64,000 nt of DNA from an uncultured Bacteroidales bacterium. Lineage in GTDB: Bacteria > Bacteroidota > Bacteroidia > Bacteroidales > Muribaculaceae. The translations under genes were made by a program, and so were the position numbers. The stretch's first letter is position 1, and each line of letters starts with the position of its first letter. A model generated the notes under the pieces. The model ran no database searches, was not told the DNA's origin, and worked only from the letters and a program-made list of their open reading frames with translations. The stretch spans positions 23,693 through 87,692 of the forward strand of contig CACYVC010000015.1 in NCBI GenBank assembly GCA_902777835.1, in the 5' to 3' direction. Of the stretch, positions 1 through 64,000 are shown piece by piece.

Positions 1-395
1 ACGGAGACAAGGGGCAGGCGGTACCTGTCTCATTTGAATGGATAGAGGGTTCTTTCCCTCTTACCGAGGGCGAATGCTACAACTTCCATGGTGTGGTAAT
101 GCTCACGCCTGCACCAACTGGTGCTCCTAGCCTCCTGGACAACGGCACCGTGCCAACCAACTACATCGTTTATATCACCAAGGCCCCAACTGAAGTCACC
201 GCTATCTCTAGCGTGACCAACGATGGCGTGAAAGTGAGCGTAGCTAGTGGCACAATTAACGTTGCCGGAGCACGCAGCGTTGCCATCTACAACACTGCCG
301 GCGCATTAGTAAGCCGCAACGCAATCACTCTGCTGCCCGCTGGCGTATACTTCGTAGTTGCCGACGGCAAGAGTTTCAAAGTGATTGTGAAATAA
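1..395 (+). CDS. C-terminal part of a secreted protein with a T9SS-like sorting domain (5' end outside window)
   Basis: An open frame enters from the left edge (first full codon at base 3) and stops at 395, so only about 130 C-terminal residues are visible. The last 75 residues (from about EVTAIS to KVIVK) look like a type A T9SS-type C-terminal domain: short beta strands, an AIYNTAGALV segment typical of these tails, a GVYFVV segment, and a basic end. This suggests export to the cell surface. The preceding 55 residues are not assigned to a family. The next gene starts 8 bases downstream on the same strand, so the two are probably co-transcribed. The catalytic or binding part lies outside the window. 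Confidence 0.7.
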   Translation, partial: GDKGQAVPVSFEWIEGSFPLTEGECYNFHGVVMLTPAPTGAPSLLDNGTVPTNYIVYITKAPTEVTAISSVTNDGVKVSVASGTINVAGARSVAIYNTAGALVSRNAITLLPAGVYFVVADGKSFKVIVK

Positions 396-403
396 ATTTT
401 ATA

Positions 404-1153
404 ATGAACATTAAATTGATATTACTTGGTGCCCTGCCCATGATCCTAATGGGTTGTGGCACCAAGTCTTTACTTTCAAATAGTGAAGTAATGGTAAATC
501 ATGTAGAGGTCGCTGAGCACAAACTCATGGTGATGAAACCTGGCGAGAAAGCACAACTGCGCTTCGTCAGTCACAAGCAGAGCGATTTCAAGGGCGCGCC
601 GAGCATCAACGACAATTCCATTCTTCTCAATGTTGCTGCCGCCTTCACCCTCGACACCGAATCTATGGACGTGTGCGGCGACCAAGTAGTGGCAGGAGAG
701 CGCATCGCCGGCTATGACGACATCACGGCCACAGGTCACGCCCTTATCATTAATAATAAGGTGTCGATTAAGAGCAACGACTGCCTTGAAGAGTCGTTAA
801 AGGCTGCGGTCGATGGCAAGGGTTATCTGTTTCAGCAGTGCCTAATTGTGGAGAACGGCAAAGGCATTGTGGAACGCATCCCAAAGGCAATCCGCGACCG
901 GAAGGCGTACATAATCTACCGTGCCGCCTGCATGATGAGCGACGGCAGTTTTGCCATAGTGCAGGGCGACGAGCCCATGTATTGCGGCGAGTTTATCGAT
1001 GCGCTAGTGGCGCTCGGCGCCAAGCAAGCCCTCTACCTCGACATGGGCACTTGGGCATGGGGCTGGGTACGAGAAAACGGCAAGACTACAGAACTCTCAG
1101 AGCACTTCAGCAACACCCGCTACCAAAGCAACTGGCTGCAAGTGGTGAAATAG
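404..1153 (+). CDS. Phosphodiester-glycosidase-like (NAGPA/DUF2233) lipoprotein
   Basis: This is a 249-residue protein with a lipoprotein signal peptide (MNIKLILLGALP, lipobox ending MGC, Cys18). The body resembles the NAGPA / DUF2233 phosphodiester glycosidase fold: an early stretch describing an N-terminal strand, then a YIIYRAACMMSDGSFAIVQG core and a late LGAKQALYLDMGTWAWGW segment matching the family's conserved 'ALNLDGG'-like region. In this family the enzyme removes GlcNAc-1-phosphodiester caps, but here the canonical GG is replaced by MG, so activity on that substrate is uncertain. It lies 8 bases after the preceding secreted protein and converges on a SusD gene 16 bases away. The family call is moderately sure; the substrate is unknown. 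Confidence 0.6.
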   Translation: MNIKLILLGALPMILMGCGTKSLLSNSEVMVNHVEVAEHKLMVMKPGEKAQLRFVSHKQSDFKGAPSINDNSILLNVAAAFTLDTESMDVCGDQVVAGERIAGYDDITATGHALIINNKVSIKSNDCLEESLKAAVDGKGYLFQQCLIVENGKGIVERIPKAIRDRKAYIIYRAACMMSDGSFAIVQGDEPMYCGEFIDALVALGAKQALYLDMGTWAWGWVRENGKTTELSEHFSNTRYQSNWLQVVK

Positions 1154-1169
1154 TTTTCAGTCAACAAGG

Positions 1170-2798
1170 CTAGTAACCAGGGTTTTGCTTGTCTCTAGTC
1201 AGGGCTATGATTTTGCCAGGAATGGGGAAGACGATTGTGTAGCCGCTTGCCTCTCCAGGAAGTTGCGGGCGGTCGGCGCGACTACTTGTGAAGGTGCCAA
1301 AGCGAATCATATCGTTGCGGCGCCAACCTTCCCATGCCAGTTCTAACATTCGCTCATCCAGGATATTTGCGAGAGTGGCAGTGCGATGAGGAGCATCCAC
1401 ACGGTCACGCACCATATTGAATGGTTCGTCACCGTTGCCTCCATTGCGCACCAATGCTTCGGCTTTCATAAGCAGCACGTCGGCATAGCGGAAGAGCACT
1501 ATGTCGTTGTCGCTCTGGTTGCCGTCTTTGGTGGCTGTGAGGTCAATCTCATATTTTCGCATTCTCGCTCCAGCAGTCTTCTCCCAGGGCTTGCCGCTAA
1601 CGTCAAGAGCCACTTTCCACGGCTCATAAATTAGCGGAGTTCCATCGTCAAGCAGCACTGGATTGCCGTTGTAATCAAAGACTTCGTCGGCATAGTAGGT
1701 TGAAATAAAACGTGGATCAATATTCTCGGTCCCATATCCAAAGGTGTTGAGAGCCTCGATTGTGGCACTCGAACCGTTCTCGCCGTTGAGTCCATAAGCT
1801 GCGGCATGATTGTAGTGGCGTGAGCGGAACAAGTAGATGAACAGGTTTGTGTAGAGGTGCTTGTCCATGGGGATGATGAAGATGTTCTCGGCCGAGTTTT
1901 CATTGTTGACAGCGAAGGGCTGTGAGAAGTATTCGTCAAGCATATAGCCATGACTGGTAATGTCATCGCAGAAATAGACAACCGCTTCCCAAGTGTTCAT
2001 TTTACTGCCGTAGATAGTCCACTCTATGTCCTTGCCGTTAGGGCGTGAGGCAGCGTCGGTCCAGTTATCATGGCAATAGACTTCGGCATTGAGCGCCAGC
2101 TTGGCAAGCAGAAAGACGGCAACAGAATAAGTGAATCGTCCATAATATTCACCGTGCTTATTACTATGGTCGTAGTTGAGCATTGGTAAGATGTCGAGCA
2201 GTTCGTTGCGAATGAAATTGAAAGTAGTGCTTCTGCGCTGTAGTTTCATGTCGCCCGCCTCGGGACTTGACTTGGTGAACACTGGCACACGTCCATAGAG
2301 ATCCATAGCATAGAAATAGAACATCGCGCGCAAGCCACGCACCTCGGCACGCCACTTAGCCGCGTTGTCGTTACTTTTATGCTGCGCAAGGAAAGCATCG
2401 ATGTGCTCGAGCGACTCGTTACACTTGATGATGGTTCGGAACAGGTAGTCCCAAGTGCCGTCGATGGCACCATTACTAGTTCCCCATTGATGAGTAAAGA
2501 GATCTTGCCAAAAACCGCCGTCATACCAATCAGCGCCTCGAGTGGGCATAATTGCCTCATCGGTGGTGAAAGTGTTCAGGTCATAGACTCCGCGACCAGT
2601 ACCTTGAAGGCCTTGACTGTTGGTGTTGCCTCCCACATAGCCATAAAGTGATGCCACGGCATTTCTGTAGAGGTCTCCCTCGGTATTGTAGGCCTCGTTG
2701 TCGGGTATTCGGTCGGTAGGGTCTTCATCAAGAAACTTGTCGCAAGCTGTGCATGCCACAATCACTACTGCCAATGTGTATAATAAAAAGCGTCTCAT
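1170..2798 (-). CDS. SusD/RagB family nutrient-binding outer-membrane lipoprotein
   Basis: The 542-residue product begins with a lipoprotein signal (MRRFLLYTLAVVIVACTAC, lipid Cys at about 19) followed by the DKFLDEDPTDRI stretch typical of SusD proteins. The length and the C-terminal WEGWRRNDMIRFG segment, followed by the final PIPGKII...NPGY, are characteristic of the RagB/SusD family. These proteins sit as a lid on a SusC TonB-dependent channel and bind the substrate at the cell surface. The gene follows its SusC partner by 15 bases. No glycoside hydrolase, sensor or anti-sigma factor is attached, so the substrate cannot be read from context; the only close enzyme candidate is the convergent phosphodiester-glycosidase-like lipoprotein. 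Confidence 0.95.
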   Translation of the reverse strand: MRRFLLYTLAVVIVACTACDKFLDEDPTDRIPDNEAYNTEGDLYRNAVASLYGYVGGNTNSQGLQGTGRGVYDLNTFTTDEAIMPTRGADWYDGGFWQDLFTHQWGTSNGAIDGTWDYLFRTIIKCNESLEHIDAFLAQHKSNDNAAKWRAEVRGLRAMFYFYAMDLYGRVPVFTKSSPEAGDMKLQRRSTTFNFIRNELLDILPMLNYDHSNKHGEYYGRFTYSVAVFLLAKLALNAEVYCHDNWTDAASRPNGKDIEWTIYGSKMNTWEAVVYFCDDITSHGYMLDEYFSQPFAVNNENSAENIFIIPMDKHLYTNLFIYLFRSRHYNHAAAYGLNGENGSSATIEALNTFGYGTENIDPRFISTYYADEVFDYNGNPVLLDDGTPLIYEPWKVALDVSGKPWEKTAGARMRKYEIDLTATKDGNQSDNDIVLFRYADVLLMKAEALVRNGGNGDEPFNMVRDRVDAPHRTATLANILDERMLELAWEGWRRNDMIRFGTFTSSRADRPQLPGEASGYTIVFPIPGKIIALTRDKQNPGY

Positions 2799-2813
2799 GT
2801 TGCTGCTGAATGT

Positions 2814-5525
2814 TTAGAAAGTGATGTTTGCTCCCAATGTGTAATTGCGAGCAAGCGGATAATTGCGCTTGTCGTCAATGCCCAAAGTGCTGTTAACATT
2901 ATTGCTGTTGATGATGGGCGTGAGTCCGCTGTAGCCAGTGAACGTGGCAAGGTTGTTGATGGTTACCGACAGGCGCAAGCGGCTTATTATCTTGCTTTTT
3001 ACTGGCACGTTCCAACCTAGCGTTAGGTAGTCGATATTGAGGAAGTCTCCTCGCTCCAGCCAGTAGTCGGTGGCCGTTTGGTCCATAATGTTGCGCTGAG
3101 GTGCGCTTGAGAGAATGTTGTAGCCCGGCAGACTGTTCATGTTCATGTAGGTGAGCGAAGTGCCGTTGTAGATTTTGTGTCCGAAGGCGCCATTCATCTG
3201 CAGCACAATGTCAAAACTCTTGTATCGGAAGCTGAAATTTGAACCCAGCAGCACCTTAGGGGTGGCTTGGCCGCATATTTGTCGGTCCTTACCGTTCTCC
3301 AGGTCAATGATACCGTCGCCGTCAAGATCGGCAATAGCATAGGTGTAGCTACCATCATCATTAGCTTTAAGTCCAGTGCAGTGTGGCAGGTAGAATGTAC
3401 CAAGAGGCTGTCCCACAATCTGATAAACGATATTATTGTCTCCACCATGGAATCCTGCACCGTTAAGGCTAGATATCACCACATAGTCGTCGGCATTGAT
3501 GTGATAACCTTGATAATCGCCACTGAGCGAGAGGAGTTTGTTGTGCTGGAATGCCAAGTTGACATTAACGTTAAGTTCCATGTCCTGAGTTTTGTAAGGC
3601 GTAACGCCTACCGAAATCTCCACTCCGCTGTTGCGCATTCTACCTAAGTTGGCAAGCAGACTGCTAAACGTGAACGGTGGCACAGGCACCCCATAGTTAT
3701 ATAGCATATCGCTGATTTTGCTAGTGTAGAAGTCGATTGACGTGAAAATGCGCCCAGCAAGGAATGCCGCATCTACGCCTGCATTGAAAGTGCGCTTAAC
3801 TTCCCACTTGAGGTCGGGGTTTACGTTACGCAACGTGGCTAATGTCACTAACGCCTCATTGCCCACAGGCGCTATGCCAGCAGGCTGAGCATAACGCGCG
3901 CTGGAGTAGGAATCAATGCCTCCCTGATTGCCGGCAAGACCGTATCCCACTCGCAGTTTCAAGTTGTCGAGCCAGGACGTGTTTCTCAGGAACGGCTCTT
4001 GGCTGATAGTCCACACTGCCGACACCGAAGGGAAAAATCCCCACTTGTGATTTGCACCAAACTTCGACGAGCCGTCGGTGCGAGCAGTGACGGTGAAACT
4101 GTAGCGGTTGTCGTAATCATATGTCACACGCCCCATGAATGCCACCAACGACGGTTTCTCGCGATAACTGCCAGTCCCCTCCCACAAGGTGAGAGCGCCT
4201 GCCTGAATGTTGTCGATACCAATATCGTTATTGTTGAAATTAGTGGTAGTAGTGAAGAACCCGCTGTAGGTGTCGCGCTCGGCCTCGGCAAGTGCCAAAG
4301 CATTTAAGTGATGAGAAGCAAAGGTTTTATCATAGGTGAGCACGATGTTTCCCAACAACTGCTCAGTCTTGGCAGTGCTGCGATAGGCCTGTCCGTGTGC
4401 CCAGATGCTGGTGGGCAGAAATTGCTGGCGCTCCACCTCGGTGTGGCTATAGGCTCCAAATATTGCAAGGTTTAGACCCTGCAGCAGCCTGAATGAGAGT
4501 TTGGCATGAGTGCTGATGTGAGTGGTGTTGTCTTTAGTGCGGCTGTCCATTAGAGCCATGGGGTGGTTGATTTGGTTACTATAGGCAAATCCATCATATC
4601 CGCCGTTAGCATTTTGCGCCGCCTCAAAGGTTGGGTTAAATGTTGCCGCCGAGTAGAACGTCTTCTGCACATCATAGATGGCGGTGGTGTTCTTTTGCAG
4701 GTTTCCAAACATTCCCAAGTCGATATTTAGTAGTCCTTCCCACATGCTCTGGTGCATACTCATATTGCTGGTGAAGTTGCGCAACTTCTCGTGCAGGATA
4801 ACGCCTGAGTGGTCAACATAGCCAAGCGACACACGATAGCTATTATCCTTACCTCCGCCACCAAAGGCAATGTGATGGTCTTGCAGGAATGCCGTCTGCT
4901 CAATGGCTCGTTGCCAGTTGGTGTCGAAGCCGTGGTCAATGAGCATGAGTCCTTGTGCCTTTACCTCGCGCACATAATCGCTGGCGTTAAGCATATTGAG
5001 ATTCTTGAAAACTTTTCTGAATCCATAGCTGCCATTATAGTTGATGGTAGTCTTGCCCGACTTCCCTTTCTTGGTTACAATCTCTATCACACCCGATGCA
5101 CCGCGAGAGCCATATTGCGCCGTCTCGCTGGCATCCTTGAGAATGTTGAAGCTCTCGATATCGGCAGGATAAATCGATGACAAGGTAGTCAAGTCGCCCA
5201 TCACACCATCAATAATGATTAATGGATCGTTGCCGCCAGTGAGCGATGTGGTGCCTCGCACACGCACGGCATTCATTGCTGCCACGCCATTGTCGCTGCG
5301 AGTGATGGTAAGTCCTGCCACACGGCCGTTAATGGCATCGAGAGCAGTAGAAACCTGGTCGCGGTTCATCTCACTCTCGGTCACCGTCTCAACCGACCCC
5401 GCGCCAGCTCCAACCTTGGCATATCCCACGGTAGCGGTGGAGTCGGTAGTTATGGGTACATGAGCCGACATTGCTATAGATACCATTGCGGCAAAAAACA
5501 CCAGGAGGGCTCTATGGTATTTCAT
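2814..5525 (-). CDS. SusC/RagA family TonB-dependent outer-membrane transporter
   Basis: The chosen start (MKYHRALLVFF, signal peptide) gives 903 residues. The upstream extension of the frame is rich in basic and cysteine residues and covers AACTGAT repeats, so it is unlikely to be coding. The plug starts almost immediately after the signal peptide (ATVGYAKVGAGAGSVETV, then DAINGRVAGL and GNDPLIIIDGV), and the rest is a 22-strand barrel ending in ITF with a terminal aromatic. Unlike most SusC proteins it has no carboxypeptidase-regulatory-like N-terminal domain, which explains the short length. It is the upstream member of the SusC-SusD pair and imports a ligand delivered by the SusD lid using TonB energy. 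The ligand is unknown. Confidence 0.95.
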   Translation of the reverse strand: MKYHRALLVFFAAMVSIAMSAHVPITTDSTATVGYAKVGAGAGSVETVTESEMNRDQVSTALDAINGRVAGLTITRSDNGVAAMNAVRVRGTTSLTGGNDPLIIIDGVMGDLTTLSSIYPADIESFNILKDASETAQYGSRGASGVIEIVTKKGKSGKTTINYNGSYGFRKVFKNLNMLNASDYVREVKAQGLMLIDHGFDTNWQRAIEQTAFLQDHHIAFGGGGKDNSYRVSLGYVDHSGVILHEKLRNFTSNMSMHQSMWEGLLNIDLGMFGNLQKNTTAIYDVQKTFYSAATFNPTFEAAQNANGGYDGFAYSNQINHPMALMDSRTKDNTTHISTHAKLSFRLLQGLNLAIFGAYSHTEVERQQFLPTSIWAHGQAYRSTAKTEQLLGNIVLTYDKTFASHHLNALALAEAERDTYSGFFTTTTNFNNNDIGIDNIQAGALTLWEGTGSYREKPSLVAFMGRVTYDYDNRYSFTVTARTDGSSKFGANHKWGFFPSVSAVWTISQEPFLRNTSWLDNLKLRVGYGLAGNQGGIDSYSSARYAQPAGIAPVGNEALVTLATLRNVNPDLKWEVKRTFNAGVDAAFLAGRIFTSIDFYTSKISDMLYNYGVPVPPFTFSSLLANLGRMRNSGVEISVGVTPYKTQDMELNVNVNLAFQHNKLLSLSGDYQGYHINADDYVVISSLNGAGFHGGDNNIVYQIVGQPLGTFYLPHCTGLKANDDGSYTYAIADLDGDGIIDLENGKDRQICGQATPKVLLGSNFSFRYKSFDIVLQMNGAFGHKIYNGTSLTYMNMNSLPGYNILSSAPQRNIMDQTATDYWLERGDFLNIDYLTLGWNVPVKSKIISRLRLSVTINNLATFTGYSGLTPIINSNNVNSTLGIDDKRNYPLARNYTLGANITF

Positions 5526-5594
5526 ATCATAAAAAGGTATTTGTTCTATTTTTAAACAAAGGATATAAATTGGGAATCGAAGGTCAAACCTGAC

Positions 5595-5621
5595 AACTGA
5601 TAACTGATAACTGATAACTTT
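5595..5621. repeat. Three AACTGAT heptamers
   Basis: Three perfect consecutive 7-base units AACTGAT (5595-5615) followed by a decayed AACTTTC unit lie between the Smr gene and susC. The same AACTNNN 7-base phase occurs at several other intergenic sites in this window. Confidence 0.8.
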
Positions 5622-5622
5622 C

Positions 5623-6702
5623 CTAGTGCTTGTGTATCGTGACCTGTGTAGCACCAAAGCCGTATTCCTGGAAGCTGGCGTCTTGCACGGTGCAGGCAGG
5701 CCATTTGCGCTTAAGCTCGGTGAGGATGGCGTTGCGTAACACTCCCTCTCCCTTGCCGTGGATGAACACGATTTTCTGACCCAGCTTGTCCTCATTTTCC
5801 TTCATCACCTCACAGAATTTGGCAAGCTGGTAGTTGAGCATGTCGGCGTTAGAAAATCCCGCAAGATTGTCAACGAGTTCTGTAATATGCAGGTCCTGCA
5901 CTATTATTTCCATTTTCTTTTTCTTGTGCACAGGTTTAGGCTTGCGTTGAGGACGCTCATCGCGGCGTCGCTTGTCGCGCATGGCATTCTCGAGCGCGCT
6001 ACTGTCGAGGCGCAACGGTTTCGCGGGCAGGTCGTTATGGGTAATCTCAAGTTGCAACACTGGCGTGTCGAAATAATCAGTCTCATGGAAGCAGTGCAAC
6101 TTGTAGAACTTAGTCACGTCAAGGCGCAGCTGCACCAGAGCTGGGTTTTTGAGTGTGAAACCTTTGCCCTGTTTGAATGCGATATACTGCACCGCTACAT
6201 GAGTCATTGAGTTAAGGTCGTTGTGGCCAAACTCGTCGAGCGGTACCTGCGTGTTGGGTTCCACGATATCGTGGTAGCGTGTGGTCCATTCTCGGTCCTC
6301 GTCGCCACGTGTCATGTAGGCGAAATACAGGAAATAGTTGCTGTCGTTCACAAGCATTGAGTAGAACGTGGTAGTGTTCAGGCGCTTAATCTCGCGAGGC
6401 TCGTAAGCGAGCACGATGTTTAGAATTTCGCCCTCCTCAGTCTCAAACACAGGTTCCATTGGTTTGGGCTCGGGTTTGGGCTCAGGCACATCGGGCTCCA
6501 CGAGTTTGCTCTTAATCACGAGTGGACGCTCGTAGGTGGTGTGATGCGGATTTGCGGTATCAACTACCACAACTTCCTTCTCAAGGGCAGGGCGCTCAAA
6601 ACCGTCCTCATCCTCCACATACACCATTTTGCCCTCCACCCGGGTCACCTTACCGCCTCCCACATCATTAAGGAAGCGCACTATATCGTTGACTTTTACC
6701 AT
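5623..6702 (-). CDS. DUF2027 / Smr-domain protein (MutS2 C-terminus-like)
   Basis: The 359-residue cytosolic protein starts with a small beta domain (MVKVNDIVRFLNDVGGGKV), has a central DUF2027 region, a highly basic linker at about residues 238-265 (RDKRRRDERPQRKPKPVHKKKKM), and ends in an Smr domain (about 268-359). The two Smr signatures are present: DLHITEL near the domain start and HGKGEGVLRNAI about 50 residues later. Smr domains are small nuclease or nucleic-acid-binding modules found at the end of MutS2. The Bacteroidetes DUF2027-Smr proteins are widespread but not well characterised. It is divergent from the SH3 gene, with a promoter-like box for each direction between them. Confidence 0.9.
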   Translation of the reverse strand: MVKVNDIVRFLNDVGGGKVTRVEGKMVYVEDEDGFERPALEKEVVVVDTANPHHTTYERPLVIKSKLVEPDVPEPKPEPKPMEPVFETEEGEILNIVLAYEPREIKRLNTTTFYSMLVNDSNYFLYFAYMTRGDEDREWTTRYHDIVEPNTQVPLDEFGHNDLNSMTHVAVQYIAFKQGKGFTLKNPALVQLRLDVTKFYKLHCFHETDYFDTPVLQLEITHNDLPAKPLRLDSSALENAMRDKRRRDERPQRKPKPVHKKKKMEIIVQDLHITELVDNLAGFSNADMLNYQLAKFCEVMKENEDKLGQKIVFIHGKGEGVLRNAILTELKRKWPACTVQDASFQEYGFGATQVTIHKH

Positions 6703-6744
6703 AATTATATTTCTCGCGTTGTTTATGAATTAATTATCTAAGTG

Positions 6745-6752
6745 CAAATTTA
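6745..6752 (-). promoter_or_regulatory. Promoter -7 box for the Smr gene
   Basis: Read on the minus strand this is TAAATTTG, matching the Bacteroidetes TAnnTTTG element, about 43 bases before the Smr start codon. Confidence 0.55.
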
Positions 6753-6774
6753 CACATTTTTTTGTAGATAAAGA

Positions 6775-6806
6775 ATTGTAGAAATAAAATATTCTGTCTA
6801 ATTTTG
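6775..6806 (+). promoter_or_regulatory. Promoter for the SH3-domain gene
   Basis: ATTG at 6775-6778 is followed by 20 bases and TAATTTTG at 6799-6806. This is the Bacteroidetes -33/-7 arrangement, about 45 bases before the ATG. Confidence 0.6.
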
Positions 6807-6850
6807 TGAACTACAATAATCATTTCATTAACTCTTAATAAGTAATCATC

Positions 6851-7219
6851 ATGAAGCGACTTTTTCTAATTTCATTACTATTGCTAACTTTTGTGGCAAT
6901 GGATGCACAGAAGTACTATGTGTGCACTGGCAACAGCGTGTATCTCAGGATAGGACCCGGGAAAAGCTACGAACCTGTAACTTACTACACAGGTCTTAAA
7001 GAGGGTAAACCCATCTTCCTCTACAAGGGCACAAGGATGATGTATGTGGGCCCCACCAAGAATGGTTATGCTCGTGTTAACGCCTATCATGACGGTGGCT
7101 ATGACCAGGGCTGGGTGGCGACACAATACATGCGCCCTGAAGGCAGCAAATCGCTCATCAATAAGATCAACAAGAAAAATAAGAACAACAAAATAATCTC
7201 AAAAAAGAAAAGACGCTAA
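6851..7219 (+). CDS. Secreted bacterial SH3-domain protein
   Basis: The 122-residue protein has a signal peptide (MKRLFLISLLLLTFVAMDAQ) and one SH3b-like domain (about 21-95) with the usual VYLRIGPGKSYEPV opening and a closing GWVATQYM strand. The tail (100-122) is almost entirely Lys, Asn and Ile (NKINKKNKNNKI, then KKKRR). SH3b domains in the periplasm usually bind peptidoglycan; the basic tail could bind an anionic polymer. No enzymatic domain is attached. It is a single-gene unit with its own promoter, divergent from the Smr gene and followed by a structured non-coding stretch. Confidence 0.8.
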   Translation: MKRLFLISLLLLTFVAMDAQKYYVCTGNSVYLRIGPGKSYEPVTYYTGLKEGKPIFLYKGTRMMYVGPTKNGYARVNAYHDGGYDQGWVATQYMRPEGSKSLINKINKKNKNNKIISKKKRR

Positions 7220-7227
7220 CTATTATC

Positions 7228-7360
7228 GCAAGACGGTGCCTTGCGACCTGTCAACCGATTGAGCCAGCAATAACCAGGAAACCTAACTTGGCGATTTAAA
7301 GCGCAAGCAGCAGGCCTGATTGCACAATCCCAACCGGTCAGCAGGTCGTGAGGCACCGCC
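7228..7360. ncRNA. Unassigned rod-like structured RNA candidate between the SH3 gene and fumarase
   Basis: The stretch folds end to end on paper. GGTGCCTTGCGACCTG (7235-7250) pairs with CAGGTCGTGAGGCACC (7342-7357) over 16 positions with two G-U pairs. Inside, ACCG/CGGT, GATTG/CAATC, GCAAT/ATTGC and CAGG/CCTG continue the stem to a loop near 7280-7310. A competing small hairpin CGCAAG-7nt-CTTGCG (7228-7246) overlaps the left arm. It contains no open frame. It is not a terminator, as it lacks a T tract. I could not match it to SRP RNA, tmRNA, RNase P RNA or 6S RNA by eye, and the strand is not determined. Confidence 0.5.
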
Positions 7361-7370
7361 TAATGAAAAA

Positions 7371-7402
7371 TTTGTGTTATATATAAAAAAACACTACCTT
7401 TG
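7371..7402 (+). promoter_or_regulatory. Promoter for fumarase
   Basis: TTTG (7371-7374), a 20-base spacer and TACCTTTG (7395-7402) form a near-perfect Bacteroidetes promoter 45 bases before the ATG. Confidence 0.75.
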
Positions 7403-7447
7403 CATTGTTGAAATAAAAAATAACTAACATATAACCTAATTTTTCTT

Positions 7448-9094
7448 ATGGCTAACACTCCTGAGTTTAAGTATGCCCCCATGTTTCAGCTTGGGGAAGA
7501 CAAGACCGAGTATTACCTTCTCACCAAGGACCACGTAAGCGTGGGTGAGTTTGAAGGCAAACCAATCCTGAAAATCGAGCCTGAGGCACTTACAATGCTT
7601 GCCAATGCGTGCTTCCGCGATGTGTCGTTCATGCTGCGCCGCGCTCACAATGAGCAGGTGGCTAAAATATTAAGCGACCCCGAAGCAAGCGAGAACGACA
7701 AATATGTGGCTCTTACTTTCTTGCGCAACGCCGAAACTTCGGTTAAGGGTCAGTTGCCTCTGTGCCAAGACACTGGCACTGCCATCATCCATGGCGAGAA
7801 AGGCCAGCAGGTGTGGACTGGTTTCTGCGACGAAGAAGCGCTGTCACTTGGTGTTTTCAAGACCTACACCGAGGAGAATCTGCGTTACTCGCAGAACGCT
7901 CCCCTCACCATGTTTGACGAGGTGAACACTCGCTGCAACCTGCCCGCGCAAATCGATCTTGAAGCTACCGAGGGCATGGAATACAAGTTCCTGTGCGTGA
8001 CCAAAGGTGGCGGTAGCGCCAACAAGACCTACCTCTATCAAGAGACAAAGGCTCGCATCCAGAACCCCGGCACCCTCATCCCCTTCCTCGTGGAGAAGAT
8101 GAAATCGCTAGGTACCGCTGCTTGCCCACCCTACCACATCGCTATCGTGATTGGAGGCACCAGCGCCGAGAAGAACCTGCTTACTGTGAAACTCGCCTCT
8201 ACTCACTACTATGACGAGTTACCCACCACTGGCGACGAGACAGGCCGCGCTTTCCGCGACATCGAGCTCGAGAAGCAGCTGCTTGAGGAGGCTCAAAACA
8301 TTGGCTTGGGCGCACAGTTTGGCGGCAAATACTTAGCTCACGACGTGCGTGTGGTTCGCTTACCCCGTCATGGCGCTAGCTGCCCCATCGGTTTGGGAGT
8401 AAGTTGCTCTGCCGACCGCAACATCAAGGCAAAAATCAATAAGGATGGCATCTGGATTGAGAAACTCGACGACAACCCAGGCGAGTTGATTCCCGAAGAG
8501 CTGCGTCAAGCTGGCGAGGGCGATGCTGTGAAAATCGACCTCAACCAACCAATGAGCGAGGTGTGCAAGATATTGAGCCAATATCCCGTGAGCACCCGCC
8601 TGAGTCTTAACGGCACCATCATCGTGGGCCGCGACATCGCTCATGCCAAGATTAAAGCCCGCCTCGACGCGGGCGAGGGTATGCCTCAGTACCTCAAGGA
8701 CCACCCCATCTACTATGCAGGTCCTGCCAAGACTCCTGCCGGTATGGCATGCGGCTCGATGGGTCCAACCACAGCAGGACGTATGGACCCCTATGTAGAT
8801 GAGTTCCAAGACCACGGCGGTAGCCTCATTATGCTCGCTAAGGGCAACCGCTCGCAAGCCGTGACCGACGCCTGCAAGAAACATGGCGGTTTCTACCTAG
8901 GCAGCATTGGCGGACCAGCCGCTATCCTTGCTCAGAACAACATCAAGAGCATCGAGTGCGTTGAGTATCCCGAACTCGGCATGGAGGCTATCTGGAAGAT
9001 TGAAGTTGAAGACTTCCCCGCATTCATCCTCGTTGATGACAAGGGCAACGACTTCTTCAAGCAAATCAAGCCTCGCTGCACTATGTGCAAATGA
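7448..9094 (+). CDS. Class I fumarate hydratase (FumA/FumB type, iron-sulfur)
   Basis: The 548-residue protein is the fused alpha-beta form of the oxygen-sensitive [4Fe-4S] class I fumarase. The N-terminal half carries the [10 protein letters not shown] and [10 protein letters not shown] motifs, and the C-terminal half carries the GPAKTPAG and [12 protein letters not shown] motifs and ends with CTMCK. Cluster cysteines are visible at PLCQD and in the central [13 protein letters not shown] region. It interconverts fumarate and malate in the cytosol, part of the reductive branch that makes succinate in anaerobic Bacteroidales. It has its own promoter and a strong terminator, so it is monocistronic. 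Confidence 0.97.
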
Positions 9095-9114
9095 GCATAA
9101 TTGAATAAAACAAC

Positions 9115-9152
9115 AAAAACCGCAAGATGGCTATCCACCTTGCGGTTTTTTT
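9115..9152 (+). terminator. Rho-independent terminator of fumarase
   Basis: CCGCAAG (9120-9126) pairs with CTTGCGG (9139-9145), extended by flanking A/T pairs and an inner TGG/CCA, followed by a run of T. It sits 21 bases after the fumarase stop codon. Confidence 0.9.
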
Positions 9153-9162
9153 ATTGCTAAAA

Positions 9163-9197
9163 AACTATCAACTGATTACTGATAACTGAAAACTTTT
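9163..9197. repeat. Five phased AACTNNN heptamers
   Basis: Units AACTATC, AACTGAT, TACTGAT, AACTGAA, AACTTTT follow each other with exact 7-base phase just before the riboswitch promoter. Confidence 0.65.
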
Positions 9198-9200
9198 TTA

Positions 9201-9208
9201 TACCTTTG
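9201..9208 (+). promoter_or_regulatory. Promoter -7 box in front of the cobalamin riboswitch
   Basis: TACCTTTG matches the Bacteroidetes TAnnTTTG element and lies a few bases before the riboswitch begins, so the whole aptamer would be transcribed at the 5' end of the mRNA. No clear -33 element is seen; the heptamer repeats occupy that position. Confidence 0.65.
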
Positions 9209-9210
9209 CA

Positions 9211-9420
9211 GCGTGATAATGTGGTGGCCACTATGAGCACCCGCTCCACTGGTGGCTGAAAAGGGAACACAGGTGAGAATCCTGGGCAGAACCCGCTGCT
9301 GTATTTTCCCCATTACATGTCGCTTGCCGAATTTTCATAATTTTCGGTCACTGCAAGTTTGATACTTGTGGGAAGGCCCCAAGGCGAGCGATGGGAATGA
9401 GCCAGAAGACCTGCCTCGTT
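9211..9420 (+). promoter_or_regulatory. Cobalamin (B12) riboswitch
   Basis: The conserved elements appear in order: a 5' hairpin containing GTGGCTGAAAAGGGAA (ending near 9270), AGGTGAGAATCCTGG, the CCCGCTGCTGTA segment matching the family's CCCGCAACTGTA, a variable hairpin, CACTG, GGGAAGGCCCC, GCGAGCGATG, and the B12 box GAGCCAGAAGACCTGCC at 9399-9415. These elements form the adenosylcobalamin-class aptamer core. The next gene on this strand is the 2192-residue secreted protein, starting 388 bases downstream, so B12 should control it. No classical btuB, btuG or cob gene is present in the window. Confidence 0.93.
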
Positions 9421-9426
9421 ATCAAA

Positions 9427-9608
9427 CCCAATCGGTCATTAGGCCGCTATAGGTGTTTTATTTATGGCTTTTTATGCCATTACAGCATTATTTTTGGCAT
9501 CTTGCTGCCATTAGTGTTTCACCATAGCCCGCTATGCTTTCAACACTAACGTTGCAATCTTCTCAAAACTAATACTGTCCTGCCATAAAACCTAATAACC
9601 GATTCGGG
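9427..9608 (+). other. Leader segment with long inverted arms after the riboswitch
   Basis: CCCAATCGGTCATTAGG (9427-9443) is nearly the reverse complement of CCTAATAACCGATTCGGG (9591-9608). Between the arms lies a strong inner hairpin: TTAGTGTT (9511-9518) with AACACTAA (9542-9549), nested around CATAGC (9523-9528) with GCTATG (9531-9536). Smaller TGGCA/TGCCA pairings flank it. No open frame of note is present. This may be the riboswitch's expression platform or an inserted small inverted-repeat element. Confidence 0.6.
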
Positions 9609-9661
9609 TTAAAAAAATTCGTGCTCTCGTGGAATTAGGGCAGGAACACACATTGCTAGTT

Positions 9662-9689
9662 TATAGTCTATAGTTAAGAGTTCATAGTT
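9662..9689 (-). repeat. Four phased AACTNNN heptamers (minus strand)
   Basis: On the minus strand the units read AACTATG, AACTCTT, AACTATA, GACTATA with 7-base phase, inside the leader of the giant gene. Confidence 0.55.
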
Positions 9690-9750
9690 GGGCTGCGCCA
9701 AACTACTCCACTATTTCACTACTGCTTGAAGCGGTTGCTTCATTGTGTTT

Positions 9751-9782
9751 CGTCATTTCACTGAGAGTAGAGTGAGATGACG
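9751..9782 (+). promoter_or_regulatory. Hairpin just before the giant gene's start
   Basis: CGTCATTTCACT (9751-9762) pairs with AGTGAGATGACG (9771-9782) over 12 positions with one G-T, leaving an 8-base loop. It ends 26 bases before the ATG at 9808, so it could affect ribosome access or terminate weakly. Its link to the riboswitch is an inference. Confidence 0.5.
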
Positions 9783-9807
9783 ACTTTATTAACATAATTA
9801 ATTAACT

Positions 9808-12800
9808 ATGAAGCAACTAAGTTTACTATCCAAGACTTTTGCGCTGATTATGGTTATCGCGGCTATGGCGCTTCCTGCACATGCCGACCGCACCGTCAAT
9901 CAGCTGCAATTTGGTAAGCAGACCATCGAGGTTGCTGCCGACGAGGTGATAACCTTCTACGACATGAATGGTTATCAGGGCATCTCGTCATCAAGCAGCA
10001 ATAACTCGCAGTCGCTCACGGTGTTCAAGCCTGCTGAAGGAATGGCTATCCAGCTCACCTTCGAGAGACTTGACGTGCGCAACGACGGTGCCTCTTGGCC
10101 TGCTTATGTGAACGTGTATGCTGGCGATCCTGATGCCGACAACTCGTTCAGTTATGCTACATCAACAAGTGGCGTCACAGCTTCTTCCACACTGCCAAGT
10201 GGCAATGTACTCCAGACGCTCGACGGCACTTATGAGAACCTGACCTACACCGCTACTGATGCCTCAGGCATCATCTCGGTGGGTTATCTCTACCGTTATG
10301 CCAAAGCCATTGACGGCTGGAAGGCAACGGTGAAATGCATCACCCTCGAAGACATGACTGTGACTGGCGCTTCGAGCAACTACGAAGACGTAGCTGCTGC
10401 CACCACCGCCACCGAGGGCATCAACTTCGCCACTGCAGTGGTCACCACTACTGGCATAATGAATGCCGATAATGTGACTGGCATCACTTTCAAGGCTACA
10501 ACCAATGAGGATGCTATCGACCCACTGCAACTGCGTCTCTATGCTGGTTCGCAGCCATCATTCAAAGGTGCCACACCACTTGAGGCCACTGTTGTAGCCA
10601 ATCGCGACGGCGACGGCTACACCTTCACCCTGAATCAACCATTGACCGAGGGCATTAACAAGTTCTCGATTGCTGGTGAATATCTGGGCGATGCTGTTCC
10701 TGGCGCTAAGGCTGCAATTGAGATTACCAAGATTGCTACTACTGGGATGCCCGACGGTGTAACTCCGTTCACTGCCGGAACTCCTGTGGCAGTCGCCAAA
10801 CCCGCCATAGCGCTCATCTCCACTACCCCACAAGTCATCACAGTGGGCGACATTCCCTACAACTTCTATGACGACGGCGGCAAAGATGGCAATATCACTC
10901 AAGGCTTTGAAGGACAAATCACCTTTGTTCCTGCTACCGAGGGCTATGCCATTAAGATTGACTTCTCGAAACTCGACTTGTTCAACACTTCGACCGTTGG
11001 CTACAACGACGTATTCAAGTTCTACAACGGCCGTGAGGTTAACGAAGAGAACCTCATCACTACCCTACTTGATGAGCCCGAAATCGTAAAATCTACTGCC
11101 AGCGACGGTTCAATGACCGTATATCTCAAGAGCACAGCAGGTTATCCTAAGAGCGGTTGGGAGGCACTAGTTAGCCAGTTCCTACCAGGCGATATGACGC
11201 TTGCAGGTGTTACTGGCGAGGCAGCATCTACCGCTACCGTTAGTGCTGGCGATACCAACGTGCAGATGCTCGTCATTGACGTTCAGACCGATAATACTGC
11301 CAATCCTCTAAGTCTCAAGGGCATCAATCTCACTGCCGCCGATGTTAAGAACATCGCGCGCGCACGCGCTTATTATTTAGGTAAGAAGAACGAATTCGCC
11401 ACTACCAACCCATTTGGCGAGGTTGACGTTACCGGTACCTCTATCGCAATCACTGGCGAGAAAGAGCTCATCGAGGGCCATAACTATGTGGCTGTAGTTC
11501 TCGACCTCAATGACAGCGCTCAGAATGGCGAGCAAATCACTCTGTCGCTCGACAATATACTCGTGGGCGAGACCACTCAAACTCCTGAGGCCGCTGTAAG
11601 CGCCACACGCACAGTCAACAACATCTGCCGTGCTACCCAAGGCTCGCACAGCCACGTTATTAGTGGCCCATGGACCTTTACCAACACCGAGGGCTACAAC
11701 GGAAAGTATGAGACCGTAGATACCGATTATATCGTCACCTTCACACCTGCCGAGGAAGGCACCATGGCACAAATCGACTTCTCGGCGTTCGACGTTTACT
11801 ACTCAAACTCAAGCTACGGCACCAAGGCCGTATTTGAGATTTATAGCGGCACCCAAGTCAACAATGCCAACCTGCTTTGGAGCTTGCAAGACGCAAGCCA
11901 AAGCTCGACTGGTCCTGGCACAGTGCTCCGTTCTCAGAGCGCTGAGGGTTCGCTGACAATCCGCTTTAACCCTAAGACTACCAGCAGCTACTATGCTGGC
12001 ACTGGTTGGACTGCTACCGTTCAGCCTTTCCAAAATCACAATATGGAGGTTACTGGCGTAACAGTTAACCAGACAAGCACCGATGTACTCGCTCCTGGCG
12101 CCGCCAACGCTCAGCTCATCGATTTCGTAGTTGATACCGAAGGCACGCTGAGTACCGATGTTATCAATAGCGTCGCTATCGACCTCAAGGGCAGCGAGAC
12201 AGCTGTCAACAAAGTGAGTGTGCTTTATAACAACACCAACGACTTTGCAACAGCAGTAGAGTTTGGCAATGTTGAGACCCCCGCACAGAGCGAGGTCACT
12301 ATCGCTGGCGAGCAAGCGCTTGCCGAAGGCAAGAACTACTTCTGGGTAACCGTTGACGTGAATGCCGACGCAGAGGCCGAGGCCCAAGTCGATGCAAAAC
12401 TTATCTCTATCACCGACGCCAATGGCACTATTGCTGTTGAGAACGGCGATCCCGATGGCGTACGCGTGGTTAAGTACATCTATCTGCTTGAGGAAGGCAA
12501 CAGCGTGATTGTTGTCAACAATCCTCTCATGTTCTACGATGATGGAGGACCTGACGGCAAGGTAAGTAAGGGACTCACTGGCACCGTAACCTTTATCCCA
12601 GGTCGCGAGAATACCGCTATTGAGCTCAACACTCAGGGCACATTCTCTATTGGCTCGGGCTATATGTACGTCTATAACGGCCAAGAGGTCAACGACGACA
12701 ATCTGCTCAACAAGTACTCGACCACTACAGGTCCAGCCAACCTTGTGAGCAAGGCTGAGGATGGCTCTCTCACCGTTTACTATAAGGGCAACACTACCGC

Positions 12801-15800
12801 TACAACTCTTGACGGATGGGCTATCGCAGTGACTCTGCACGAGAAGACTCCATATACCATCGAGAGTGTAGAAGCAACTGCCACCAACGAGAACGTGAAC
12901 CGCAGCATGAGCGACGCTCTGATGCAGCAGCTCAAAGTTACCGTGAGCGGCGACAAGGAGCCTATCGCTATCAATAGCGTGAAGTTCACAACCGCTGGAA
13001 CTACAAGCGTGAGCGACATCACCGCCGCTAAACTGTATTACACTAACCACATCGCCAACTTCGGCGACGCTAACCAAGTGGCAGCGCTTACTACCGTTGC
13101 CGATGGCGAGAATGTACTAACTCTCGACTCACCAATCGAAATCAGCGACAATGGTGACTACTACCTATGGCTCACCTATGACGTGGCTGCCGATGCCGCC
13201 ACTGGCAACAAACTCGATGCACAAGTGCTCGAGGTTGCTCAAGGCGACAATGTGATTGAGGTTACTGGCACCAACGCCGAGCGCGAAGTTGTAACTGGTA
13301 TCAAGGGCACATACGTCATTGGCTCTAGCGCCGATGCCGACTTCCCAACCTTCGCTGCCGCGACCGCTGCTATGGCCAATGGCGTTGAGGGCGCTGTGCG
13401 CTTCGAGGTTGAGGACGGCAGCTATGCTGAGAACATCGTCATCAGCAAGGTGCGTGGCACCAGCGAGCAGAACACCGTTACCTTCGTTAGCAAGAGTGGC
13501 GACCGCAGCAAAGTCATCATCACTGGTGGCGGTTACAGCGCTCCTGCATACGGCGAACTCAAGAAGGGTATGGTATTTGTTGAGACCACTCCATGGATAA
13601 GTTTCGAGAGCATGAGCTTCATTCCACAGAGCCAGTCTTATCCATACGCCGTTCACATCTATAACCAAAGCCGCCACTTCACCCTTAAGGACTCTTACCT
13701 CAAGGCCGAACTCGTGACCAGCGGCTACAGCGGCATGAACTTGTTCAAGACCGAGAATGTGGGCACTATGGAAGACAAGGGTGGCATGAACAACGACTAC
13801 CTCACCATCGATGGCAACGAGTTCTACGGTGGTTACATTGCTATGGGGCTCACAGGCCCTGGCCCAGTAGCTGTGCCCGACGCACTTGACTATGTAATTA
13901 TCAATAATAAGATTTCGGAAGCACGTAGCAAGGGTATCTATATCACCGATGTAGCCAACGCTCTTATTGAGAATAACAACATCAGCCAGAGCACTTCAAC
14001 CGCAACTGGTTACAACTCGATGGACATCTATCGCAACACTGGCAATATGATTGTTCGCAACAACGTGATTACCCACACTCACGACTATTATTCACAGGGT
14101 ATCTACATGCGCCAGAGCTGTGAGGGTCAAAGCGAAAACAATCCTATCCTCGTTTACAACAACAGCATTGTTATCACCAACGCTTCAAGCGGTAGTGTAG
14201 CTGGCATTCAAGTGACTGCCGACTCTAAGAACATCGCGTTCTATAACAACACCGTGCGCGTGAGCGGTAGCAATGGTTATGTCTATTACACTGCTGGTAA
14301 CGGCAACCGCTACACTGGCATGAAGATGCAGAACAACCTGCTTCAAAACTTCACCACCAACGGCAAACTTGCCTACATCAACAGTGCCGATGACGCCAAG
14401 GCGTTGATTATGACTAACAACGCTGTGTATGCAGCATCGGGTACTCTCTTCGAGAACCATGCAGCAACTATCGATGAACTCAACGCTCTCGACAACAAGC
14501 AAGGCAACTTTGCCGAGCAAGCCGAGTTCATGAGCGACATCGACAACCATCTGCTCAGTGCTGGCAACCTTAACGCTGGTATGCCAGTTGACTTCATCAC
14601 TACCGATGCCGACGGCAAGCAGCGCAACGCTGAGACTCCTACAATAGGCGCTTACGAGTTTGCCGAGGTTGTAGTTGAGAAGCCTGAGATTGCCGAGGGT
14701 TATCCAACCGTTAACGACATCACCGAGACCACTGCCACCATCAAGAGCAAGTGGAGCGTGGGCGGCAAACTCTATTACATGGTTGAGACAGTTACCGACG
14801 AACCTAGTGGAGCACCAGTGCTCAAGGCAGTGACAGCAGACAACTTAATGGAAACCGAAGGCGTTGATATAACCGCCGATAATGAGGTGAACACAGCCCT
14901 CACCGATCTTACTCCAAATACCACCTACAAGGCTTACCTTATGGTAGTGAGCCCACTTGGCGAGCAGAGCGACGTGGTAGAAACTGAGGCGTTCACCACT
15001 TTGCGTCACATCGAGCCTCTCACCGCTACTCTCAACAAGGTGGCTGCCACCATTAACGCTGGCGAGATTGCTACCATCACTCCTGTAGTAGCTGGCGGCG
15101 ACGAGCCTTACACCTACGAGTGGCGCGACCAGATGAACGAGGTGGTAGGCAATGAAGCTACTCTTGAAGTAGCTCCTGAGTATTCTCGTGGATATCGCCT
15201 CACCGTGACAAGTGCCGATGGTCAGACCGCAAGCGCTAAGACTGGCGTGCGCGTGCTGGGCGAGGCAGTAACCGCTTCGATGGACGACAATTACCTCGAT
15301 GAGGAGAGCCACTGGGCTTATGACGCAACCACAGCAATGTCGGTTGAGGATGGCTTCTACAGCGGTTCTTACTACTTCAACAACGGTGCTTGGCCAAGTT
15401 ACAACTACTGGTACGGCTACTCATTGAGCAACGAGACCGCAACCAGCTACACTGCACTCACCGACCAATGGCACAGCGCAGTGGGCGAAGGTCACAACGG
15501 CTCAAGCAACTTCTGCATCTCCTTCCCCGAGGGTCAGTTCATTGAGATTACCAACAGCGCCGACGGCGATGTGCTCAAGGGTGCTTACGTGAGCAACACT
15601 GCCTATGCTTACAACGGCATGGCAGTGGGCGACGGCTTCGCTACAGCTTTCTCGCAAGATTCGTGGTTCAAACTCACCGCTGTGGGCTTTGATGCCGACG
15701 ACGAGGAGACTGCACGCTTAGACTTCTACCTTGCCGATTACCGCAGCACTAACGCTCTCGACCACTACATCCTCGACACATGGCAGTGGATGGACCTCCG

Positions 15801-16386
15801 TCCACTTGGCAAGGTTGCAAAAGTGCGCTTCCTGCTCGACGGCAGCGACAAGGGTCAATATGGCCTTAACACCGCCGCCTATTTCGCTCTTGACGACTTC
15901 AACTGCGAGCGCGACATCATCGCCGAGGAAAATCGCACATATAAGGTCGGCAACTGGAACCTTGACCTCAAGGAGTTCTTCACTCTTGACGAGGACGGTT
16001 CAACAATAACCTACACTCTTGAAGACATGGGTGAGGCCACTCCTGCTGGTGTTCCTGCTCTGCTTGACATCGAGAGCGAAGGCATCGACATCTCTGTTGG
16101 CACCGATGGCATGCTCAACATCGATGCCAAGACCAACAATAGCAGCCGTGAGATGATTATTGGAGCCACCCAGAAGGGTAAGACCCAATACATGAAGTTG
16201 TCAATCTACGTTGACAATGCCACAGGCATAGAAGGCATCATTGTTGAGAACGGCAAGATTGTCGAGAGTCGCCAGTATGTCAACGTCGCTGGACAAGTTA
16301 GTGACCGCCCATTCAGCGGCATGAACATCATCGTTACCCGCTACACCGATGGCACTAGCACTTCGGTGAAGACCGTCATCAAATGA
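9808..16386 (+). CDS. Giant secreted multidomain protein: CUB-like repeats, beta-helix, DUF4465-like domain, T9SS-like tail
   Basis: The 2192-residue protein starts with a signal peptide (cleavage near ALPAHA). Four CUB-like beta domains (about 31-181, 340-470, 614-742, 901-1011; repeated FYDDGG.DG and WxA.V motifs) alternate with four domains resembling the BNR-associated N-terminal domain (about 185-325, 471-605, 748-888, 1015-1165; repeated 'A..YYLG..N.FA' and 'L.EG.NYVWV' patterns). Then come a right-handed parallel beta-helix (about 1168-1615), a fibronectin-III-like domain (1625-1731), an Ig/PKD-like domain (1738-1818), a DUF4465-like domain (1821-2038) and a T9SS-like C-terminal domain (2135-2192). 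It is probably displayed on the cell surface. Control by an upstream cobalamin riboswitch suggests a part in corrinoid capture; this is inference. The codon use is like its neighbours and the frame is intact. Confidence 0.85.
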   Translation: MKQLSLLSKTFALIMVIAAMALPAHADRTVNQLQFGKQTIEVAADEVITFYDMNGYQGISSSSSNNSQSLTVFKPAEGMAIQLTFERLDVRNDGASWPAYVNVYAGDPDADNSFSYATSTSGVTASSTLPSGNVLQTLDGTYENLTYTATDASGIISVGYLYRYAKAIDGWKATVKCITLEDMTVTGASSNYEDVAAATTATEGINFATAVVTTTGIMNADNVTGITFKATTNEDAIDPLQLRLYAGSQPSFKGATPLEATVVANRDGDGYTFTLNQPLTEGINKFSIAGEYLGDAVPGAKAAIEITKIATTGMPDGVTPFTAGTPVAVAKPAIALISTTPQVITVGDIPYNFYDDGGKDGNITQGFEGQITFVPATEGYAIKIDFSKLDLFNTSTVGYNDVFKFYNGREVNEENLITTLLDEPEIVKSTASDGSMTVYLKSTAGYPKSGWEALVSQFLPGDMTLAGVTGEAASTATVSAGDTNVQMLVIDVQTDNTANPLSLKGINLTAADVKNIARARAYYLGKKNEFATTNPFGEVDVTGTSIAITGEKELIEGHNYVAVVLDLNDSAQNGEQITLSLDNILVGETTQTPEAAVSATRTVNNICRATQGSHSHVISGPWTFTNTEGYNGKYETVDTDYIVTFTPAEEGTMAQIDFSAFDVYYSNSSYGTKAVFEIYSGTQVNNANLLWSLQDASQSSTGPGTVLRSQSAEGSLTIRFNPKTTSSYYAGTGWTATVQPFQNHNMEVTGVTVNQTSTDVLAPGAANAQLIDFVVDTEGTLSTDVINSVAIDLKGSETAVNKVSVLYNNTNDFATAVEFGNVETPAQSEVTIAGEQALAEGKNYFWVTVDVNADAEAEAQVDAKLISITDANGTIAVENGDPDGVRVVKYIYLLEEGNSVIVVNNPLMFYDDGGPDGKVSKGLTGTVTFIPGRENTAIELNTQGTFSIGSGYMYVYNGQEVNDDNLLNKYSTTTGPANLVSKAEDGSLTVYYKGNTTATTLDGWAIAVTLHEKTPYTIESVEATATNENVNRSMSDALMQQLKVTVSGDKEPIAINSVKFTTAGTTSVSDITAAKLYYTNHIANFGDANQVAALTTVADGENVLTLDSPIEISDNGDYYLWLTYDVAADAATGNKLDAQVLEVAQGDNVIEVTGTNAEREVVTGIKGTYVIGSSADADFPTFAAATAAMANGVEGAVRFEVEDGSYAENIVISKVRGTSEQNTVTFVSKSGDRSKVIITGGGYSAPAYGELKKGMVFVETTPWISFESMSFIPQSQSYPYAVHIYNQSRHFTLKDSYLKAELVTSGYSGMNLFKTENVGTMEDKGGMNNDYLTIDGNEFYGGYIAMGLTGPGPVAVPDALDYVIINNKISEARSKGIYITDVANALIENNNISQSTSTATGYNSMDIYRNTGNMIVRNNVITHTHDYYSQGIYMRQSCEGQSENNPILVYNNSIVITNASSGSVAGIQVTADSKNIAFYNNTVRVSGSNGYVYYTAGNGNRYTGMKMQNNLLQNFTTNGKLAYINSADDAKALIMTNNAVYAASGTLFENHAATIDELNALDNKQGNFAEQAEFMSDIDNHLLSAGNLNAGMPVDFITTDADGKQRNAETPTIGAYEFAEVVVEKPEIAEGYPTVNDITETTATIKSKWSVGGKLYYMVETVTDEPSGAPVLKAVTADNLMETEGVDITADNEVNTALTDLTPNTTYKAYLMVVSPLGEQSDVVETEAFTTLRHIEPLTATLNKVAATINAGEIATITPVVAGGDEPYTYEWRDQMNEVVGNEATLEVAPEYSRGYRLTVTSADGQTASAKTGVRVLGEAVTASMDDNYLDEESHWAYDATTAMSVEDGFYSGSYYFNNGAWPSYNYWYGYSLSNETATSYTALTDQWHSAVGEGHNGSSNFCISFPEGQFIEITNSADGDVLKGAYVSNTAYAYNGMAVGDGFATAFSQDSWFKLTAVGFDADDEETARLDFYLADYRSTNALDHYILDTWQWMDLRPLGKVAKVRFLLDGSDKGQYGLNTAAYFALDDFNCERDIIAEENRTYKVGNWNLDLKEFFTLDEDGSTITYTLEDMGEATPAGVPALLDIESEGIDISVGTDGMLNIDAKTNNSSREMIIGATQKGKTQYMKLSIYVDNATGIEGIIVENGKIVESRQYVNVAGQVSDRPFSGMNIIVTRYTDGTSTSVKTVIK

Positions 16387-16443
16387 TGAGGCCACATTAA
16401 TCTGAATAGTCTCAGATTACATTTATTTATATAGTAACACCAG

Positions 16444-16480
16444 AAGCCGCCCCGACGTGATGCCGAGGCGGCTTTGCTTT
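16444..16480 (+). terminator. Terminator of the giant gene
   Basis: AAGCCGCC (16444-16451) pairs with GGCGGCTT (16467-16474), followed by T-rich sequence, 57 bases after the stop codon. Confidence 0.85.
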
Positions 16481-16546
16481 TTCTATTTCAGTAATTAAAG
16501 CACAAAAATCAGTAAATCGGTCACAACCTTATAAACTTGAACATAC

Positions 16547-16554
16547 TAATTTTG
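16547..16554 (+). promoter_or_regulatory. Promoter -7 box for the redox cluster
   Basis: TAATTTTG matches the Bacteroidetes element 40 bases before the flavodoxin gene; a clear -33 element is not seen. Confidence 0.55.
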
Positions 16555-16593
16555 CAGTCGATAAAGCATATTATTTCATAATACATAAACACT

Positions 16594-17727
16594 ATGAAGG
16601 CATTTACTAAAATTTTGATGATCATGTTTGCAATGATTATGTGCAGTTGCTCTGATAGCGACAACGAAGCTATGGCTCAAAACACTTTACCTCAAAAGAT
16701 GTATATAACCATCGACGGTGTGTCGCAATCTGTGACACTCTATGACAACGCAGCAACAAGAGAACTGGTGAATAAGTTACAAGACGGAAGTGTGACAGTG
16801 ACACTCAACTCCAGCGGCGGCTTTGAGATATGGGGAGCATTAGGCTTCTCTTTGCCCACAAGCAACGAGCAGATTACCGCACAACCAGGCGATGTGATTC
16901 TTTATAACGGCAGCAACATCTGCATCATGTATGGTTCCAACTCATGGAGCTACACCCGATTGGGGCACATCGATGGACTCTCCGAAAGCGAGCTGCGCAC
17001 GTTCCTCAAAGCTGGTGAGAGCAATATTAGCGTAACTTTATCGCTTCGTCCCTCCTATCCTCAACCTAGCAGCAAAACTCTCTTGGTTTATTTCAGCTAC
17101 ACCAATCACTGCCATGAAATTGCTCAATCCCTGGCCTCTCAGATTGACGCCGACATGCTGCGCATTTATCCTGCCGACAAAAATCAGCAATATGAGGCCA
17201 ATGGCTACGCAATAGGCATGCAATTACTGGAAGCTATCAATGCCAACCCTAACAGTGCCGACAGTTATCCTGATATTGATCCAGTTGCGGTTCCTCTTGA
17301 CGAATATGACACATTCATTATTGTCACACCACTATGGTGGAGCAAAATGGCAGCTATTCTTCAGACCTATCTGTTTCACCACGGAGCAGAGATGGCTGGC
17401 AAGAACGTAGGACTTATTGTGTCGAGCCACAGCAGCGGCATTAGCGGTGTAGTGGCTGATGCCGAGCGCCTCATTCCAAATGCTGAGTGGATGGGTGAAG
17501 CATTGTGGATTAACAATGCTAACCATAGCAACCGAGCAGCATTGATAGAAAATTGGCTCACAGACATCAACTATTCAGCCATATCAACCATCATTGAAGA
17601 TATCAATACTGATTCTCACGCTGGTCCATCAGGTATTTTCAATCTTAGCGGACAGCGATTGACAAAAGCACCCGAAAGTGGTATATATATTGAAAATGGG
17701 ATTAAAAAAATAGCTACAAAAAGATAA
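16594..17727 (+). CDS. Exported cyclophilin-like + flavodoxin lipoprotein with a T9SS-like tail
   Basis: The 377-residue protein has a lipoprotein-type signal (MKAFTKILMIMFAMIMCSC, lipid Cys probably 19). Residues 35-153 form a cyclophilin-like beta domain of the kind fused to flavodoxins (GGFEIWGALGF). Residues 161-330 form a flavodoxin domain: the phosphate-loop-like YFSYTNHCHEIA, then VTPLWWSKMA and SSHSSGISG, which would surround FMN. Residues about 345-377 (FNLSGQRL, SGIYIENGIKK) look like a short T9SS-type sorting tail. A flavodoxin with both an export signal and a surface-type tail is unusual, as flavodoxins are normally cytosolic electron carriers. It is the first gene of a tight cluster; the next gene starts 3 bases after its stop. 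Confidence 0.8.
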   Translation: MKAFTKILMIMFAMIMCSCSDSDNEAMAQNTLPQKMYITIDGVSQSVTLYDNAATRELVNKLQDGSVTVTLNSSGGFEIWGALGFSLPTSNEQITAQPGDVILYNGSNICIMYGSNSWSYTRLGHIDGLSESELRTFLKAGESNISVTLSLRPSYPQPSSKTLLVYFSYTNHCHEIAQSLASQIDADMLRIYPADKNQQYEANGYAIGMQLLEAINANPNSADSYPDIDPVAVPLDEYDTFIIVTPLWWSKMAAILQTYLFHHGAEMAGKNVGLIVSSHSSGISGVVADAERLIPNAEWMGEALWINNANHSNRAALIENWLTDINYSAISTIIEDINTDSHAGPSGIFNLSGQRLTKAPESGIYIENGIKKIATKR

Positions 17728-17730
17728 GCA

Positions 17731-18819
17731 ATGAGATACTTTATTTTATCATTGGCAGTCATGGGATTGACTCTCATTTCATGCAGCAAAAACCAACAAA
17801 AAGAAGATACAATGAATACAACGTTAGAACTCACACAAGAATGGGACAAGACTTTCCCCAAGAGCGACAAAGTCGAGCACAAAAAGGTGACATTCAAGAA
17901 TCGTTACGGCATTGAACTTGCCGCCGATATGTATACACCTAAAGATGTCAAAGGCAAACTCCCCGCAATCGCCGTAAGCGGACCTTTCGGTGCCGTGAAG
18001 GAGCAAAGCAGTGGTCTTTACGCCCAGCACATGGCCGAGCGTGGCTTTGTCACAATTGCTTTCGACCCCTCGTTCACCGGCGAGAGTGGCGGTGAACCTC
18101 GACGCATGGCATCGCCCGATATCAATACAGAAGATTTCCTTGCTGCAGTTGACTTCCTAAGTGTGCAAGACAATGTTGACCCAGAGCGCATCGGCATCAT
18201 TGGCATTTGCGGCTTTGGTGGCATGGCAATCAATGCTGCCGCCCTCGACCCACGCATCAAGGCAACAGTGGCATCAACGATGTATGACATGAGCAAAGTT
18301 AATGTGGAGGGTTACTTCAAGAGTGAAGACACCAAAGAGCAGCGCATGGCAAAGCGCAAGGCCATAGCTGCGCAACGCACCGAGGACTTTAAGAGCGGCA
18401 GCTATAAGCGTGCTGGCGGTGTCGTTGACCCACTGCCCGAAGACGCGCCATTCTTTGTTAAAGACTATTACGACTACTACAAGACCAAGCGCGGCTACCA
18501 CAAGCGCAGCGGTAACAGCACCGACGGTTGGAACGTGATTGGATGCCAGTCGTTCATGAATCAACCACTGCTTGCCTGGGCCCACGAGATAGAGACTCCA
18601 GTGCTACTCATTCACGGAGAGAAAGCACATTCACGCTATTTCTCAGAGTATGCCTTCGAGAAGATGACTGGTGTTCACGTTGAGGGCGAGAGCAAAACAA
18701 TGGGCAACAAGGAGTTGATGATTATCCCAGGAGCTGTCCACACCGATCTTTACGACGATGTCAACGATCGCATCCCTTACGATAAAATGGAAGACTTCTT
18801 TAAACAAAACCTCAAATAA
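17731..18819 (+). CDS. Alpha/beta-hydrolase-fold lipoprotein (YcjY/COG1073-like) with a replaced nucleophile
   Basis: The 362-residue protein has a lipoprotein signal (MRYFILSLAVMGLTLISC, Cys18). The body is an alpha/beta hydrolase: strand LPAIAVSGPFGAVKEQ, then FVTIAFDPSFTGESGG, then the nucleophile elbow IGIICGFGG-type region (residues 157-164, GICGFGG), and a late VLLIHGEKAHSRYFSE with an Asp/His region ending GAVHTDLYDD. Where the classical family motif has Ser (C-x-S-x-G) this protein has Phe162, with Cys160 nearby. It is therefore either a Cys-based or inactive member; many relatives also carry Trp or Phe here. A methionine at residue 28 could be an alternative cytosolic start. It is flanked by flavodoxin and iron-sulfur flavoprotein genes. 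Confidence 0.85.
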   Translation: MRYFILSLAVMGLTLISCSKNQQKEDTMNTTLELTQEWDKTFPKSDKVEHKKVTFKNRYGIELAADMYTPKDVKGKLPAIAVSGPFGAVKEQSSGLYAQHMAERGFVTIAFDPSFTGESGGEPRRMASPDINTEDFLAAVDFLSVQDNVDPERIGIIGICGFGGMAINAAALDPRIKATVASTMYDMSKVNVEGYFKSEDTKEQRMAKRKAIAAQRTEDFKSGSYKRAGGVVDPLPEDAPFFVKDYYDYYKTKRGYHKRSGNSTDGWNVIGCQSFMNQPLLAWAHEIETPVLLIHGEKAHSRYFSEYAFEKMTGVHVEGESKTMGNKELMIIPGAVHTDLYDDVNDRIPYDKMEDFFKQNLK

Positions 18820-18820
18820 A

Positions 18821-19363
18821 ATGAAGAAAGTTGTTGTAATTTCTACCAGCCTGCGTCCAGGTTCAAACAGCCACATGATGGCTGAGCAATTTGCCGAGGG
18901 CGCAAAAGCAGCAGGCCACGAAGTGGAACTTATCTCACTGAGAGGAAAAGAAATCAAGTTCTGCATAGGCTGCTTGTCATGCCAGAATACTGGCGCATGC
19001 GTGTTTAAAGACGATGTTCCCGCAATTATGGATAGTGTGCTCAATGCCGATGTAGTGTGCTGGGCAACACCGATTTATTACTACGAGATGAGCGGACAGA
19101 TGAAAACCCTTATCGACCGCATGAATGCCATGTATCCTAAGGATTACCACTTCCGCGACATTTATCTGCTCACCACCGCAGCCGAGGACGAGCCACACGT
19201 TCCTGAGCGCGCTGAAAGTGGCCTGCAAGGTTGGATTGATTGCTATGAGAAATCGGTGCTTAAAGCTCATCTGTTCTGCGGTGGCGTGGGCGCCCCACGC
19301 GATATCAATGGCAACAACAAGCTGCAAGAGGCTTACGAATTGGGAAAGAGCATATCACTTTAA
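18821..19363 (+). CDS. Iron-sulfur flavoprotein / NADPH-dependent FMN reductase family
   Basis: The start MKKVVVISTS was chosen because it begins the flavodoxin-like fold one base after the hydrolase stop; the longer frame upstream overlaps the hydrolase. The 180-residue protein has the FMN-binding loop SLRPGSNSHMM (10-20), a compact cysteine motif (Cys48, Cys51, Cys54, Cys60; C-x2-C-x2-C-x5-C) as in Isf iron-sulfur flavoproteins, and ATPIYYYEMSGQMKTLIDR. It probably binds FMN and a [4Fe-4S] cluster and moves electrons in the cytosol. Its place after an exported flavodoxin and before an AraC regulator suggests a shared stress or reductive role. Confidence 0.87.
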   Translation: MKKVVVISTSLRPGSNSHMMAEQFAEGAKAAGHEVELISLRGKEIKFCIGCLSCQNTGACVFKDDVPAIMDSVLNADVVCWATPIYYYEMSGQMKTLIDRMNAMYPKDYHFRDIYLLTTAAEDEPHVPERAESGLQGWIDCYEKSVLKAHLFCGGVGAPRDINGNNKLQEAYELGKSISL

Positions 19364-19407
19364 CCCATAAGAAATAAATAGCCTTTAGTTTACGTTTATT
19401 TATTACT

Positions 19408-20322
19408 ATGATTTACAAGTTAGACAATATCGACGACTATAACCATGCCTTGGGCATTGAGACTGTGCATCCGCTGGTGACAGTGTGCAATCTCAAGGAT
19501 GTGCCAAACCGTGAACTCATCGACAACGAAGTCACGTGGCACTATGGCGTGTACGCATTGTTTCTGAAGAATACGCGGAGTTGCCTTCTCTCCTACGGTC
19601 ATAAGGAATATGACTACAGCGACGGCACAGTCACAAGCTTCGCACCAATGCAGACAGTGACCTCCACGCCAATCCCTGGTATGGACCACGACGTGGTGGC
19701 ACTGTTGTTTCACCCCGACCTGATTCGTGGCACTTCGCTCGCAAAAGGCATCGCCGATTACCGTTTTCTACAGTATTCGTCAAACGAGGCCCTGCACATG
19801 TCGGAACGTGAGCGCAGCATCTATCTCGACTGCATCGAAAAAATCAAGGAGGAAATCAACCATCCGCTCGACAAATTCAGCCGCAAGCTCATCTGCCGCA
19901 ACATTGAGTTGCTGCTGGACTACTGCACGCGCTTCTATGACCGCCAGTTCATTACGCGCGAATTGGAAAACAGCAGCGTGATAGCGACATTTGAGCAGGC
20001 TCTCAACGAATACTTCCACAACCGTGAGAAGATGTTCATGAACGGACTGCCGTCGGTGAAGGTGTTTGCTGACAAGTGCTGCCTGTCGCCAAACTATTTT
20101 GGCGATCTGGTGAAAAAAGAGACTGGAAAAACGCCAGTGGAGTTCATTCAACAGAAGGTTATTGACATAGCCAAAGAAGACTTACACTCGACCGACGACA
20201 CCATCACCGAGGTGGCCTACCGCCTGGGGTTCCAGAGCAGCCAGCACTTCAACCGCTACTTTAAGCGCTGCACCGGCATGACTCCAACAGAATACCGCAA
20301 GCACAGCCGCCAGACGGCTTAA
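19408..20322 (+). CDS. AraC family transcriptional regulator
   Basis: The 304-residue protein has an N-terminal cupin-like sensor region and a C-terminal pair of helix-turn-helix motifs (about 205-300), with the family signature VAYRLGFQSSQHFNRYFKRCTGMTPTEYR split across its last 50 residues. It probably controls the preceding redox genes: it lies 44 bases after them on the same strand. The inducer is unknown, but AraC regulators next to aldehyde- or quinone-related oxidoreductases often sense electrophiles. Confidence 0.95.
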   Translation: MIYKLDNIDDYNHALGIETVHPLVTVCNLKDVPNRELIDNEVTWHYGVYALFLKNTRSCLLSYGHKEYDYSDGTVTSFAPMQTVTSTPIPGMDHDVVALLFHPDLIRGTSLAKGIADYRFLQYSSNEALHMSERERSIYLDCIEKIKEEINHPLDKFSRKLICRNIELLLDYCTRFYDRQFITRELENSSVIATFEQALNEYFHNREKMFMNGLPSVKVFADKCCLSPNYFGDLVKKETGKTPVEFIQQKVIDIAKEDLHSTDDTITEVAYRLGFQSSQHFNRYFKRCTGMTPTEYRKHSRQTA

Positions 20323-20431
20323 TATCCATTAACACATTGATAACTGGAAGATTTACAAACATTTTTAACCCTAAAAACAAATTGTAACCAAAACGTAACA
20401 GTACTTTTATTATCTATCTACATTTTATCTG

Positions 20432-20439
20432 TACCTTTG
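20432..20439 (+). promoter_or_regulatory. Promoter -7 box for the Na/Pi-winged-helix gene
   Basis: TACCTTTG matches the Bacteroidetes element, 30 bases before the ATG at 20470. Confidence 0.65.
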
Positions 20440-20469
20440 TTCCCTAAATAAATTCAAACTACAGACAAA

Positions 20470-22428
20470 ATGACTATTGGCATAATATTCCGTCTTCTCG
20501 GATCGTTGGCGTTGCTCATTTATGGAATGAAGACAATGAGCGAGGCGCTTCAAAAGATGGCAGGTTCAAGTTTACGTCACATTCTTGGACGGATGACATC
20601 CAACCGCTTCAGTGGGATGCTGACAGGCACTTTTGTGACTTGTGCAGTGCAGTCATCTTCAGCCACAACAGTGATGACGGTTTCTTTTGTTTCGGCCGGT
20701 CTATTGACATTGGCACAAGCGATATCGGTCATAATGGGCGCCAACATTGGCACGACCCTCACGGCATGGATTATGTCACTGGGCTACAATGTAGACTTGA
20801 CTAGTGTGGTCTTTCCTGCATTTCTCATCGGTATGGTTCTCATTTACAAGAAACGGCACCGATATGTGGGAGATTTCCTATTTGGAATTGCATTTCTGTT
20901 TTGGTCATTAGTGATGTTAAGCAGTGTGGGCAAGGACTTAGATCTCGAACACAATGCTAAAGTTGTGGCATTCTTTGCCTCATTCGACACCAACAGTTAT
21001 CTCACTATCCTCGCTTTTCTTGGAATTGGCACTATTATCACCTGTATTGTGCAGTCGTCGGCTGCAGTTATGGCTATTACCATCCTGCTCTGCTCAACAG
21101 GAGTGGTCCCCATTTACATGGGAATTGCTCTAGTGATGGGTGAAAACATTGGCACCACCGCCACTGCCAATCTTGCAGCACTTAAAGCAGGTGTGAGGGC
21201 ACGACAGGCAGCATTTGCACACCTGCTTTTCAATGTGTTTGGTGTGATTTGGGTGCTATGCGTGTTTTACCCATTTGTTGATATGGTATGCAAGATGGCA
21301 GGCTATAACCCTTCTCTTTCGGGTCAAAATGAAAGTCTCCCAATCGTATTAGCACTATTCCACACATGTTTCAATGTGATAAATACCGCGATTCTCATCA
21401 GTTTCATACCACAAATGGAGCAAATTGTAAGGTGGGTCATCAAAGATAAGCCAAAGGTCAAAACAGTTAAACGCCTTCAGTATATTGACAACGGACTGAT
21501 GGCAACCCCAGAGATTTCAATACTTCAGGCGCAAAAAGAGATTGTGCTCTTTGCCGAACGCTTGCAGCGCATGTTTGGCATGGTGTGCGTCCTACTTGAC
21601 GAGAAAGAGAAGAAAGAATTTGAACGTCAATACGAACGCATTGTCAAGTATGAAGACATTGCCGACAATATGGAATTCGAAATTGCTTCTTACCTGAAAG
21701 AAGTTAGCAACCAACACTTGTCGGACGACTCTAAAAGTAAAATTCGTGGCATGCTTCGCCAAATCAGCGAATTAGAGTCTATAGGTGATGCTTGTTATAC
21801 ACTAGCCCGCGCCATCCAGCACAAGCACAATGGACGTGAGGACTTCACCGCCCAACAATATAACAATCTCCATGAAATGCTGCGCTTGGTGAACGAGGCA
21901 TTGACTCAGATGATGGTCGTCATCAGTGGACGACGCGAGGATTTAACCATTGACATCTCGCAAGAGATAGAGAATGACATCAATGTGCTTAGAGACAAAC
22001 TAAGGGCAGAAAGCTTAAACGACGTCAACGAACACAAGTATTCTTACGCCCTCGGTTCTTACTATGACGACATCATAACAAGATGTGAGGAACTTGGCGA
22101 CTATGTGATGAACGTTATAGAGGCGCGACTTGGAAAGCACTTCCTCACATTCCGTGGCCTGCGAGTGAGTCTTGACCACAAATCTATCACCATCGACGGC
22201 ATTCCAACAAGTCTCACTCGAACCGAATTCAACTTACTATGCGAACTCCTATCTAATAGTGGTCAGGTATTATCACGACAAGAGCTCATGAACAACATTT
22301 GGGATGGTGTTATCGTCACCGAGCGCACAGTGGATGTCAATATAACTCGACTGCGAAAGAAGCTAGGCCCATATGCCCAAAACATCGTCAGCCGTCAAGG
22401 CTTTGGCTATGTTTTTGAAAAGAATTGA
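20470..22428 (+). CDS. Na/Pi cotransporter + PhoU-like domain + PhoB-type winged-helix fusion
   Basis: A single intact 652-residue frame carries three parts. Residues 1-325 are a Na/Pi cotransporter with its duplicated core: QSSSAT (61-66) with GANIGTT (90-96), and QSSAA (195-199) with GENIGTT (224-230). Residues about 350-555 are a helical PhoU-like region (repeated ESIGD, EELGDYV). Residues about 556-652 are an OmpR/PhoB-type winged helix: a beta sheet start (FRGLRVSLD), TRTEFNLLCELLSNSGQVLSR, the recognition helix RTVDVNITRLRKKLG and the final wing GFGYVFE. Known NptA/YjbB proteins end after the PhoU domain. The DNA-binding end implies a membrane-tethered phosphate-responsive regulator. 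No receiver or kinase is adjacent. The gene has its own promoter and follows an AraC regulator. Confidence 0.93.
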   Translation: MTIGIIFRLLGSLALLIYGMKTMSEALQKMAGSSLRHILGRMTSNRFSGMLTGTFVTCAVQSSSATTVMTVSFVSAGLLTLAQAISVIMGANIGTTLTAWIMSLGYNVDLTSVVFPAFLIGMVLIYKKRHRYVGDFLFGIAFLFWSLVMLSSVGKDLDLEHNAKVVAFFASFDTNSYLTILAFLGIGTIITCIVQSSAAVMAITILLCSTGVVPIYMGIALVMGENIGTTATANLAALKAGVRARQAAFAHLLFNVFGVIWVLCVFYPFVDMVCKMAGYNPSLSGQNESLPIVLALFHTCFNVINTAILISFIPQMEQIVRWVIKDKPKVKTVKRLQYIDNGLMATPEISILQAQKEIVLFAERLQRMFGMVCVLLDEKEKKEFERQYERIVKYEDIADNMEFEIASYLKEVSNQHLSDDSKSKIRGMLRQISELESIGDACYTLARAIQHKHNGREDFTAQQYNNLHEMLRLVNEALTQMMVVISGRREDLTIDISQEIENDINVLRDKLRAESLNDVNEHKYSYALGSYYDDIITRCEELGDYVMNVIEARLGKHFLTFRGLRVSLDHKSITIDGIPTSLTRTEFNLLCELLSNSGQVLSRQELMNNIWDGVIVTERTVDVNITRLRKKLGPYAQNIVSRQGFGYVFEKN

Positions 22429-22610
22429 AAAATGTAGTATACTGAATAACGAGTTTTATCGTCAAGATTTTTCCAGCGGTTTCAAGGAGTAGATATTTCA
22501 TGCCGGTATAGGCTCATTAGTAGTTCTATCTTGAACTGAAACATTTCCTGCTAAAAGGATTATACTAAAGATGAATATTGCTAAGCGTTTCATCGATACC
22601 ATTAACATGA

Positions 22611-23096
22611 TTATATCCCCACTGGGATATCATAGCCTATAAGGCGGAAGGCGACTTTGAACGGAGTGGCGCTCTTGCGTGGTTTGGGACCAGCGTAGTA
22701 ATAAAAAAGGCGCTGCACATCAAAAGTCTTGATGGCCACCAAGCGTGTCTCGCCAGGCTTCAGGTCAACTTCAACTGTAGCCGTGCGCTCGTGGAGCATC
22801 TCACCATTCATCTGCGAGTAACGCATGAGTAGGCGTATGTGCGAGATGCGGTGCTTGGTGTTGTTGGTCACGAAGAACGACTCTCGCGAGTCGCTCGCCT
22901 TCTTACTATAGCCTTTTAGGGTAACGGCGTTAGGCTCGAGGTCGCGCAGCAGCGAGTCGGGCACCGACGCATCAGGAATCTGCTCCACAATCTGCGAGTT
23001 GTTCTTGAGTTGCTTCTGCGTAGTGCGTGTGCGAGCGGAAGCTACTACTGCTACCACCGCCACAAGCGTTATCAATAGGAACAGTCTGTTTCTCAT
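22611..23096 (-). CDS. Small exported protein of unknown function
   Basis: This 161-residue protein has an N-terminal hydrophobic signal (LFLLITLVAVVAVVASARTR). The remainder has a beta-rich stretch (FFVTNNTKHRISHIRLLMRYS, VEVDLKPGETRLVAIKTF) that resembles an immunoglobulin-like or FxLYD-type beta sandwich. I do not recognise it. It is the last gene of a minus-strand set of four or five exported or membrane proteins (22.6-25.5 kb), probably related in role to the CHASE2 protein. There are 61 bases between it and the next gene, filled by 7-base repeats. Confidence 0.6.
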   Translation of the reverse strand: MRNRLFLLITLVAVVAVVASARTRTTQKQLKNNSQIVEQIPDASVPDSLLRDLEPNAVTLKGYSKKASDSRESFFVTNNTKHRISHIRLLMRYSQMNGEMLHERTATVEVDLKPGETRLVAIKTFDVQRLFYYYAGPKPRKSATPFKVAFRLIGYDIPVGI

Positions 23097-23123
23097 AAAT
23101 TTTCAGTAAAAACTCACGTGAAT

Positions 23124-23158
23124 ACTTAACACTTACTACTTAACACTTACTACTTAAT
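23124..23158. repeat. Five phased ACTTANN heptamers
   Basis: ACTTAAC, ACTTACT, ACTTAAC, ACTTACT, ACTTAAT follow each other with exact 7-base phase, reaching the stop codon of the neighbouring gene. Confidence 0.75.
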
Positions 23159-23751
23159 CACAAGTATCTTACTTTATTGAATTTGTTGCCGTTGCCGTCG
23201 GCGGGAAAGATTTTTTTAAAGCCTACGGGAAGTTTCTCTTTCTCCACATCGGGAATCACCGAGATACCCTTGAAAAGCGAGGGCAAGAAGCGGGCAAAGT
23301 TCACTCGTACCTTAACCTCCCAGTGTGGCGGGTCAAAGGTTAAGGTTGTTGCATCCTTGTTGAGCGTAGCGACGCAGTCGAGCGGCCCGCACAGCGTCAC
23401 CTTGTTGCGTTCGCTGTAGAGCCATAGGCGGTATTTGTTATCAACCGCACTTGCCTCGATATAGCCTATCACCGTGCCAGGAATCAACTCCAGGTCTTCG
23501 CTGGCGACAAGCAGCAAGCGATAGCCAATCTTGTGCGACGGCTTGGGCTGCCATCGCTCAATTGCAATGGTCATGTCTTCGTTGGGATAGTACCAAATAC
23601 CTTCCATTGGCTGAAGGTCGCTCTCCATCAAGCGTTCCATAGCCACTTGCTCATTAAAGCCCGGCACTATCACCGACTGCTCGGGCAAGTCGGTCTTAGC
23701 TTGCGCCATAATGAGGCACATCATCAACACTGCAACCGTCAAATACCTCAT
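23158..23751 (-). CDS. Exported protein of unknown function
   Basis: The start MRYLTVAVLMM was chosen because it begins a signal peptide ending AQAK; 13 upstream residues in the same frame have no such character. The mature part (about 180 residues) starts with a helix-rich ERLMESDLQPMEGIWYYP segment and ends in a basic, beta-rich half (VRVNFARFLPSLF). The segment 'GIWYYPNEDMTIAIERWQ' resembles lipocalin-like small-ligand or Copper-resistance accessory openings, but the identity is not established. It lies 39 bases after the previous gene of the operon. Confidence 0.6.
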   Translation of the reverse strand: MRYLTVAVLMMCLIMAQAKTDLPEQSVIVPGFNEQVAMERLMESDLQPMEGIWYYPNEDMTIAIERWQPKPSHKIGYRLLLVASEDLELIPGTVIGYIEASAVDNKYRLWLYSERNKVTLCGPLDCVATLNKDATTLTFDPPHWEVKVRVNFARFLPSLFKGISVIPDVEKEKLPVGFKKIFPADGNGNKFNKVRYL

Positions 23752-23790
23752 AAGAATATTTAAGTTTCTCTGCAGCCAGCAACATGGCAT

Positions 23791-24273
23791 TTATTGCTTT
23801 TCCTCCTCCTCAATAATATAGACCTTCATCTCTCCCTTCTCATCGGTCTCTACGCCATTGATTATGACAGGAACGGGCTTTCTTTCGACATTTCCGTAAG
23901 AGTTGGATCTTTCTCTTGTATAACTTTTCTCGGTCATCAATGACTCAAGATAGGTTTTTGACACCGACTTGGGTTTAGTGACCTCTTTAACAACATCTGC
24001 CACCTTCGCCTTCATCGCTTTAGAGATATAGTAACGTTTCTTGGCACTTGTGTTGACAATCATCAGGTAGCCATTATTCTTGACTTCGATAGTGCTGTTG
24101 CCACTCAGCTCTGAGCCTTCGAGCACTTTATCGCCGTTGCAATAGACCTCATAAGCTTTCTCCACCTTATAGGTAGCGGTTGTGCTAGCTTTCTTAGTTT
24201 TCCTAACCTTCTTGGCATCGGTGGGAACTCCCACAATCAAGCATAAAATAATTAACAATAAAACCTTTTTCAT
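23791..24273 (-). CDS. Small exported protein of unknown function
   Basis: The 160-residue product has a short signal peptide (MKKVLLLIILCLIVGVPTDAK) followed by a basic stretch (KKVRKTKKAS) and a beta-rich domain with a CNGDKVLEGSEL segment, ending in acidic residues (YIIEEEEKQ). No family was recognised. It overlaps the end of the CHASE2 gene by 4 bases, so the two are translationally coupled, which suggests that it works with that sensor-like protein. Confidence 0.7.
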   Translation of the reverse strand: MKKVLLLIILCLIVGVPTDAKKVRKTKKASTTATYKVEKAYEVYCNGDKVLEGSELSGNSTIEVKNNGYLMIVNTSAKKRYYISKAMKAKVADVVKEVTKPKSVSKTYLESLMTEKSYTRERSNSYGNVERKPVPVIINGVETDEKGEMKVYIIEEEEKQ

Positions 24274-25457
24274 TTTTTATTAGTATTAAAGAGTGAATTT
24301 TTAAGAATACACCAGTTATGGTTCTTTGATAGCGCCCAAATGGCCCCAATATAAATATTGCGTGCTTCGGATAGCAGTCCCAGCAACAGAAGAATCAAGA
24401 TAGCATCAACATAACTGCTGTGATGTATGAACAACAGCAAGATGCCCCATGTCACAAGTGCCATGAAGACTATAGTCACAACTCTCAGCAACAGATATGA
24501 CCTTGACAGGAATATTGCCCACGGCTCATTTTGATGCGATGTTAGCCAGCGATTCTGCAAATCAACAAGCAACTCAAAGAGGTAACACAGCACAAATGCG
24601 ATGAGCAGATTGACAAAAAAGCTAGCATAGTGGATGTCGTTGTGATCTCTTACTGTATAGACCGAATAGGCCTGAAGCACCACACCAGGCATCTTGCCTA
24701 ATGGCGTTTTCCACATATCGCCTTCATCGGTGGTAGAGCCAACGAGCACTATGTGGTCTTTTATCAATTCCTCGTTGTTCTTGATTGAATCAAATGGCAC
24801 CACAACAAATTTTGTCTTGAAATCTATTGTGAGCTTTTTGTTTGGCTTAACTTCAGTGCTATCTACAGTTTGAGCCACTGCAACCGGAAACGAGGCCAGC
24901 ACGCCCTTATCGCCATCCACTAGAGTGAACATTTTCCTGATTGTCTTGTGATTATAATTCACATCATCAAGATTGGAAAAGCCTTCTTTTAAACCCAGCT
25001 CCTCGGCAAAAAACGACGAACGCTTTTCGGCATAGGTATTTTTATCAAAGTCATAATCCACGAGCTGAGTGGCCCACACCACTTTGTCGCTGGTATTCAA
25101 AGCCGCCTCGAGGAGTGCCTCGTTCTCCTCGGGAGTTCCTTTTATTCCTTTAAAAGTGATATCTACTCCTGCAGCCCATGGCTCCAACGAATCAACCGTT
25201 GCTATGATTCTTGCTATTTTGCCACGGTTTGCCTCGTCTTTGATATCAACAATAGTGATGTCTTGATTCACATCGCTGTTCTTGTCGGCAAGACTGAAGA
25301 AATAGTCGGTCATCGACATGTCGCTCATGGCATCCTTGAGCGGGTCAAATATTGGGAAGCTCATTACCGCGGCATAGCCCACACCAACCAACACAAACGT
25401 CAAAACTGTGATTAGCAAGTGGTCGATGTGGAATATGTATTTCAGAGTTTTTTTCAT
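24270..25457 (-). CDS. CHASE2-domain membrane protein without an output domain
   Basis: The 395-residue protein has a transmembrane helix (15-37), a CHASE2 extracytoplasmic domain (about 40-235; ITIVDIKDEANRGKIARI, AAGVDITFKG, HIVLVGSTTDEGDMW) and three further membrane helices (about 280-375). CHASE2 domains are extracellular sensors that are normally attached to kinases, cyclases or diguanylate cyclases. Here the protein ends after the membrane segments, with a short basic tail. It is the first gene of a minus-strand operon with exported unknown proteins. The signal and partner are unknown. Confidence 0.88.
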   Translation of the reverse strand: MKKTLKYIFHIDHLLITVLTFVLVGVGYAAVMSFPIFDPLKDAMSDMSMTDYFFSLADKNSDVNQDITIVDIKDEANRGKIARIIATVDSLEPWAAGVDITFKGIKGTPEENEALLEAALNTSDKVVWATQLVDYDFDKNTYAEKRSSFFAEELGLKEGFSNLDDVNYNHKTIRKMFTLVDGDKGVLASFPVAVAQTVDSTEVKPNKKLTIDFKTKFVVVPFDSIKNNEELIKDHIVLVGSTTDEGDMWKTPLGKMPGVVLQAYSVYTVRDHNDIHYASFFVNLLIAFVLCYLFELLVDLQNRWLTSHQNEPWAIFLSRSYLLLRVVTIVFMALVTWGILLLFIHHSSYVDAILILLLLGLLSEARNIYIGAIWALSKNHNWCILKNSLFNTNKK

Positions 25458-25488
25458 AAAGCCATTAGGAGAACCTTATATTAGAATG

Positions 25489-25496
25489 CAAATATA
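25489..25496 (-). promoter_or_regulatory. Promoter -7 box for the CHASE2 operon
   Basis: Reads TATATTTG on the minus strand, 32 bases before the CHASE2 start. Confidence 0.6.
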
Positions 25497-25548
25497 CTAC
25501 AATTTTCCTTAAGTAGAAAACAAGTCGCTATTTTCTTGTTTGTTTAAC

Positions 25549-26784
25549 TCACTTTGTGGCAAACTTGTAGGTAATACCGAAGCTCAAAATTTCCTTGAAC
25601 TGCCAGTATTTCCAATCCTCGGCCCATGGGCGCGACTTGTCATAGCGCAGGTGGGTGAAAATCTGGGTATTGAGGAAACTATTGACGGCAAAGGAGAGGG
25701 TGTTTTCCCAGTCGCCCTGCACATATTTGTAGTCGGTGAAGGCATAGAAGCGTGTCTTCCACGTGATGCTAGGCGTTATTTTCCACTCAAATTTAGCCTC
25801 CACACTAGAACCGAAGTTGTGCTTTGTGTGATGCCCTGCGTCAATTCCAAATTTTGTGGGGTCGAGCTTCACGATGTCACGACAAATCTTAATGTTATAG
25901 GACAGCGGCGCTATCGAGAGCGTGAACACCTTGTAGCCGTCTTTGTCCTTGTAGTTGTAGGTCATACCAAGACCCACATTCAATTCACCCGACGAGAGGA
26001 ACGATGCCGCTAGGTCGCGGGTGTTGGTGACATAGGAATTCAACAACTGCGTCTTAAAGAGCAAAGTTGCCGAGTAGTACCAATTCTTCACTGCCTTGTA
26101 ACCGAGTTGCGAATTAAACTCGAAATTGTCCTCGTTGATGCTGTAGCTGCGCAAGCTGTCGCCCTTGGCGGTAGCTATACCCAAGCGGTAATGCAGAGTA
26201 TTATTAAAGAGCCATTTGGGGTGTAGATTCTGATTGAGATTGCAATCCCACTGCACATCGCCTAGCAGGTTGAGGTTGTTCTCGCCACCCTGATACCAGT
26301 TGCTACTGATGTAGGCCTGCGTGCCGTGTAAACTACTGGCGAAAGTGTGCAACCAGTTGTGCATCTTCACCTCACGGCGGTCAACGGGCTTGAATTTCTC
26401 GCTGTCAATATTTTTGGTCTCCACCTGCAGTTCAGTTTTAGAAGGATCGGCCTCAACCACCACTTCCTTAGGAGGCTTAGGCAGCAAGTCCTCATTGAAG
26501 CGCACCAGCTCGGGGCTATCTATCATCAAGCGGTAGCGAGTGTCATGAACCCTACCCCACTGCTGCCTGGCTTTGTTGAGCCAGCCGTCGTTTAATTTCA
26601 GTCCCTGAGTGCTTCCACTGGCATCGTACAAAAATGATGTCTGTGGTGACTGCTGCTTGTCAAAGACCAAAGGCATAAGCAGGTATTGGCTAGTGCTATC
26701 ACTCTGTGCCAAAGCGTGCTGTGGCACAAACAGTACTATAGCTAGTAACAATATCGAATATATAGTTTCAACAAATCGTTTCAT
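25549..26784 (-). CDS. DUF3078 family outer-membrane-associated protein
   Basis: The start MKRFVETIYSILLL was chosen because it gives a signal peptide ending ALAQ; the frame upstream has no signal character. The 411-residue product is mostly beta strands with alternating hydrophobic residues (YLMPLVFD, QWDCNLNQNLHPKW, FFLNTQIFTHLRYDKSRP) and ends in TYKFATK, matching the DUF3078 family of Bacteroidetes, which is likely an outer-membrane barrel. A promoter-like box is 17 bases upstream of its ATG and it is divergent from the first CotH gene. Confidence 0.8.
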   Translation of the reverse strand: MKRFVETIYSILLLAIVLFVPQHALAQSDSTSQYLLMPLVFDKQQSPQTSFLYDASGSTQGLKLNDGWLNKARQQWGRVHDTRYRLMIDSPELVRFNEDLLPKPPKEVVVEADPSKTELQVETKNIDSEKFKPVDRREVKMHNWLHTFASSLHGTQAYISSNWYQGGENNLNLLGDVQWDCNLNQNLHPKWLFNNTLHYRLGIATAKGDSLRSYSINEDNFEFNSQLGYKAVKNWYYSATLLFKTQLLNSYVTNTRDLAASFLSSGELNVGLGMTYNYKDKDGYKVFTLSIAPLSYNIKICRDIVKLDPTKFGIDAGHHTKHNFGSSVEAKFEWKITPSITWKTRFYAFTDYKYVQGDWENTLSFAVNSFLNTQIFTHLRYDKSRPWAEDWKYWQFKEILSFGITYKFATK

Positions 26785-26800
26785 AAAACATGATTTTTTG

Positions 26801-26808
26801 CAAAAATA
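26801..26808 (-). promoter_or_regulatory. Promoter -7 box for the DUF3078 gene
   Basis: Reads TATTTTTG on the minus strand, directly in front of the start codon, so the mRNA leader would be very short. Confidence 0.55.
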
Positions 26809-26853
26809 CACAGAATTTCGGGTAAATCTCGCTCTAATTAGAAAAAAAATCAA

Positions 26854-26861
26854 TATTTTTG
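26854..26861 (+). promoter_or_regulatory. Promoter -7 box for the CotH pair
   Basis: Reads TATTTTTG, 22 bases before the first CotH ATG. Confidence 0.55.
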
Positions 26862-26882
26862 CACATTATTATCAATAATAAA

Positions 26883-28343
26883 ATGAGAATAAGATATATA
26901 TATATAGTCTTACTGTGTTTAATGCCTCTATTGGGATGGGGACAAAACTTTGATCAGATGGTTGCTGAAATGAACGACAAATCGGTCCCACTGGTCAATG
27001 TTGAAGTAGAAATCAACTCAGTGAATAGTACAGACTACAAGCTTGGGAGTATCACTATCAGTGAGTACAAAGACAGCACTGTAGAAACCTCCAGTTACAA
27101 CTGCCAAGTGAGATATCGAGGCAATTATGCACTTAACCTTCCCAAAAAATCTTTCAACATCAAGCTCGTTGATGAAGAGGGCGAGAAACTCGACGCCAAC
27201 CTGCTGGACTTGCGCACCGACAACTCGTGGATTCTCGACGCCATGGGTATCGACAAACTCAGGATGCGCAACCGCGTGTGCTTCGACCTGTGGAACGAAT
27301 TCAGCCACACGATGTGGGATACCAGTTTTGGCAACCGCAACGGCACGGTGGGCACTATGGTCGAGGTGTTTATCAATGGAGAATACAATGGATTATACTT
27401 TTTGAGCGACAAAATCAACCGCCAGCTGCTCAATTTACGCAAGGCCAAGGTCAACGACGATGGTTCAGTGATAGTGAAAGGATTGCTTTATAAAGGGGTC
27501 GCTTGGTCGGCACTAACTACCTATAATGAAGACGCTAGTACTAACTCGGTGGAGTGGAACGCTTTTGAACTGCAGCACCCCGACGAATACCCCTCGCAAC
27601 AAGCATGGCAACCACTCATTGACCTCATTGACTTCAATGTAGATACCGAACTTGAATACTTTGCAGAGCATTACAACGAGCACTACTATGTGGATAATCT
27701 AGTCGATTACTGGGTGTTTTTGATGGCCATGGGCCTCACTGACATGCCCTATAAAAACACCTTCCTCTCAACTCCTGACATAAATTTCGAGCAGCGCTTC
27801 ATGATCACACCCTGGGACCTTGACGCTTGCTTGGGACGTGCATGGAACGGTAATCAACAAAATCAATTTCCTGCGATTAATCGCCTCGATGGCTATGCAC
27901 CATATAGAAGACTCTTGGCGGAAAACATTGATGGCTTCAAGCAAAAACTGGCACAGCGATGGCTGCAGCTCATTGATAACCAGCTCTCTCCCACCAATCT
28001 AGAGAATCACATCAACGCCATAGCTCAACGCTTTGTGGAAAGCGGAGCCTGGGAACGTGAATATGAGCGGTGGAAAAACACCAGTGTCAAAATAGGGGCA
28101 AACATTTACACCGAGGTGCAATATGTCACTAACTGGTATATCAACAACCTTGCCTATGCCAATGATTTCATCAAAGTGTGGAACGACGACCCAACTAACA
28201 TCACAGCCAGCACTGTGACACGCATCTACAACTACATATTAGGGATTGACACCACCTTTTATGACTACTTAGACCTTAACAAAGATGGGGCGATCAACTC
28301 CAGCGACGCTACTATTGTCTATAACATCCTCTTGGGACGATAA
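26883..28343 (+). CDS. CotH-like kinase with a dockerin-like tail (first of two)
   Basis: The 486-residue secreted protein has a signal peptide (MRIRYIYIVLLCLMPLLGWG). The CotH kinase-like domain (about 35-430) has the RYRGNYALNLPKKSFNIKL strand-helix (78-95), the LLDLRTDNSWILDAMG and MRNRVCFDLWNE segments, and MITPWDLDACLGR (307-319) with the metal-binding Asp. CotH proteins phosphorylate spore-coat or surface proteins in other bacteria. The C-terminal 45 residues (441-486) look like a dockerin: a helix TASTVTRIYNYILG and a calcium-loop DLNKDGAINSSDA followed by a second helix. The start ATG at 26883 gives the signal peptide directly. It is followed by a close paralogue. Confidence 0.9.
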   Translation: MRIRYIYIVLLCLMPLLGWGQNFDQMVAEMNDKSVPLVNVEVEINSVNSTDYKLGSITISEYKDSTVETSSYNCQVRYRGNYALNLPKKSFNIKLVDEEGEKLDANLLDLRTDNSWILDAMGIDKLRMRNRVCFDLWNEFSHTMWDTSFGNRNGTVGTMVEVFINGEYNGLYFLSDKINRQLLNLRKAKVNDDGSVIVKGLLYKGVAWSALTTYNEDASTNSVEWNAFELQHPDEYPSQQAWQPLIDLIDFNVDTELEYFAEHYNEHYYVDNLVDYWVFLMAMGLTDMPYKNTFLSTPDINFEQRFMITPWDLDACLGRAWNGNQQNQFPAINRLDGYAPYRRLLAENIDGFKQKLAQRWLQLIDNQLSPTNLENHINAIAQRFVESGAWEREYERWKNTSVKIGANIYTEVQYVTNWYINNLAYANDFIKVWNDDPTNITASTVTRIYNYILGIDTTFYDYLDLNKDGAINSSDATIVYNILLGR

Positions 28344-28425
28344 CAATCTTTTTTCTTTTAGACAATTCTAGATAATCAAGGTAAATAAGTAAGAATCTAT
28401 ATCTCTTCACATTAAAAACTTTACC

Positions 28426-29922
28426 GTGATTCTAAAGCGATTTACACATATCATAATGCTGTGCGTCATTCCTTTATTGGGATGGAGTCAGAACTTTGAC
28501 GATATGGTTGTCGGCATGAGCGAGCTGTCGCTACCGCTGGTCAACGTGAAAGTGGAAATCGACTCGGTGAGCAATCTGCGCTTTGTGCCTGGAAAGTTCA
28601 CTCTCTATGAATACAAAAACGGAACGGTAACATCCCAAGCCTACAACTGCCAAGTGCGTAAGCGAGGCAAGACCGCCTTATATCTGCCCAAGTGGTCGTT
28701 TGCAATCAAACTCGTTGACGATGAAGGAGAAAAACTCGACGCCAACCTACTTGACCTGCGCAACGACAACACGTGGATTCTCGACGCCATGGGCATCGAC
28801 AAACTCAGAATGCGCAATCGCGTGTGTTTCGACTTGTGGAATGAATACAGCCACACGATGTGGGACACCAAGTTTGGCAACCGCAACGGCACTGTGGGCG
28901 CCATGGTCGAAGTGTTTGTGAACGGAAATTATTATGGAATTTTCCACCTTAGCGACAAAATCAACCGCCAACTGCTCAACCTGCGCAAGGCTAAAGTAGA
29001 AGACGACAGCGTCGCCGTGAAAGGCCTGCTCTACAAGGGCAAGAGCAAAGGCACGTCCAACACCTTGCTAGACTATGAGGAAGACCGCACCGACTCTATC
29101 AAGTGGAACACCTTTGAACTTCAATACCCCGACGACTACCCATCGCTTCAAGCGTGGCAACCGCTCATCGACCTCATTGACTTCAACAGTAAGACCGAAT
29201 TAGAATATTTCAAGGCACACTACAACGAGTGGTACTACATCGATAATCTAGTCGATTACTTTATTCTACTGACGGCACTCGACATCGACGACATGCCCTA
29301 TATCAACACATTTCTTTCCACTCCCGACATCAACTTCGACCACCGCTTCATGATAACTCCATGGGACCTCGATGCCAGCCTTGGACGAGGCTGCGATGGC
29401 AGCATACATAACTCTACTTTTCACCTCTCCCGACTAAATGCTTACGCACCATTTAACCGCATCATTAGCTATAACATCGACAACTTCAAACAACGCGTTG
29501 TAGAGCGATGGGACGAGCTTAAAGACTCAATATTCTCGCCCGAGAACATTGAGAGCCACATCAACGCCATTGCACAGCGCTATGTGGAAAGCGGCGCGTG
29601 GCACCGAGAATATGAGCTGTGGAAAGATCAGAACGAAACTGGTGGTGATGAACGTCTCGTTATCGTTGAGAACATCTATGAAGAAGTGGAATATGTAATG
29701 AACTGGTATCGAGATAATCATTCCAAATTAACAGGACAGCTATTACGCTGGCACGACGACTACGTGGAGCCCAATACCATTACAGCGGCAACAATAACCA
29801 ACATTTACAACTATCTACTTGGCATTGACACCGAATATAACGAGAATTTAGACCTTAACAACGACGGAATGATAACCGCCGCCGACGTGACCGATGCCTA
29901 TAACATCCTCTTGAGCCAATAA
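28426..29922 (+). CDS. CotH-like kinase with a dockerin-like tail (second of two)
   Basis: This 498-residue paralogue of the preceding gene starts at a GTG codon (28426) and keeps the same layout: signal peptide (to GWSQ), CotH domain with RKRGKTALYLPKWSFAIKL, the nearly unchanged ILDAMGIDKLRMRNRVCFDL block, and MITPWDLDASLGRGC, then a dockerin-like end (helix, DLNNDGMITAADV, helix). The middle block is almost identical to the first gene, while the loops differ, so this is an old tandem duplication. Its upstream spacer of 82 bases has no clear promoter, so it is probably co-transcribed. Confidence 0.9.
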   Translation: MILKRFTHIIMLCVIPLLGWSQNFDDMVVGMSELSLPLVNVKVEIDSVSNLRFVPGKFTLYEYKNGTVTSQAYNCQVRKRGKTALYLPKWSFAIKLVDDEGEKLDANLLDLRNDNTWILDAMGIDKLRMRNRVCFDLWNEYSHTMWDTKFGNRNGTVGAMVEVFVNGNYYGIFHLSDKINRQLLNLRKAKVEDDSVAVKGLLYKGKSKGTSNTLLDYEEDRTDSIKWNTFELQYPDDYPSLQAWQPLIDLIDFNSKTELEYFKAHYNEWYYIDNLVDYFILLTALDIDDMPYINTFLSTPDINFDHRFMITPWDLDASLGRGCDGSIHNSTFHLSRLNAYAPFNRIISYNIDNFKQRVVERWDELKDSIFSPENIESHINAIAQRYVESGAWHREYELWKDQNETGGDERLVIVENIYEEVEYVMNWYRDNHSKLTGQLLRWHDDYVEPNTITAATITNIYNYLLGIDTEYNENLDLNNDGMITAADVTDAYNILLSQ

Positions 29923-29954
29923 AGACATCACATAAAAAAGCTAGACTCAAATTT

Positions 29955-31061
29955 CTACATTTTTTTCTTCAGCTCTTTCTCAAAGAGTTTATCGACAGCG
30001 GCTTTGAGGTTTGGTGCCAACTCGGGGATGTTGTGGGCTTTCTCAAATTGCCTCAGTTCTAGGATATTCATATCTACCGCATTATCCTTGCGCGTGTGCT
30101 TGAAGTCTTTCTTGTCGATGTAGTTGATGTCGGTTGTGAAAGTTTCTAAGAGAAGGATATAATCCTCGTCGGAGCTTTCAAAGTGACCCTTTGAAAGCAC
30201 TTGCTTCATTATCATGTCGCCAATGCCAGAATATCCGTCCTCGTTGAAGCGGCAAATCTCATAGTAACCATTCTCACCCTCACGATATTTCTTCTTTTTC
30301 TCCTTTGGCTCTTTTCCTTTTTTCTTACTCTTTTCCAGTTCTTTGGCGGCTTCAATTCGGTCAATATAGGTGAACTGGTCAAAAGAAGTGGTTCTGAAGT
30401 TTGTGTTCATGTCTTCCTCAATAAATCCTAATGCCGACACACTGTCGCTCACGATGCGACGTCCCGAGGCATCTTCGCTTATTGTGAGCTTGCCCCTATC
30501 GGCAAGTCTTGTCACTTTTTTGTAGAGGTTTGTAGTGTCGAGTTTTGCCCAGCCATCAATGTGTCGTCCCACCAAAGTGCTGATAATGAAACGATAAAAC
30601 CCATTGGCACCTTTTGACACGCTTTTGGTCTTTGCCGACAGCTTTTTCTTGGCATACTCGTAGGTGTTGTCAATCACTCCCGCCCTGAAATAGATGGGAC
30701 CATCATCGCTCACATAGATGCAACGGAAATAGGTCTGCACATAAAGAAGTTCTTTGGGCTTTACAGTCACTTCGGCAAGATCATAGCTCACGTCTTCGAG
30801 CACCACCTTAGAGTCAACAATATCACTTTGATAGAGATTTTTGCTCTTAAATGCGGTGTGCGAGAAGTATAGGGGACTTTTTCCTTTGGCATCGGCTAGC
30901 CAACCGTCATTGTCGGTGGTTCCTATTATTGCGCCATTCTCATCGGTAACGCACACAGCGGGGATGGGCAGGCCATCGGTGTCAACCACTTGTATTCTCT
31001 GGGCTATAGCAACGCTGCCCCACATTAAAAGGGCAAATGCAAACAATAATTTTAATCTCAT
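29955..31061 (-). CDS. Carboxypeptidase-regulatory-like protein of unknown function
   Basis: The 368-residue product has a signal peptide (MRLKLLFAFALLMWGSVAIAQ) and an N-terminal beta sandwich (22-90; RIQVVDTDGLPIPAVCV, TDNDGWL, then LAEVTVKPKE) like the carboxypeptidase-regulatory domain of many Bacteroidetes envelope proteins. The larger rest is unassigned and includes a strongly basic insert at about 250-262 (KSKKKGKEPKEKKKK) and ends in a helix (KLFEKELKKKM). It is convergent with the second CotH gene, 32 bases away, and lies just downstream of the efflux operon, to which it may or may not belong. Confidence 0.7.
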   Translation of the reverse strand: MRLKLLFAFALLMWGSVAIAQRIQVVDTDGLPIPAVCVTDENGAIIGTTDNDGWLADAKGKSPLYFSHTAFKSKNLYQSDIVDSKVVLEDVSYDLAEVTVKPKELLYVQTYFRCIYVSDDGPIYFRAGVIDNTYEYAKKKLSAKTKSVSKGANGFYRFIISTLVGRHIDGWAKLDTTNLYKKVTRLADRGKLTISEDASGRRIVSDSVSALGFIEEDMNTNFRTTSFDQFTYIDRIEAAKELEKSKKKGKEPKEKKKKYREGENGYYEICRFNEDGYSGIGDMIMKQVLSKGHFESSDEDYILLLETFTTDINYIDKKDFKHTRKDNAVDMNILELRQFEKAHNIPELAPNLKAAVDKLFEKELKKKM

Positions 31062-31092
31062 ATCTATTTAGTATTTGATTGTGTGATAAAGA

Positions 31093-32391
31093 TCAATCTT
31101 CATCTTCTTCCTCGAGCAGCTCGGGGTTGAGCATGTCGTCGTCTCCTTGAAGGAAGAGGGTGTGCTTGTTAAGAGCCTCGGGGTCGAGTTCACACTCTAA
31201 TTGCATGGCGCGATAACGGGGGCGCAGCACGAGGAGCTCCACTAGATAGGCAATGACAAAATACACCACTACAAGCGACCAGAGTGCCCAATAGAAGTCG
31301 CTCATCTGCGAGAGCGATGCTCCGCCCACCTGCATCTGCACATAAGCCGTCGAGGCCCAGTAGGCAGGAATCATCTTGCTGATAACATCCCAGTAGGGAG
31401 CTATCTGGTAATGTGGCCACGACACACCTGTGAGGAACACAAAAATCAGCGATGTGAATGCCAAGATGAGGAACACGCCCTCACGGTTGTTGACAAACAC
31501 ACGAATTATCTGCCCAAACAACGACGACGCAATCAGGAAGGGGAATATTATCATGGCAATCTCAAGGAAATTGCCGTTCATCGGAAACTTGAAGATAATG
31601 GGCACAATGTGCAAAGCAAATATCGCGGGGAAAAGATAGTAGAACAGGTGAACCAATGTCTTGCCCATAAGCATCGCGCCTGGTGTGGCCTTCACCTCGT
31701 CGAGGCGGTCGATACCGCGGTTGCGGCGCCGGCGACCCATGCTGCCAGCATGGAGCATGGCAATGCCCATAATCATACCCTGCTGAAGCACATACACCAA
31801 AATGAACGGCAGCACAGCCGACGCAATACCCATTGCCGTGTTGCCAAGTGGCACCTGGCGACTATCTACCAAGCCTCCGTTCATACTGATGATATTGAAT
31901 GATTTTTCGCCCTGCAACCGTGAGCAGGTCTCCATCTGCACATTGGTAATTGCTGTGAGCATCGCCTTGTAGCGCATCATCACACTCATGTCGCAGTAGA
32001 GCGACACATGCCCCTGGTTGCCACGCATCACCTCGGTCTCGAAGTCGGCAGGAAAATATACTATGCCATAGCACTTCTTGGTCGCCATCAGTTCACGCGC
32101 CTCGTCCATATTTTGAGCATAAGCCGTGATGTTCACATCGGGACTAGCATTAAGGTCGCGCACAAATTGACGACTCAATTCTGAGTGGCTATCATCAACC
32201 ACTACCACCGCCTGGTCGCGTGCTATCTCAGGATTATAAATGAGCGAATAGAGTGGTGGATAGACCACCGCAAGCACGACGAAGAAAATCACCACCGCCT
32301 CATCGCGGAAGATGTGCTTGAACTCCTGCTTCATCGAGAGCACTATGCTGAGCAGCCAACCTAATATTTTACTGTCGCGCTTCTTTTCCAT
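31093..32391 (-). CDS. ABC-2 type permease (second permease of a pair)
   Basis: The ATG at 32391 was chosen; a TTG two codons upstream would overlap the previous gene. The 432-residue protein has an N-terminal helix followed by a large extracytoplasmic region (about 60-180) and five C-terminal membrane helices (from about 185), as in ABC-2 permeases of the YhiG/YbhS/YhgE type. The C-terminus is acidic (LLEEEDED). It follows its partner permease by 2 bases. Together with the HlyD and TolC genes upstream it forms an export system. No ATP-binding gene is present. Confidence 0.88.
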   Translation of the reverse strand: MEKKRDSKILGWLLSIVLSMKQEFKHIFRDEAVVIFFVVLAVVYPPLYSLIYNPEIARDQAVVVVDDSHSELSRQFVRDLNASPDVNITAYAQNMDEARELMATKKCYGIVYFPADFETEVMRGNQGHVSLYCDMSVMMRYKAMLTAITNVQMETCSRLQGEKSFNIISMNGGLVDSRQVPLGNTAMGIASAVLPFILVYVLQQGMIMGIAMLHAGSMGRRRRNRGIDRLDEVKATPGAMLMGKTLVHLFYYLFPAIFALHIVPIIFKFPMNGNFLEIAMIIFPFLIASSLFGQIIRVFVNNREGVFLILAFTSLIFVFLTGVSWPHYQIAPYWDVISKMIPAYWASTAYVQMQVGGASLSQMSDFYWALWSLVVVYFVIAYLVELLVLRPRYRAMQLECELDPEALNKHTLFLQGDDDMLNPELLEEEDED

Positions 32392-32393
32392 AA

Positions 32394-33557
32394 TCAAGGA
32401 ATATAGAATGGTTCAAGACAATGCTTCCTCAACTTCCACAGCATGGTGACGGGGAGAAGACTATAAAGTATCAGTATCACATAGTAGAGGCGTGAATAGT
32501 GGAGGTCGATGCCATTCAACGCCTGGTCGGCATTTATCAGGAAGAAATACTTGATGGGCATGAGATATCCTAATGGCGATATCCAAGAGTACATCACCTC
32601 TTCGGGCAGCGAGAAACCGCAGAACGAGAACGAAAGCATTCCAAGTAGCGTGCATATCGTTGAAGCATAGCGGAAATTTGGCACCAGGCTGATAACGAAC
32701 AACGCGAAACCTTGACAAGCCAGAACCAGCAATGCCATCGCCGCTATCATATTCCATGGGTTGCAATTCAGTGGAAAGCCATATTTCACATACATCATAT
32801 ATTGTATCGCCAACCCCACATTTATGAATATGAAGGAATGAGGAAACAGCTTGGTGAAAGTGGCAAGAACGATTGAGTTGTCGGCAGTACGCAGCCAGTT
32901 GCGGCTCGTGCCGGCGTGCCACTCCATGCCTATGCTGAACACAGTAATCAGCATTACTATCAATGCCAGCAAGCAGGGCACAAACGAACTGCTAAGGTAG
33001 TAGTTATAGCTCATCCACGGGTTCTTGAGAGGATGAACATGAGTCACTATCGGCTGAAGGGTGGCACTCACCATCTCCTTGGGCATACCAGCGGTAGTGA
33101 GCACGCTGCTCACAATGCCTCCATTAGCAAGCACACTGATGGTTTTGAAGCCCTTAAACTGCATCGAGGCAGGGGCATAGAAGGAGTAGTTAATATAGAA
33201 GCTAAGCGTGGGCTTTTCACCACTCAGCGCCTTGGTAGAGAAATCGTTGGGAATAAAGAAGAAACCAAACACTTCACCTCTTTGCACTGCATCGATGGCC
33301 TCTTGGTAAGAACCATAAGTCGTTTTTATCTCTATCTGCTGCAATGCGCTGAGGTTGCGGGTAAGTCTTCGCGACATGTCGCTCTTGTCAAGGTCAACAA
33401 TCCCCACTGGAGAGCGTCTCACAACGCCATCCTCCATCAGATCGAAGAAGAACCATGCGCTCACAAGCGGCACGATGACCATCATACAAATGTATAACGG
33501 CCTCCGAGCAAGTTGCTTCCAACCACGGATTATTGAATTGACAAGGATCCTTATCAT
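32394..33557 (-). CDS. ABC-2 type permease (first permease of a pair)
   Basis: This 387-residue permease begins with a membrane helix after the MIRILVNSIIRGWKQ start, has the typical large periplasmic domain (VGIVDLDKSDMSRRLTR, TTYGSYQEAIDAVQRGEVFGFFFIPNDF at about 55-110), and five membrane helices in the second half. It resembles YbhR/YbhS-type exporters that act with an HlyD-type adaptor and TolC. It starts 73 bases after the adaptor gene. The spacer carries a 9-base-phased repeat. Confidence 0.88.
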   Translation of the reverse strand: MIRILVNSIIRGWKQLARRPLYICMMVIVPLVSAWFFFDLMEDGVVRRSPVGIVDLDKSDMSRRLTRNLSALQQIEIKTTYGSYQEAIDAVQRGEVFGFFFIPNDFSTKALSGEKPTLSFYINYSFYAPASMQFKGFKTISVLANGGIVSSVLTTAGMPKEMVSATLQPIVTHVHPLKNPWMSYNYYLSSSFVPCLLALIVMLITVFSIGMEWHAGTSRNWLRTADNSIVLATFTKLFPHSFIFINVGLAIQYMMYVKYGFPLNCNPWNMIAAMALLVLACQGFALFVISLVPNFRYASTICTLLGMLSFSFCGFSLPEEVMYSWISPLGYLMPIKYFFLINADQALNGIDLHYSRLYYVILILYSLLPVTMLWKLRKHCLEPFYIP

Positions 33558-33572
33558 GAGAGTTCTTGGTTT

Positions 33573-33617
33573 TCTAGAAACACTAAAGATTCTAGACTAT
33601 CTTGACCATCTAACTAC
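33573..33617. repeat. 9-base-phased TCTAGANNN repeat
   Basis: Units TCTAGAAAC, ACTAAAGAT, TCTAGACTA, TCTTGACCA, TCTAACTAC follow each other with 9-base phase between two genes of the export operon. Confidence 0.55.
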
Positions 33618-33630
33618 TTAAAACTTATTA

Positions 33631-34830
33631 CTACTTAAGAATCACCGACATTCCAGGCCTAAAATTAGGAATCGGATTTACTGGCCTTGCTTTCACCTCA
33701 AATGTCTTGCTGTCGTATTCGCCATAGGCCTTAGTGGCACTCCAAGTGGCATAGCTGCCCATGTCGTGCACATAGAATATCTTCATCTGGGCCTTCTTAT
33801 TGTCTAAAGCGGGAATCTCGACATCAATCACCTTGCCCATAGGCAGGTCATTGAGCTTTTCCTCACGCACGCTGAATGCAGCCCACATTTCATCAATATT
33901 AGCGATGGTCATAATGGGAGAGCCCATTATCACGAGTTCGCCCACATGTGGATAGATGCTTGTAATCTCTCCGTCGCATGGTGCAATCAGGTATTCGTCT
34001 TCAAGAAGCGCCTCCACCTCTCTTACAGATGCCTGAGCCACATTCTCCATGCCACGCGATGCTGCTTTGTCCTCAGCCTGAGCGCCATTTTGAGCCATCT
34101 GCAGTTGTGCTTCGGCAGCCTCAACAGCGGCATTAGCAGTACCAACAGCGGCAGTGGCAGCATCAAGGGCCGCCTTGGCCTCATCACGCTTCTGCTCAGA
34201 GACTACGCCCTCGTTATAAAGGTTGTTGGTGCGTTCATAAGTTTTACGAGTAATCTCCTCGGCAGCAATCGCTTGCTGACGGGCAGACTTAGCTTGATCA
34301 ACCATCTTGCGGGCTGACTCAATAATTTCATAACGAGTGCCTCTCTCAACCTTCAGGTTTTGGTTGGCAGCCACATTTTTCATCTCTTTGGCCTTAGAAT
34401 AAGTGGCATCGGTGGTTGAGGAGTAGATTTTGGCTAGACGCTGCCCCTTGTGAACATAGTCGCCTTCTTGGACATAGAGTTCCACCAGTCGTCCAGCGAG
34501 TTTGCCCGATACACGCACAACTTCACAGTCGGCCTGACCTTGGATAGACTTGTCACTGGGTCGCAGGTGCATGATACCCCATATTGCCATAGCGGCTACT
34601 ACTGCCACGAGAATTAGCATTGAGCCAATTAGCGCCAAGCGCTTGGCCTGCCTAATCTTGCGGCGTTTAGCTTTCGCCTCCTGCTCGCTCAGCTCGGCAT
34701 TGTCGGCTGATTCCTTAGCCTGAGCTTGCGCTTTCACACCTTCGGCAGTTTTTTTCTTTTCGTCAAAGGTAGGGAACCCTTCGGCCTTAGTGCCTTCATC
34801 GTGTTTTTTATCTTCTTTATTCTTTTCCAT
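33631..34830 (-). CDS. HlyD-family periplasmic adaptor of the ABC-2 exporter
   Basis: The start ATG at 34830 was preferred; a TTG two codons upstream is possible. The 399-residue protein has a cytosolic charged start, one membrane helix (about 70-92), a lipoyl-like half motif (SGKLAGRLVELYVQEGDYV), a long coiled coil (about 140-260), the second lipoyl half (LIAPCDGEITSIYPHVGELV) and a beta-barrel end (GMSVILK). It should link the inner-membrane permeases with the TolC-like protein. It lies between them in the operon. Confidence 0.92.
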   Translation of the reverse strand: MEKNKEDKKHDEGTKAEGFPTFDEKKKTAEGVKAQAQAKESADNAELSEQEAKAKRRKIRQAKRLALIGSMLILVAVVAAMAIWGIMHLRPSDKSIQGQADCEVVRVSGKLAGRLVELYVQEGDYVHKGQRLAKIYSSTTDATYSKAKEMKNVAANQNLKVERGTRYEIIESARKMVDQAKSARQQAIAAEEITRKTYERTNNLYNEGVVSEQKRDEAKAALDAATAAVGTANAAVEAAEAQLQMAQNGAQAEDKAASRGMENVAQASVREVEALLEDEYLIAPCDGEITSIYPHVGELVIMGSPIMTIANIDEMWAAFSVREEKLNDLPMGKVIDVEIPALDNKKAQMKIFYVHDMGSYATWSATKAYGEYDSKTFEVKARPVNPIPNFRPGMSVILK

Positions 34831-34917
34831 ATTCAAAAAGATATTATAGTTTTGTATTATGTTCTCAAATTTGAATTAACAATTACTATTGCCTTGTTTG
34901 CTTGTCAGCTCGTCAGC

Positions 34918-36336
34918 TTAATAATCTAAATTTCCAGTAACCTTCGAGAGATATACGTCACACATCATCACTTCAATCTCAGCGTCGATTTTTTCGCTGT
35001 GGGCCATAAGCCATGCGGTCTGTGCAGTGAGCACTTCATCACTGGTAGCCATACCCTCACGGAAAGCCAACTGAGCCACACGCAGGTTCTCATCGGCCTT
35101 AGCGAGATTAGCCTTTGTGGCCTCGTAGGTCTTGAAAGCCTCCTGGTATTTGAAGTTGGCCTGAGTCACCTGCAACTCTATCTTCTCTTTAACTTCCTCC
35201 ATTTCAAGGCGCTTAATCTTGGCATCGACAAGGGCCGCCTTATATTTGTTGCTAAGCCCGCCCCAGTGCCACAGCGGAATCTTCACCACTGCGCCAATAG
35301 CATAGTTGAAGCCAAATTCTTTCTTGAAGCCGTTATACACACTAGGATTAGTGGTGAACACCGATCCAACAGCAGCAATGGTTGGAAGCATCTCGCTGCG
35401 GGCAATCTTAGCCTTCTCGTCAAAGACTTTCACGCCCAGTTCCAGTGCATTATAGTCGTTGCGACGGTCATACACCTGCGCCATGTTAATAGTACTTGGC
35501 TGGAGCGACACGTCAAGGTCGTCGCGAAGCTCGTCGGCAAGAATCATAGGCTCATCGATAGGCTCGCCACAGAGCTGTGCCAGAGCCATGCGTGCCAGCA
35601 CCAGTCCGTTGCGCACCTTGGTTAGTGCCACATTGGCCTCATTCACTTTTACATCCACGCTTAAAAGTGTGGCATTTGTTGCCACGCCCTGCTTGAGCAT
35701 CTTTTTTACATCGTCATCTAACTTAGTCACTAAATCAAGGTAGCTCTCAGCAAGACGTTCCTTCGATTTCAACGACACCACTAGCCAATAGGCTTGATCA
35801 ACCTCGCAGATCACATTTTCTGCTTTATTGTCGTGGAGAAGTTGCGCTATCTGCTCGGCATATCTAGTAATCTGGTTAAAGGCCTTAATTTTACCTCCCA
35901 TATAGATTGGCTGCGTAACCAATATGCCAGCGGCAAACGCGTTTTTGACATCAAAGGTTAAAGCGTCTTTCACCTTTTGAGTGGCAGCATCAACATATTT
36001 GCCATCAATTGAAATGCCTAGCCCACCCAATGCGTCGAAGGCAAAATCATAGTTGCCGGTCGCGGGGTTGAGAAACTGGGTTGGAGTGATATTGTTGATG
36101 TCAACAAGCGACATATTGCGACCTGTGTGAACATAGGTGCCAGCAAAGTCAATTGATGGTTTATAGGCTGCTTCGGCCTCCTTACGCTGATAGCCCGCCT
36201 GCTCTATCTTGAGCTGTTCCACACCCATCTGCTTGTTGTTGCGTAATGCCATGTGACGACAGGAATCGAGTGTCACCTGTGCTGCTGCGGTAAATGCTAA
36301 TGATATAATGAACAGTAGGGTTATTGTTTTTCTCAT
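34918..36336 (-). CDS. TolC-family outer-membrane channel of the ABC-2 exporter
   Basis: The start MRKTITLLFIIS was chosen because it begins a signal peptide (to AAAQ); a longer frame exists but crosses the promoter. The 472-residue protein is an alpha-helical TolC-type protein with the internal duplication typical of the family (VTLDSCRHMALRNNKQMGVE near the start; VAQLAFREGMATSDEVLTAQ in the second half). It opens the four-gene export operon and has a consensus promoter. It is the outer-membrane duct of the HlyD/ABC-2 system. Confidence 0.93.
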   Translation of the reverse strand: MRKTITLLFIISLAFTAAAQVTLDSCRHMALRNNKQMGVEQLKIEQAGYQRKEAEAAYKPSIDFAGTYVHTGRNMSLVDINNITPTQFLNPATGNYDFAFDALGGLGISIDGKYVDAATQKVKDALTFDVKNAFAAGILVTQPIYMGGKIKAFNQITRYAEQIAQLLHDNKAENVICEVDQAYWLVVSLKSKERLAESYLDLVTKLDDDVKKMLKQGVATNATLLSVDVKVNEANVALTKVRNGLVLARMALAQLCGEPIDEPMILADELRDDLDVSLQPSTINMAQVYDRRNDYNALELGVKVFDEKAKIARSEMLPTIAAVGSVFTTNPSVYNGFKKEFGFNYAIGAVVKIPLWHWGGLSNKYKAALVDAKIKRLEMEEVKEKIELQVTQANFKYQEAFKTYEATKANLAKADENLRVAQLAFREGMATSDEVLTAQTAWLMAHSEKIDAEIEVMMCDVYLSKVTGNLDY

Positions 36337-36371
36337 CTTCTTATATAAACTATAATTATAATCTAAACGTG

Positions 36372-36403
36372 CAAAATTACCATATAATTGATAATTATGC
36401 AAA
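36372..36403 (-). promoter_or_regulatory. Consensus promoter of the TolC-HlyD-ABC-2 operon
   Basis: On the minus strand TTTG (36403-36400), a 20-base spacer and TAATTTTG (36379-36372) give a textbook Bacteroidetes promoter, 36 bases before the ATG. Confidence 0.75.
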
Positions 36404-36495
36404 TCTGCCATTATAAAAAATATAAATGTGGGAACAAAAAATATAAATGTGGGAACATCAAAAACACATTACAGCATTTATATATAAATAATTAA

Positions 36496-36526
36496 CTGGA
36501 CCCACAACAAAAAGATGGGCCCAGTA
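36496..36526 (-). terminator. Likely terminator after the DUF4421 gene
   Basis: CTGGGCCCA and TGGGTCCAG (minus strand; 36524-36516 and 36504-36496) pair over 9 positions with an 11-base loop; downstream sequence is A/T-rich but without a long T tract. Confidence 0.5.
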
Positions 36527-36547
36527 ATAAATCTTCCAAGAAATCTG

Positions 36548-37768
36548 TTAAAACCTTATTCCTGCCAATGCAGAGAACTCCAGCAAGGAGCTCACAAGGC
36601 GGCTGTCGTGTTTCTTGTAACGGTGATGATCGCCATAGGCCTGGAAGCCCATGAAGAAATTCTTGTGGTTATACACTGCACCAATGCGGGCCCTTATGTT
36701 GAGCGAGAAGTCGCTTTGCCTCTCACCTGGCTGTGGCATAATGTTGTAACGATAACCTAGATAAGGAGTTAGAGTGAAATTGAGCAACCACTTGGGGCCG
36801 AGCACCCAGTTGTAGCCATAGCCCACAAGCACGCAGTAGTCGTTATAAAGGATGCGTGGCAACTCGGCCTGCATAGGGAGATAGTCGTTGGCCTCTTCGG
36901 GCATCTTCTCTGGATCAAACTTCACGTCAAAATGCTGGAGGCTGATTCCCGCCAAAAAGGAGCCGGCACTTCGCTTCTGATACTTTGAGAAGCAGTAGGC
37001 TGCAGCCTGAGCATAGCGTCGATTGTTGAAGAAATAATAGGCAGTGAGTCCCATCGCTTTGCGAGTGACTCCCGACTGCCTGATTTTGTGACGCTCGTTG
37101 TCGGTGTTCTTGTCGACATAGACGACGTTGATATCGTTCTGGTTCTCCCAGTAGTAAGCATCGGCGGTAAATCGTGCGCAAGTGAATGAGAAGTCAACCT
37201 TGTTCGACACTTTTCCGCCATGAATAAGGTTGCTGATGCTAATCGAGTAGCCGAGGCTTACAGCCATAAATGATAGTGTCACACCAATGTTTGACACCAA
37301 ATGGCTGTTCATTATCACCTTCATGTCCTTGAAGGGCGTGCCAATGTAAGAGTCAAACCAGTTGTCGCTCTTGAGAAAGAGTTTCCAGTTCTTGCCTGTG
37401 GGTTTCACATAGGCGCTGTCGTAGCTGTTAAATGCCTTGTCGCCCCACATATAGGTCTTGTAGCAGAACATGACAAACTTGGGATATCCCATAGTGCTGT
37501 CTTTGAAGTTTATCTTGCCGTGCTTCATAGCGCGCCACCAGTAGCGGCTATCGCGAGTGGTGTCGTAAGGTTCATTAAGTTTGTCGTTAATGCGCTTCGT
37601 GATGCGTTGTTTTAGGCTCAACTTTGGCTGCTCTACAGCCACAGAGTCTTGCTGCACAGTGATTGTGTCTTGCTGCACAGGCACGACCGATTGCTCAGTC
37701 GCCTGCTGTCCCCACGAGAGCACAGGCAGGAAGCATAAAGCCATGAATATTAGCAAACACTTTCTCAT
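36548..37768 (-). CDS. DUF4421 family envelope protein
   Basis: The 406-residue protein has a signal peptide (MRKCLLIFMALCFLPVLSWG), a Val-Gln-Gln-Asp repeat stretch (residues about 22-45; VVPVQQDTITVQQDSVAVEQ), and then a domain of alternating beta strands (DSRYWWRAMKHGKIN, FLKSDNWFDSYIGTPFKD) that ends in an aromatic-rich half, matching DUF4421, which is predicted to form an outer-membrane barrel. The function is not known. It is followed by a probable terminator and preceded by the phospholipase A gene. Confidence 0.8.
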   Translation of the reverse strand: MRKCLLIFMALCFLPVLSWGQQATEQSVVPVQQDTITVQQDSVAVEQPKLSLKQRITKRINDKLNEPYDTTRDSRYWWRAMKHGKINFKDSTMGYPKFVMFCYKTYMWGDKAFNSYDSAYVKPTGKNWKLFLKSDNWFDSYIGTPFKDMKVIMNSHLVSNIGVTLSFMAVSLGYSISISNLIHGGKVSNKVDFSFTCARFTADAYYWENQNDINVVYVDKNTDNERHKIRQSGVTRKAMGLTAYYFFNNRRYAQAAAYCFSKYQKRSAGSFLAGISLQHFDVKFDPEKMPEEANDYLPMQAELPRILYNDYCVLVGYGYNWVLGPKWLLNFTLTPYLGYRYNIMPQPGERQSDFSLNIRARIGAVYNHKNFFMGFQAYGDHHRYKKHDSRLVSSLLEFSALAGIRF

Positions 37769-37839
37769 ACTTTTAAGTGATAAACTTTAAGAAATAGATG
37801 TGAGCATACTAACCACTAAACTCTATCCTCTAAACTTGT

Positions 37840-38664
37840 TTAGAAATCGCTGAAGAACGATGGACGGATGAGCAGTCCCAAGCGCAGGCGGCAGTGGTAC
37901 TTGTTGTAGTCGAGCATGTTCTCGCCATAACCGTCATAGAAGTGCAACATAAGGAACTGGTTGTCCTTCTCGCGGATGCGGAATCCCACGTTGATGATGG
38001 TGTTGAAACTGAAGTTCCAACCTTGGCGCTTAACGAAGGTCACGTCGGCCACCCAGCGCCTGTTATTAGAAACAAACTGTGCACCAAACTGGAAGATACC
38101 ACTGTACTTAAGGATATCCTTGTTTTGCTGGCCGTCGATAATGGGAATCCACACCTTGCCATGATACATCAAGTTGCGGTTGATGAAAGCCGAACCAGCA
38201 AACGAGATTTTGTTCCAACTTCGCGAAGCCTCACCATCACGGCCATTAGACTCATGCTCAACCATGATAGTGGTACTTCCCACAAGTCGGCCCTTAACGA
38301 AAATAGGCGTCTGCACACCAATTCCCGGGTTGAAGTTCAGGTCGTGGAATGGCAGCGACTCCTCAAAGATGTTCCACATAGCCTTCTGCGAATAGCTCAA
38401 GAAAAGGTGGCTGTGAAGTGGAAGTATCGACTTTGTCAGTCGCTGGCGGAAACTAATTTGAAACTTAACGTCGCTGTTATACTCGCTAGGTTTTTGGTTC
38501 AAGGCTGTACCAAGAGCGAAATAGTTGTCCTTGAAGATGCCGAAGAAAGGACGGTTATCAAAATCGTGAATGATGCTATCGACATTGAATTGTTGTTGCT
38601 CTTTGCCCAACATCTTTGTAACAATTTGTGCCTGAGAAGGGCAAGCAACACCTGCAAGAACCAA
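37840..38664 (-). CDS. Outer-membrane phospholipase A (PldA-like)
   Basis: The catalytic arrangement of OMPLA is visible: HESNGRDGEASRSWN contains His and Ser two residues apart (as in His142-x-Ser144 of E. coli) and an Asn about 11 residues later. The rest is an outer-membrane beta barrel ending with FSDF. The enzyme hydrolyses phospholipids in the outer membrane when calcium and dimerisation allow. The start is uncertain: no ATG is near, the first usable start is TTG at 38664, and upstream in frame there are no ATG codons; a run of eight T just upstream may hide a frame change. A short signal (MVLAGVACPSQA) is still present. Confidence 0.85.
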   Translation of the reverse strand: MVLAGVACPSQAQIVTKMLGKEQQQFNVDSIIHDFDNRPFFGIFKDNYFALGTALNQKPSEYNSDVKFQISFRQRLTKSILPLHSHLFLSYSQKAMWNIFEESLPFHDLNFNPGIGVQTPIFVKGRLVGSTTIMVEHESNGRDGEASRSWNKISFAGSAFINRNLMYHGKVWIPIIDGQQNKDILKYSGIFQFGAQFVSNNRRWVADVTFVKRQGWNFSFNTIINVGFRIREKDNQFLMLHFYDGYGENMLDYNKYHCRLRLGLLIRPSFFSDF

Positions 38665-38749
38665 TACTATTATGTTTTTTTTAGTGTCAAGTGATAAGTA
38701 AACTGTGCGCCTACGGCGCGTGGAAAGTGGAACGAGGAAAGTGGAACAA

Positions 38750-38812
38750 AACTGATAACTATGAACTCTTAACTGTGAACTATGAACTGTGAACTGTGAA
38801 CTGTGAACTAAG
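38750..38812. repeat. Nine phased AACTNNN heptamers
   Basis: AACTGAT, AACTATG, AACTCTT, AACTGTG, AACTATG, AACTGTG, AACTGTG, AACTGTG, AACTAAG follow each other without gaps, between the lipoprotein gene and the phospholipase gene. Confidence 0.85.
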
Positions 38813-38820
38813 AACTCACC

Positions 38821-39870
38821 TCATACCACAGTGAAATTTATAATATCAATATTATTGTACTTGGCTATTATCCTATCGTTCATCCAAATAAAGATATCTA
38901 AATTTGTATCTGTTTCGCCATTTGGCAATACATGCTCGTAGCACTCAAAACTTAACATATACAAATCGTCGCCGTAGGCCATCAGCTCTTCGGCAAAGGA
39001 GAAAAGGACTTTTTCTTGACGTCCTGAATGAATATGCTGTGGAATGCCGTCAACCCACAGCACTGCCCGCATGTTGTGATCCTCATCGTCCTCATAGCCG
39101 CAAGCATAGATGTGGCCATTGAGATAAGTGGTCGAGCTCACGTGGCCAAGGGGAAGGTCATACTCATAAGGAGGTGCGTCAAAAGTGCGAGGCAGAACTT
39201 GCAGCTCCTTGTCAACCCAGATGCAAGGCTCTGTCCCCACATGTCCACCCACGATAGTGTGGTCGGTGTCGTAAGCATAGATATTGGTTGCATGACCACT
39301 CACATCTGGACTAGGCTTGGGGAGGATAGCCTTGGCATAGCGGCCTTTGTACTCATAGTAGAGTACTGCATCGTTAGGCTCGCCATGGTGGTATTCCATC
39401 CCTGCGAGATAGCACTTGCCATTACTCACTGCAATGCACTGTCCCGAAGTATTGAAATTTTCACAACTATCAAGTGGGAATATACCACTGTTTTTCAAGA
39501 TGTAGGGATAGTCAAAGAGGTAGATGTAATAGTCCCACTTGGCTATACCTTGCGTCTCGTGGCTCACATTATCGATAAAATCTATGTGCAACGTGTTCCA
39601 CTTGCCGTTTTTCCAGTATCCCACCTTGTCCTTGGTACTCTTTCCCGAAACGAAATAGTCATCTCCATCGCTAATTATCTCACTTGCATACTCGCAGTTG
39701 GGGAGTTCCATAATCCTGTCACCCATAAGGTCATAGATGTGACCTTCGCTGGTGAGCACATAAATCTGTCGCTCGCCACGGCGCTTGACTTTGACCTCAT
39801 CTTTTTCGCAAGATGAAAGCAGCACTAGAGCACCAAGTACTAATAGCAAATTAATATTAAATGTTCGCAT
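38821..39870 (-). CDS. Lipoprotein with beta-propeller-like repeats, function unknown
   Basis: The 349-residue protein has a lipoprotein signal (MRTFNINLLLVLGALVLLSSC, Cys21). The rest has seven or so short beta repeats of the type G.IY..G, LPNGETDTNLDIFIW, VLWVDGIPQHI, suggestive of a beta propeller with two to three tryptophan-containing strands per blade, but no known family. It is a single-gene unit with its own promoter and no operon partner. Confidence 0.7.
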   Translation of the reverse strand: MRTFNINLLLVLGALVLLSSCEKDEVKVKRRGERQIYVLTSEGHIYDLMGDRIMELPNCEYASEIISDGDDYFVSGKSTKDKVGYWKNGKWNTLHIDFIDNVSHETQGIAKWDYYIYLFDYPYILKNSGIFPLDSCENFNTSGQCIAVSNGKCYLAGMEYHHGEPNDAVLYYEYKGRYAKAILPKPSPDVSGHATNIYAYDTDHTIVGGHVGTEPCIWVDKELQVLPRTFDAPPYEYDLPLGHVSSTTYLNGHIYACGYEDDEDHNMRAVLWVDGIPQHIHSGRQEKVLFSFAEELMAYGDDLYMLSFECYEHVLPNGETDTNLDIFIWMNDRIIAKYNNIDIINFTVV

Positions 39871-39887
39871 ATTTCCAAAATTTTCGG

Positions 39888-39895
39888 CAAAGATA
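39888..39895 (-). promoter_or_regulatory. Promoter -7 box of the propeller lipoprotein gene
   Basis: TATCTTTG on the minus strand, 18 bases before the ATG. Confidence 0.55.
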
Positions 39896-40024
39896 CAATT
39901 ATTTTCTTAATAATTGAACAATTTTAAACTTTCCAACCAATTTTCTACTGCGACAGGTCATTCTCAAAGAGCTTATTGATTTGCTCAAGATATATGTGTT
40001 TTTGTGTAGTTGTATTGTTTATAC

Positions 40025-41407
40025 CTATCTTGTTGCGCCACCCAATGCGATGTAAAGATCAATGACGGCTGTCGCCGCGTCATACATATTCATCGCTTCG
40101 TTGAGCTGAGCACTAAGAAGAGTCTCCTGTGCAGTAAGCACTTCAAGATAGCGGGCCTTGCCATTGTCCATCAGCTCATGGGTGCCGTTATAGGCATCAT
40201 GGAGCACTTCTACTTGGCGGTGATAGTATCCAAATTTCTCGCTTGCTGCTTGGCAGTCGGCAAGGGCCTCGTTCACCTGATTTCCCGCGTCGATAATGGT
40301 CTGCACATACTGGTTGCGCAAGCGCTCTTGATTGAGCTTTGCTATCTCCAAGTTACCTTTAAGCTGGCCGCGGGCAAAGATGGGCTGAGCAATCGAGGCA
40401 ACAATACTGGTCAATATCTTGCCTGGGTTAATAACGGCTCCACCAGCACTATTGGTCCATCCCAGCGTGCCCGAGAGCGAGAGGCCTGGGTAGAACGCCG
40501 AGCGTGCTGTCTGCATATTGTAGAAGGCCTCCTCCATAGCAAAGTCGGCTAGTCTGATATCAGGACGATACAGCAGCATCTGCGCCGAGATATCCTCGCT
40601 AGCGATCTGTGGCATGATAAAACTGCCCCATTTGTTGCGAGCGATGGGTTGAGGCGGGATGGCCAAAATGCGGCAGATGGCGTTTTCTACGCCACGTATG
40701 TTGCGCTTTGCATCTACAATCTGCGTCTTCACGTTCAGGCACGACGACTCCATCTGGTTTACGGCTGTAGAATATACCATGCCATTTTCCCACAGCACTT
40801 TCTGAGCTTCTAGCGAAATGCCCCACAAACTGTCGGTTTGTATCAATATCTCCAGCTGTCGGTCGAGCAGTTGCAGCAGGCAGTACTGTTGCGCCACTGC
40901 AGATATGAGATTGGCGCGCACGGCCTCTTCACGTGCCTGCGTTTGCAGCAGTACAGCGTTGGCAGCGCGTTTCTTGTTGGTATAAGACCCTAGCGATCCC
41001 ATATCCCAACTGGCCTGCAGCGGCACATTGTAGGTCTTTGACGTGTTGCTGTTGAAATTAGCTATAGTTCCCGATGGCGAGAAAAACAGTGACGGCAGAA
41101 TCGACTTTTTGGCCATCTGCAATGAGGTTTGACTCTGCTCGATAGCAATTCGCGCCGAGTTGAGATCTGTGTTGCGCACTAATGCCGTGTCGATGAGCCT
41201 CTGCAACAACGGGTCAGCGAAAAACTCTCTCCAAGACAGCGGAGCTGGAGCATTATCGCCAAGCGTGTTAATATAATTCAAACCTATTACATCATTAGGA
41301 ATCTGGGTATTGGGCTCATATTTGCTATACAAACTTTTAAAAGATCCGCAGCTAGCAGCCATGAGGCACAACACACCCGCGCTTAATATTATTGTTAGCT
41401 TTTTCAT
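40025..41407 (-). CDS. Outer-membrane channel of the RND efflux system (OprM/NodT family)
   Basis: The start MKKLTIILSAGVLCLMAASC was chosen because it gives a lipoprotein signal (Cys20) and lies 1 base after the transporter's stop codon. The 460-residue protein is a TolC-like lipoprotein with two repeats (DLNSARIAIEQSQTSLQMA, LNQERLRNQYVQTIIDAGNQVNEALADC), and ends in the usual VIDLYIALGG. It forms the outer-membrane duct of the tripartite pump together with the two preceding genes. Confidence 0.94.
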   Translation of the reverse strand: MKKLTIILSAGVLCLMAASCGSFKSLYSKYEPNTQIPNDVIGLNYINTLGDNAPAPLSWREFFADPLLQRLIDTALVRNTDLNSARIAIEQSQTSLQMAKKSILPSLFFSPSGTIANFNSNTSKTYNVPLQASWDMGSLGSYTNKKRAANAVLLQTQAREEAVRANLISAVAQQYCLLQLLDRQLEILIQTDSLWGISLEAQKVLWENGMVYSTAVNQMESSCLNVKTQIVDAKRNIRGVENAICRILAIPPQPIARNKWGSFIMPQIASEDISAQMLLYRPDIRLADFAMEEAFYNMQTARSAFYPGLSLSGTLGWTNSAGGAVINPGKILTSIVASIAQPIFARGQLKGNLEIAKLNQERLRNQYVQTIIDAGNQVNEALADCQAASEKFGYYHRQVEVLHDAYNGTHELMDNGKARYLEVLTAQETLLSAQLNEAMNMYDAATAVIDLYIALGGATR

Positions 41408-41408
41408 T

Positions 41409-44400
41409 TTATTGTTCAGGTTTTTTCGCGTCATCGTTTTTTGGTTTCTTTTCTCCAACCGCCTTTGTAGCAGCCTTTTTCTCAGCTTTTGTTTCCACGA
41501 CTGTTTCTGCCACTGGTTTATTGGGGGGTGTTACAGGTTCGGCGGTCTCTGTGGCAAGTTCAGCTGTTGCGGCCACCTCCTTGCCTTGGAATCTCTCATG
41601 CAGCTTTTGGAACACTATGAAGAAGGCAGGAACAACAAAGAGCAACGCAAGCGTTCCCACTGCCATACCGGCAGTGACACCAAGTGCAAGCACTCGGTTA
41701 CCATTAGCGCCAGCGCCTCCAGCGATGATGAGAGGAATCATACCAGCAATCATTGTCACGACTGTCATCAAGATGGGGCGCAGACGCTCCTCGCAAGCCG
41801 CGAAGGCCGCATCGCGTATGCTCAGGCCCTGAGCGCGGCGCTCAGAGGCGTACTCAGTAATAAGAATTGCAGTCTTTGCCAGCAGACCAATAAGCATAAT
41901 CACACCAGTCTGCAGGTAGATGTTGTTCTCCATACCTGGCAGGTGGAGCAACGACACGAGCCACACTGCTCCAAACGAGCCCATTAAACCAAATGGCACA
42001 CTAAGGAGCACTGCCCACGGAGTGAACCACGAGTTATAAAGCGAGGCAAGAATGAGATAAATAAGGATAGCGCAAATGACGTAGATAAGAGCCGTGGCGT
42101 TAGAACCCGACGTCTCTTCCACCTCGCGTGACATGCCGCCATATTCATAACTGTAGCCATTAGGCATCTCCTCTTTGAACACTTCGGCAATAGCCTTGTG
42201 GGCATCATCCTCGGAATATCCGCTAGCGGTCATCACACCGCAGGTGATGCTCTGGAACAGGTTGAAATGTTCAACCGATGCCGAGCCAACGACTTCCTTA
42301 AGTGTTACAAACTCAGAGATAGGAGCCATCTTGCCGCCTTGCACGCGCACAAAGATGTTGTTCAACGACTGTGGGTCAAGGCGGTATTCGGGTGAAGCGT
42401 TGGCAATGATGCGATAAACCTTGCCAAACTGGTTGAAATTACCAACATAAGAGCCACCACAGTAAGCACCAAGAGTGCGCAGCACAGCTGCTGGCGTAAC
42501 ACCTGCGCGGTCGCACTGTGTTGCATCAACATCAACCTGATATTTCGGGAAGCGTTCAGAATAAGTTGACATCGCCATCATAATCTCGGGGCGCTCATTG
42601 AGCTTGGTGAGGAACTTGGTGGCATCGACATTAAACTCACTCATAGATCGGTCCTGCATATCCTGCAATACCAGGTTCACACTGCTGTTAGAGCCATAAC
42701 CTGGCACTTGAGGCATCTGGAAGGGGATGACCAAAGCATTCTTTATTTCCTTGCAGTCGAAGGCGAAACGTCCATAGACGAGCATAATGTTATGGTTCAT
42801 TCCAGGGCGATCGTCCCAATTTTTCAAGCGAATGATAAGTGTGGCGTAGCAGCTACCTGAGCGACCTGCCATCATACCATAACCACTAATTACAGCGTAG
42901 TTCTCAAGTTCTGGAATTTTCTTAACCTTCGCCTCTACCTGCTTGACAATCTCCTGAGTCTCATGCAATGTGCTGCCCTCTGGAGCGCGCACCTCGGCAA
43001 AGAACACACCCTGGTCCTCCTGAGGCACAAGACCTGAAGGCAAGCCGCGCATGAATATAATCAGCAGCACGGCAGCACCAGCGAGTAGTGCCCACGAAAT
43101 CCACGGACGCTTGATGAAACCTTTTACGCTTTTCTTATATTTCTTAAGAATGGCATTATAGCTAGCAGTGTAGGCCTTGGTGACGTAGTAGTTCAGGTTT
43201 TTCTTCTCCTTGCGGTCCTTTGAAAAACGCATCATGATGGCGCACAGGGCTGGACACAGCGTCAGCGCCGACACGCACGAAAGTCCCACAGCCGAAGCCA
43301 GCGTCACGCCAAACTGCGTGAAGAACGTACCTGACGTGCCAGGCATGAAGGCTACTGGGATAAATACCGCCATAAACACCAGTGTACACGATATTACGGC
43401 AATCGACACATCGCTCATTGCCTCGCGGGTGGCCTGCTTTGGGTCGGTTATACCGCCCTCCATCTTCGCCATCACCGCCTCAACGACCACAATGGCATCA
43501 TCGACCACAGTACCGATGGCGAGCACTAATGCAAATAGCGTCAATATGTTTAGTGAGAATCCCGCAAGCGACACAATGGCAAACGTTCCCAGCAACGACA
43601 CGATAATCGAAATTGAAGGGATGACCGTCGCCTTGAAACTCTGCAGGAAGAAATACACTACGAGAATCACGAGGATGATGGCGATAACTAGCGTCTCAAC
43701 CACGTTGTGGATAGCGGCAAAGAGGAAGTCGTCGCTGGTCTCCAATATCACAAACTCCAAGCCAGCTGGCATCGTTGGCTTCATCTCTTCATAGAGTTTG
43801 TTGATGCGGGCATTAACTTCGGTAGCATTGGCGCCTGGAGCCTGGAAAACCATATAGATTGTGCCTGGCAAACCATCGATGTTAGACATGAAGTTGTGAC
43901 TCACAGCTCCAATCTCAACCTTCGCAACATCGCCCAAGTGTAGCAGATGACCGCCTTCGCTAGAGCGTAGCACTATGTCATTGAACTCTTCCACGGTCTT
44001 GAGTGTTCCCTTATACTCCATTGAGTATTGGTAAGCATTATCAGACTCCTCACCTAAAGAACCAGTAGCAGCGACAAAACTCTGACCACCAATGGCAGCA
44101 AACACATCGTTTGGCTCAAGACCATATTGCGCCATCACATCGGGCTTGAGCCAAATGCGAAGGGCATAGGTATTGCCCAACGACATCACGTCGCCCACAC
44201 CGGTGATACGCATCAGTCGGGGACGCACATTGATGTCTATATAGTTGGCTATAAAGTCGGCATCATACTTACCGTCAACGCTTTTCAGAGCGCCGATGTG
44301 CAGGATATTGCTCTGCTGCTTCATCACCTGCACACCCACTTTCGTAACCTCTGCGGGTAACAAGGCGGTAGCGCGGCTCACACAGTTCTGCACATTCACA

Positions 44401-44714
44401 GCTGCCAAGTCGGGGTCGGTACCTTGCTCAAAGAACACTTGAATCGACACATCGCCCGAAGCCGAAGCCGAGCTGGTGATATAGGTCATACCTGGCACAC
44501 CGTTGATATTCTCTTCAAGCGGCTGTACAACCGATTTCATGATAGTGTTGGCATCGGCACCAGTGTAGGAAGTTGACACGCGCACCGTGGGTGGCGCAAT
44601 GTTAGGATACTGCTCAATGGGCAGTGTCCCCATACAGATGACGCCCACCAGCGTGATGACAATCGCTATTGCGCATGCCATCACATATCTGTTGATGAAT
44701 ATATTATTCTTCAT
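41409..44714 (-). CDS. RND multidrug efflux transporter (HAE1/AcrB family)
   Basis: The 1101-residue inner-membrane pump shows the HAE1 features: MACAIAIVITLVGVICM first helix, FFEQGTDPDLAAVNVQN, the paired Asp in GTVVDDAIVVVEAVMAKME, GMIPLIIAGGAGANG, and the late GLLAKTAILITEYA with the Lys partner of the proton relay. An extra C-terminal tail of about 50 residues is rich in Ala, Glu, Lys, Thr and Pro and is not part of the core. It exports drugs, bile salts or similar amphiphiles with proton force. It lies between the adaptor and channel genes. Confidence 0.97.
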   Translation of the reverse strand: MKNNIFINRYVMACAIAIVITLVGVICMGTLPIEQYPNIAPPTVRVSTSYTGADANTIMKSVVQPLEENINGVPGMTYITSSASASGDVSIQVFFEQGTDPDLAAVNVQNCVSRATALLPAEVTKVGVQVMKQQSNILHIGALKSVDGKYDADFIANYIDINVRPRLMRITGVGDVMSLGNTYALRIWLKPDVMAQYGLEPNDVFAAIGGQSFVAATGSLGEESDNAYQYSMEYKGTLKTVEEFNDIVLRSSEGGHLLHLGDVAKVEIGAVSHNFMSNIDGLPGTIYMVFQAPGANATEVNARINKLYEEMKPTMPAGLEFVILETSDDFLFAAIHNVVETLVIAIILVILVVYFFLQSFKATVIPSISIIVSLLGTFAIVSLAGFSLNILTLFALVLAIGTVVDDAIVVVEAVMAKMEGGITDPKQATREAMSDVSIAVISCTLVFMAVFIPVAFMPGTSGTFFTQFGVTLASAVGLSCVSALTLCPALCAIMMRFSKDRKEKKNLNYYVTKAYTASYNAILKKYKKSVKGFIKRPWISWALLAGAAVLLIIFMRGLPSGLVPQEDQGVFFAEVRAPEGSTLHETQEIVKQVEAKVKKIPELENYAVISGYGMMAGRSGSCYATLIIRLKNWDDRPGMNHNIMLVYGRFAFDCKEIKNALVIPFQMPQVPGYGSNSSVNLVLQDMQDRSMSEFNVDATKFLTKLNERPEIMMAMSTYSERFPKYQVDVDATQCDRAGVTPAAVLRTLGAYCGGSYVGNFNQFGKVYRIIANASPEYRLDPQSLNNIFVRVQGGKMAPISEFVTLKEVVGSASVEHFNLFQSITCGVMTASGYSEDDAHKAIAEVFKEEMPNGYSYEYGGMSREVEETSGSNATALIYVICAILIYLILASLYNSWFTPWAVLLSVPFGLMGSFGAVWLVSLLHLPGMENNIYLQTGVIMLIGLLAKTAILITEYASERRAQGLSIRDAAFAACEERLRPILMTVVTMIAGMIPLIIAGGAGANGNRVLALGVTAGMAVGTLALLFVVPAFFIVFQKLHERFQGKEVAATAELATETAEPVTPPNKPVAETVVETKAEKKAATKAVGEKKPKNDDAKKPEQ

Positions 44715-44717
44715 GGG

Positions 44718-45974
44718 CTATTTTTCCTTTTTTGCTTCGGCAGGAAATAATACTTTCTGGCCTTCTTGCAGATTGTTGGCGCCCACAGTCACAATGCGGT
44801 CACCAACATTAAGACCTTCTATCACAATGAAATCCTTGCCGTTACCAGTATCGGCAGTCTTTACGGTGACAGCTGTCGCTGTGCTGTCGGCTTTCACTTT
44901 ATATACCAATGATTTGTCTTGCAGACGCACCACAGCATTCTGTGGTATCACAATAACATCATTGTGGCTCATGGGGAGCACCACGGTGCCTTGAATACCC
45001 GAATATAGATGGCCGTCGGGATTAGGGAACGTGGCTTTGCAAGACAGCGAACCAGTGGCGGCATCCACCACACCAGTCAAGCTGGAAACACGGCCTTTGT
45101 GAGGATACTCGGTACCATTCTTCATAACAAATTTCACATCGGGCAGAGCGGCGATGTATTGGTTTTTGTCGCTCGAAGTAGCTCCCGCCTGGACACCCTC
45201 CTCAAGAATTGACTCGGGAATCGAGAACCACGCCTCCATCTGACGGTTGCCACTCACTATAGTAAGCTGACTCATAGGTGTTACCTGGTCGCCAGCGCGC
45301 ACGCTGATTTCGCCCACGATGCCCGACACCGGCGAGGTGATGGTACAAAGTCCCAGATTAACCTTGGCACGACTCACGCCAGTTTGTGCTTGTGTAACTG
45401 CTGCCCTAGCCTGCTCTACCGAGGCCCTAGCCTGCTCTACCGAAGCTTTGGCTTGGCCTACAGCAGCCTGTGCTTGCTTGTAGGTATTCAGAGAGTTCTC
45501 AAGTGTATAATTACTTACTATTTTCTTGTCAAAGAGGTTCTTGTTGCTCTCATATTCTAGTTTGGCACTATTAGCCTTGGCTTGTGCCGATTGCAAATTT
45601 GCCTGAGCCGACTGCAAGCCTGCTTGAGCCGACTGAACGTTGGCCTGTGCCGACTGCACAGAGGCTTGTGCCGACTGCAACTCGTGCTGAGCATTGCGAG
45701 AATCGATGACAAAAAGTGTCTGTCCCGCGCTAACCTGCTGACCTTCGGTCACGCATATTCTCATCAACTGGCCACTTACCTGTGGCGATATCGTCACGTC
45801 GCTTTGACCTTTCATCTTAGCGCTGAATTTCATTGGTATCTCAATGTCGGTCTTCTTTACCGTCATTGTCTCAAACGACGACACTGTCTCCTTGGGCATG
45901 TCGATTTTGCATGATGCCAAACAAACAGCAATTAGCATCAAAACGCATGATTTCAAATCTAAGTTTCTTTTCAT
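44718..45974 (-). CDS. RND efflux periplasmic adaptor lipoprotein (AcrA/MexA type)
   Basis: The start MKRNLDLKSCVLMLIAVCLASC was chosen because it gives a lipoprotein signal and an upstream promoter. The 418-residue adaptor carries the lipoyl halves (SGQLMRICVTEGQQVSAGQ and CTITSPVSGIVGEISVRAGD), and between them an unusually regular coiled coil with repeated units SAQASVQ, SAQANVQ, SAQAGLQ, SAQANLQ. The gene precedes the pump by 3 bases, so MFP, RND and TolC form one operon. Confidence 0.95.
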   Translation of the reverse strand: MKRNLDLKSCVLMLIAVCLASCKIDMPKETVSSFETMTVKKTDIEIPMKFSAKMKGQSDVTISPQVSGQLMRICVTEGQQVSAGQTLFVIDSRNAQHELQSAQASVQSAQANVQSAQAGLQSAQANLQSAQAKANSAKLEYESNKNLFDKKIVSNYTLENSLNTYKQAQAAVGQAKASVEQARASVEQARAAVTQAQTGVSRAKVNLGLCTITSPVSGIVGEISVRAGDQVTPMSQLTIVSGNRQMEAWFSIPESILEEGVQAGATSSDKNQYIAALPDVKFVMKNGTEYPHKGRVSSLTGVVDAATGSLSCKATFPNPDGHLYSGIQGTVVLPMSHNDVIVIPQNAVVRLQDKSLVYKVKADSTATAVTVKTADTGNGKDFIVIEGLNVGDRIVTVGANNLQEGQKVLFPAEAKKEK

Positions 45975-46025
45975 TTTTGAATATGTATTTTTATTATATT
46001 TTTTTAATATTGTGGTAATAATTTG

Positions 46026-46033
46026 CAAAGGTA
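46026..46033 (-). promoter_or_regulatory. Promoter -7 box of the RND operon
   Basis: TACCTTTG on the minus strand, 52 bases before the adaptor start. Confidence 0.6.
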
Positions 46034-46067
46034 ATCATTAATTATACTATCAAATTTGACAAATTAT

Positions 46068-46958
46068 TTATTGTCCCTTTTCCTGCACTGGCTCAACTGT
46101 ATAGCCACGAGAGCGGAGCAACTGAATCAAACCTTGTTCACCCACCAAATGCGCAGCGCCAACAGCAACCAGCACTCGCTGCACGGGTATCGTTTGGGTG
46201 ATTTTGTCCATCCAGCTGCGGTTACGCACATAACTCATACGGTCCATTTCAACCTCATCCATACCCATCTCAGGGTCGAAAACGATTTTCTCTAATGCGA
46301 CAAGATCTTGAGCACGATAGGCCTCATATAACTGACGGCTGCTGTCGCCAAACTTGCTGTCCTTGCGGCAGAAGTCCACCAGTTCCTCGGCCTGCTCCTT
46401 AAGCGGTGCGCCAAAGAGTGCCGACGTCTGGTCCTCTACTCCCTCTAGGCCCTCAACTCGCTTGCCTAGTTGCTTTCCACGTTTTTGCACGGCCACATCA
46501 ATCAGATTGTTTGGGTCCAAACTATTGGGATAGAACTCCTTCATCTGCATCATGCTGAGATAAGTGGTGAGGGCTACAGGCTTCAACACTCCTAGTTCCT
46601 TCAGTCCAAAACCATACAAATATTTCTTGACCACTGCGTCAACCATCAGATAGTCTTCAGTTGAGAGCAATTTATCCATGGTGCTATCGGCAGGAGCGGT
46701 AGCATCTTTCATCATCTGCATCATCGTGTTCATGCTCATCAAGTTCTCGTCCTCCAACTCACCAAAAATGACATCAACATTCTCGATTGCCGAGGCTAGA
46801 CCTGGCACACTGTCGATAAACTCCCCAGTCTCAAGATGCAGAGTACCAAATAGATAAGATGTCTCATAACAACCATTGCCGCTAACCTTCCACAATAATT
46901 GGCCATTAACCTGAGAGCAACACAACAAAAGCAATAATACAACCTGTATTTTTTTCAT
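46068..46958 (-). CDS. TraB/GumN family protein
   Basis: The 296-residue secreted protein has a signal peptide (MKKIQVVLLLLLCCSQVNG) and the two TraB/GumN hallmarks: GTLH at about residue 38-41 and the late VAVGAAHLVGEQGLIQLLRSRGY. The family contains putative metal-dependent peptidases related to Tiki/TraB; activity in bacteria is not well established. It has its own consensus promoter and is the nearest gene left of the sRNA candidate, transcribed away from it. Confidence 0.93.
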   Translation of the reverse strand: MKKIQVVLLLLLCCSQVNGQLLWKVSGNGCYETSYLFGTLHLETGEFIDSVPGLASAIENVDVIFGELEDENLMSMNTMMQMMKDATAPADSTMDKLLSTEDYLMVDAVVKKYLYGFGLKELGVLKPVALTTYLSMMQMKEFYPNSLDPNNLIDVAVQKRGKQLGKRVEGLEGVEDQTSALFGAPLKEQAEELVDFCRKDSKFGDSSRQLYEAYRAQDLVALEKIVFDPEMGMDEVEMDRMSYVRNRSWMDKITQTIPVQRVLVAVGAAHLVGEQGLIQLLRSRGYTVEPVQEKGQ

Positions 46959-47015
46959 ATTCTCGAGGTATTAATTCTTATGATTTCACATCGAATTTTT
47001 CAGCTATTTTGACCG

Positions 47016-47047
47016 CAAAAATAACCATTTTTATGCAAAAACACAAA
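47016..47047 (-). promoter_or_regulatory. Promoter of the TraB/GumN gene
   Basis: On the minus strand TTTG (47047-47044), 20 bases, then TATTTTTG (47023-47016): consensus spacing. Confidence 0.65.
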
Positions 47048-47088
47048 TATTAATGAGTTCTTTCAAAAAAAATACCAAAACATAGCGA

Positions 47089-47119
47089 TTGTGCACTTTA
47101 TTCAACACCCGTAACTTTG
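47089..47119 (+). promoter_or_regulatory. Promoter in front of the small RNA candidate
   Basis: TTG (47089-47091), a 20-base spacer and TAACTTTG (47112-47119) match the Bacteroidetes promoter, although no annotated gene starts nearby. Confidence 0.6.
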
Positions 47120-47125
47120 CATCGT

Positions 47126-47319
47126 GAAAAATGCGAGTAAGCGAGAGCAGCGACAAGCTTGATTGAACATTGCCGAGCGCAAGCATTTTATATAAAATTT
47201 TAAAGTGAATTAGTTATTAGTTGAACAACAGATATTGTGAAAACTGAAAAATAGTTTGAAATTAGTTAAGTAAACAATAAAAGCCCTGCACGATGTGAAT
47301 CGCCGCAGGGTCTTTTTTA
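47126..47319 (+). ncRNA. Small RNA candidate between the TraB gene and pyrG
   Basis: A consensus promoter (47089-47119) and a strong terminator (47284-47318) bracket about 195 bases. The predicted 5' half is structured (AAAATGC near 47127 with GCATTTT near 47184; GCTTG with CAAGC), while the middle is A/T-rich and single-stranded. The only frame is an 11-codon ATG frame at about 47130 (MRVSESSDKLD), so a tiny peptide is possible. The rest of the 555-base gap before pyrG holds only the pyrG promoter. It could also be the leader of pyrG if transcription reads through. Confidence 0.45.
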
Positions 47320-47320
47320 T
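47281..47320 (+). terminator. Terminator of the small RNA candidate
   Basis: CCCTGC (47284-47289) pairs with GCAGGG (47305-47310), and CGAT with ATCG inside, followed by TCTTTTTT. Confidence 0.75.
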
Positions 47321-47449
47321 CAAAAAAACGGACAGGAAAGTATGTTTTTTCCTTCCTACTTATTGTGTTTTGGTGCGTGAAAAAATAGACTTCTAAAAAA
47401 ATATCACCAAAATATCGCCTAGTAGTGGGATTGGTTGGGAGAAAATGCT

Positions 47450-47457
47450 TACCTTTG
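47450..47457 (+). promoter_or_regulatory. Promoter -7 box of pyrG
   Basis: TACCTTTG, 56 bases before the GTG start of pyrG; lies downstream of the small RNA's terminator. Confidence 0.6.
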
Positions 47458-47483
47458 CAGTTTGTAAAGAAATTTATTAATAA

Positions 47484-49127
<1,644 letters not shown>

Positions 49128-49176
49128 AACAGCAAAATAAAGATATCAAAAACACAAAAAATACACTTTAACTATT

Positions 49177-51237
49177 ATGGATAAAAACACGGTCATTGGA
49201 ATGTTGCTGATGTGTGCAGTCATCTTTGGCTTTATGTATTGTCAGTCGGACAATAATAAAGAGGCTGCCAAGCAGGCCAACAACAAGCAAACCGAGAAGA
49301 AAGCAGACAACACCAAACCAGCAGCCCCCATCGACACCCTGTCGCAAGACGATTGGGCTAAATTAGCAGATATCATCGCAAAGAACGACAGCGCCCTTGT
49401 TGACGGCGGAGTAAACATAAAGCAAGTTGGCAACAAACTGACTGGCACAATAAAAGTTGGTAACTCTACGGTAAGCCTCGACAGCGTAAACACTGATGTA
49501 AATGCTGTAGATGCCGTAAAACAGGTGATTACAAAACACAATCAGGCACAAATGTTCAGTGGCTGCCTTAAAGGTAATGACCAGACGATAACCCTTAAGA
49601 ACGATTCTATAAAAATAGAAATCAGCACCAAGGGTGGTATGATTACTCGCGCCACTCTCAATGGTTACAAGGCCTATCATTCACAGGAAGACTATAAGAC
49701 CAACAACAGCGTCCCTGTTGAGCTCGTTAGTCCAGGAAACAATAACTACAGTTTCATCCTCAATAACCGCGACCAAAGCTTCGACACCAAAGATTTCTAC
49801 TTTGTGCCCGAGAACCAGCAAGGCGATTCTACCGTAACAATGTCGCTGGTGAACCTGCCTAACGGCGCTAAATGGAGCATTAAATACACTCTTGTGAAAG
49901 GTTCCTACATGGTGAGAATGGAAATTCTGCAGCAGAACATGGACAAAATCATGCACAACAACATCACCAGCATGAACTTCCACTGGAACCAGAAAATGCA
50001 ACGTCAGGAGGCTGGAAAGCAGTTTGAAGACCGCTACAGTGCCCTCTACTGGAAGCTTCAAGGTGAAGATGATGTTGAAAACCTGAGCGAGAACGGCAAT
50101 GATGATAAAAATGTGAACGACAAGGTGAAATGGATCTCGGCAAAGAGCCAGTTCTTCTCATCGGTAATTATCGCCAACGAATGCTTCAGCGGAGATACCA
50201 GATTTGAGAGCAAAGCTTACAAAGATAGCCAGAAGGAATATCAGACTTATCTCAAAGATGTAGATGTTTATACTGGTTTCAACTACAGCTACTCTAACCC
50301 TGCACCAGCATCGTTCTTTTTCTACTTTGGTCCCAACCGCTACGACTTGCTGTCGAGCTACGACAAGTTCTCTAGCAACGAGGACCTGCACCTCACCCGT
50401 CTTGTTTCGCTGGGATGGAAGTTGTTCCGCTGGATTAACTCGGGCATCGTGATGCCTGTGTTCAACTGGCTTTGCAAGTTTGGCTGGTCATTGGGTATCG
50501 TCATCCTTGTTCTCACCATTTTACTTAAACTCGTGCTGTGGCCATTGACCTACAAGAGCTATATGTCGCAAGCCAAGATGAAGATTCTACAGCCCGACAT
50601 CCAAGCCATTAACGAGAAATATCCCGACCAGGCCGATGCAATGAAGAAGCAGCAGAAGGTTATGGAACTCTACAAGCAGGCTGGTGCCAACCCAATGGGC
50701 GGTTGCTTGCCAATGCTGCTGCAGATGCCGTTCCTCATCGCCATGTTCTGGTTCTTCCCATCGAGCATTGACCTGCGCGGTCAGTCGTTCCTGTGGGCCC
50801 CTGACCTTAGCGCCCCCGACGCACTAATTTCACTGCCCTTTAGCATTCCATTCCTAGGTGACCACTTGAGTATCTTCTGCTTGCTGATGACTGTCACCAA
50901 CATTGCCTACACCTACGTGAACATGCAATCGCAGTCATCAAGCTCGATGCCTGGCATGAAGTGGATGATGTACTTGATGCCCATCATGTTCCTCGTGTTC
51001 TTCAACACCTACGCATCAGGTCTTAGCTACTACTACTTCGTGTCGCTGCTCATCACTATTCTCCAAACATTCTTGACCCGCATGATGGTTAAGGAAGACA
51101 AGGTGAGAGCCGTGATGGCCGAGAATGCCAAGAAGCCAAAGAAGAAGAGTGGTTTCATGGCACGCCTTGAGGAAGCACAGCGCCGTCAGCAGCAGGCACT
51201 CAAAGAGCAGCAGAAGCGCAACAACAAGCGTCGTTAA
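49177..51237 (+). CDS. yidC: Membrane protein insertase YidC
   Basis: The 686-residue protein has the YidC layout: an N-terminal membrane anchor, a large periplasmic domain (here carrying an N-terminal Ala/Lys-rich linker, about 25-55), and the 60 kDa/Oxa1 core with VLTILLKLVLWPLTYKSY, GGCLPMLLQMPFLIAMFW and the end helices, followed by a basic tail. It inserts proteins into the inner membrane with or without SecYEG. It lies 49 bases after pyrG, a common Bacteroidales arrangement. Confidence 0.97.
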   Translation: MDKNTVIGMLLMCAVIFGFMYCQSDNNKEAAKQANNKQTEKKADNTKPAAPIDTLSQDDWAKLADIIAKNDSALVDGGVNIKQVGNKLTGTIKVGNSTVSLDSVNTDVNAVDAVKQVITKHNQAQMFSGCLKGNDQTITLKNDSIKIEISTKGGMITRATLNGYKAYHSQEDYKTNNSVPVELVSPGNNNYSFILNNRDQSFDTKDFYFVPENQQGDSTVTMSLVNLPNGAKWSIKYTLVKGSYMVRMEILQQNMDKIMHNNITSMNFHWNQKMQRQEAGKQFEDRYSALYWKLQGEDDVENLSENGNDDKNVNDKVKWISAKSQFFSSVIIANECFSGDTRFESKAYKDSQKEYQTYLKDVDVYTGFNYSYSNPAPASFFFYFGPNRYDLLSSYDKFSSNEDLHLTRLVSLGWKLFRWINSGIVMPVFNWLCKFGWSLGIVILVLTILLKLVLWPLTYKSYMSQAKMKILQPDIQAINEKYPDQADAMKKQQKVMELYKQAGANPMGGCLPMLLQMPFLIAMFWFFPSSIDLRGQSFLWAPDLSAPDALISLPFSIPFLGDHLSIFCLLMTVTNIAYTYVNMQSQSSSSMPGMKWMMYLMPIMFLVFFNTYASGLSYYYFVSLLITILQTFLTRMMVKEDKVRAVMAENAKKPKKKSGFMARLEEAQRRQQQALKEQQKRNNKRR

Positions 51238-51257
51238 CTACAACAAAAGAATAGCGC

Positions 51258-52103
51258 ATGAAAAGCAGTAAAACAAGCAGCACATCGAAGCCACGCCGCG
51301 GCAAAGGCTTCAAGCGAGTTCTTTTAGGACTTGCTGTGCTACTTGTTTTGCTTGGCGCCTTCTTGGCCTACGAGAATCGCCACGCTATCTACTACTGGTG
51401 GCATGGCGAAGTAGTCGTGGACCGCAGCAAGTATCCCATCGTGGGCATCGACATTTCAAGTCACAACGGCGACATCGACTTCTATAAGGTAAAAAACGAT
51501 GGATACTCTTTTGTCATCATCAAGGCCAGCGAAGGGATGGATTACCAAGACAACTCCTTTACTGCCAACTATAACCGTGCCAGCGCCAATAATATGAAGA
51601 TTGGAGCCTACCACTATTTCCTAATGAACTCCGATGGCATTAACCAGGCCAAAAACTTTATCGAAGCGGTGGGATGGCGCAAGCTTGACTTACCTCTGGT
51701 CATTGACATTGAAGAAGATGACAAACTAAATAAAAATGTGAGCGAGGACATTGCATTAAAGAACTTATATGCAATGATCGACAATCTTCAGTCGCGAGGA
51801 TACAAGGTGATGATCTATACCAATGGTAACGGATATAAAAAATTCGTGAAAGACCGACCACTTGTTGATGTCAGCCTTTGGATTTGTTCGTATAAGAACC
51901 CCGACAATATCAAACACATCCCAAATCAACTACAGCAATATAGCAAAAAAGGACGTGTAGATGGCATCAAAGGCGACGTTGACCTCGACGTTTTCAACGG
52001 AAATGAGAAGCAATGGGAACTATGGCTCAGCAAAGCAGCCCCACTCCCAGCCGACACAACAACCAACCAAAAAGAAGATATTAACTATGAGATTAGTGAG
52101 TAA
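51258..52103 (+). CDS. GH25 lysozyme-type muramidase, membrane-anchored
   Basis: The 281-residue protein has a basic start, one membrane helix (about 19-40), and a GH25 domain from about 62: GIDISSHNGDIDF with the first acidic residues, KASEGMDY, and the catalytic LPLVIDIEED. It should cut the glycan chain of peptidoglycan in the periplasm. It follows yidC by 20 bases and overlaps the next gene by 17 bases. Confidence 0.93.
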   Translation: MKSSKTSSTSKPRRGKGFKRVLLGLAVLLVLLGAFLAYENRHAIYYWWHGEVVVDRSKYPIVGIDISSHNGDIDFYKVKNDGYSFVIIKASEGMDYQDNSFTANYNRASANNMKIGAYHYFLMNSDGINQAKNFIEAVGWRKLDLPLVIDIEEDDKLNKNVSEDIALKNLYAMIDNLQSRGYKVMIYTNGNGYKKFVKDRPLVDVSLWICSYKNPDNIKHIPNQLQQYSKKGRVDGIKGDVDLDVFNGNEKQWELWLSKAAPLPADTTTNQKEDINYEISE

Positions 52104-52704
52104 ATATTTGAGCAAATTTGCTGCATTGATGGTGACAATCGCCTTCTTGTCAACATTCTCGGCAAATGCCAAAGTTTATACATGGGACAAGTATGACATT
52201 GCTTTCGAAGCTCCCGAAGGCGGGCACATACCGTTCAGCTTTTTCCAAGACCCCTCTTCGGCTCAGGTCAACTGGGACGAGATGGTGATGACTTTGCAGC
52301 ATTACATCAAGAACGAGAATACCAACAAGAAAAATCTTGAGGAGCGCCTTAAAAGCCGTGCGATGGGGTTCAACATGTACGACACCGATATGATGAAAAT
52401 CAAGGTGAAAGGCTTTAAGTGCTATGCCCTTGAGGGCACAATGCCCGATGGCACACGCTGTATCATCGCTTATCTAGTCAGCGAAAAGACTACCACTGTG
52501 CTTGAGGTCGTGGTCAACTATCTCTTTGGCAACCAAGAGGTAGTAGAAGAGATGATTAAGAGTTTCAGCGAGGGCAACGACAAGAAGCCTAATGAACGGG
52601 AGAAACCCAAACAAAAGATTCAAAAGAAAAAAGACGCTGAAAAAGAAAAACAGGAACTTGAGAAAGAGAAAAGGCGCAAAAACGAGAAAGTATATGAGTG
52701 CTAA
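52087..52704 (+). CDS. Exported protein of unknown function with a charged coiled-coil tail
   Basis: The start MRLVSKYLSK was chosen because it begins a signal peptide ending ANAK; the longer frame overlaps the muramidase in another frame. The 205-residue protein has a mixed domain (YDIAFEAPEGGHIPFSFF, CYALEGTMPDGTRCII) and ends in about 40 Lys/Glu-rich residues that look like a coiled coil. No family was recognised. Its start overlaps the muramidase gene, so the two are translationally coupled. Confidence 0.75.
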   Translation: MRLVSKYLSKFAALMVTIAFLSTFSANAKVYTWDKYDIAFEAPEGGHIPFSFFQDPSSAQVNWDEMVMTLQHYIKNENTNKKNLEERLKSRAMGFNMYDTDMMKIKVKGFKCYALEGTMPDGTRCIIAYLVSEKTTTVLEVVVNYLFGNQEVVEEMIKSFSEGNDKKPNEREKPKQKIQKKKDAEKEKQELEKEKRRKNEKVYEC

Positions 52705-52742
52705 TTGTTAATAGCACCTATCACACATATTTATATAAAACT

Positions 52743-52777
52743 AGTGTCGTTGAGTTTAGAACCCAGCGACACTTTTG
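52743..52777. terminator. Shared terminator between convergent genes
   Basis: AGTGTCGTTG (52743-52752) pairs with CAGCGACACT (52764-52773), leaving an 11-base loop. T-rich sequence on both sides allows use in both directions, between the coiled-coil protein and the threonine aldolase. Confidence 0.75.
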
Positions 52778-52791
52778 TTATACTTTTGCTA

Positions 52792-53817
52792 TCATAGCAA
52801 GCCTGCAAGCACGTCGATGTTCTCAATTGGGGTCGCCCAACTTGTGGCAAATCGGGTGATGAATCGTCCATCGGGCAACTTGTCCCACACCTCAAAGGCA
52901 ACATTACCCTCAAGAGCATCCATCTGTTCCTGAGTAAGGATGGGGAACTGCTGGTTGGTGGGAGAATCAATATAAAACTCAAAACCTTTGCCAGCAAACA
53001 TGTTCTTCAACTCCATTGCCATGTCGATAGCATGGCGAGCAATGTTCATGTAAAGATTATTTGTGAATAACGTGTCAAACTGGATTCCAAGCAGTCGCCC
53101 CTTTGCCAACAGAGCGCCATGCTGCTTGATGATAGTGAAAAACTGGCGAGGGGCGTTTCCCTTAGGAAATATCACTGCCTCACCGCAGAGCGCACCCACC
53201 TTTGTGCCACCAATGTAAAACACATCGCACAGTGTGGCCAAGGTTTTGAGGTCAACATCGGCAGAAGGACTCGCCAAGCCATAGCCCAATCGAGCACCAT
53301 CAATAAATAGGGGAATCTCATATTCCTCACAAATCGACTTTATTGCCTTAAGTTCATCAAGGCTATAGATTGTGCCATATTCAGTCGGAAACGAGATATA
53401 GACCATGCCAGGATACACCATGTGAGGCCAAGTGGGGGCACCGTGGAAGTGAGCCAAGTACTCACGTAACTCACCGGCATCCATCTTGCCAAGGTGATTA
53501 GGTAGGGTAATGACTTTGTGGCCGCTGAACTCCACTGCCCCACTCTCATGCACAGCGATATGTCCCGTCTCTACTGCCACCACGCCTTCGTAGCGCCGAA
53601 GCATAGCGTCGATAACGGTTGAGTTGGTCTGTGTGCCGCCCACCAGGAAGAACACATCGGCATCGGGACAGCCAGTCGCCTGACGAATCCTGGTTCGTGC
53701 ATTCTCACAGAATGGATCTTCGCCATAACCTTCCACTTGGGTCATGTTAGTCTCTATCAATCGGTTCAAAATCGCAGGGTGTGCACCCTCGATATAATCA
53801 CAAGTAAACGATATCAT
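52792..53817 (-). CDS. ltaE: Low-specificity L-threonine aldolase (beta-eliminating lyase family)
   Basis: The 341-residue PLP enzyme has the family landmarks: SFTCDYIEGAHPAIL, YGEDP, FLVGGTQTNS, IDGARLGYGL, and the PLP Lys in YIGGTKVGA. It cleaves threonine or allo-threonine to glycine and acetaldehyde in the cytosol. It is monocistronic with its own promoter. Confidence 0.92.
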   Translation of the reverse strand: MISFTCDYIEGAHPAILNRLIETNMTQVEGYGEDPFCENARTRIRQATGCPDADVFFLVGGTQTNSTVIDAMLRRYEGVVAVETGHIAVHESGAVEFSGHKVITLPNHLGKMDAGELREYLAHFHGAPTWPHMVYPGMVYISFPTEYGTIYSLDELKAIKSICEEYEIPLFIDGARLGYGLASPSADVDLKTLATLCDVFYIGGTKVGALCGEAVIFPKGNAPRQFFTIIKQHGALLAKGRLLGIQFDTLFTNNLYMNIARHAIDMAMELKNMFAGKGFEFYIDSPTNQQFPILTQEQMDALEGNVAFEVWDKLPDGRFITRFATSWATPIENIDVLAGLL

Positions 53818-53837
53818 AGTGTTATGTATTTATTGGG

Positions 53838-53845
53838 CAAAGTTA
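53838..53845 (-). promoter_or_regulatory. Promoter -7 box of threonine aldolase
   Basis: TAACTTTG on the minus strand, about 21 bases before the ATG. Confidence 0.6.
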
Positions 53846-53899
53846 CGAAGTATTTTTTAAAAAACAACGATAATGCATTATGTATTACAATGTTTTTAT

Positions 53900-53907
53900 T
53901 ACCTTTG
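53900..53907 (+). promoter_or_regulatory. Promoter -7 box of engB
   Basis: TACCTTTG, only 17 bases before the engB ATG, so the mRNA leader is very short. Confidence 0.6.
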
Positions 53908-53924
53908 TAAAAATATTGAAAACT

Positions 53925-54527
53925 ATGAATATCAAGACCGCGAAATTTGAGATCAGCAATACTGATTACACCAAATGCCCTGCAGGGAACAAACCTGAGT
54001 ATGCCTTTATTGGACGCTCCAATGTGGGCAAGTCGTCGCTTATCAATATGCTCACCAACAATAAGGGACTTGCAAAGACATCTTCCACTCCTGGAAAGAC
54101 TTTGCATATCAACCATTTCCTGATAAACGACGAGTGGTACATCGTTGACCTTCCTGGCTATGGCTATGCTAGACGCAGCAAGGACAGCCGTGAGCAACTC
54201 AAGAAGATTATTGAGGACTATGTGCTTGAACGTGAGCAGATGACCAACCTCTTTGTGCTCATCGACTGCCGCCTGAAACCACAAAAGATTGACCTGGAGT
54301 TCATGGAGTGGCTCGGCGAGAACGGCGTGCCATTTAGCATCGTCTTTACCAAACTCGACAAACTCGGCAAGGTGGCTGGAGCACAAGCCATTGCTGCATA
54401 TAAACGCCACCTGCTGCACACATGGGAGGAACTACCACCAGTGTTCACAACCTCGAGCGAAGACGGTCGCGGGCGTGAAGAGATTCTTAATTATATAGAA
54501 GAAATCAACCAATCGTTGGCACAATGA
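53925..54527 (+). CDS. engB: Ribosome biogenesis GTPase EngB (YsxC/YihA)
   Basis: The ATG at 53925 was chosen because an upstream extension would cover the promoter. The 200-residue GTPase shows G1 (GRSNVGKSS), G2 (STPGKT), G3 ([10 protein letters not shown]), G4 (TKLDKLG) and the usual C-terminal helix (ILNYIEEIN). EngB assists late assembly of the large ribosomal subunit. It overlaps the following sialidase-type gene by 4 bases (ATGA). Confidence 0.97.
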
Positions 54528-55678
54528 GAAGACTTGCTGCCATATTGTTCACATTGCTAATTGTGGGCATTGTCGCCCAAGCGAAGCCAGCCATCGACTA
54601 TGTCAAGAAGGTGAAAGACGTAGTTATTTATCGCGACTCAATGTATTATTCAGCATTTCCTTCGGTGGTAACACTCGACGACGGCAGGCTCATGGTGGCC
54701 TTCCGCCGCGCCCCTAATCACCAGATGATGGGTTTTGACCGATACAGCCACATAGACCTTAACAGCCAGCTTGTGAGCGTGACCTCGAGCGACGGCGGCA
54801 ACACATGGAGCGCTGAACCAAGGCTGATGTTTGCCCATCCTTTTGGCGGTTCGCAAGATCCTTGCATGCTCAAACTTAACAATGGTGACATCCTATGTAC
54901 CAGCTATCTGTGGATGCAGCTGGGCAAGAATTTGCTTGAGGAGTACAAGGGTAGAGTTGTGGGCGATGGCAACTACACCTTTGCTGGCGGCTATCTGATT
55001 CGCTCCACCGATGACGGAAAGACCTGGGAAGGCCCATTTGACCCAGGTTCGCCCCTACCAGTGGAACATCGCACCACAATGCTCGGCAAGATGCCGCTCT
55101 ACAACCGCGGGGCACTATGCCAAAGCAGCGACGGCACCATCTATTGGGCAGTGGCATGTGACAATCCATATGGAGGGTTCTCAGTGTATCTAGTTGAGTC
55201 AAAAGACAATGGTAACACATGGCAATATCGCTCCACTATTGCCGATGACCCTAAAATCAGCTTCAACGAGACCTCGATAATCCAGACTCCCCGTGGAGAC
55301 CTCGTAGCATTCATGCGCAGCTTCGACCTTGATGACCACGCCTGCTTGGCCCGTTCTACCGACGGTGGCAAGTCGTTCCAGTGGTACGATATGGGCTTCC
55401 AGGGGCATCCGCTCAATGCTCTCCTACTTCCTGACGGACGATGGCTGCTCACCTATGGCTATCGTCATGAGCCTTACGGCATCAGGGCGCGCATCATGGA
55501 CCCTGAATGCGAGATGTGGAGCGATGAGATTGTGCTGCGCGACGACGGCGGCAGCACCGACCTAGGCTATTCGTGGCCCGTGCTGCTAGATGACCATCAT
55601 GCACTTGTGGTTTATTATTTCAATTACGAGGGCAGCAAGGGAACTCGAGGTATTGAAGGAACAATTCTTGAATTTTGA
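54524..55678 (+). CDS. Sialidase-family (BNR repeat) secreted protein
   Basis: The 384-residue protein has a signal peptide ([20 protein letters not shown]) and a six-bladed BNR/Asp-box propeller: [24 protein letters not shown] and STDGGKSF are visible. The Arg of the first blade lies in VAFRRAP, and a further Arg in the last blades, but the classical FRIP motif is absent, so it might act on something other than sialic acid. It is coupled to engB. Confidence 0.85.
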
Positions 55679-55694
55679 TTTAGAATAATAACTC

Positions 55695-56234
55695 ATGAAC
55701 TACCAGCAAAGCATATTCCTCAAGCGGCGAAGCTGTCGCAAGTTTACCGACGAGCCACTTGACCCAAACCAAGTGAAAGCTATTGTCGAGGCAGGGTTAC
55801 TGGCACCCACTAGCATGAACCGAAGACCGTGCCAGTTCACGCTCGTTGATGACAAGAAGCTACTTGAACAACTATCACACTGTAAGCCACATGGCGCCGA
55901 ATTGCTCGCAGGATGTGCCCTGGCGGTGGTAGTGAGTGCCAATCCAAGCATCAGCGATGTGTGGGTAGAGGATGCAGCCATCGCGTCGAGCTATATTCAG
56001 CTGCAAGCCGAGTCATTTGGATTGGGCACTTGCTGGGTGCAGGTGCGCAATCGCATGTATGACAACGAGAACACCTCGAGTGAATGGGTGAAAAACCTGC
56101 TTAACATGGATGGCGCAGAACATGTTGTGAGCATAATTGCCATTGGTCACAAAGACGCCCCTCGCCCACAAGCATCACTCGACAAACTGCAATGGGAAAA
56201 GGTGCATATAGGAATATGGAAGGAGACAGAATAA
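55695..56234 (+). CDS. Nitroreductase family flavoprotein
   Basis: The 179-residue protein has the nitroreductase fold: RRSCRKFTDEPLDPNQVKAIVEAGLLAPTSMNRRPC at the N-terminus, then ADAAIASSYIQLQAESFGLGTCWVQVRNR-type dimer helix and the C-terminal HKDAPRPQ. It binds FMN and reduces nitro or quinone compounds or takes part in other redox steps. It lies 16 bases after the sialidase and shares its last base pair with the next start codon. Confidence 0.93.
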   Translation: MNYQQSIFLKRRSCRKFTDEPLDPNQVKAIVEAGLLAPTSMNRRPCQFTLVDDKKLLEQLSHCKPHGAELLAGCALAVVVSANPSISDVWVEDAAIASSYIQLQAESFGLGTCWVQVRNRMYDNENTSSEWVKNLLNMDGAEHVVSIIAIGHKDAPRPQASLDKLQWEKVHIGIWKETE

Positions 56235-57001
56235 TGAAGAAGCAACGTGTAGTAATGCTTGGTTCGGGCAATGTGGCGACAAATTTCGCTTTAGCGCTCA
56301 AAGACAAGTATCAGATAGTGCAGATTTACAGCCGCAGCCTTAGCAATGCCCAAATACTTGCCGAGAAAGTGGGTTGCGAAGCAATTGATGACCTAAAAAT
56401 GGTGGTTCGTGATGCCCATGTTTACATTATTGCCGTTAACGACGACGCTATTGCGAGCATTATTGACAATACGCATTGCAACAACGCCCTGTGGCTCCAC
56501 ACCTCTGGTTCAACGCCTATCGATGTGTTTGAGGGCAAACGTGCCCACTATGGTGTGTGCTGGCCAGTGCAGTCGCTGAGCAAGAACAACATCGTCGAGA
56601 TGGACGACGTGCACCTATTTATCGAGGGTAATACCGACGAGGCAACTCACAAACTAGAGAAATTTGCCTCTGCCATCTCGCATAATGTGCATCAGGCCTC
56701 TAGCCATGACCGCTTGCTGCTGCACGTGGCATCGGTCTTTGCATGCAACTTCGCCAACCACATGTTCACCCTCTCGAGCGAGGTGCTCAGTGAGGCAGGA
56801 CTGCCCTTCGACGCCATGCTGCCACTAATAAAAACCACCATCGAGAAACTCAACCACATGACACCCCAAGAGTCTCAAACCGGCCCCGCCGCCCGAGGAG
56901 ACATCAAGATAATAGAAAAACACTTGTCGTCATTAAATGGCGACAAGCGTGAAATCTATAAGTTGCTCTCAGATAGCATTATGAGAGCAAAAGGATTTTA
57001 A
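56234..57001 (+). CDS. Rossmann-like and DUF2520 domain protein
   Basis: The start ATG at 56234 overlaps the nitroreductase stop by one base. The 255-residue protein has an N-terminal NAD(P)-binding Rossmann fold (VVMLGSGNVATNFALAL) and a C-terminal helical DUF2520 domain, as in ProC/6-phosphogluconate-type reductases. Its substrate is not known. In Bacteroidales it is often near Maf and a phosphatase gene; here it is the end of the engB run. Confidence 0.87.
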   Translation: MKKQRVVMLGSGNVATNFALALKDKYQIVQIYSRSLSNAQILAEKVGCEAIDDLKMVVRDAHVYIIAVNDDAIASIIDNTHCNNALWLHTSGSTPIDVFEGKRAHYGVCWPVQSLSKNNIVEMDDVHLFIEGNTDEATHKLEKFASAISHNVHQASSHDRLLLHVASVFACNFANHMFTLSSEVLSEAGLPFDAMLPLIKTTIEKLNHMTPQESQTGPAARGDIKIIEKHLSSLNGDKREIYKLLSDSIMRAKGF

Positions 57002-57011
57002 TTGTTTATCC

Positions 57012-57047
57012 CTAGAAAGACTAGAGAATCTAGAGTGACTAGAGAAC
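57012..57047. repeat. Four phased CTAGANNNN nonamers
   Basis: CTAGAAAGA, CTAGAGAAT, CTAGAGTGA, CTAGAGAAC follow without gaps between two convergent genes. Confidence 0.8.
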
Positions 57048-57067
57048 CCCAATTTATCTCCTCAGTT

Positions 57068-57853
57068 TTAGAATTTCAACTTGTAATTCACTCCCAAGAT
57101 GTGTGAATCGCGGTCGTTGAAGTTGTCGTCTTCCATGATGTCCTGGAAACGATAGTATATTTCAAAGGCATTATGTTTGCCCGCTGAGAACTCACAACCA
57201 GCGGTGTATCGCATTTTCTCAATACCCTTGCCGTGATACATCTCTACCGAAACAAATGGTTCTAGCCACAAGCCTTTCTTGTCGTAGGATATCATAACCC
57301 TTGAACGCCTAACATTCTTGCCCTTGCCTTTCTTGGGAAGGAACTCATCATCTTCCCAGTCGTAGGTCACATCGGCGACTTCTGGGCGATAAGTGTATTG
57401 CCAGCGCTCACGAAGCGAAAACTTGACATTGCGGTACTTGTAACTTGCAATTGCCGATAAATAAAAACGGTGCTTTGTTCCCCAGAATCCACGACTCTCT
57501 CTATATTTCGCTAAATCCCATGTAGCGCATGAATGGTCGCGCATAAACTTATAACCTCCGTCAAGCTTAAGCCATTTAAGAACCTTGAACTCGGCACCTA
57601 TTCCTAGTGTCCAGCGTGCAGGCTCGCCCCATCCACTACCGTCGATATTATCTTTGAGGCGGTACTCAAAATCGGCACCTATACTCCATTTCTTGTTGAT
57701 TTTTTTCTCTACGCCAACACTCATCCAGAGACCAAAGTCATTTCCGCTTTTTCCATAGAACTCCTCGCCTGTGGGATCCCATTCGGCTTTTGCAGGTATC
57801 GACACTGCTATCGCCACAAATGCAACGACAACACATTTCACTAAATTTCTCAT
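57068..57853 (-). CDS. DUF2490 family outer-membrane protein
   Basis: The 261-residue protein has a signal peptide (MRNLVKCVVVAFVAIAVSIPAKA) and a beta-barrel body with alternating residues (WSIGADFEYRLKDNID, KHRFYLSAIASYKYRNVKFSLRERWQ-type strands) and a terminal aromatic (YKLKF), matching DUF2490. It overlaps the DUF4956 gene by 4 bases. Its placement suggests that it works with the VTC/DUF4956 pair at the envelope. Confidence 0.85.
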   Translation of the reverse strand: MRNLVKCVVVAFVAIAVSIPAKAEWDPTGEEFYGKSGNDFGLWMSVGVEKKINKKWSIGADFEYRLKDNIDGSGWGEPARWTLGIGAEFKVLKWLKLDGGYKFMRDHSCATWDLAKYRESRGFWGTKHRFYLSAIASYKYRNVKFSLRERWQYTYRPEVADVTYDWEDDEFLPKKGKGKNVRRSRVMISYDKKGLWLEPFVSVEMYHGKGIEKMRYTAGCEFSAGKHNAFEIYYRFQDIMEDDNFNDRDSHILGVNYKLKF

Positions 57854-58518
57854 TTCATTTCTTCTTTTGGTATTTTCATCATTCTGTCAACGCTATTGCT
57901 CCCTTTGTCGGTGCTACGGTAATGCACTCTGAGCACTGTCATGTCGCGAAGCATGTCGATAGCACCCACCTCAACCTTAGTTATGTCGAGGCCTGTACGC
58001 TTTTTCAGATCAGCGACCAGTTCTTCACGTTTATCGGGAGTAATCAGTTCTATCTTATCATATTGAATGAGCTTCACCGCATCGGTCTTGAGGCGCCACT
58101 CGCATATCACGATAGCGACTATCACTATCAGGTTGGTGATTATCAACTCATTGATAGGCATAGTAGAGGCTAAAGCATTGACCACAGCCAGTGAGATGAT
58201 GATAAACAGATAGGTCATCTCGCGCACCGGCATCGTGTCGGTGCGGTATCGCATGATGCTAAAGATACCAAACAAACCTATTCCGAGTCCTATTCCCGCC
58301 TTTCCCTTCATGTCCTCAAGGACGAAAATCATGAAGAACACGAGGAAGAAAATGGACACACTGATGAGCATGAAGGTGAAATAGAAGTCACGACGCTTGC
58401 TCTTGCGGTAGTATAACCTATCAATAATTACCCAACTCACTACAATGCAGATCAGAAACCTAATCAGCATTTTGAAATATTCGGGCGACAAACCCATTAT
58501 AAGCTCTGGTTGTTTCAT
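57850..58518 (-). CDS. DUF4956 family membrane protein
   Basis: The 222-residue protein has four membrane helices (about 18-36, 45-67, 72-90, 103-140 region; FLICIVVSWVIIDRLYY, FMLISVSIFFLVFFMIFVL) followed by a soluble beta/alpha domain (about 145-222) with DITKVEVGAIDMLRDMTVL. DUF4956 proteins are regularly encoded next to VTC-domain proteins, as here (24 bases apart). A role in passing or secreting polyphosphate is a published-style guess, not seen in the sequence. Confidence 0.9.
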   Translation of the reverse strand: MKQPELIMGLSPEYFKMLIRFLICIVVSWVIIDRLYYRKSKRRDFYFTFMLISVSIFFLVFFMIFVLEDMKGKAGIGLGIGLFGIFSIMRYRTDTMPVREMTYLFIIISLAVVNALASTMPINELIITNLIVIVAIVICEWRLKTDAVKLIQYDKIELITPDKREELVADLKKRTGLDITKVEVGAIDMLRDMTVLRVHYRSTDKGSNSVDRMMKIPKEEMK

Positions 58519-58542
58519 TGTTTAAATAGTTTTATCGTTTGG

Positions 58543-59292
58543 TCATGCATCCATCTCGATGAGTCGATGCACATAATGTATTTTTTCTTTAAGGCGGTTC
58601 TGCTTCACCTGTGGATTGGTCAGTGCTGTGCCTATGCAATATTTGCTGAACCCGTGAGGATGAATGTGCAGGTCACGGAGCATCGCCAGCAGCGGTGACC
58701 GCACATTACCATCTCGCTTAAGCTCTATTATCACTGCCTGCCCCATTGCTTTGTCTATGCCTGTGGCAATGTTGTGGTAGCGCAAATCAGTGTCGATGGT
58801 AACTCGTTCAGTCTTGCCCTTGTTAACAAGAGTGATGCGGTTGAACCAGTTGCGCAAAGCAGGCTTCAATGTATAAATATCATACCAGCACAAAGACTTC
58901 AAGAACTGCTGCTTTTCCTCACCCTCAATGCTGAAATCACTGATAGATATACGCTTTTTGCGTGTGCGGCGGTGGTTGTTCTTATTCTTCACCTCGAGAA
59001 AAGTTTGTCCCGAGTCCACATATTGCCTCACTCTCACCTTCTGCCTTCCAAGACAGCCGTTGTGATGCGTGAGATACATGTCGAAAGCTGGCGTGTCGTA
59101 GTAGAGCGTGGTGTAGGCACTTGAGCGCTTGCCGTCAATCTCCTGAACAAAATAATCGTTTTGTGCCATTTTCAGGAGTTGCACAAGTCGCGGTATAGTA
59201 GTAACAAACTTAGTATCAACACGATTCATCAGCTTGACGCCACTCATTGCGTCAAGACTAATAGAGTCAAAACTATTTATAATCGTGTTCAT
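58543..59292 (-). CDS. VTC-domain (polyphosphate polymerase-like) protein
   Basis: The ATG at 59292 was preferred over a longer frame with a hydrophobic extension that crosses the promoter. The 249-residue protein shows the VTC catalytic tunnel features: MNRVDTKFVTTIP near the start, the basic KVRVRQYVDSGQTFLEVK strand pair, the RRTRKKR loop and the late AVIIELKRDGNVRSP with the metal-binding Glu. In yeast this domain makes polyphosphate from ATP. It opens a three-gene operon. Confidence 0.9.
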   Translation of the reverse strand: MNTIINSFDSISLDAMSGVKLMNRVDTKFVTTIPRLVQLLKMAQNDYFVQEIDGKRSSAYTTLYYDTPAFDMYLTHHNGCLGRQKVRVRQYVDSGQTFLEVKNKNNHRRTRKKRISISDFSIEGEEKQQFLKSLCWYDIYTLKPALRNWFNRITLVNKGKTERVTIDTDLRYHNIATGIDKAMGQAVIIELKRDGNVRSPLLAMLRDLHIHPHGFSKYCIGTALTNPQVKQNRLKEKIHYVHRLIEMDA

Positions 59293-59354
59293 AAAAGTGT
59301 ATGTCAATAGCAATAAAAAATAGGTAACAAAATTCTTTGTTATATTATAAACGA

Positions 59355-59362
59355 CAAAATTA
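59355..59362 (-). promoter_or_regulatory. Promoter -7 box of the VTC operon
   Basis: TAATTTTG on the minus strand, 63 bases before the VTC start. Confidence 0.5.
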
Positions 59363-59436
59363 ATCAAAAATTTGTCTTTTGAATTATTTTTTCAACTAGA
59401 TAATGAAAATAATCAGCAAATAGATGTTACTAGCAA

Positions 59437-60168
59437 TTATCTCACCTTACGCAGCAGATGGCGGCAGGCAAACTTCACATGTCGCAGCAAGGTGGGCACT
59501 GTGCCATAATATTGGCACATTATTTTATAGCGCTCGCGCAACGACTTTTTGTGATTTTCGGTAGTAAGTCCCTCACTAAGGTAGGAGATAATAGGAGCAT
59601 CGCCAACGTAAGCGGTGCTTTGGCTTCGCTTGAGCACCTTGATGCACCAGTCGTAGTCGGCGCTGAAGCGATAGCTAAGGTTGTAATATGGACACAGTTC
59701 TCTTCTTGCAATAAATGCCTGATGACACACGAGCATGCCATCTCTGAAACTTTGCCAGGTAAGATGCTCAGGAGCCGTGAGATGCCTCATTCCCACCACC
59801 TTACCAGTTGAGTCAACGAGTTGCGTCTGACCATAAATCACATCGGGATGGTCTTGTGCTTTCTTGGCGATGCATGCAAGAGTCTCGGGAGTGACAAAGG
59901 CATCACCAGCGTTAAGGAAGATGAGGTATTGACCCGCAGCCCTGTCGATGGCTTTATTCATAGCATCATACAATCCCTTATCGGGCTCACTCCACACCCT
60001 TGCGGTGGGAATTCCAGCCTGCTCCACAAGCTCAAGAGTGTCGTCGGTAGAGGCACCGTCAATCACGAGATATTCAAAATCGGTGAACGACTGCTCCTTC
60101 ACACTCTCTAGCGTGGCTCCTAGCACTTTGGAGGCATTGTAAGTAACTGTAATGATAGAAAAAAGCAT
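59437..60168 (-). CDS. Family 2 glycosyltransferase
   Basis: The 243-residue enzyme has the GT-A fold: SIITVTYNASKVLGATLESV, YLVIDGASTDDT, the DxD-like FLNAGDAF, and FSADYDWCIKVLKRS near the C-terminus. It moves a sugar from a nucleotide donor to an envelope glycan or lipid. It is monocistronic in this window and no other polysaccharide genes are near. Confidence 0.92.
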   Translation of the reverse strand: MLFSIITVTYNASKVLGATLESVKEQSFTDFEYLVIDGASTDDTLELVEQAGIPTARVWSEPDKGLYDAMNKAIDRAAGQYLIFLNAGDAFVTPETLACIAKKAQDHPDVIYGQTQLVDSTGKVVGMRHLTAPEHLTWQSFRDGMLVCHQAFIARRELCPYYNLSYRFSADYDWCIKVLKRSQSTAYVGDAPIISYLSEGLTTENHKKSLRERYKIMCQYYGTVPTLLRHVKFACRHLLRKVR

Positions 60169-60207
60169 ATCTAATTATTATGAAGGATTAGTGAACACCC
60201 ATTATTA

Positions 60208-60588
60208 TTACCAGTCAAACACATTTCTGAGCACCCACCATAGTACCACGATAACCCCAAGAACTGCTATCGTGTAGTGATGAGTAATAACTTCGTCCAC
60301 TTTGCTGGGCAGGAGCTTAGTGTAGTCATTAAGGAAATAAAGTGCAATCACAGGGAGCGCAGCCACAAAAAATGCATTATAGCGCAACGCATCAATGAAA
60401 TTGCCATGTAGCAACGAATGGATAGCACGCTGACTTCCACAGCCAGGACATTTGAAACCAGTGACCACAAGAAACACACATCGTGGCATATATTTACTGG
60501 TGGCAGGGTTTATGCTGAAATAAAACACCGCCACCACTATCAGCAAGACAACTAAAATCCAAATCTTTACCGATCGACTCTTGCTCAT
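60208..60588 (-). CDS. DUF2752 membrane protein
   Basis: The start at 60588 overlaps the stop of the preceding gene by one base. The 126-residue protein has three membrane helices and the DUF2752 signature KCPGCGSQRAIHSLLHGNF (about 46-64) with the two close Cys. The function is unknown, but it is usually paired with GYF_2/TM2-like proteins, as here. Confidence 0.92.
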   Translation of the reverse strand: MSKSRSVKIWILVVLLIVVAVFYFSINPATSKYMPRCVFLVVTGFKCPGCGSQRAIHSLLHGNFIDALRYNAFFVAALPVIALYFLNDYTKLLPSKVDEVITHHYTIAVLGVIVVLWWVLRNVFDW

Positions 60589-61208
60589 CAGCCAAGGCCC
60601 TGAATTATGTAGTGTGAGCAAGCCAGAGGAGTTGATATGAGACCTAAAATGATTGAAGCAATGATTGCCCAAGCCCCATATTCGCTGAATTTATCGGCCT
60701 TAAGATAGTCTCCCTCTTTATACTTTTTCTTGGTTTGGTAGGCAAAGATGATGCCCAAAACGCCCAAAGGCCAGCAACAGCATATAGTGGAGATAATTGC
60801 CCACACTAGATTGGTAGGAGGACATTTAGGATTCTCGGCAGCAACCTGAGCTGCAGGATAGCCGGTCGCTCCATACTGAGGATTATATCCCCTTTGCTGC
60901 GGAGCATAACCCATAGCGCCTCCAGTCTGTTCGTAAAGTGGTGGCAAGTCGGGCACCTCATCAGCAGGAAGTTCAGGAACTTCATCAGCCTCTGGTGCAG
61001 CTATTGCGGCACTTGTGGCAGAATAGTTATTGCCACCCGCCATCTTCTCGAGCATCTCGTTTAACTCTGGGACCTTAGTTATTTTCACCCAGTCGTCAAG
61101 ACCACTATGCCACACGTATGCTGTTTTGTCAACCCCCATTCTCTCAAGCTCATCAATTGAGTGTGGGCCAGATTGCTTACCTTTAAAATTTATCCAATAA
61201 CGAGTCAT
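60588..61208 (-). CDS. GYF_2 + CD225/DUF4190-like membrane protein
   Basis: The 206-residue protein begins with a GYF_2 domain (MTRYWINFKGKQSGPHSID, VWHSGLDDWVKITKVPEL), followed by an acidic and Pro/Gln/Tyr-rich linker (about 65-125), and ends in a two-helix membrane hairpin typical of CD225/dispanin-like proteins (NLVWAIISTICCCWPLGVLGIIFAY). It has a promoter-like box (TATCTTTG) 27 bases upstream. With the DUF2752 protein it forms a small membrane pair of unknown role. Confidence 0.88.
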   Translation of the reverse strand: MTRYWINFKGKQSGPHSIDELERMGVDKTAYVWHSGLDDWVKITKVPELNEMLEKMAGGNNYSATSAAIAAPEADEVPELPADEVPDLPPLYEQTGGAMGYAPQQRGYNPQYGATGYPAAQVAAENPKCPPTNLVWAIISTICCCWPLGVLGIIFAYQTKKKYKEGDYLKADKFSEYGAWAIIASIILGLISTPLACSHYIIQGLG

Positions 61209-61233
61209 TTTTTATTCTTTTTAAAAACTATTG

Positions 61234-61241
61234 CAAAGATA
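61234..61241 (-). promoter_or_regulatory. Promoter -7 box of the GYF_2/DUF2752 pair
   Basis: TATCTTTG on the minus strand, 26 bases before the ATG. Confidence 0.6.
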
Positions 61242-61333
61242 ATCAATAGATTTAAATTAAACTGTTTTTTTATTCTTTTTCTTGCGTCACTTAACGTTTA
61301 TCGTTCTTAGTAAATAACACTGCCCTACTATAA

Positions 61334-61424
61334 AACTGTGAACTATGAACTGTGAACTATGAACTGTGAACTATGAACTGTGAACTATGAACTGTGAACT
61401 ATGAACTGTGAACTATGAACTGAA
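61334..61424. repeat. Six 14-base units (twelve AACTNNN heptamers)
   Basis: The unit AACTGTG-AACTATG is repeated six times without change (61334-61417) and is followed by a decayed AACTGAA. It lies between speA (stop side) and the GYF_2 gene promoter. There are no spacers, so it is not a CRISPR array. Confidence 0.95.
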
Positions 61425-61429
61425 AGCAG

Positions 61430-63352
61430 TTATTCTTTTTCCAGATAGGTGTAACCATAGAGTCCTGAGCGGTAGTTGCGGACAAACTCGTTGCCTTCTT
61501 CGGCGGTGATTTTCTTGGTGCGGATTGAGTCGGCCACCCATGCCTCTACATTGCGAACCAGTTCCTTAGGGCTGAACTGCACATAGTCAAGCACCTCGGC
61601 AACTGTCTCACCGTCAATCACCTGGTCAATCTCATAATGGTCTTTATACACGTCGATGTGCACAGCGTTGGTGTCGCCAAAGAGGTTGTGAAGGTCACCC
61701 AAAATCTCTTGATAGGCGCCCACCAAGAACACGCCCAGATAGTAGTGCTCGCCTTCCTTGAGCTGATGCACAGGCAGGTAGTGCGAAAAACCCTGATTGG
61801 AGATGAAGTTGCCAATCTTACCGTCGCTGTCGCAGGTGATGTCCTGGATGGTAGCGAAACGGTCGGGGCGCTCAGTGAGTCGGCCCAGAGGCACCACGGG
61901 GAACACCTGGTCGATAGCCCAAGAGTCGGGCAGAGACTGGAAGAGCGAGAAGTTACAGAAGTATTTCTCGGGCAGCATACGTGCCACGCTGCGAAGTTCC
62001 TCAGGAGCATGCTTCATGTCGCTGGCAATCATGTTAACCTCGCGCGCAACGCTCCAGAAGAGTTTCTCAACCAGTGCTCGAGTGCGCAGGTCAAGGAAAC
62101 CGAGACTAAAGCGGTCAAGGGCCTCTTCGCGTATTTGTAAAGCGTCGTGCCAATCCTCAAGCAGTCGCGCCTTGTTGATTTTGTCATAAATCTCATAGAG
62201 GTCGCGCACCAACTCGTCTTCATCTTCGCGCAGGTGGTCGTTGTCATCGTCCCATTGTGGCAGGCTAGCGGTCTCGAGCACCTCGAGCACGAGCACCGAG
62301 TGGTGAGCAGTGAGGCTGCGACCGCTCTCGGTGATGATGTTAGGATGCTTGATGCCGTTCTTGTTGCAAGCGTCAACGAGCTGATATACCGAGTCGTTGA
62401 CATACTCCTGGATGGAATAGTTCATGCTGTTTTCGCTGGCACTGTTGCGGGTGCCGTCGTAGTCAACCCCAAGACCACCGCCTATGTCGATAAAGTCGAT
62501 GTCAAAGCCTGCTTGTGTGAGCTGCACATAGAACTGGCATGCCTCACGCAGGGCATTCTTGATGCGGCGTATCTTTGTCACCTGGCTGCCAATGTGGAAG
62601 TGGATAAGCTTGAGGCAGTCGGTCATCTTATTCTCCTGCAAGAACTCCATCGCCTCTTGCAACTCGCTGGTATTGAGGCCAAACTTGCTACGATCGCCGC
62701 CACTCTCTTCCCACTTGCCACTACCGCTGCTCGAGAGTTTGATGCGGATGCCCACGTTAGGCCTGATGTTGAGTCGCTTGGCTATTGAGGTGATGAGTTT
62801 CAGTTCGTTGAGTTTCTCTACCACTAGGAATATGCGGCGGCCCATTTTCTGCGCCAGCAATGCCAGCTCGATGTAGTTCTCGTCTTTATATCCGTTGCAG
62901 ATGATAAGCGAGTTCTCCGAAATCTTACCCATGTTCATCGCCAGCACGGCATGCAACTCTGGCTTAGAACCGGCTTCCAGACCAATGTTGAATTTCTTGC
63001 CATGGCTCACAATCTCCTGAACCACAGGTTCCATCTGGTTCACCTTTATGGGATAGATGATGAAGTTCTGCGCCTGATATTCATATTCCTTGGCCGCCTT
63101 CTTGAAGCAGCTCGAAATCTTCTCGATACGGTTGTCAAGGATATCGGGAAAACGCAACAGCACAGGTGCACTGATGTTGCGCTGACGCAACTCGTCCATC
63201 ACTTCTACCAGGTCAACGCCTGCATAGGTTTGCTTTGGGGTCACCGTCATGTGACCTTTATCATTGATTGAGAAATACTTGAGGCCCCAACCAGTGATAT
63301 TATACATTTCGGCGCTGTCCTCGATGCGCCACTTATTGATGCTGCTCGCCAT
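61430..63352 (-). CDS. speA: Biosynthetic arginine decarboxylase
   Basis: The start at 63352 (MASSINKWRIEDS) was chosen because it matches the start of relatives and lies after the promoter; longer frames run through it. The 640-residue PLP enzyme has the alanine-racemase-like barrel with the PLP Lys in IYPIKVNQM, the GLEAGSKPEL and IICNGYKDENY motifs, and the HIGSQV and DIGGGLGVDYDG motifs. It makes agmatine from arginine, the first step of polyamine synthesis in this group. It is monocistronic. Confidence 0.96.
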   Translation of the reverse strand: MASSINKWRIEDSAEMYNITGWGLKYFSINDKGHMTVTPKQTYAGVDLVEVMDELRQRNISAPVLLRFPDILDNRIEKISSCFKKAAKEYEYQAQNFIIYPIKVNQMEPVVQEIVSHGKKFNIGLEAGSKPELHAVLAMNMGKISENSLIICNGYKDENYIELALLAQKMGRRIFLVVEKLNELKLITSIAKRLNIRPNVGIRIKLSSSGSGKWEESGGDRSKFGLNTSELQEAMEFLQENKMTDCLKLIHFHIGSQVTKIRRIKNALREACQFYVQLTQAGFDIDFIDIGGGLGVDYDGTRNSASENSMNYSIQEYVNDSVYQLVDACNKNGIKHPNIITESGRSLTAHHSVLVLEVLETASLPQWDDDNDHLREDEDELVRDLYEIYDKINKARLLEDWHDALQIREEALDRFSLGFLDLRTRALVEKLFWSVAREVNMIASDMKHAPEELRSVARMLPEKYFCNFSLFQSLPDSWAIDQVFPVVPLGRLTERPDRFATIQDITCDSDGKIGNFISNQGFSHYLPVHQLKEGEHYYLGVFLVGAYQEILGDLHNLFGDTNAVHIDVYKDHYEIDQVIDGETVAEVLDYVQFSPKELVRNVEAWVADSIRTKKITAEEGNEFVRNYRSGLYGYTYLEKE

Positions 63353-63766
63353 GTGGTAAGCTTTTATAGGTGAATAACGCAGTTTTTCTCTCTCGCAAGG
63401 GCTGGGCATAAGCCTACTGCCCCAATTAATTTGCAAAATTACGATTAAAAAACCAAAAACAAGAATATTTGTATAGATTTTTTTAATAAATAAACTGCAA
63501 CATAATTTATCTAAAATTAGTGCAAAACAGGGCGAGCGAAGCGAGCCGCCGTGGTTTCCATGCATACCAAAAGAAGGTATTTCAAAATTGAGGAGTCACT
63601 GCGCCACATCCAACCCACAGCCAGCGAAGCCCAGATTGCAAGAATCATAGGCTAAAAATCTGAGTTTTTGCAACTCTTTAATATTCTTTATCAATGTAAT
63701 ATTCAGTCCCAGTTGTTCGTTCTAATATCATTGAAAGTTATTAACCATCTAATAGAATCAAGGATA
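63353..63766. other. 415-base gap: speA promoter and leader, then the last gene's upstream region
   Basis: The left part holds the speA leader, with a GGGCA/TGCCC hairpin at about 63404-63423 (minus strand) right at the predicted mRNA 5' end. The middle (63520-63650) contains a GCGAGCGAAGCGAGCCGCC segment but no open frame. No clear TAnnTTTG box is seen in front of the last gene. Confidence 0.5.
63434..63441 (-). promoter_or_regulatory. Promoter -7 box of speA
   Basis: TAATTTTG on the minus strand, 82 bases before the speA start. Confidence 0.6.
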
Positions 63767-64000
63767 ATGAAGAATTTGGTATTGATTATGCTCGTGACAA
63801 TGATGGCGTTGAGCACTGAGGCTAACTTGATTGAGAATAGAAGTGACAGCAATGACCACCGATGGATCGACTTGGGATTGCCTAGTGGCACTCTGTGGGC
63901 AACGATGAATGTGGGCGCAAGCAGTCCCGAAGACTATGGCGACTACTTTGCCTGGGGAGAAACTTCGCCCAAAGATGTCTATTCTTTGAGCACCTACAAG
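63767..64000 (+). CDS. 5' part of a small-domain exported protein (major-paralogous-domain type)
   Basis: An ATG at 63767 opens a frame that runs off the window after 78 codons. The product begins with a signal peptide (MKNLVLIMLVTMMALSTEA) and then HRWIDLGLPSGTLWATMNV and SSPEDYGDYFAWGET, a repeat that is very common in Bacteroidales surface proteins (Fibrobacter succinogenes major paralogous domain type). The function is not known. Confidence 0.85.
   Translation, partial: MKNLVLIMLVTMMALSTEANLIENRSDSNDHRWIDLGLPSGTLWATMNVGASSPEDYGDYFAWGETSPKDVYSLSTYK

Follow-up and report, generated by a model that had tools for sequence, protein, structure and literature searches.

The PhoU domain of NptA, a Na/Pi cotransporter of S. 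aureus, modulates PhoPR (PMC13170248), and how transporter and PhoU signal to the PhoR/PhoB pair has been debated for a long time without an answer. In Bacteroidota this pair is the PhoB–PhoR system (NF053854/NF053855), described in B. fragilis as PhoRB (PMC3547664). Regulators of the CadC/ToxR type (CadC: PMC5430869) combine a sensor and an OmpR-type DNA-binding part in one membrane-tethered protein. CadC and ToxR have an N-terminal winged helix, one membrane helix and a periplasmic sensor. CbrA and CrbS are transporter–histidine kinase fusions whose output still reaches a separate response regulator through a phosphorelay.

The window analysed here, a stretch of 64,000 nucleotides from an uncultured Bacteroidales bacterium, encodes a protein that resembles each of these systems in part and matches none of them. 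Its cotransporter core and C-terminal PhoU part are those of an NptA-type protein; however, NptA works on a separate two-component system, whereas the fusion carries its DNA-binding domain in the same chain, in most genomes without a detected kinase. By sequence and fold the winged helix belongs to the Bacteroidota PhoB family but, unlike in PhoB–PhoR, there is no receiver domain; a phosphorylation site is therefore absent, and a kinase should in principle be unnecessary. As in CadC/ToxR, an OmpR-type winged helix is tethered to the membrane in the same protein as the putative sensor, but it is C-terminal and the remainder is a transporter with a PhoU region, so that membership of that group is not met. 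A transporter-like module is fused to a signalling module, as in CbrA/CrbS, but without a phosphorelay. Since membership of neither PhoB nor CadC/ToxR is met, the fusion would work like a membrane one-component regulator outside those families. No description of a transporter–PhoU–winged helix fusion was found in the open-access literature searched (subscription journals and preprints were outside its scope); the words 'fusion', 'fused' and 'DNA-binding' are absent from the main text of PMC13170248, which surveyed 926 genomes, and PMC12918730 proved unrelated. The features of the locus are as follows.

20384..20399, + strand: Pho-box-like direct repeat GTAAC-N6-GTAAC, 11-bp period, in the fusion promoter and kept in relatives
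20432..20439, + strand: -7 element TAnnTTTG (TACCTTTG), 48 bp from the repeat start, a spacing kept in relatives
20470..22428, + strand: fusion gene, 652 aa in a single intact frame, ATG at 20470 and stop at 22426-22428
20470..21444, + strand: Na/Pi cotransporter core, residues 1-325 (Pfam, TIGR00704, alignment and AlphaFold model)
21508..22131, + strand: PhoU-like helical region, residues 347-554 (Pfam PhoU at 1.1e-7, and Foldseek)
22129..22143, + strand: joint, residues 554-558 (AlphaFold model and alignment)
22138..22425, + strand: OmpR/PhoB-type winged helix, Bacteroidetes-PhoB-like, residues 557-652 (profiles, fold, and dN/dS well below 1)
22321..22383, + strand: third helix of the model, with the ERTVDVNITRLRKKLG segment, residues 618-638

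All three domains score above the curated Pfam cut-offs: Na_Pi_cotrans (PF02690) in two stretches (1.7e-56), PhoU (PF01895) at residues 362-448 (1.1e-7, 32.6 bits against a cut-off of 23.5) and Trans_reg_C (PF00486) at residues 579-649 (1.4e-19). The protein also passes TIGR00704 (225.4 bits, cut-off 210.1), with QSS at 61-63 and 195-197 and GxNxGTT at 90-96 and 224-230; both pairs of motifs are invariant in an alignment of 50 sequences, the exceptions being I93 and I227 (90% or more). The repeats and motifs thus place it in the Na/Pi cotransporter family, and sodium-driven phosphate uptake is inferred from that membership. For the isolated tail, the top NCBIfam match is the Bacteroidetes PhoB family NF053854 (110 bits; the runner-up family reaches 61). 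When the whole protein is searched, NF053854 aligns over its C-terminal part only (profile positions 130-225), at 105.8 bits against a cut-off of 270; with this score, and with no receiver domain bearing a phospho-accepting aspartate in the protein, membership of the PhoB response regulators is not met. An AlphaFold model built on the 50-sequence alignment (mean pLDDT 80.6, pTM 0.47) predicts four strands, three helices and a C-terminal hairpin at residues 558-649, the topology of a winged helix. The top PDB matches of the tail in Foldseek are the PhoB effector domain alone and on pho-box DNA (1gxq/1gxp; TM 0.84-0.89 by target length), and the middle part of the model matches PhoU structures (2i0m, TM 0.85 by target length). 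The tail therefore meets the test for an OmpR/PhoB winged helix, namely Trans_reg_C above its cut-off, the winged helix-turn-helix topology and a conserved third helix, while its binding to DNA is inferred.

These results bear out a first-pass annotation made from the sequence alone, which had proposed a Na/Pi core with both QSS and GxNxGTT repeats intact, a PhoU-like region and an OmpR/PhoB-type winged helix at residues about 556-652, all in one intact frame at 20470-22428. Each element held, the coordinates exactly so. A domain search, a survey of how many genomes carry the domain order and a structure prediction of the tail had been suggested as checks; lack of HMM support for the winged helix, which would have refuted the proposal, is contradicted by the Trans_reg_C match. 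Directly 5' of the fusion gene lies an AraC-type regulator (19408-20322 of the window), probably a separate unit, preceded at 16594-19363 by flavodoxin-like, dienelactone-hydrolase-like and NADPH-dependent-reductase-like genes, all named from their translations.

A scan of genome contigs gave 173 relatives, of which the best 80 were kept, and 54 of these match the window protein from residue 1 or 17 to about residue 650. All 54 full-length loci, each in another public record, run uninterrupted to the stop (635-673 aa). The record titles are mainly those of ruminant-gut MAGs of Prevotella, Prevotellaceae or Bacteroidales, and four are of strains: Xylanibacter ruminicola D31d, Prevotella aff. 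ruminicola Tc2-24, Prevotella sp. P6B1 and Prevotellaceae HUN156. A second finding that would have refuted the first-pass annotation, an open reading frame break near 22130 in related genomes, thus fails for the fusion family, but other homologues do end there. The distribution is narrow: a match reaching the protein end was found in 7/101 genomes of the genus sample, in 7/397 of the family sample (the identical seven) and in 2/393 of the order sample, the second from another family. The other genus matches returned stop at residue 580 or before and the window genome itself has a second Na/Pi-PhoU paralogue of 569 aa without a winged helix (G000:C40:12941-14635; L155:4927-6636), which fits the earlier claim that the usual relatives carry nothing beyond PhoU.

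The joint is also conserved. In the AlphaFold model the last PhoU helix ends at residue 554 and the first winged-helix strand begins at 558, and the position of the joint is fixed, since residues 546-591 are without an indel in all 58 aligned rows. These rows represent 55 distinct fusion genes, the three duplicate loci being present also in the trees and in the spacing table. R627, R629, K630 and K631 of the third helix are identical in 58/58 rows. The tail is under purifying selection: over 88 row pairs with dS of 0.05-1 (duplicate loci included) its dN/dS is mostly about 0.07-0.2, a weaker constraint than in the transporter core. For the window gene against four near relatives the values are 0.18-0.27 in the tail and 0.02-0.04 in the transporter part, and for one pair (L069-L078) the tail value rises to 0.67.

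Upstream of the fusion gene, the repeat reads GTAAC-CAAAAC-GTAAC in the window and is followed by TAnnTTTG, which we take to be the Bacteroidota -7 consensus. The repeat is matched at nine or more of its ten positions in 53/55 fusion promoters, as against 7/1100 mononucleotide shuffles; of the remaining two promoters, one scores 8 and the other belongs to a locus with only 69 bp of upstream sequence. With duplicates removed, it starts 48-50 bp before TAnnTTTG in 51/55. Among other genes in the loci 4/447 reach 9 or more, three of them divergent neighbours of a boxed transporter gene, and none of these four has the -7 element at the 48-50 bp spacing. An earlier control of other genes' upstream regions, in which some transporter starts were included, had given 20/477 at 9 or more.

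The same repeat is found outside the fusion family. It reaches 9 or more in 35/40 distinct upstream regions of unfused relatives (a phoB neighbour is not known for all), and, in fusion genomes that also have a phoB-phoR locus, it precedes a separate Na/Pi-PhoU gene adjoining phoR (G432 and G446), the phoB-phoR operon (G079) and an unfused transporter-phoB-phoR operon (G069). In the paralogue of the window genome and in two Bacteroides homologues its score is just 7 of 10. As the repeat is present before both phoB-phoR loci and unfused transporters, we suggest GTAAC-N6-GTAAC as the Pho box of this group. For the same reason, its occurrence at PhoB-bearing operons, the presence of the repeat alone is no proof that it is read by the fused tail.

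A wider regulon was not evident. Searching 12 fusion genomes for a strict form of the repeat (up to one mismatch) gave 23 matches, seven exact and 16 with one mismatch. All seven exact matches lie at fusion promoters, as do four of the 16 others, which come from the window genome and from three near relatives. For G458, one of the 12, the strict search gave nothing. The 12 matches elsewhere are at background level, a reversed control giving 15: five lie inside long frames (L198, L202, L206, L208 and L212) and seven in repeat-like stretches, and no evident phosphate gene, judged from translations, stands behind any of them. With a loose box (2 mismatches) there was no enrichment in the window genome (126 against 416 in the reversed control), where the sole other exact match sits in a coding frame. 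No further boxed promoter was found in 77 loci under a narrow filter, and on the pst-bearing contig of G418 no site scored 9 or higher. It is possible that a strict box built from fusion promoters overlooks a wider regulon.

Apart from the fusion, RprY is the single Trans_reg_C protein of the window genome, which is 90% complete. That this protein might be a PhoB in disguise was excluded, since it scores above the cut-off of its own family (NF051850, 452 bits), and its third helix differs from that of the fusion tail. With a PhoB query, a PhoB-level regulator (191 bits or more) was found in 7/50 fusion genomes; in the remainder of the 50 there was no full regulator above 128 bits, and G426 gave a receiver-length piece only. 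This search covered 50 of the 54 loci in one set, L035, L036, L037 and L084 being the near relatives G063, G076, G097 and G079; the identities of G449 with G069 and of G451 with G083 are inferred from identical coordinates and scores. Of five near genomes one, G079, is PhoB-positive, bringing the total to 8/55, so that a PhoB-level regulator was undetected in 47/55 fusion genomes, including the window genome and the four strain genomes. A PhoR-level kinase was found in 9/55, the eight PhoB-positive genomes plus G446, and was undetected with one PhoR-like query in 46/55, again including the four strain genomes; the 90% complete window genome gave no match to that query at E≤1e-35. The PhoB and PhoR tests each rest on one query, and because most records are MAGs, single gene absences are weak evidence. 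Together with the missing receiver, these counts support the earlier claim that no phosphorelay is involved.

The fusion is nevertheless not always a replacement for PhoB, since eight of the 55 genomes keep it. PhoB is also missing in 31/77 non-fusion genomes of the genus (counted by hand from the table); its loss is thus common without the fusion in this sample, which weakens any tight link between the two. PstC exceeds its cut-off in one of 35 genomes (20 fusion, 15 non-fusion). The Pst importer therefore seems rare in the group, and Na/Pi transporters are probably a main entry for phosphate. In G446 (L229, G446:C70:1-6000) a phoR frame of 439-440 aa adjoins a phoB that is broken into two frames, possibly a decay in progress and possibly a sequencing frameshift.

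Unfused relatives indicate where the fusion may have come from. Twelve unfused loci were selected as those in which the match already extended into a separate downstream winged helix; in these the transporter-PhoU gene ends about at the joint (typically ...EARFGK stop) and a response regulator is the next gene in 12/12. A kinase-like ORF of 304-350 aa follows the regulator in 11/12, the record of L098 being too short; except in L099, these kinases were named from translations. Across 41 unfused rows (flank lengths unequal, some duplicates) a PhoB-level regulator lies within the fetched locus in 27. The two regulators that were scored are both PhoB above the cut-off (297 and 292 bits against 270). 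The one scored kinase matches PhoR (NF053855) over profile positions 353-583 of 583 with 339 bits (whole-protein cut-off 500), and since this covers only the catalytic half of PhoR, it seems to be without a sensor part. By reading, the kinase at L099:8361-9272 and its look-alikes in L087-L111 seem to consist of two membrane helices and a catalytic part, with a sensor domain apparently lacking. Such a layout points to the transporter-PhoU protein as the sensor.

The gene order of these operons, minus the receiver, is that of the fusion, which suggests an origin from a transporter-phoU/phoB/phoR operon. Most likely the fusion arose once, when the transporter-PhoU gene came to read in frame into the DNA-binding half of phoB and the receiver domain disappeared; the kinase, no longer needed, would afterwards have been lost in most cases. 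In the transporter tree, operon-type unfused rows adjoin fused rows, but the best tree nests the unfused operon type among them, and taken at face value this would turn the direction around. The transporter alignment does not reject a single fused clade (p-AU 0.355), and in the winged-helix tree, from a short alignment, such a clade has the higher likelihood (p-AU 0.79). These are quick trees, and one of their outgroup rows (L186) is a protein other than RprY on a very long branch. The inferred direction from unfused to fused is likely but, given the nesting in the best transporter tree, unproven, and the trees do not settle it.

We consider it likely that the fusion is a phosphate transporter that regulates itself and serves as a membrane-tethered one-component Pho regulator, with the reservation that DNA binding and phosphate control are inferred. 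The fusion, its conservation under selection, its operon relatives, the scarcity of PhoB and PhoR and the conserved repeat at fixed spacing are shown; that the tail binds DNA, that it activates and does not repress, that phosphate is the signal and that a conformational switch operates are inferences, there being no binding, expression or transport data. Sensing by the transporter-PhoU part and its control of winged-helix binding are inferred from the anatomy, the conservation, the operons and the repeat, along with the work on S. aureus NptA. The transporter and PhoU region would sense phosphate occupancy or flux. With plentiful phosphate, the rigidly attached winged helices would be kept from pairing on DNA; when phosphate is scarce they would be freed to bind the 11-bp direct repeat before their own promoter, where they would recruit RNA polymerase and so raise production of the transporter. 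Direct mechanical coupling is suggested by the near absence of a linker between the PhoU helix and the winged helix, and activation by the location of the repeat upstream of the core promoter. The first-pass annotation had proposed that the transporter is a membrane-tethered transcription factor. This is supported, subject to the same inferences, and is narrowed to an auto-regulator because the conserved direct repeat precedes the fusion gene. A bolder reading goes further: one polypeptide would transport and sense phosphate and bind the Pho box of its own promoter from the membrane, and transporter, PhoU, PhoR and PhoB would have been compacted by receiver excision, leaving the sole Pho regulator in many Prevotella-type rumen bacteria. 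Taking both halves of this reading together, we lean towards it, by a small margin.

Several other readings of the same observations can be weighed against this. The repeat might be read by a separate PhoB or by RprY, the tail being a relic or a protein–protein contact domain that modulates transport only. In favour of this are the presence of the repeat before unfused transporter-phoB operons and before separate Na/Pi transporters beside phoB-phoR, and of PhoB in 8/55 fusion genomes. It is unlikely, however, as the repeat is kept in 53/55 fusion promoters although 47/55 genomes are without a PhoB-level regulator; a relic tail does not agree with purifying selection and a strongly conserved third helix, and RprY, a member of another family (NF051850), has a different helix there. 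The tail might also be a repressor under plentiful phosphate or a constitutive factor, a variant that does not exclude the other steps. The sequence does not fix the sign of regulation, but the repeat, whose start lies 48-50 bp ahead of the -7 element, is upstream of the core promoter rather than on it, and we doubt this variant. A site upstream of the core promoter is usual for activators, and PhoB-type domains mostly activate.

Some membrane-bound transcription factors act after proteolytic release. Release of the winged helix from the membrane, likewise not exclusive of the other steps, is excluded by no result, but we regard it as very unlikely: there is almost no linker (554 to 558) and no indel at the joint in 58/58 rows, which favours mechanical coupling over a cleavable linker. 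That the gene is an assembly or frameshift artefact joining two genes is all but excluded and was rejected, since 54/54 full-length loci from other records, strain genomes included, share the uninterrupted frame and the identical joint, and no evidence in support of an artefact was found.

Under the auto-regulator reading, a single protein with a single promoter could suffice for studying how transport is coupled to transcription, because the intermediates are gone and a single chain with almost no linker remains. The unfused operons provide a matched control, and the fusion is present in cultured strains. If the reading is true, the family would represent the reduction of a two-component system to a single component, and genomes of mixed type (fusion with PhoB, fusion with broken PhoB) still exist.

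Some variation in promoter arrangement was also observed. At L225:10668-10690 and L229:4040-4062, Na/Pi-PhoU genes convergent with phoR are preceded by four GTAAC-like half-sites in 11-bp register, the 5'-most pair of each array lying 48 bp before the -7 element. In the unfused loci L092, L093, L096 and L104 a second copy of the repeat occurs further upstream, inverted and facing the divergent neighbour. In the close relatives L065 and L072 the repeat and -7 element are 263-274 bp from the start codon, elsewhere about 80, and a leader may have been inserted before the fusion gene in these two.
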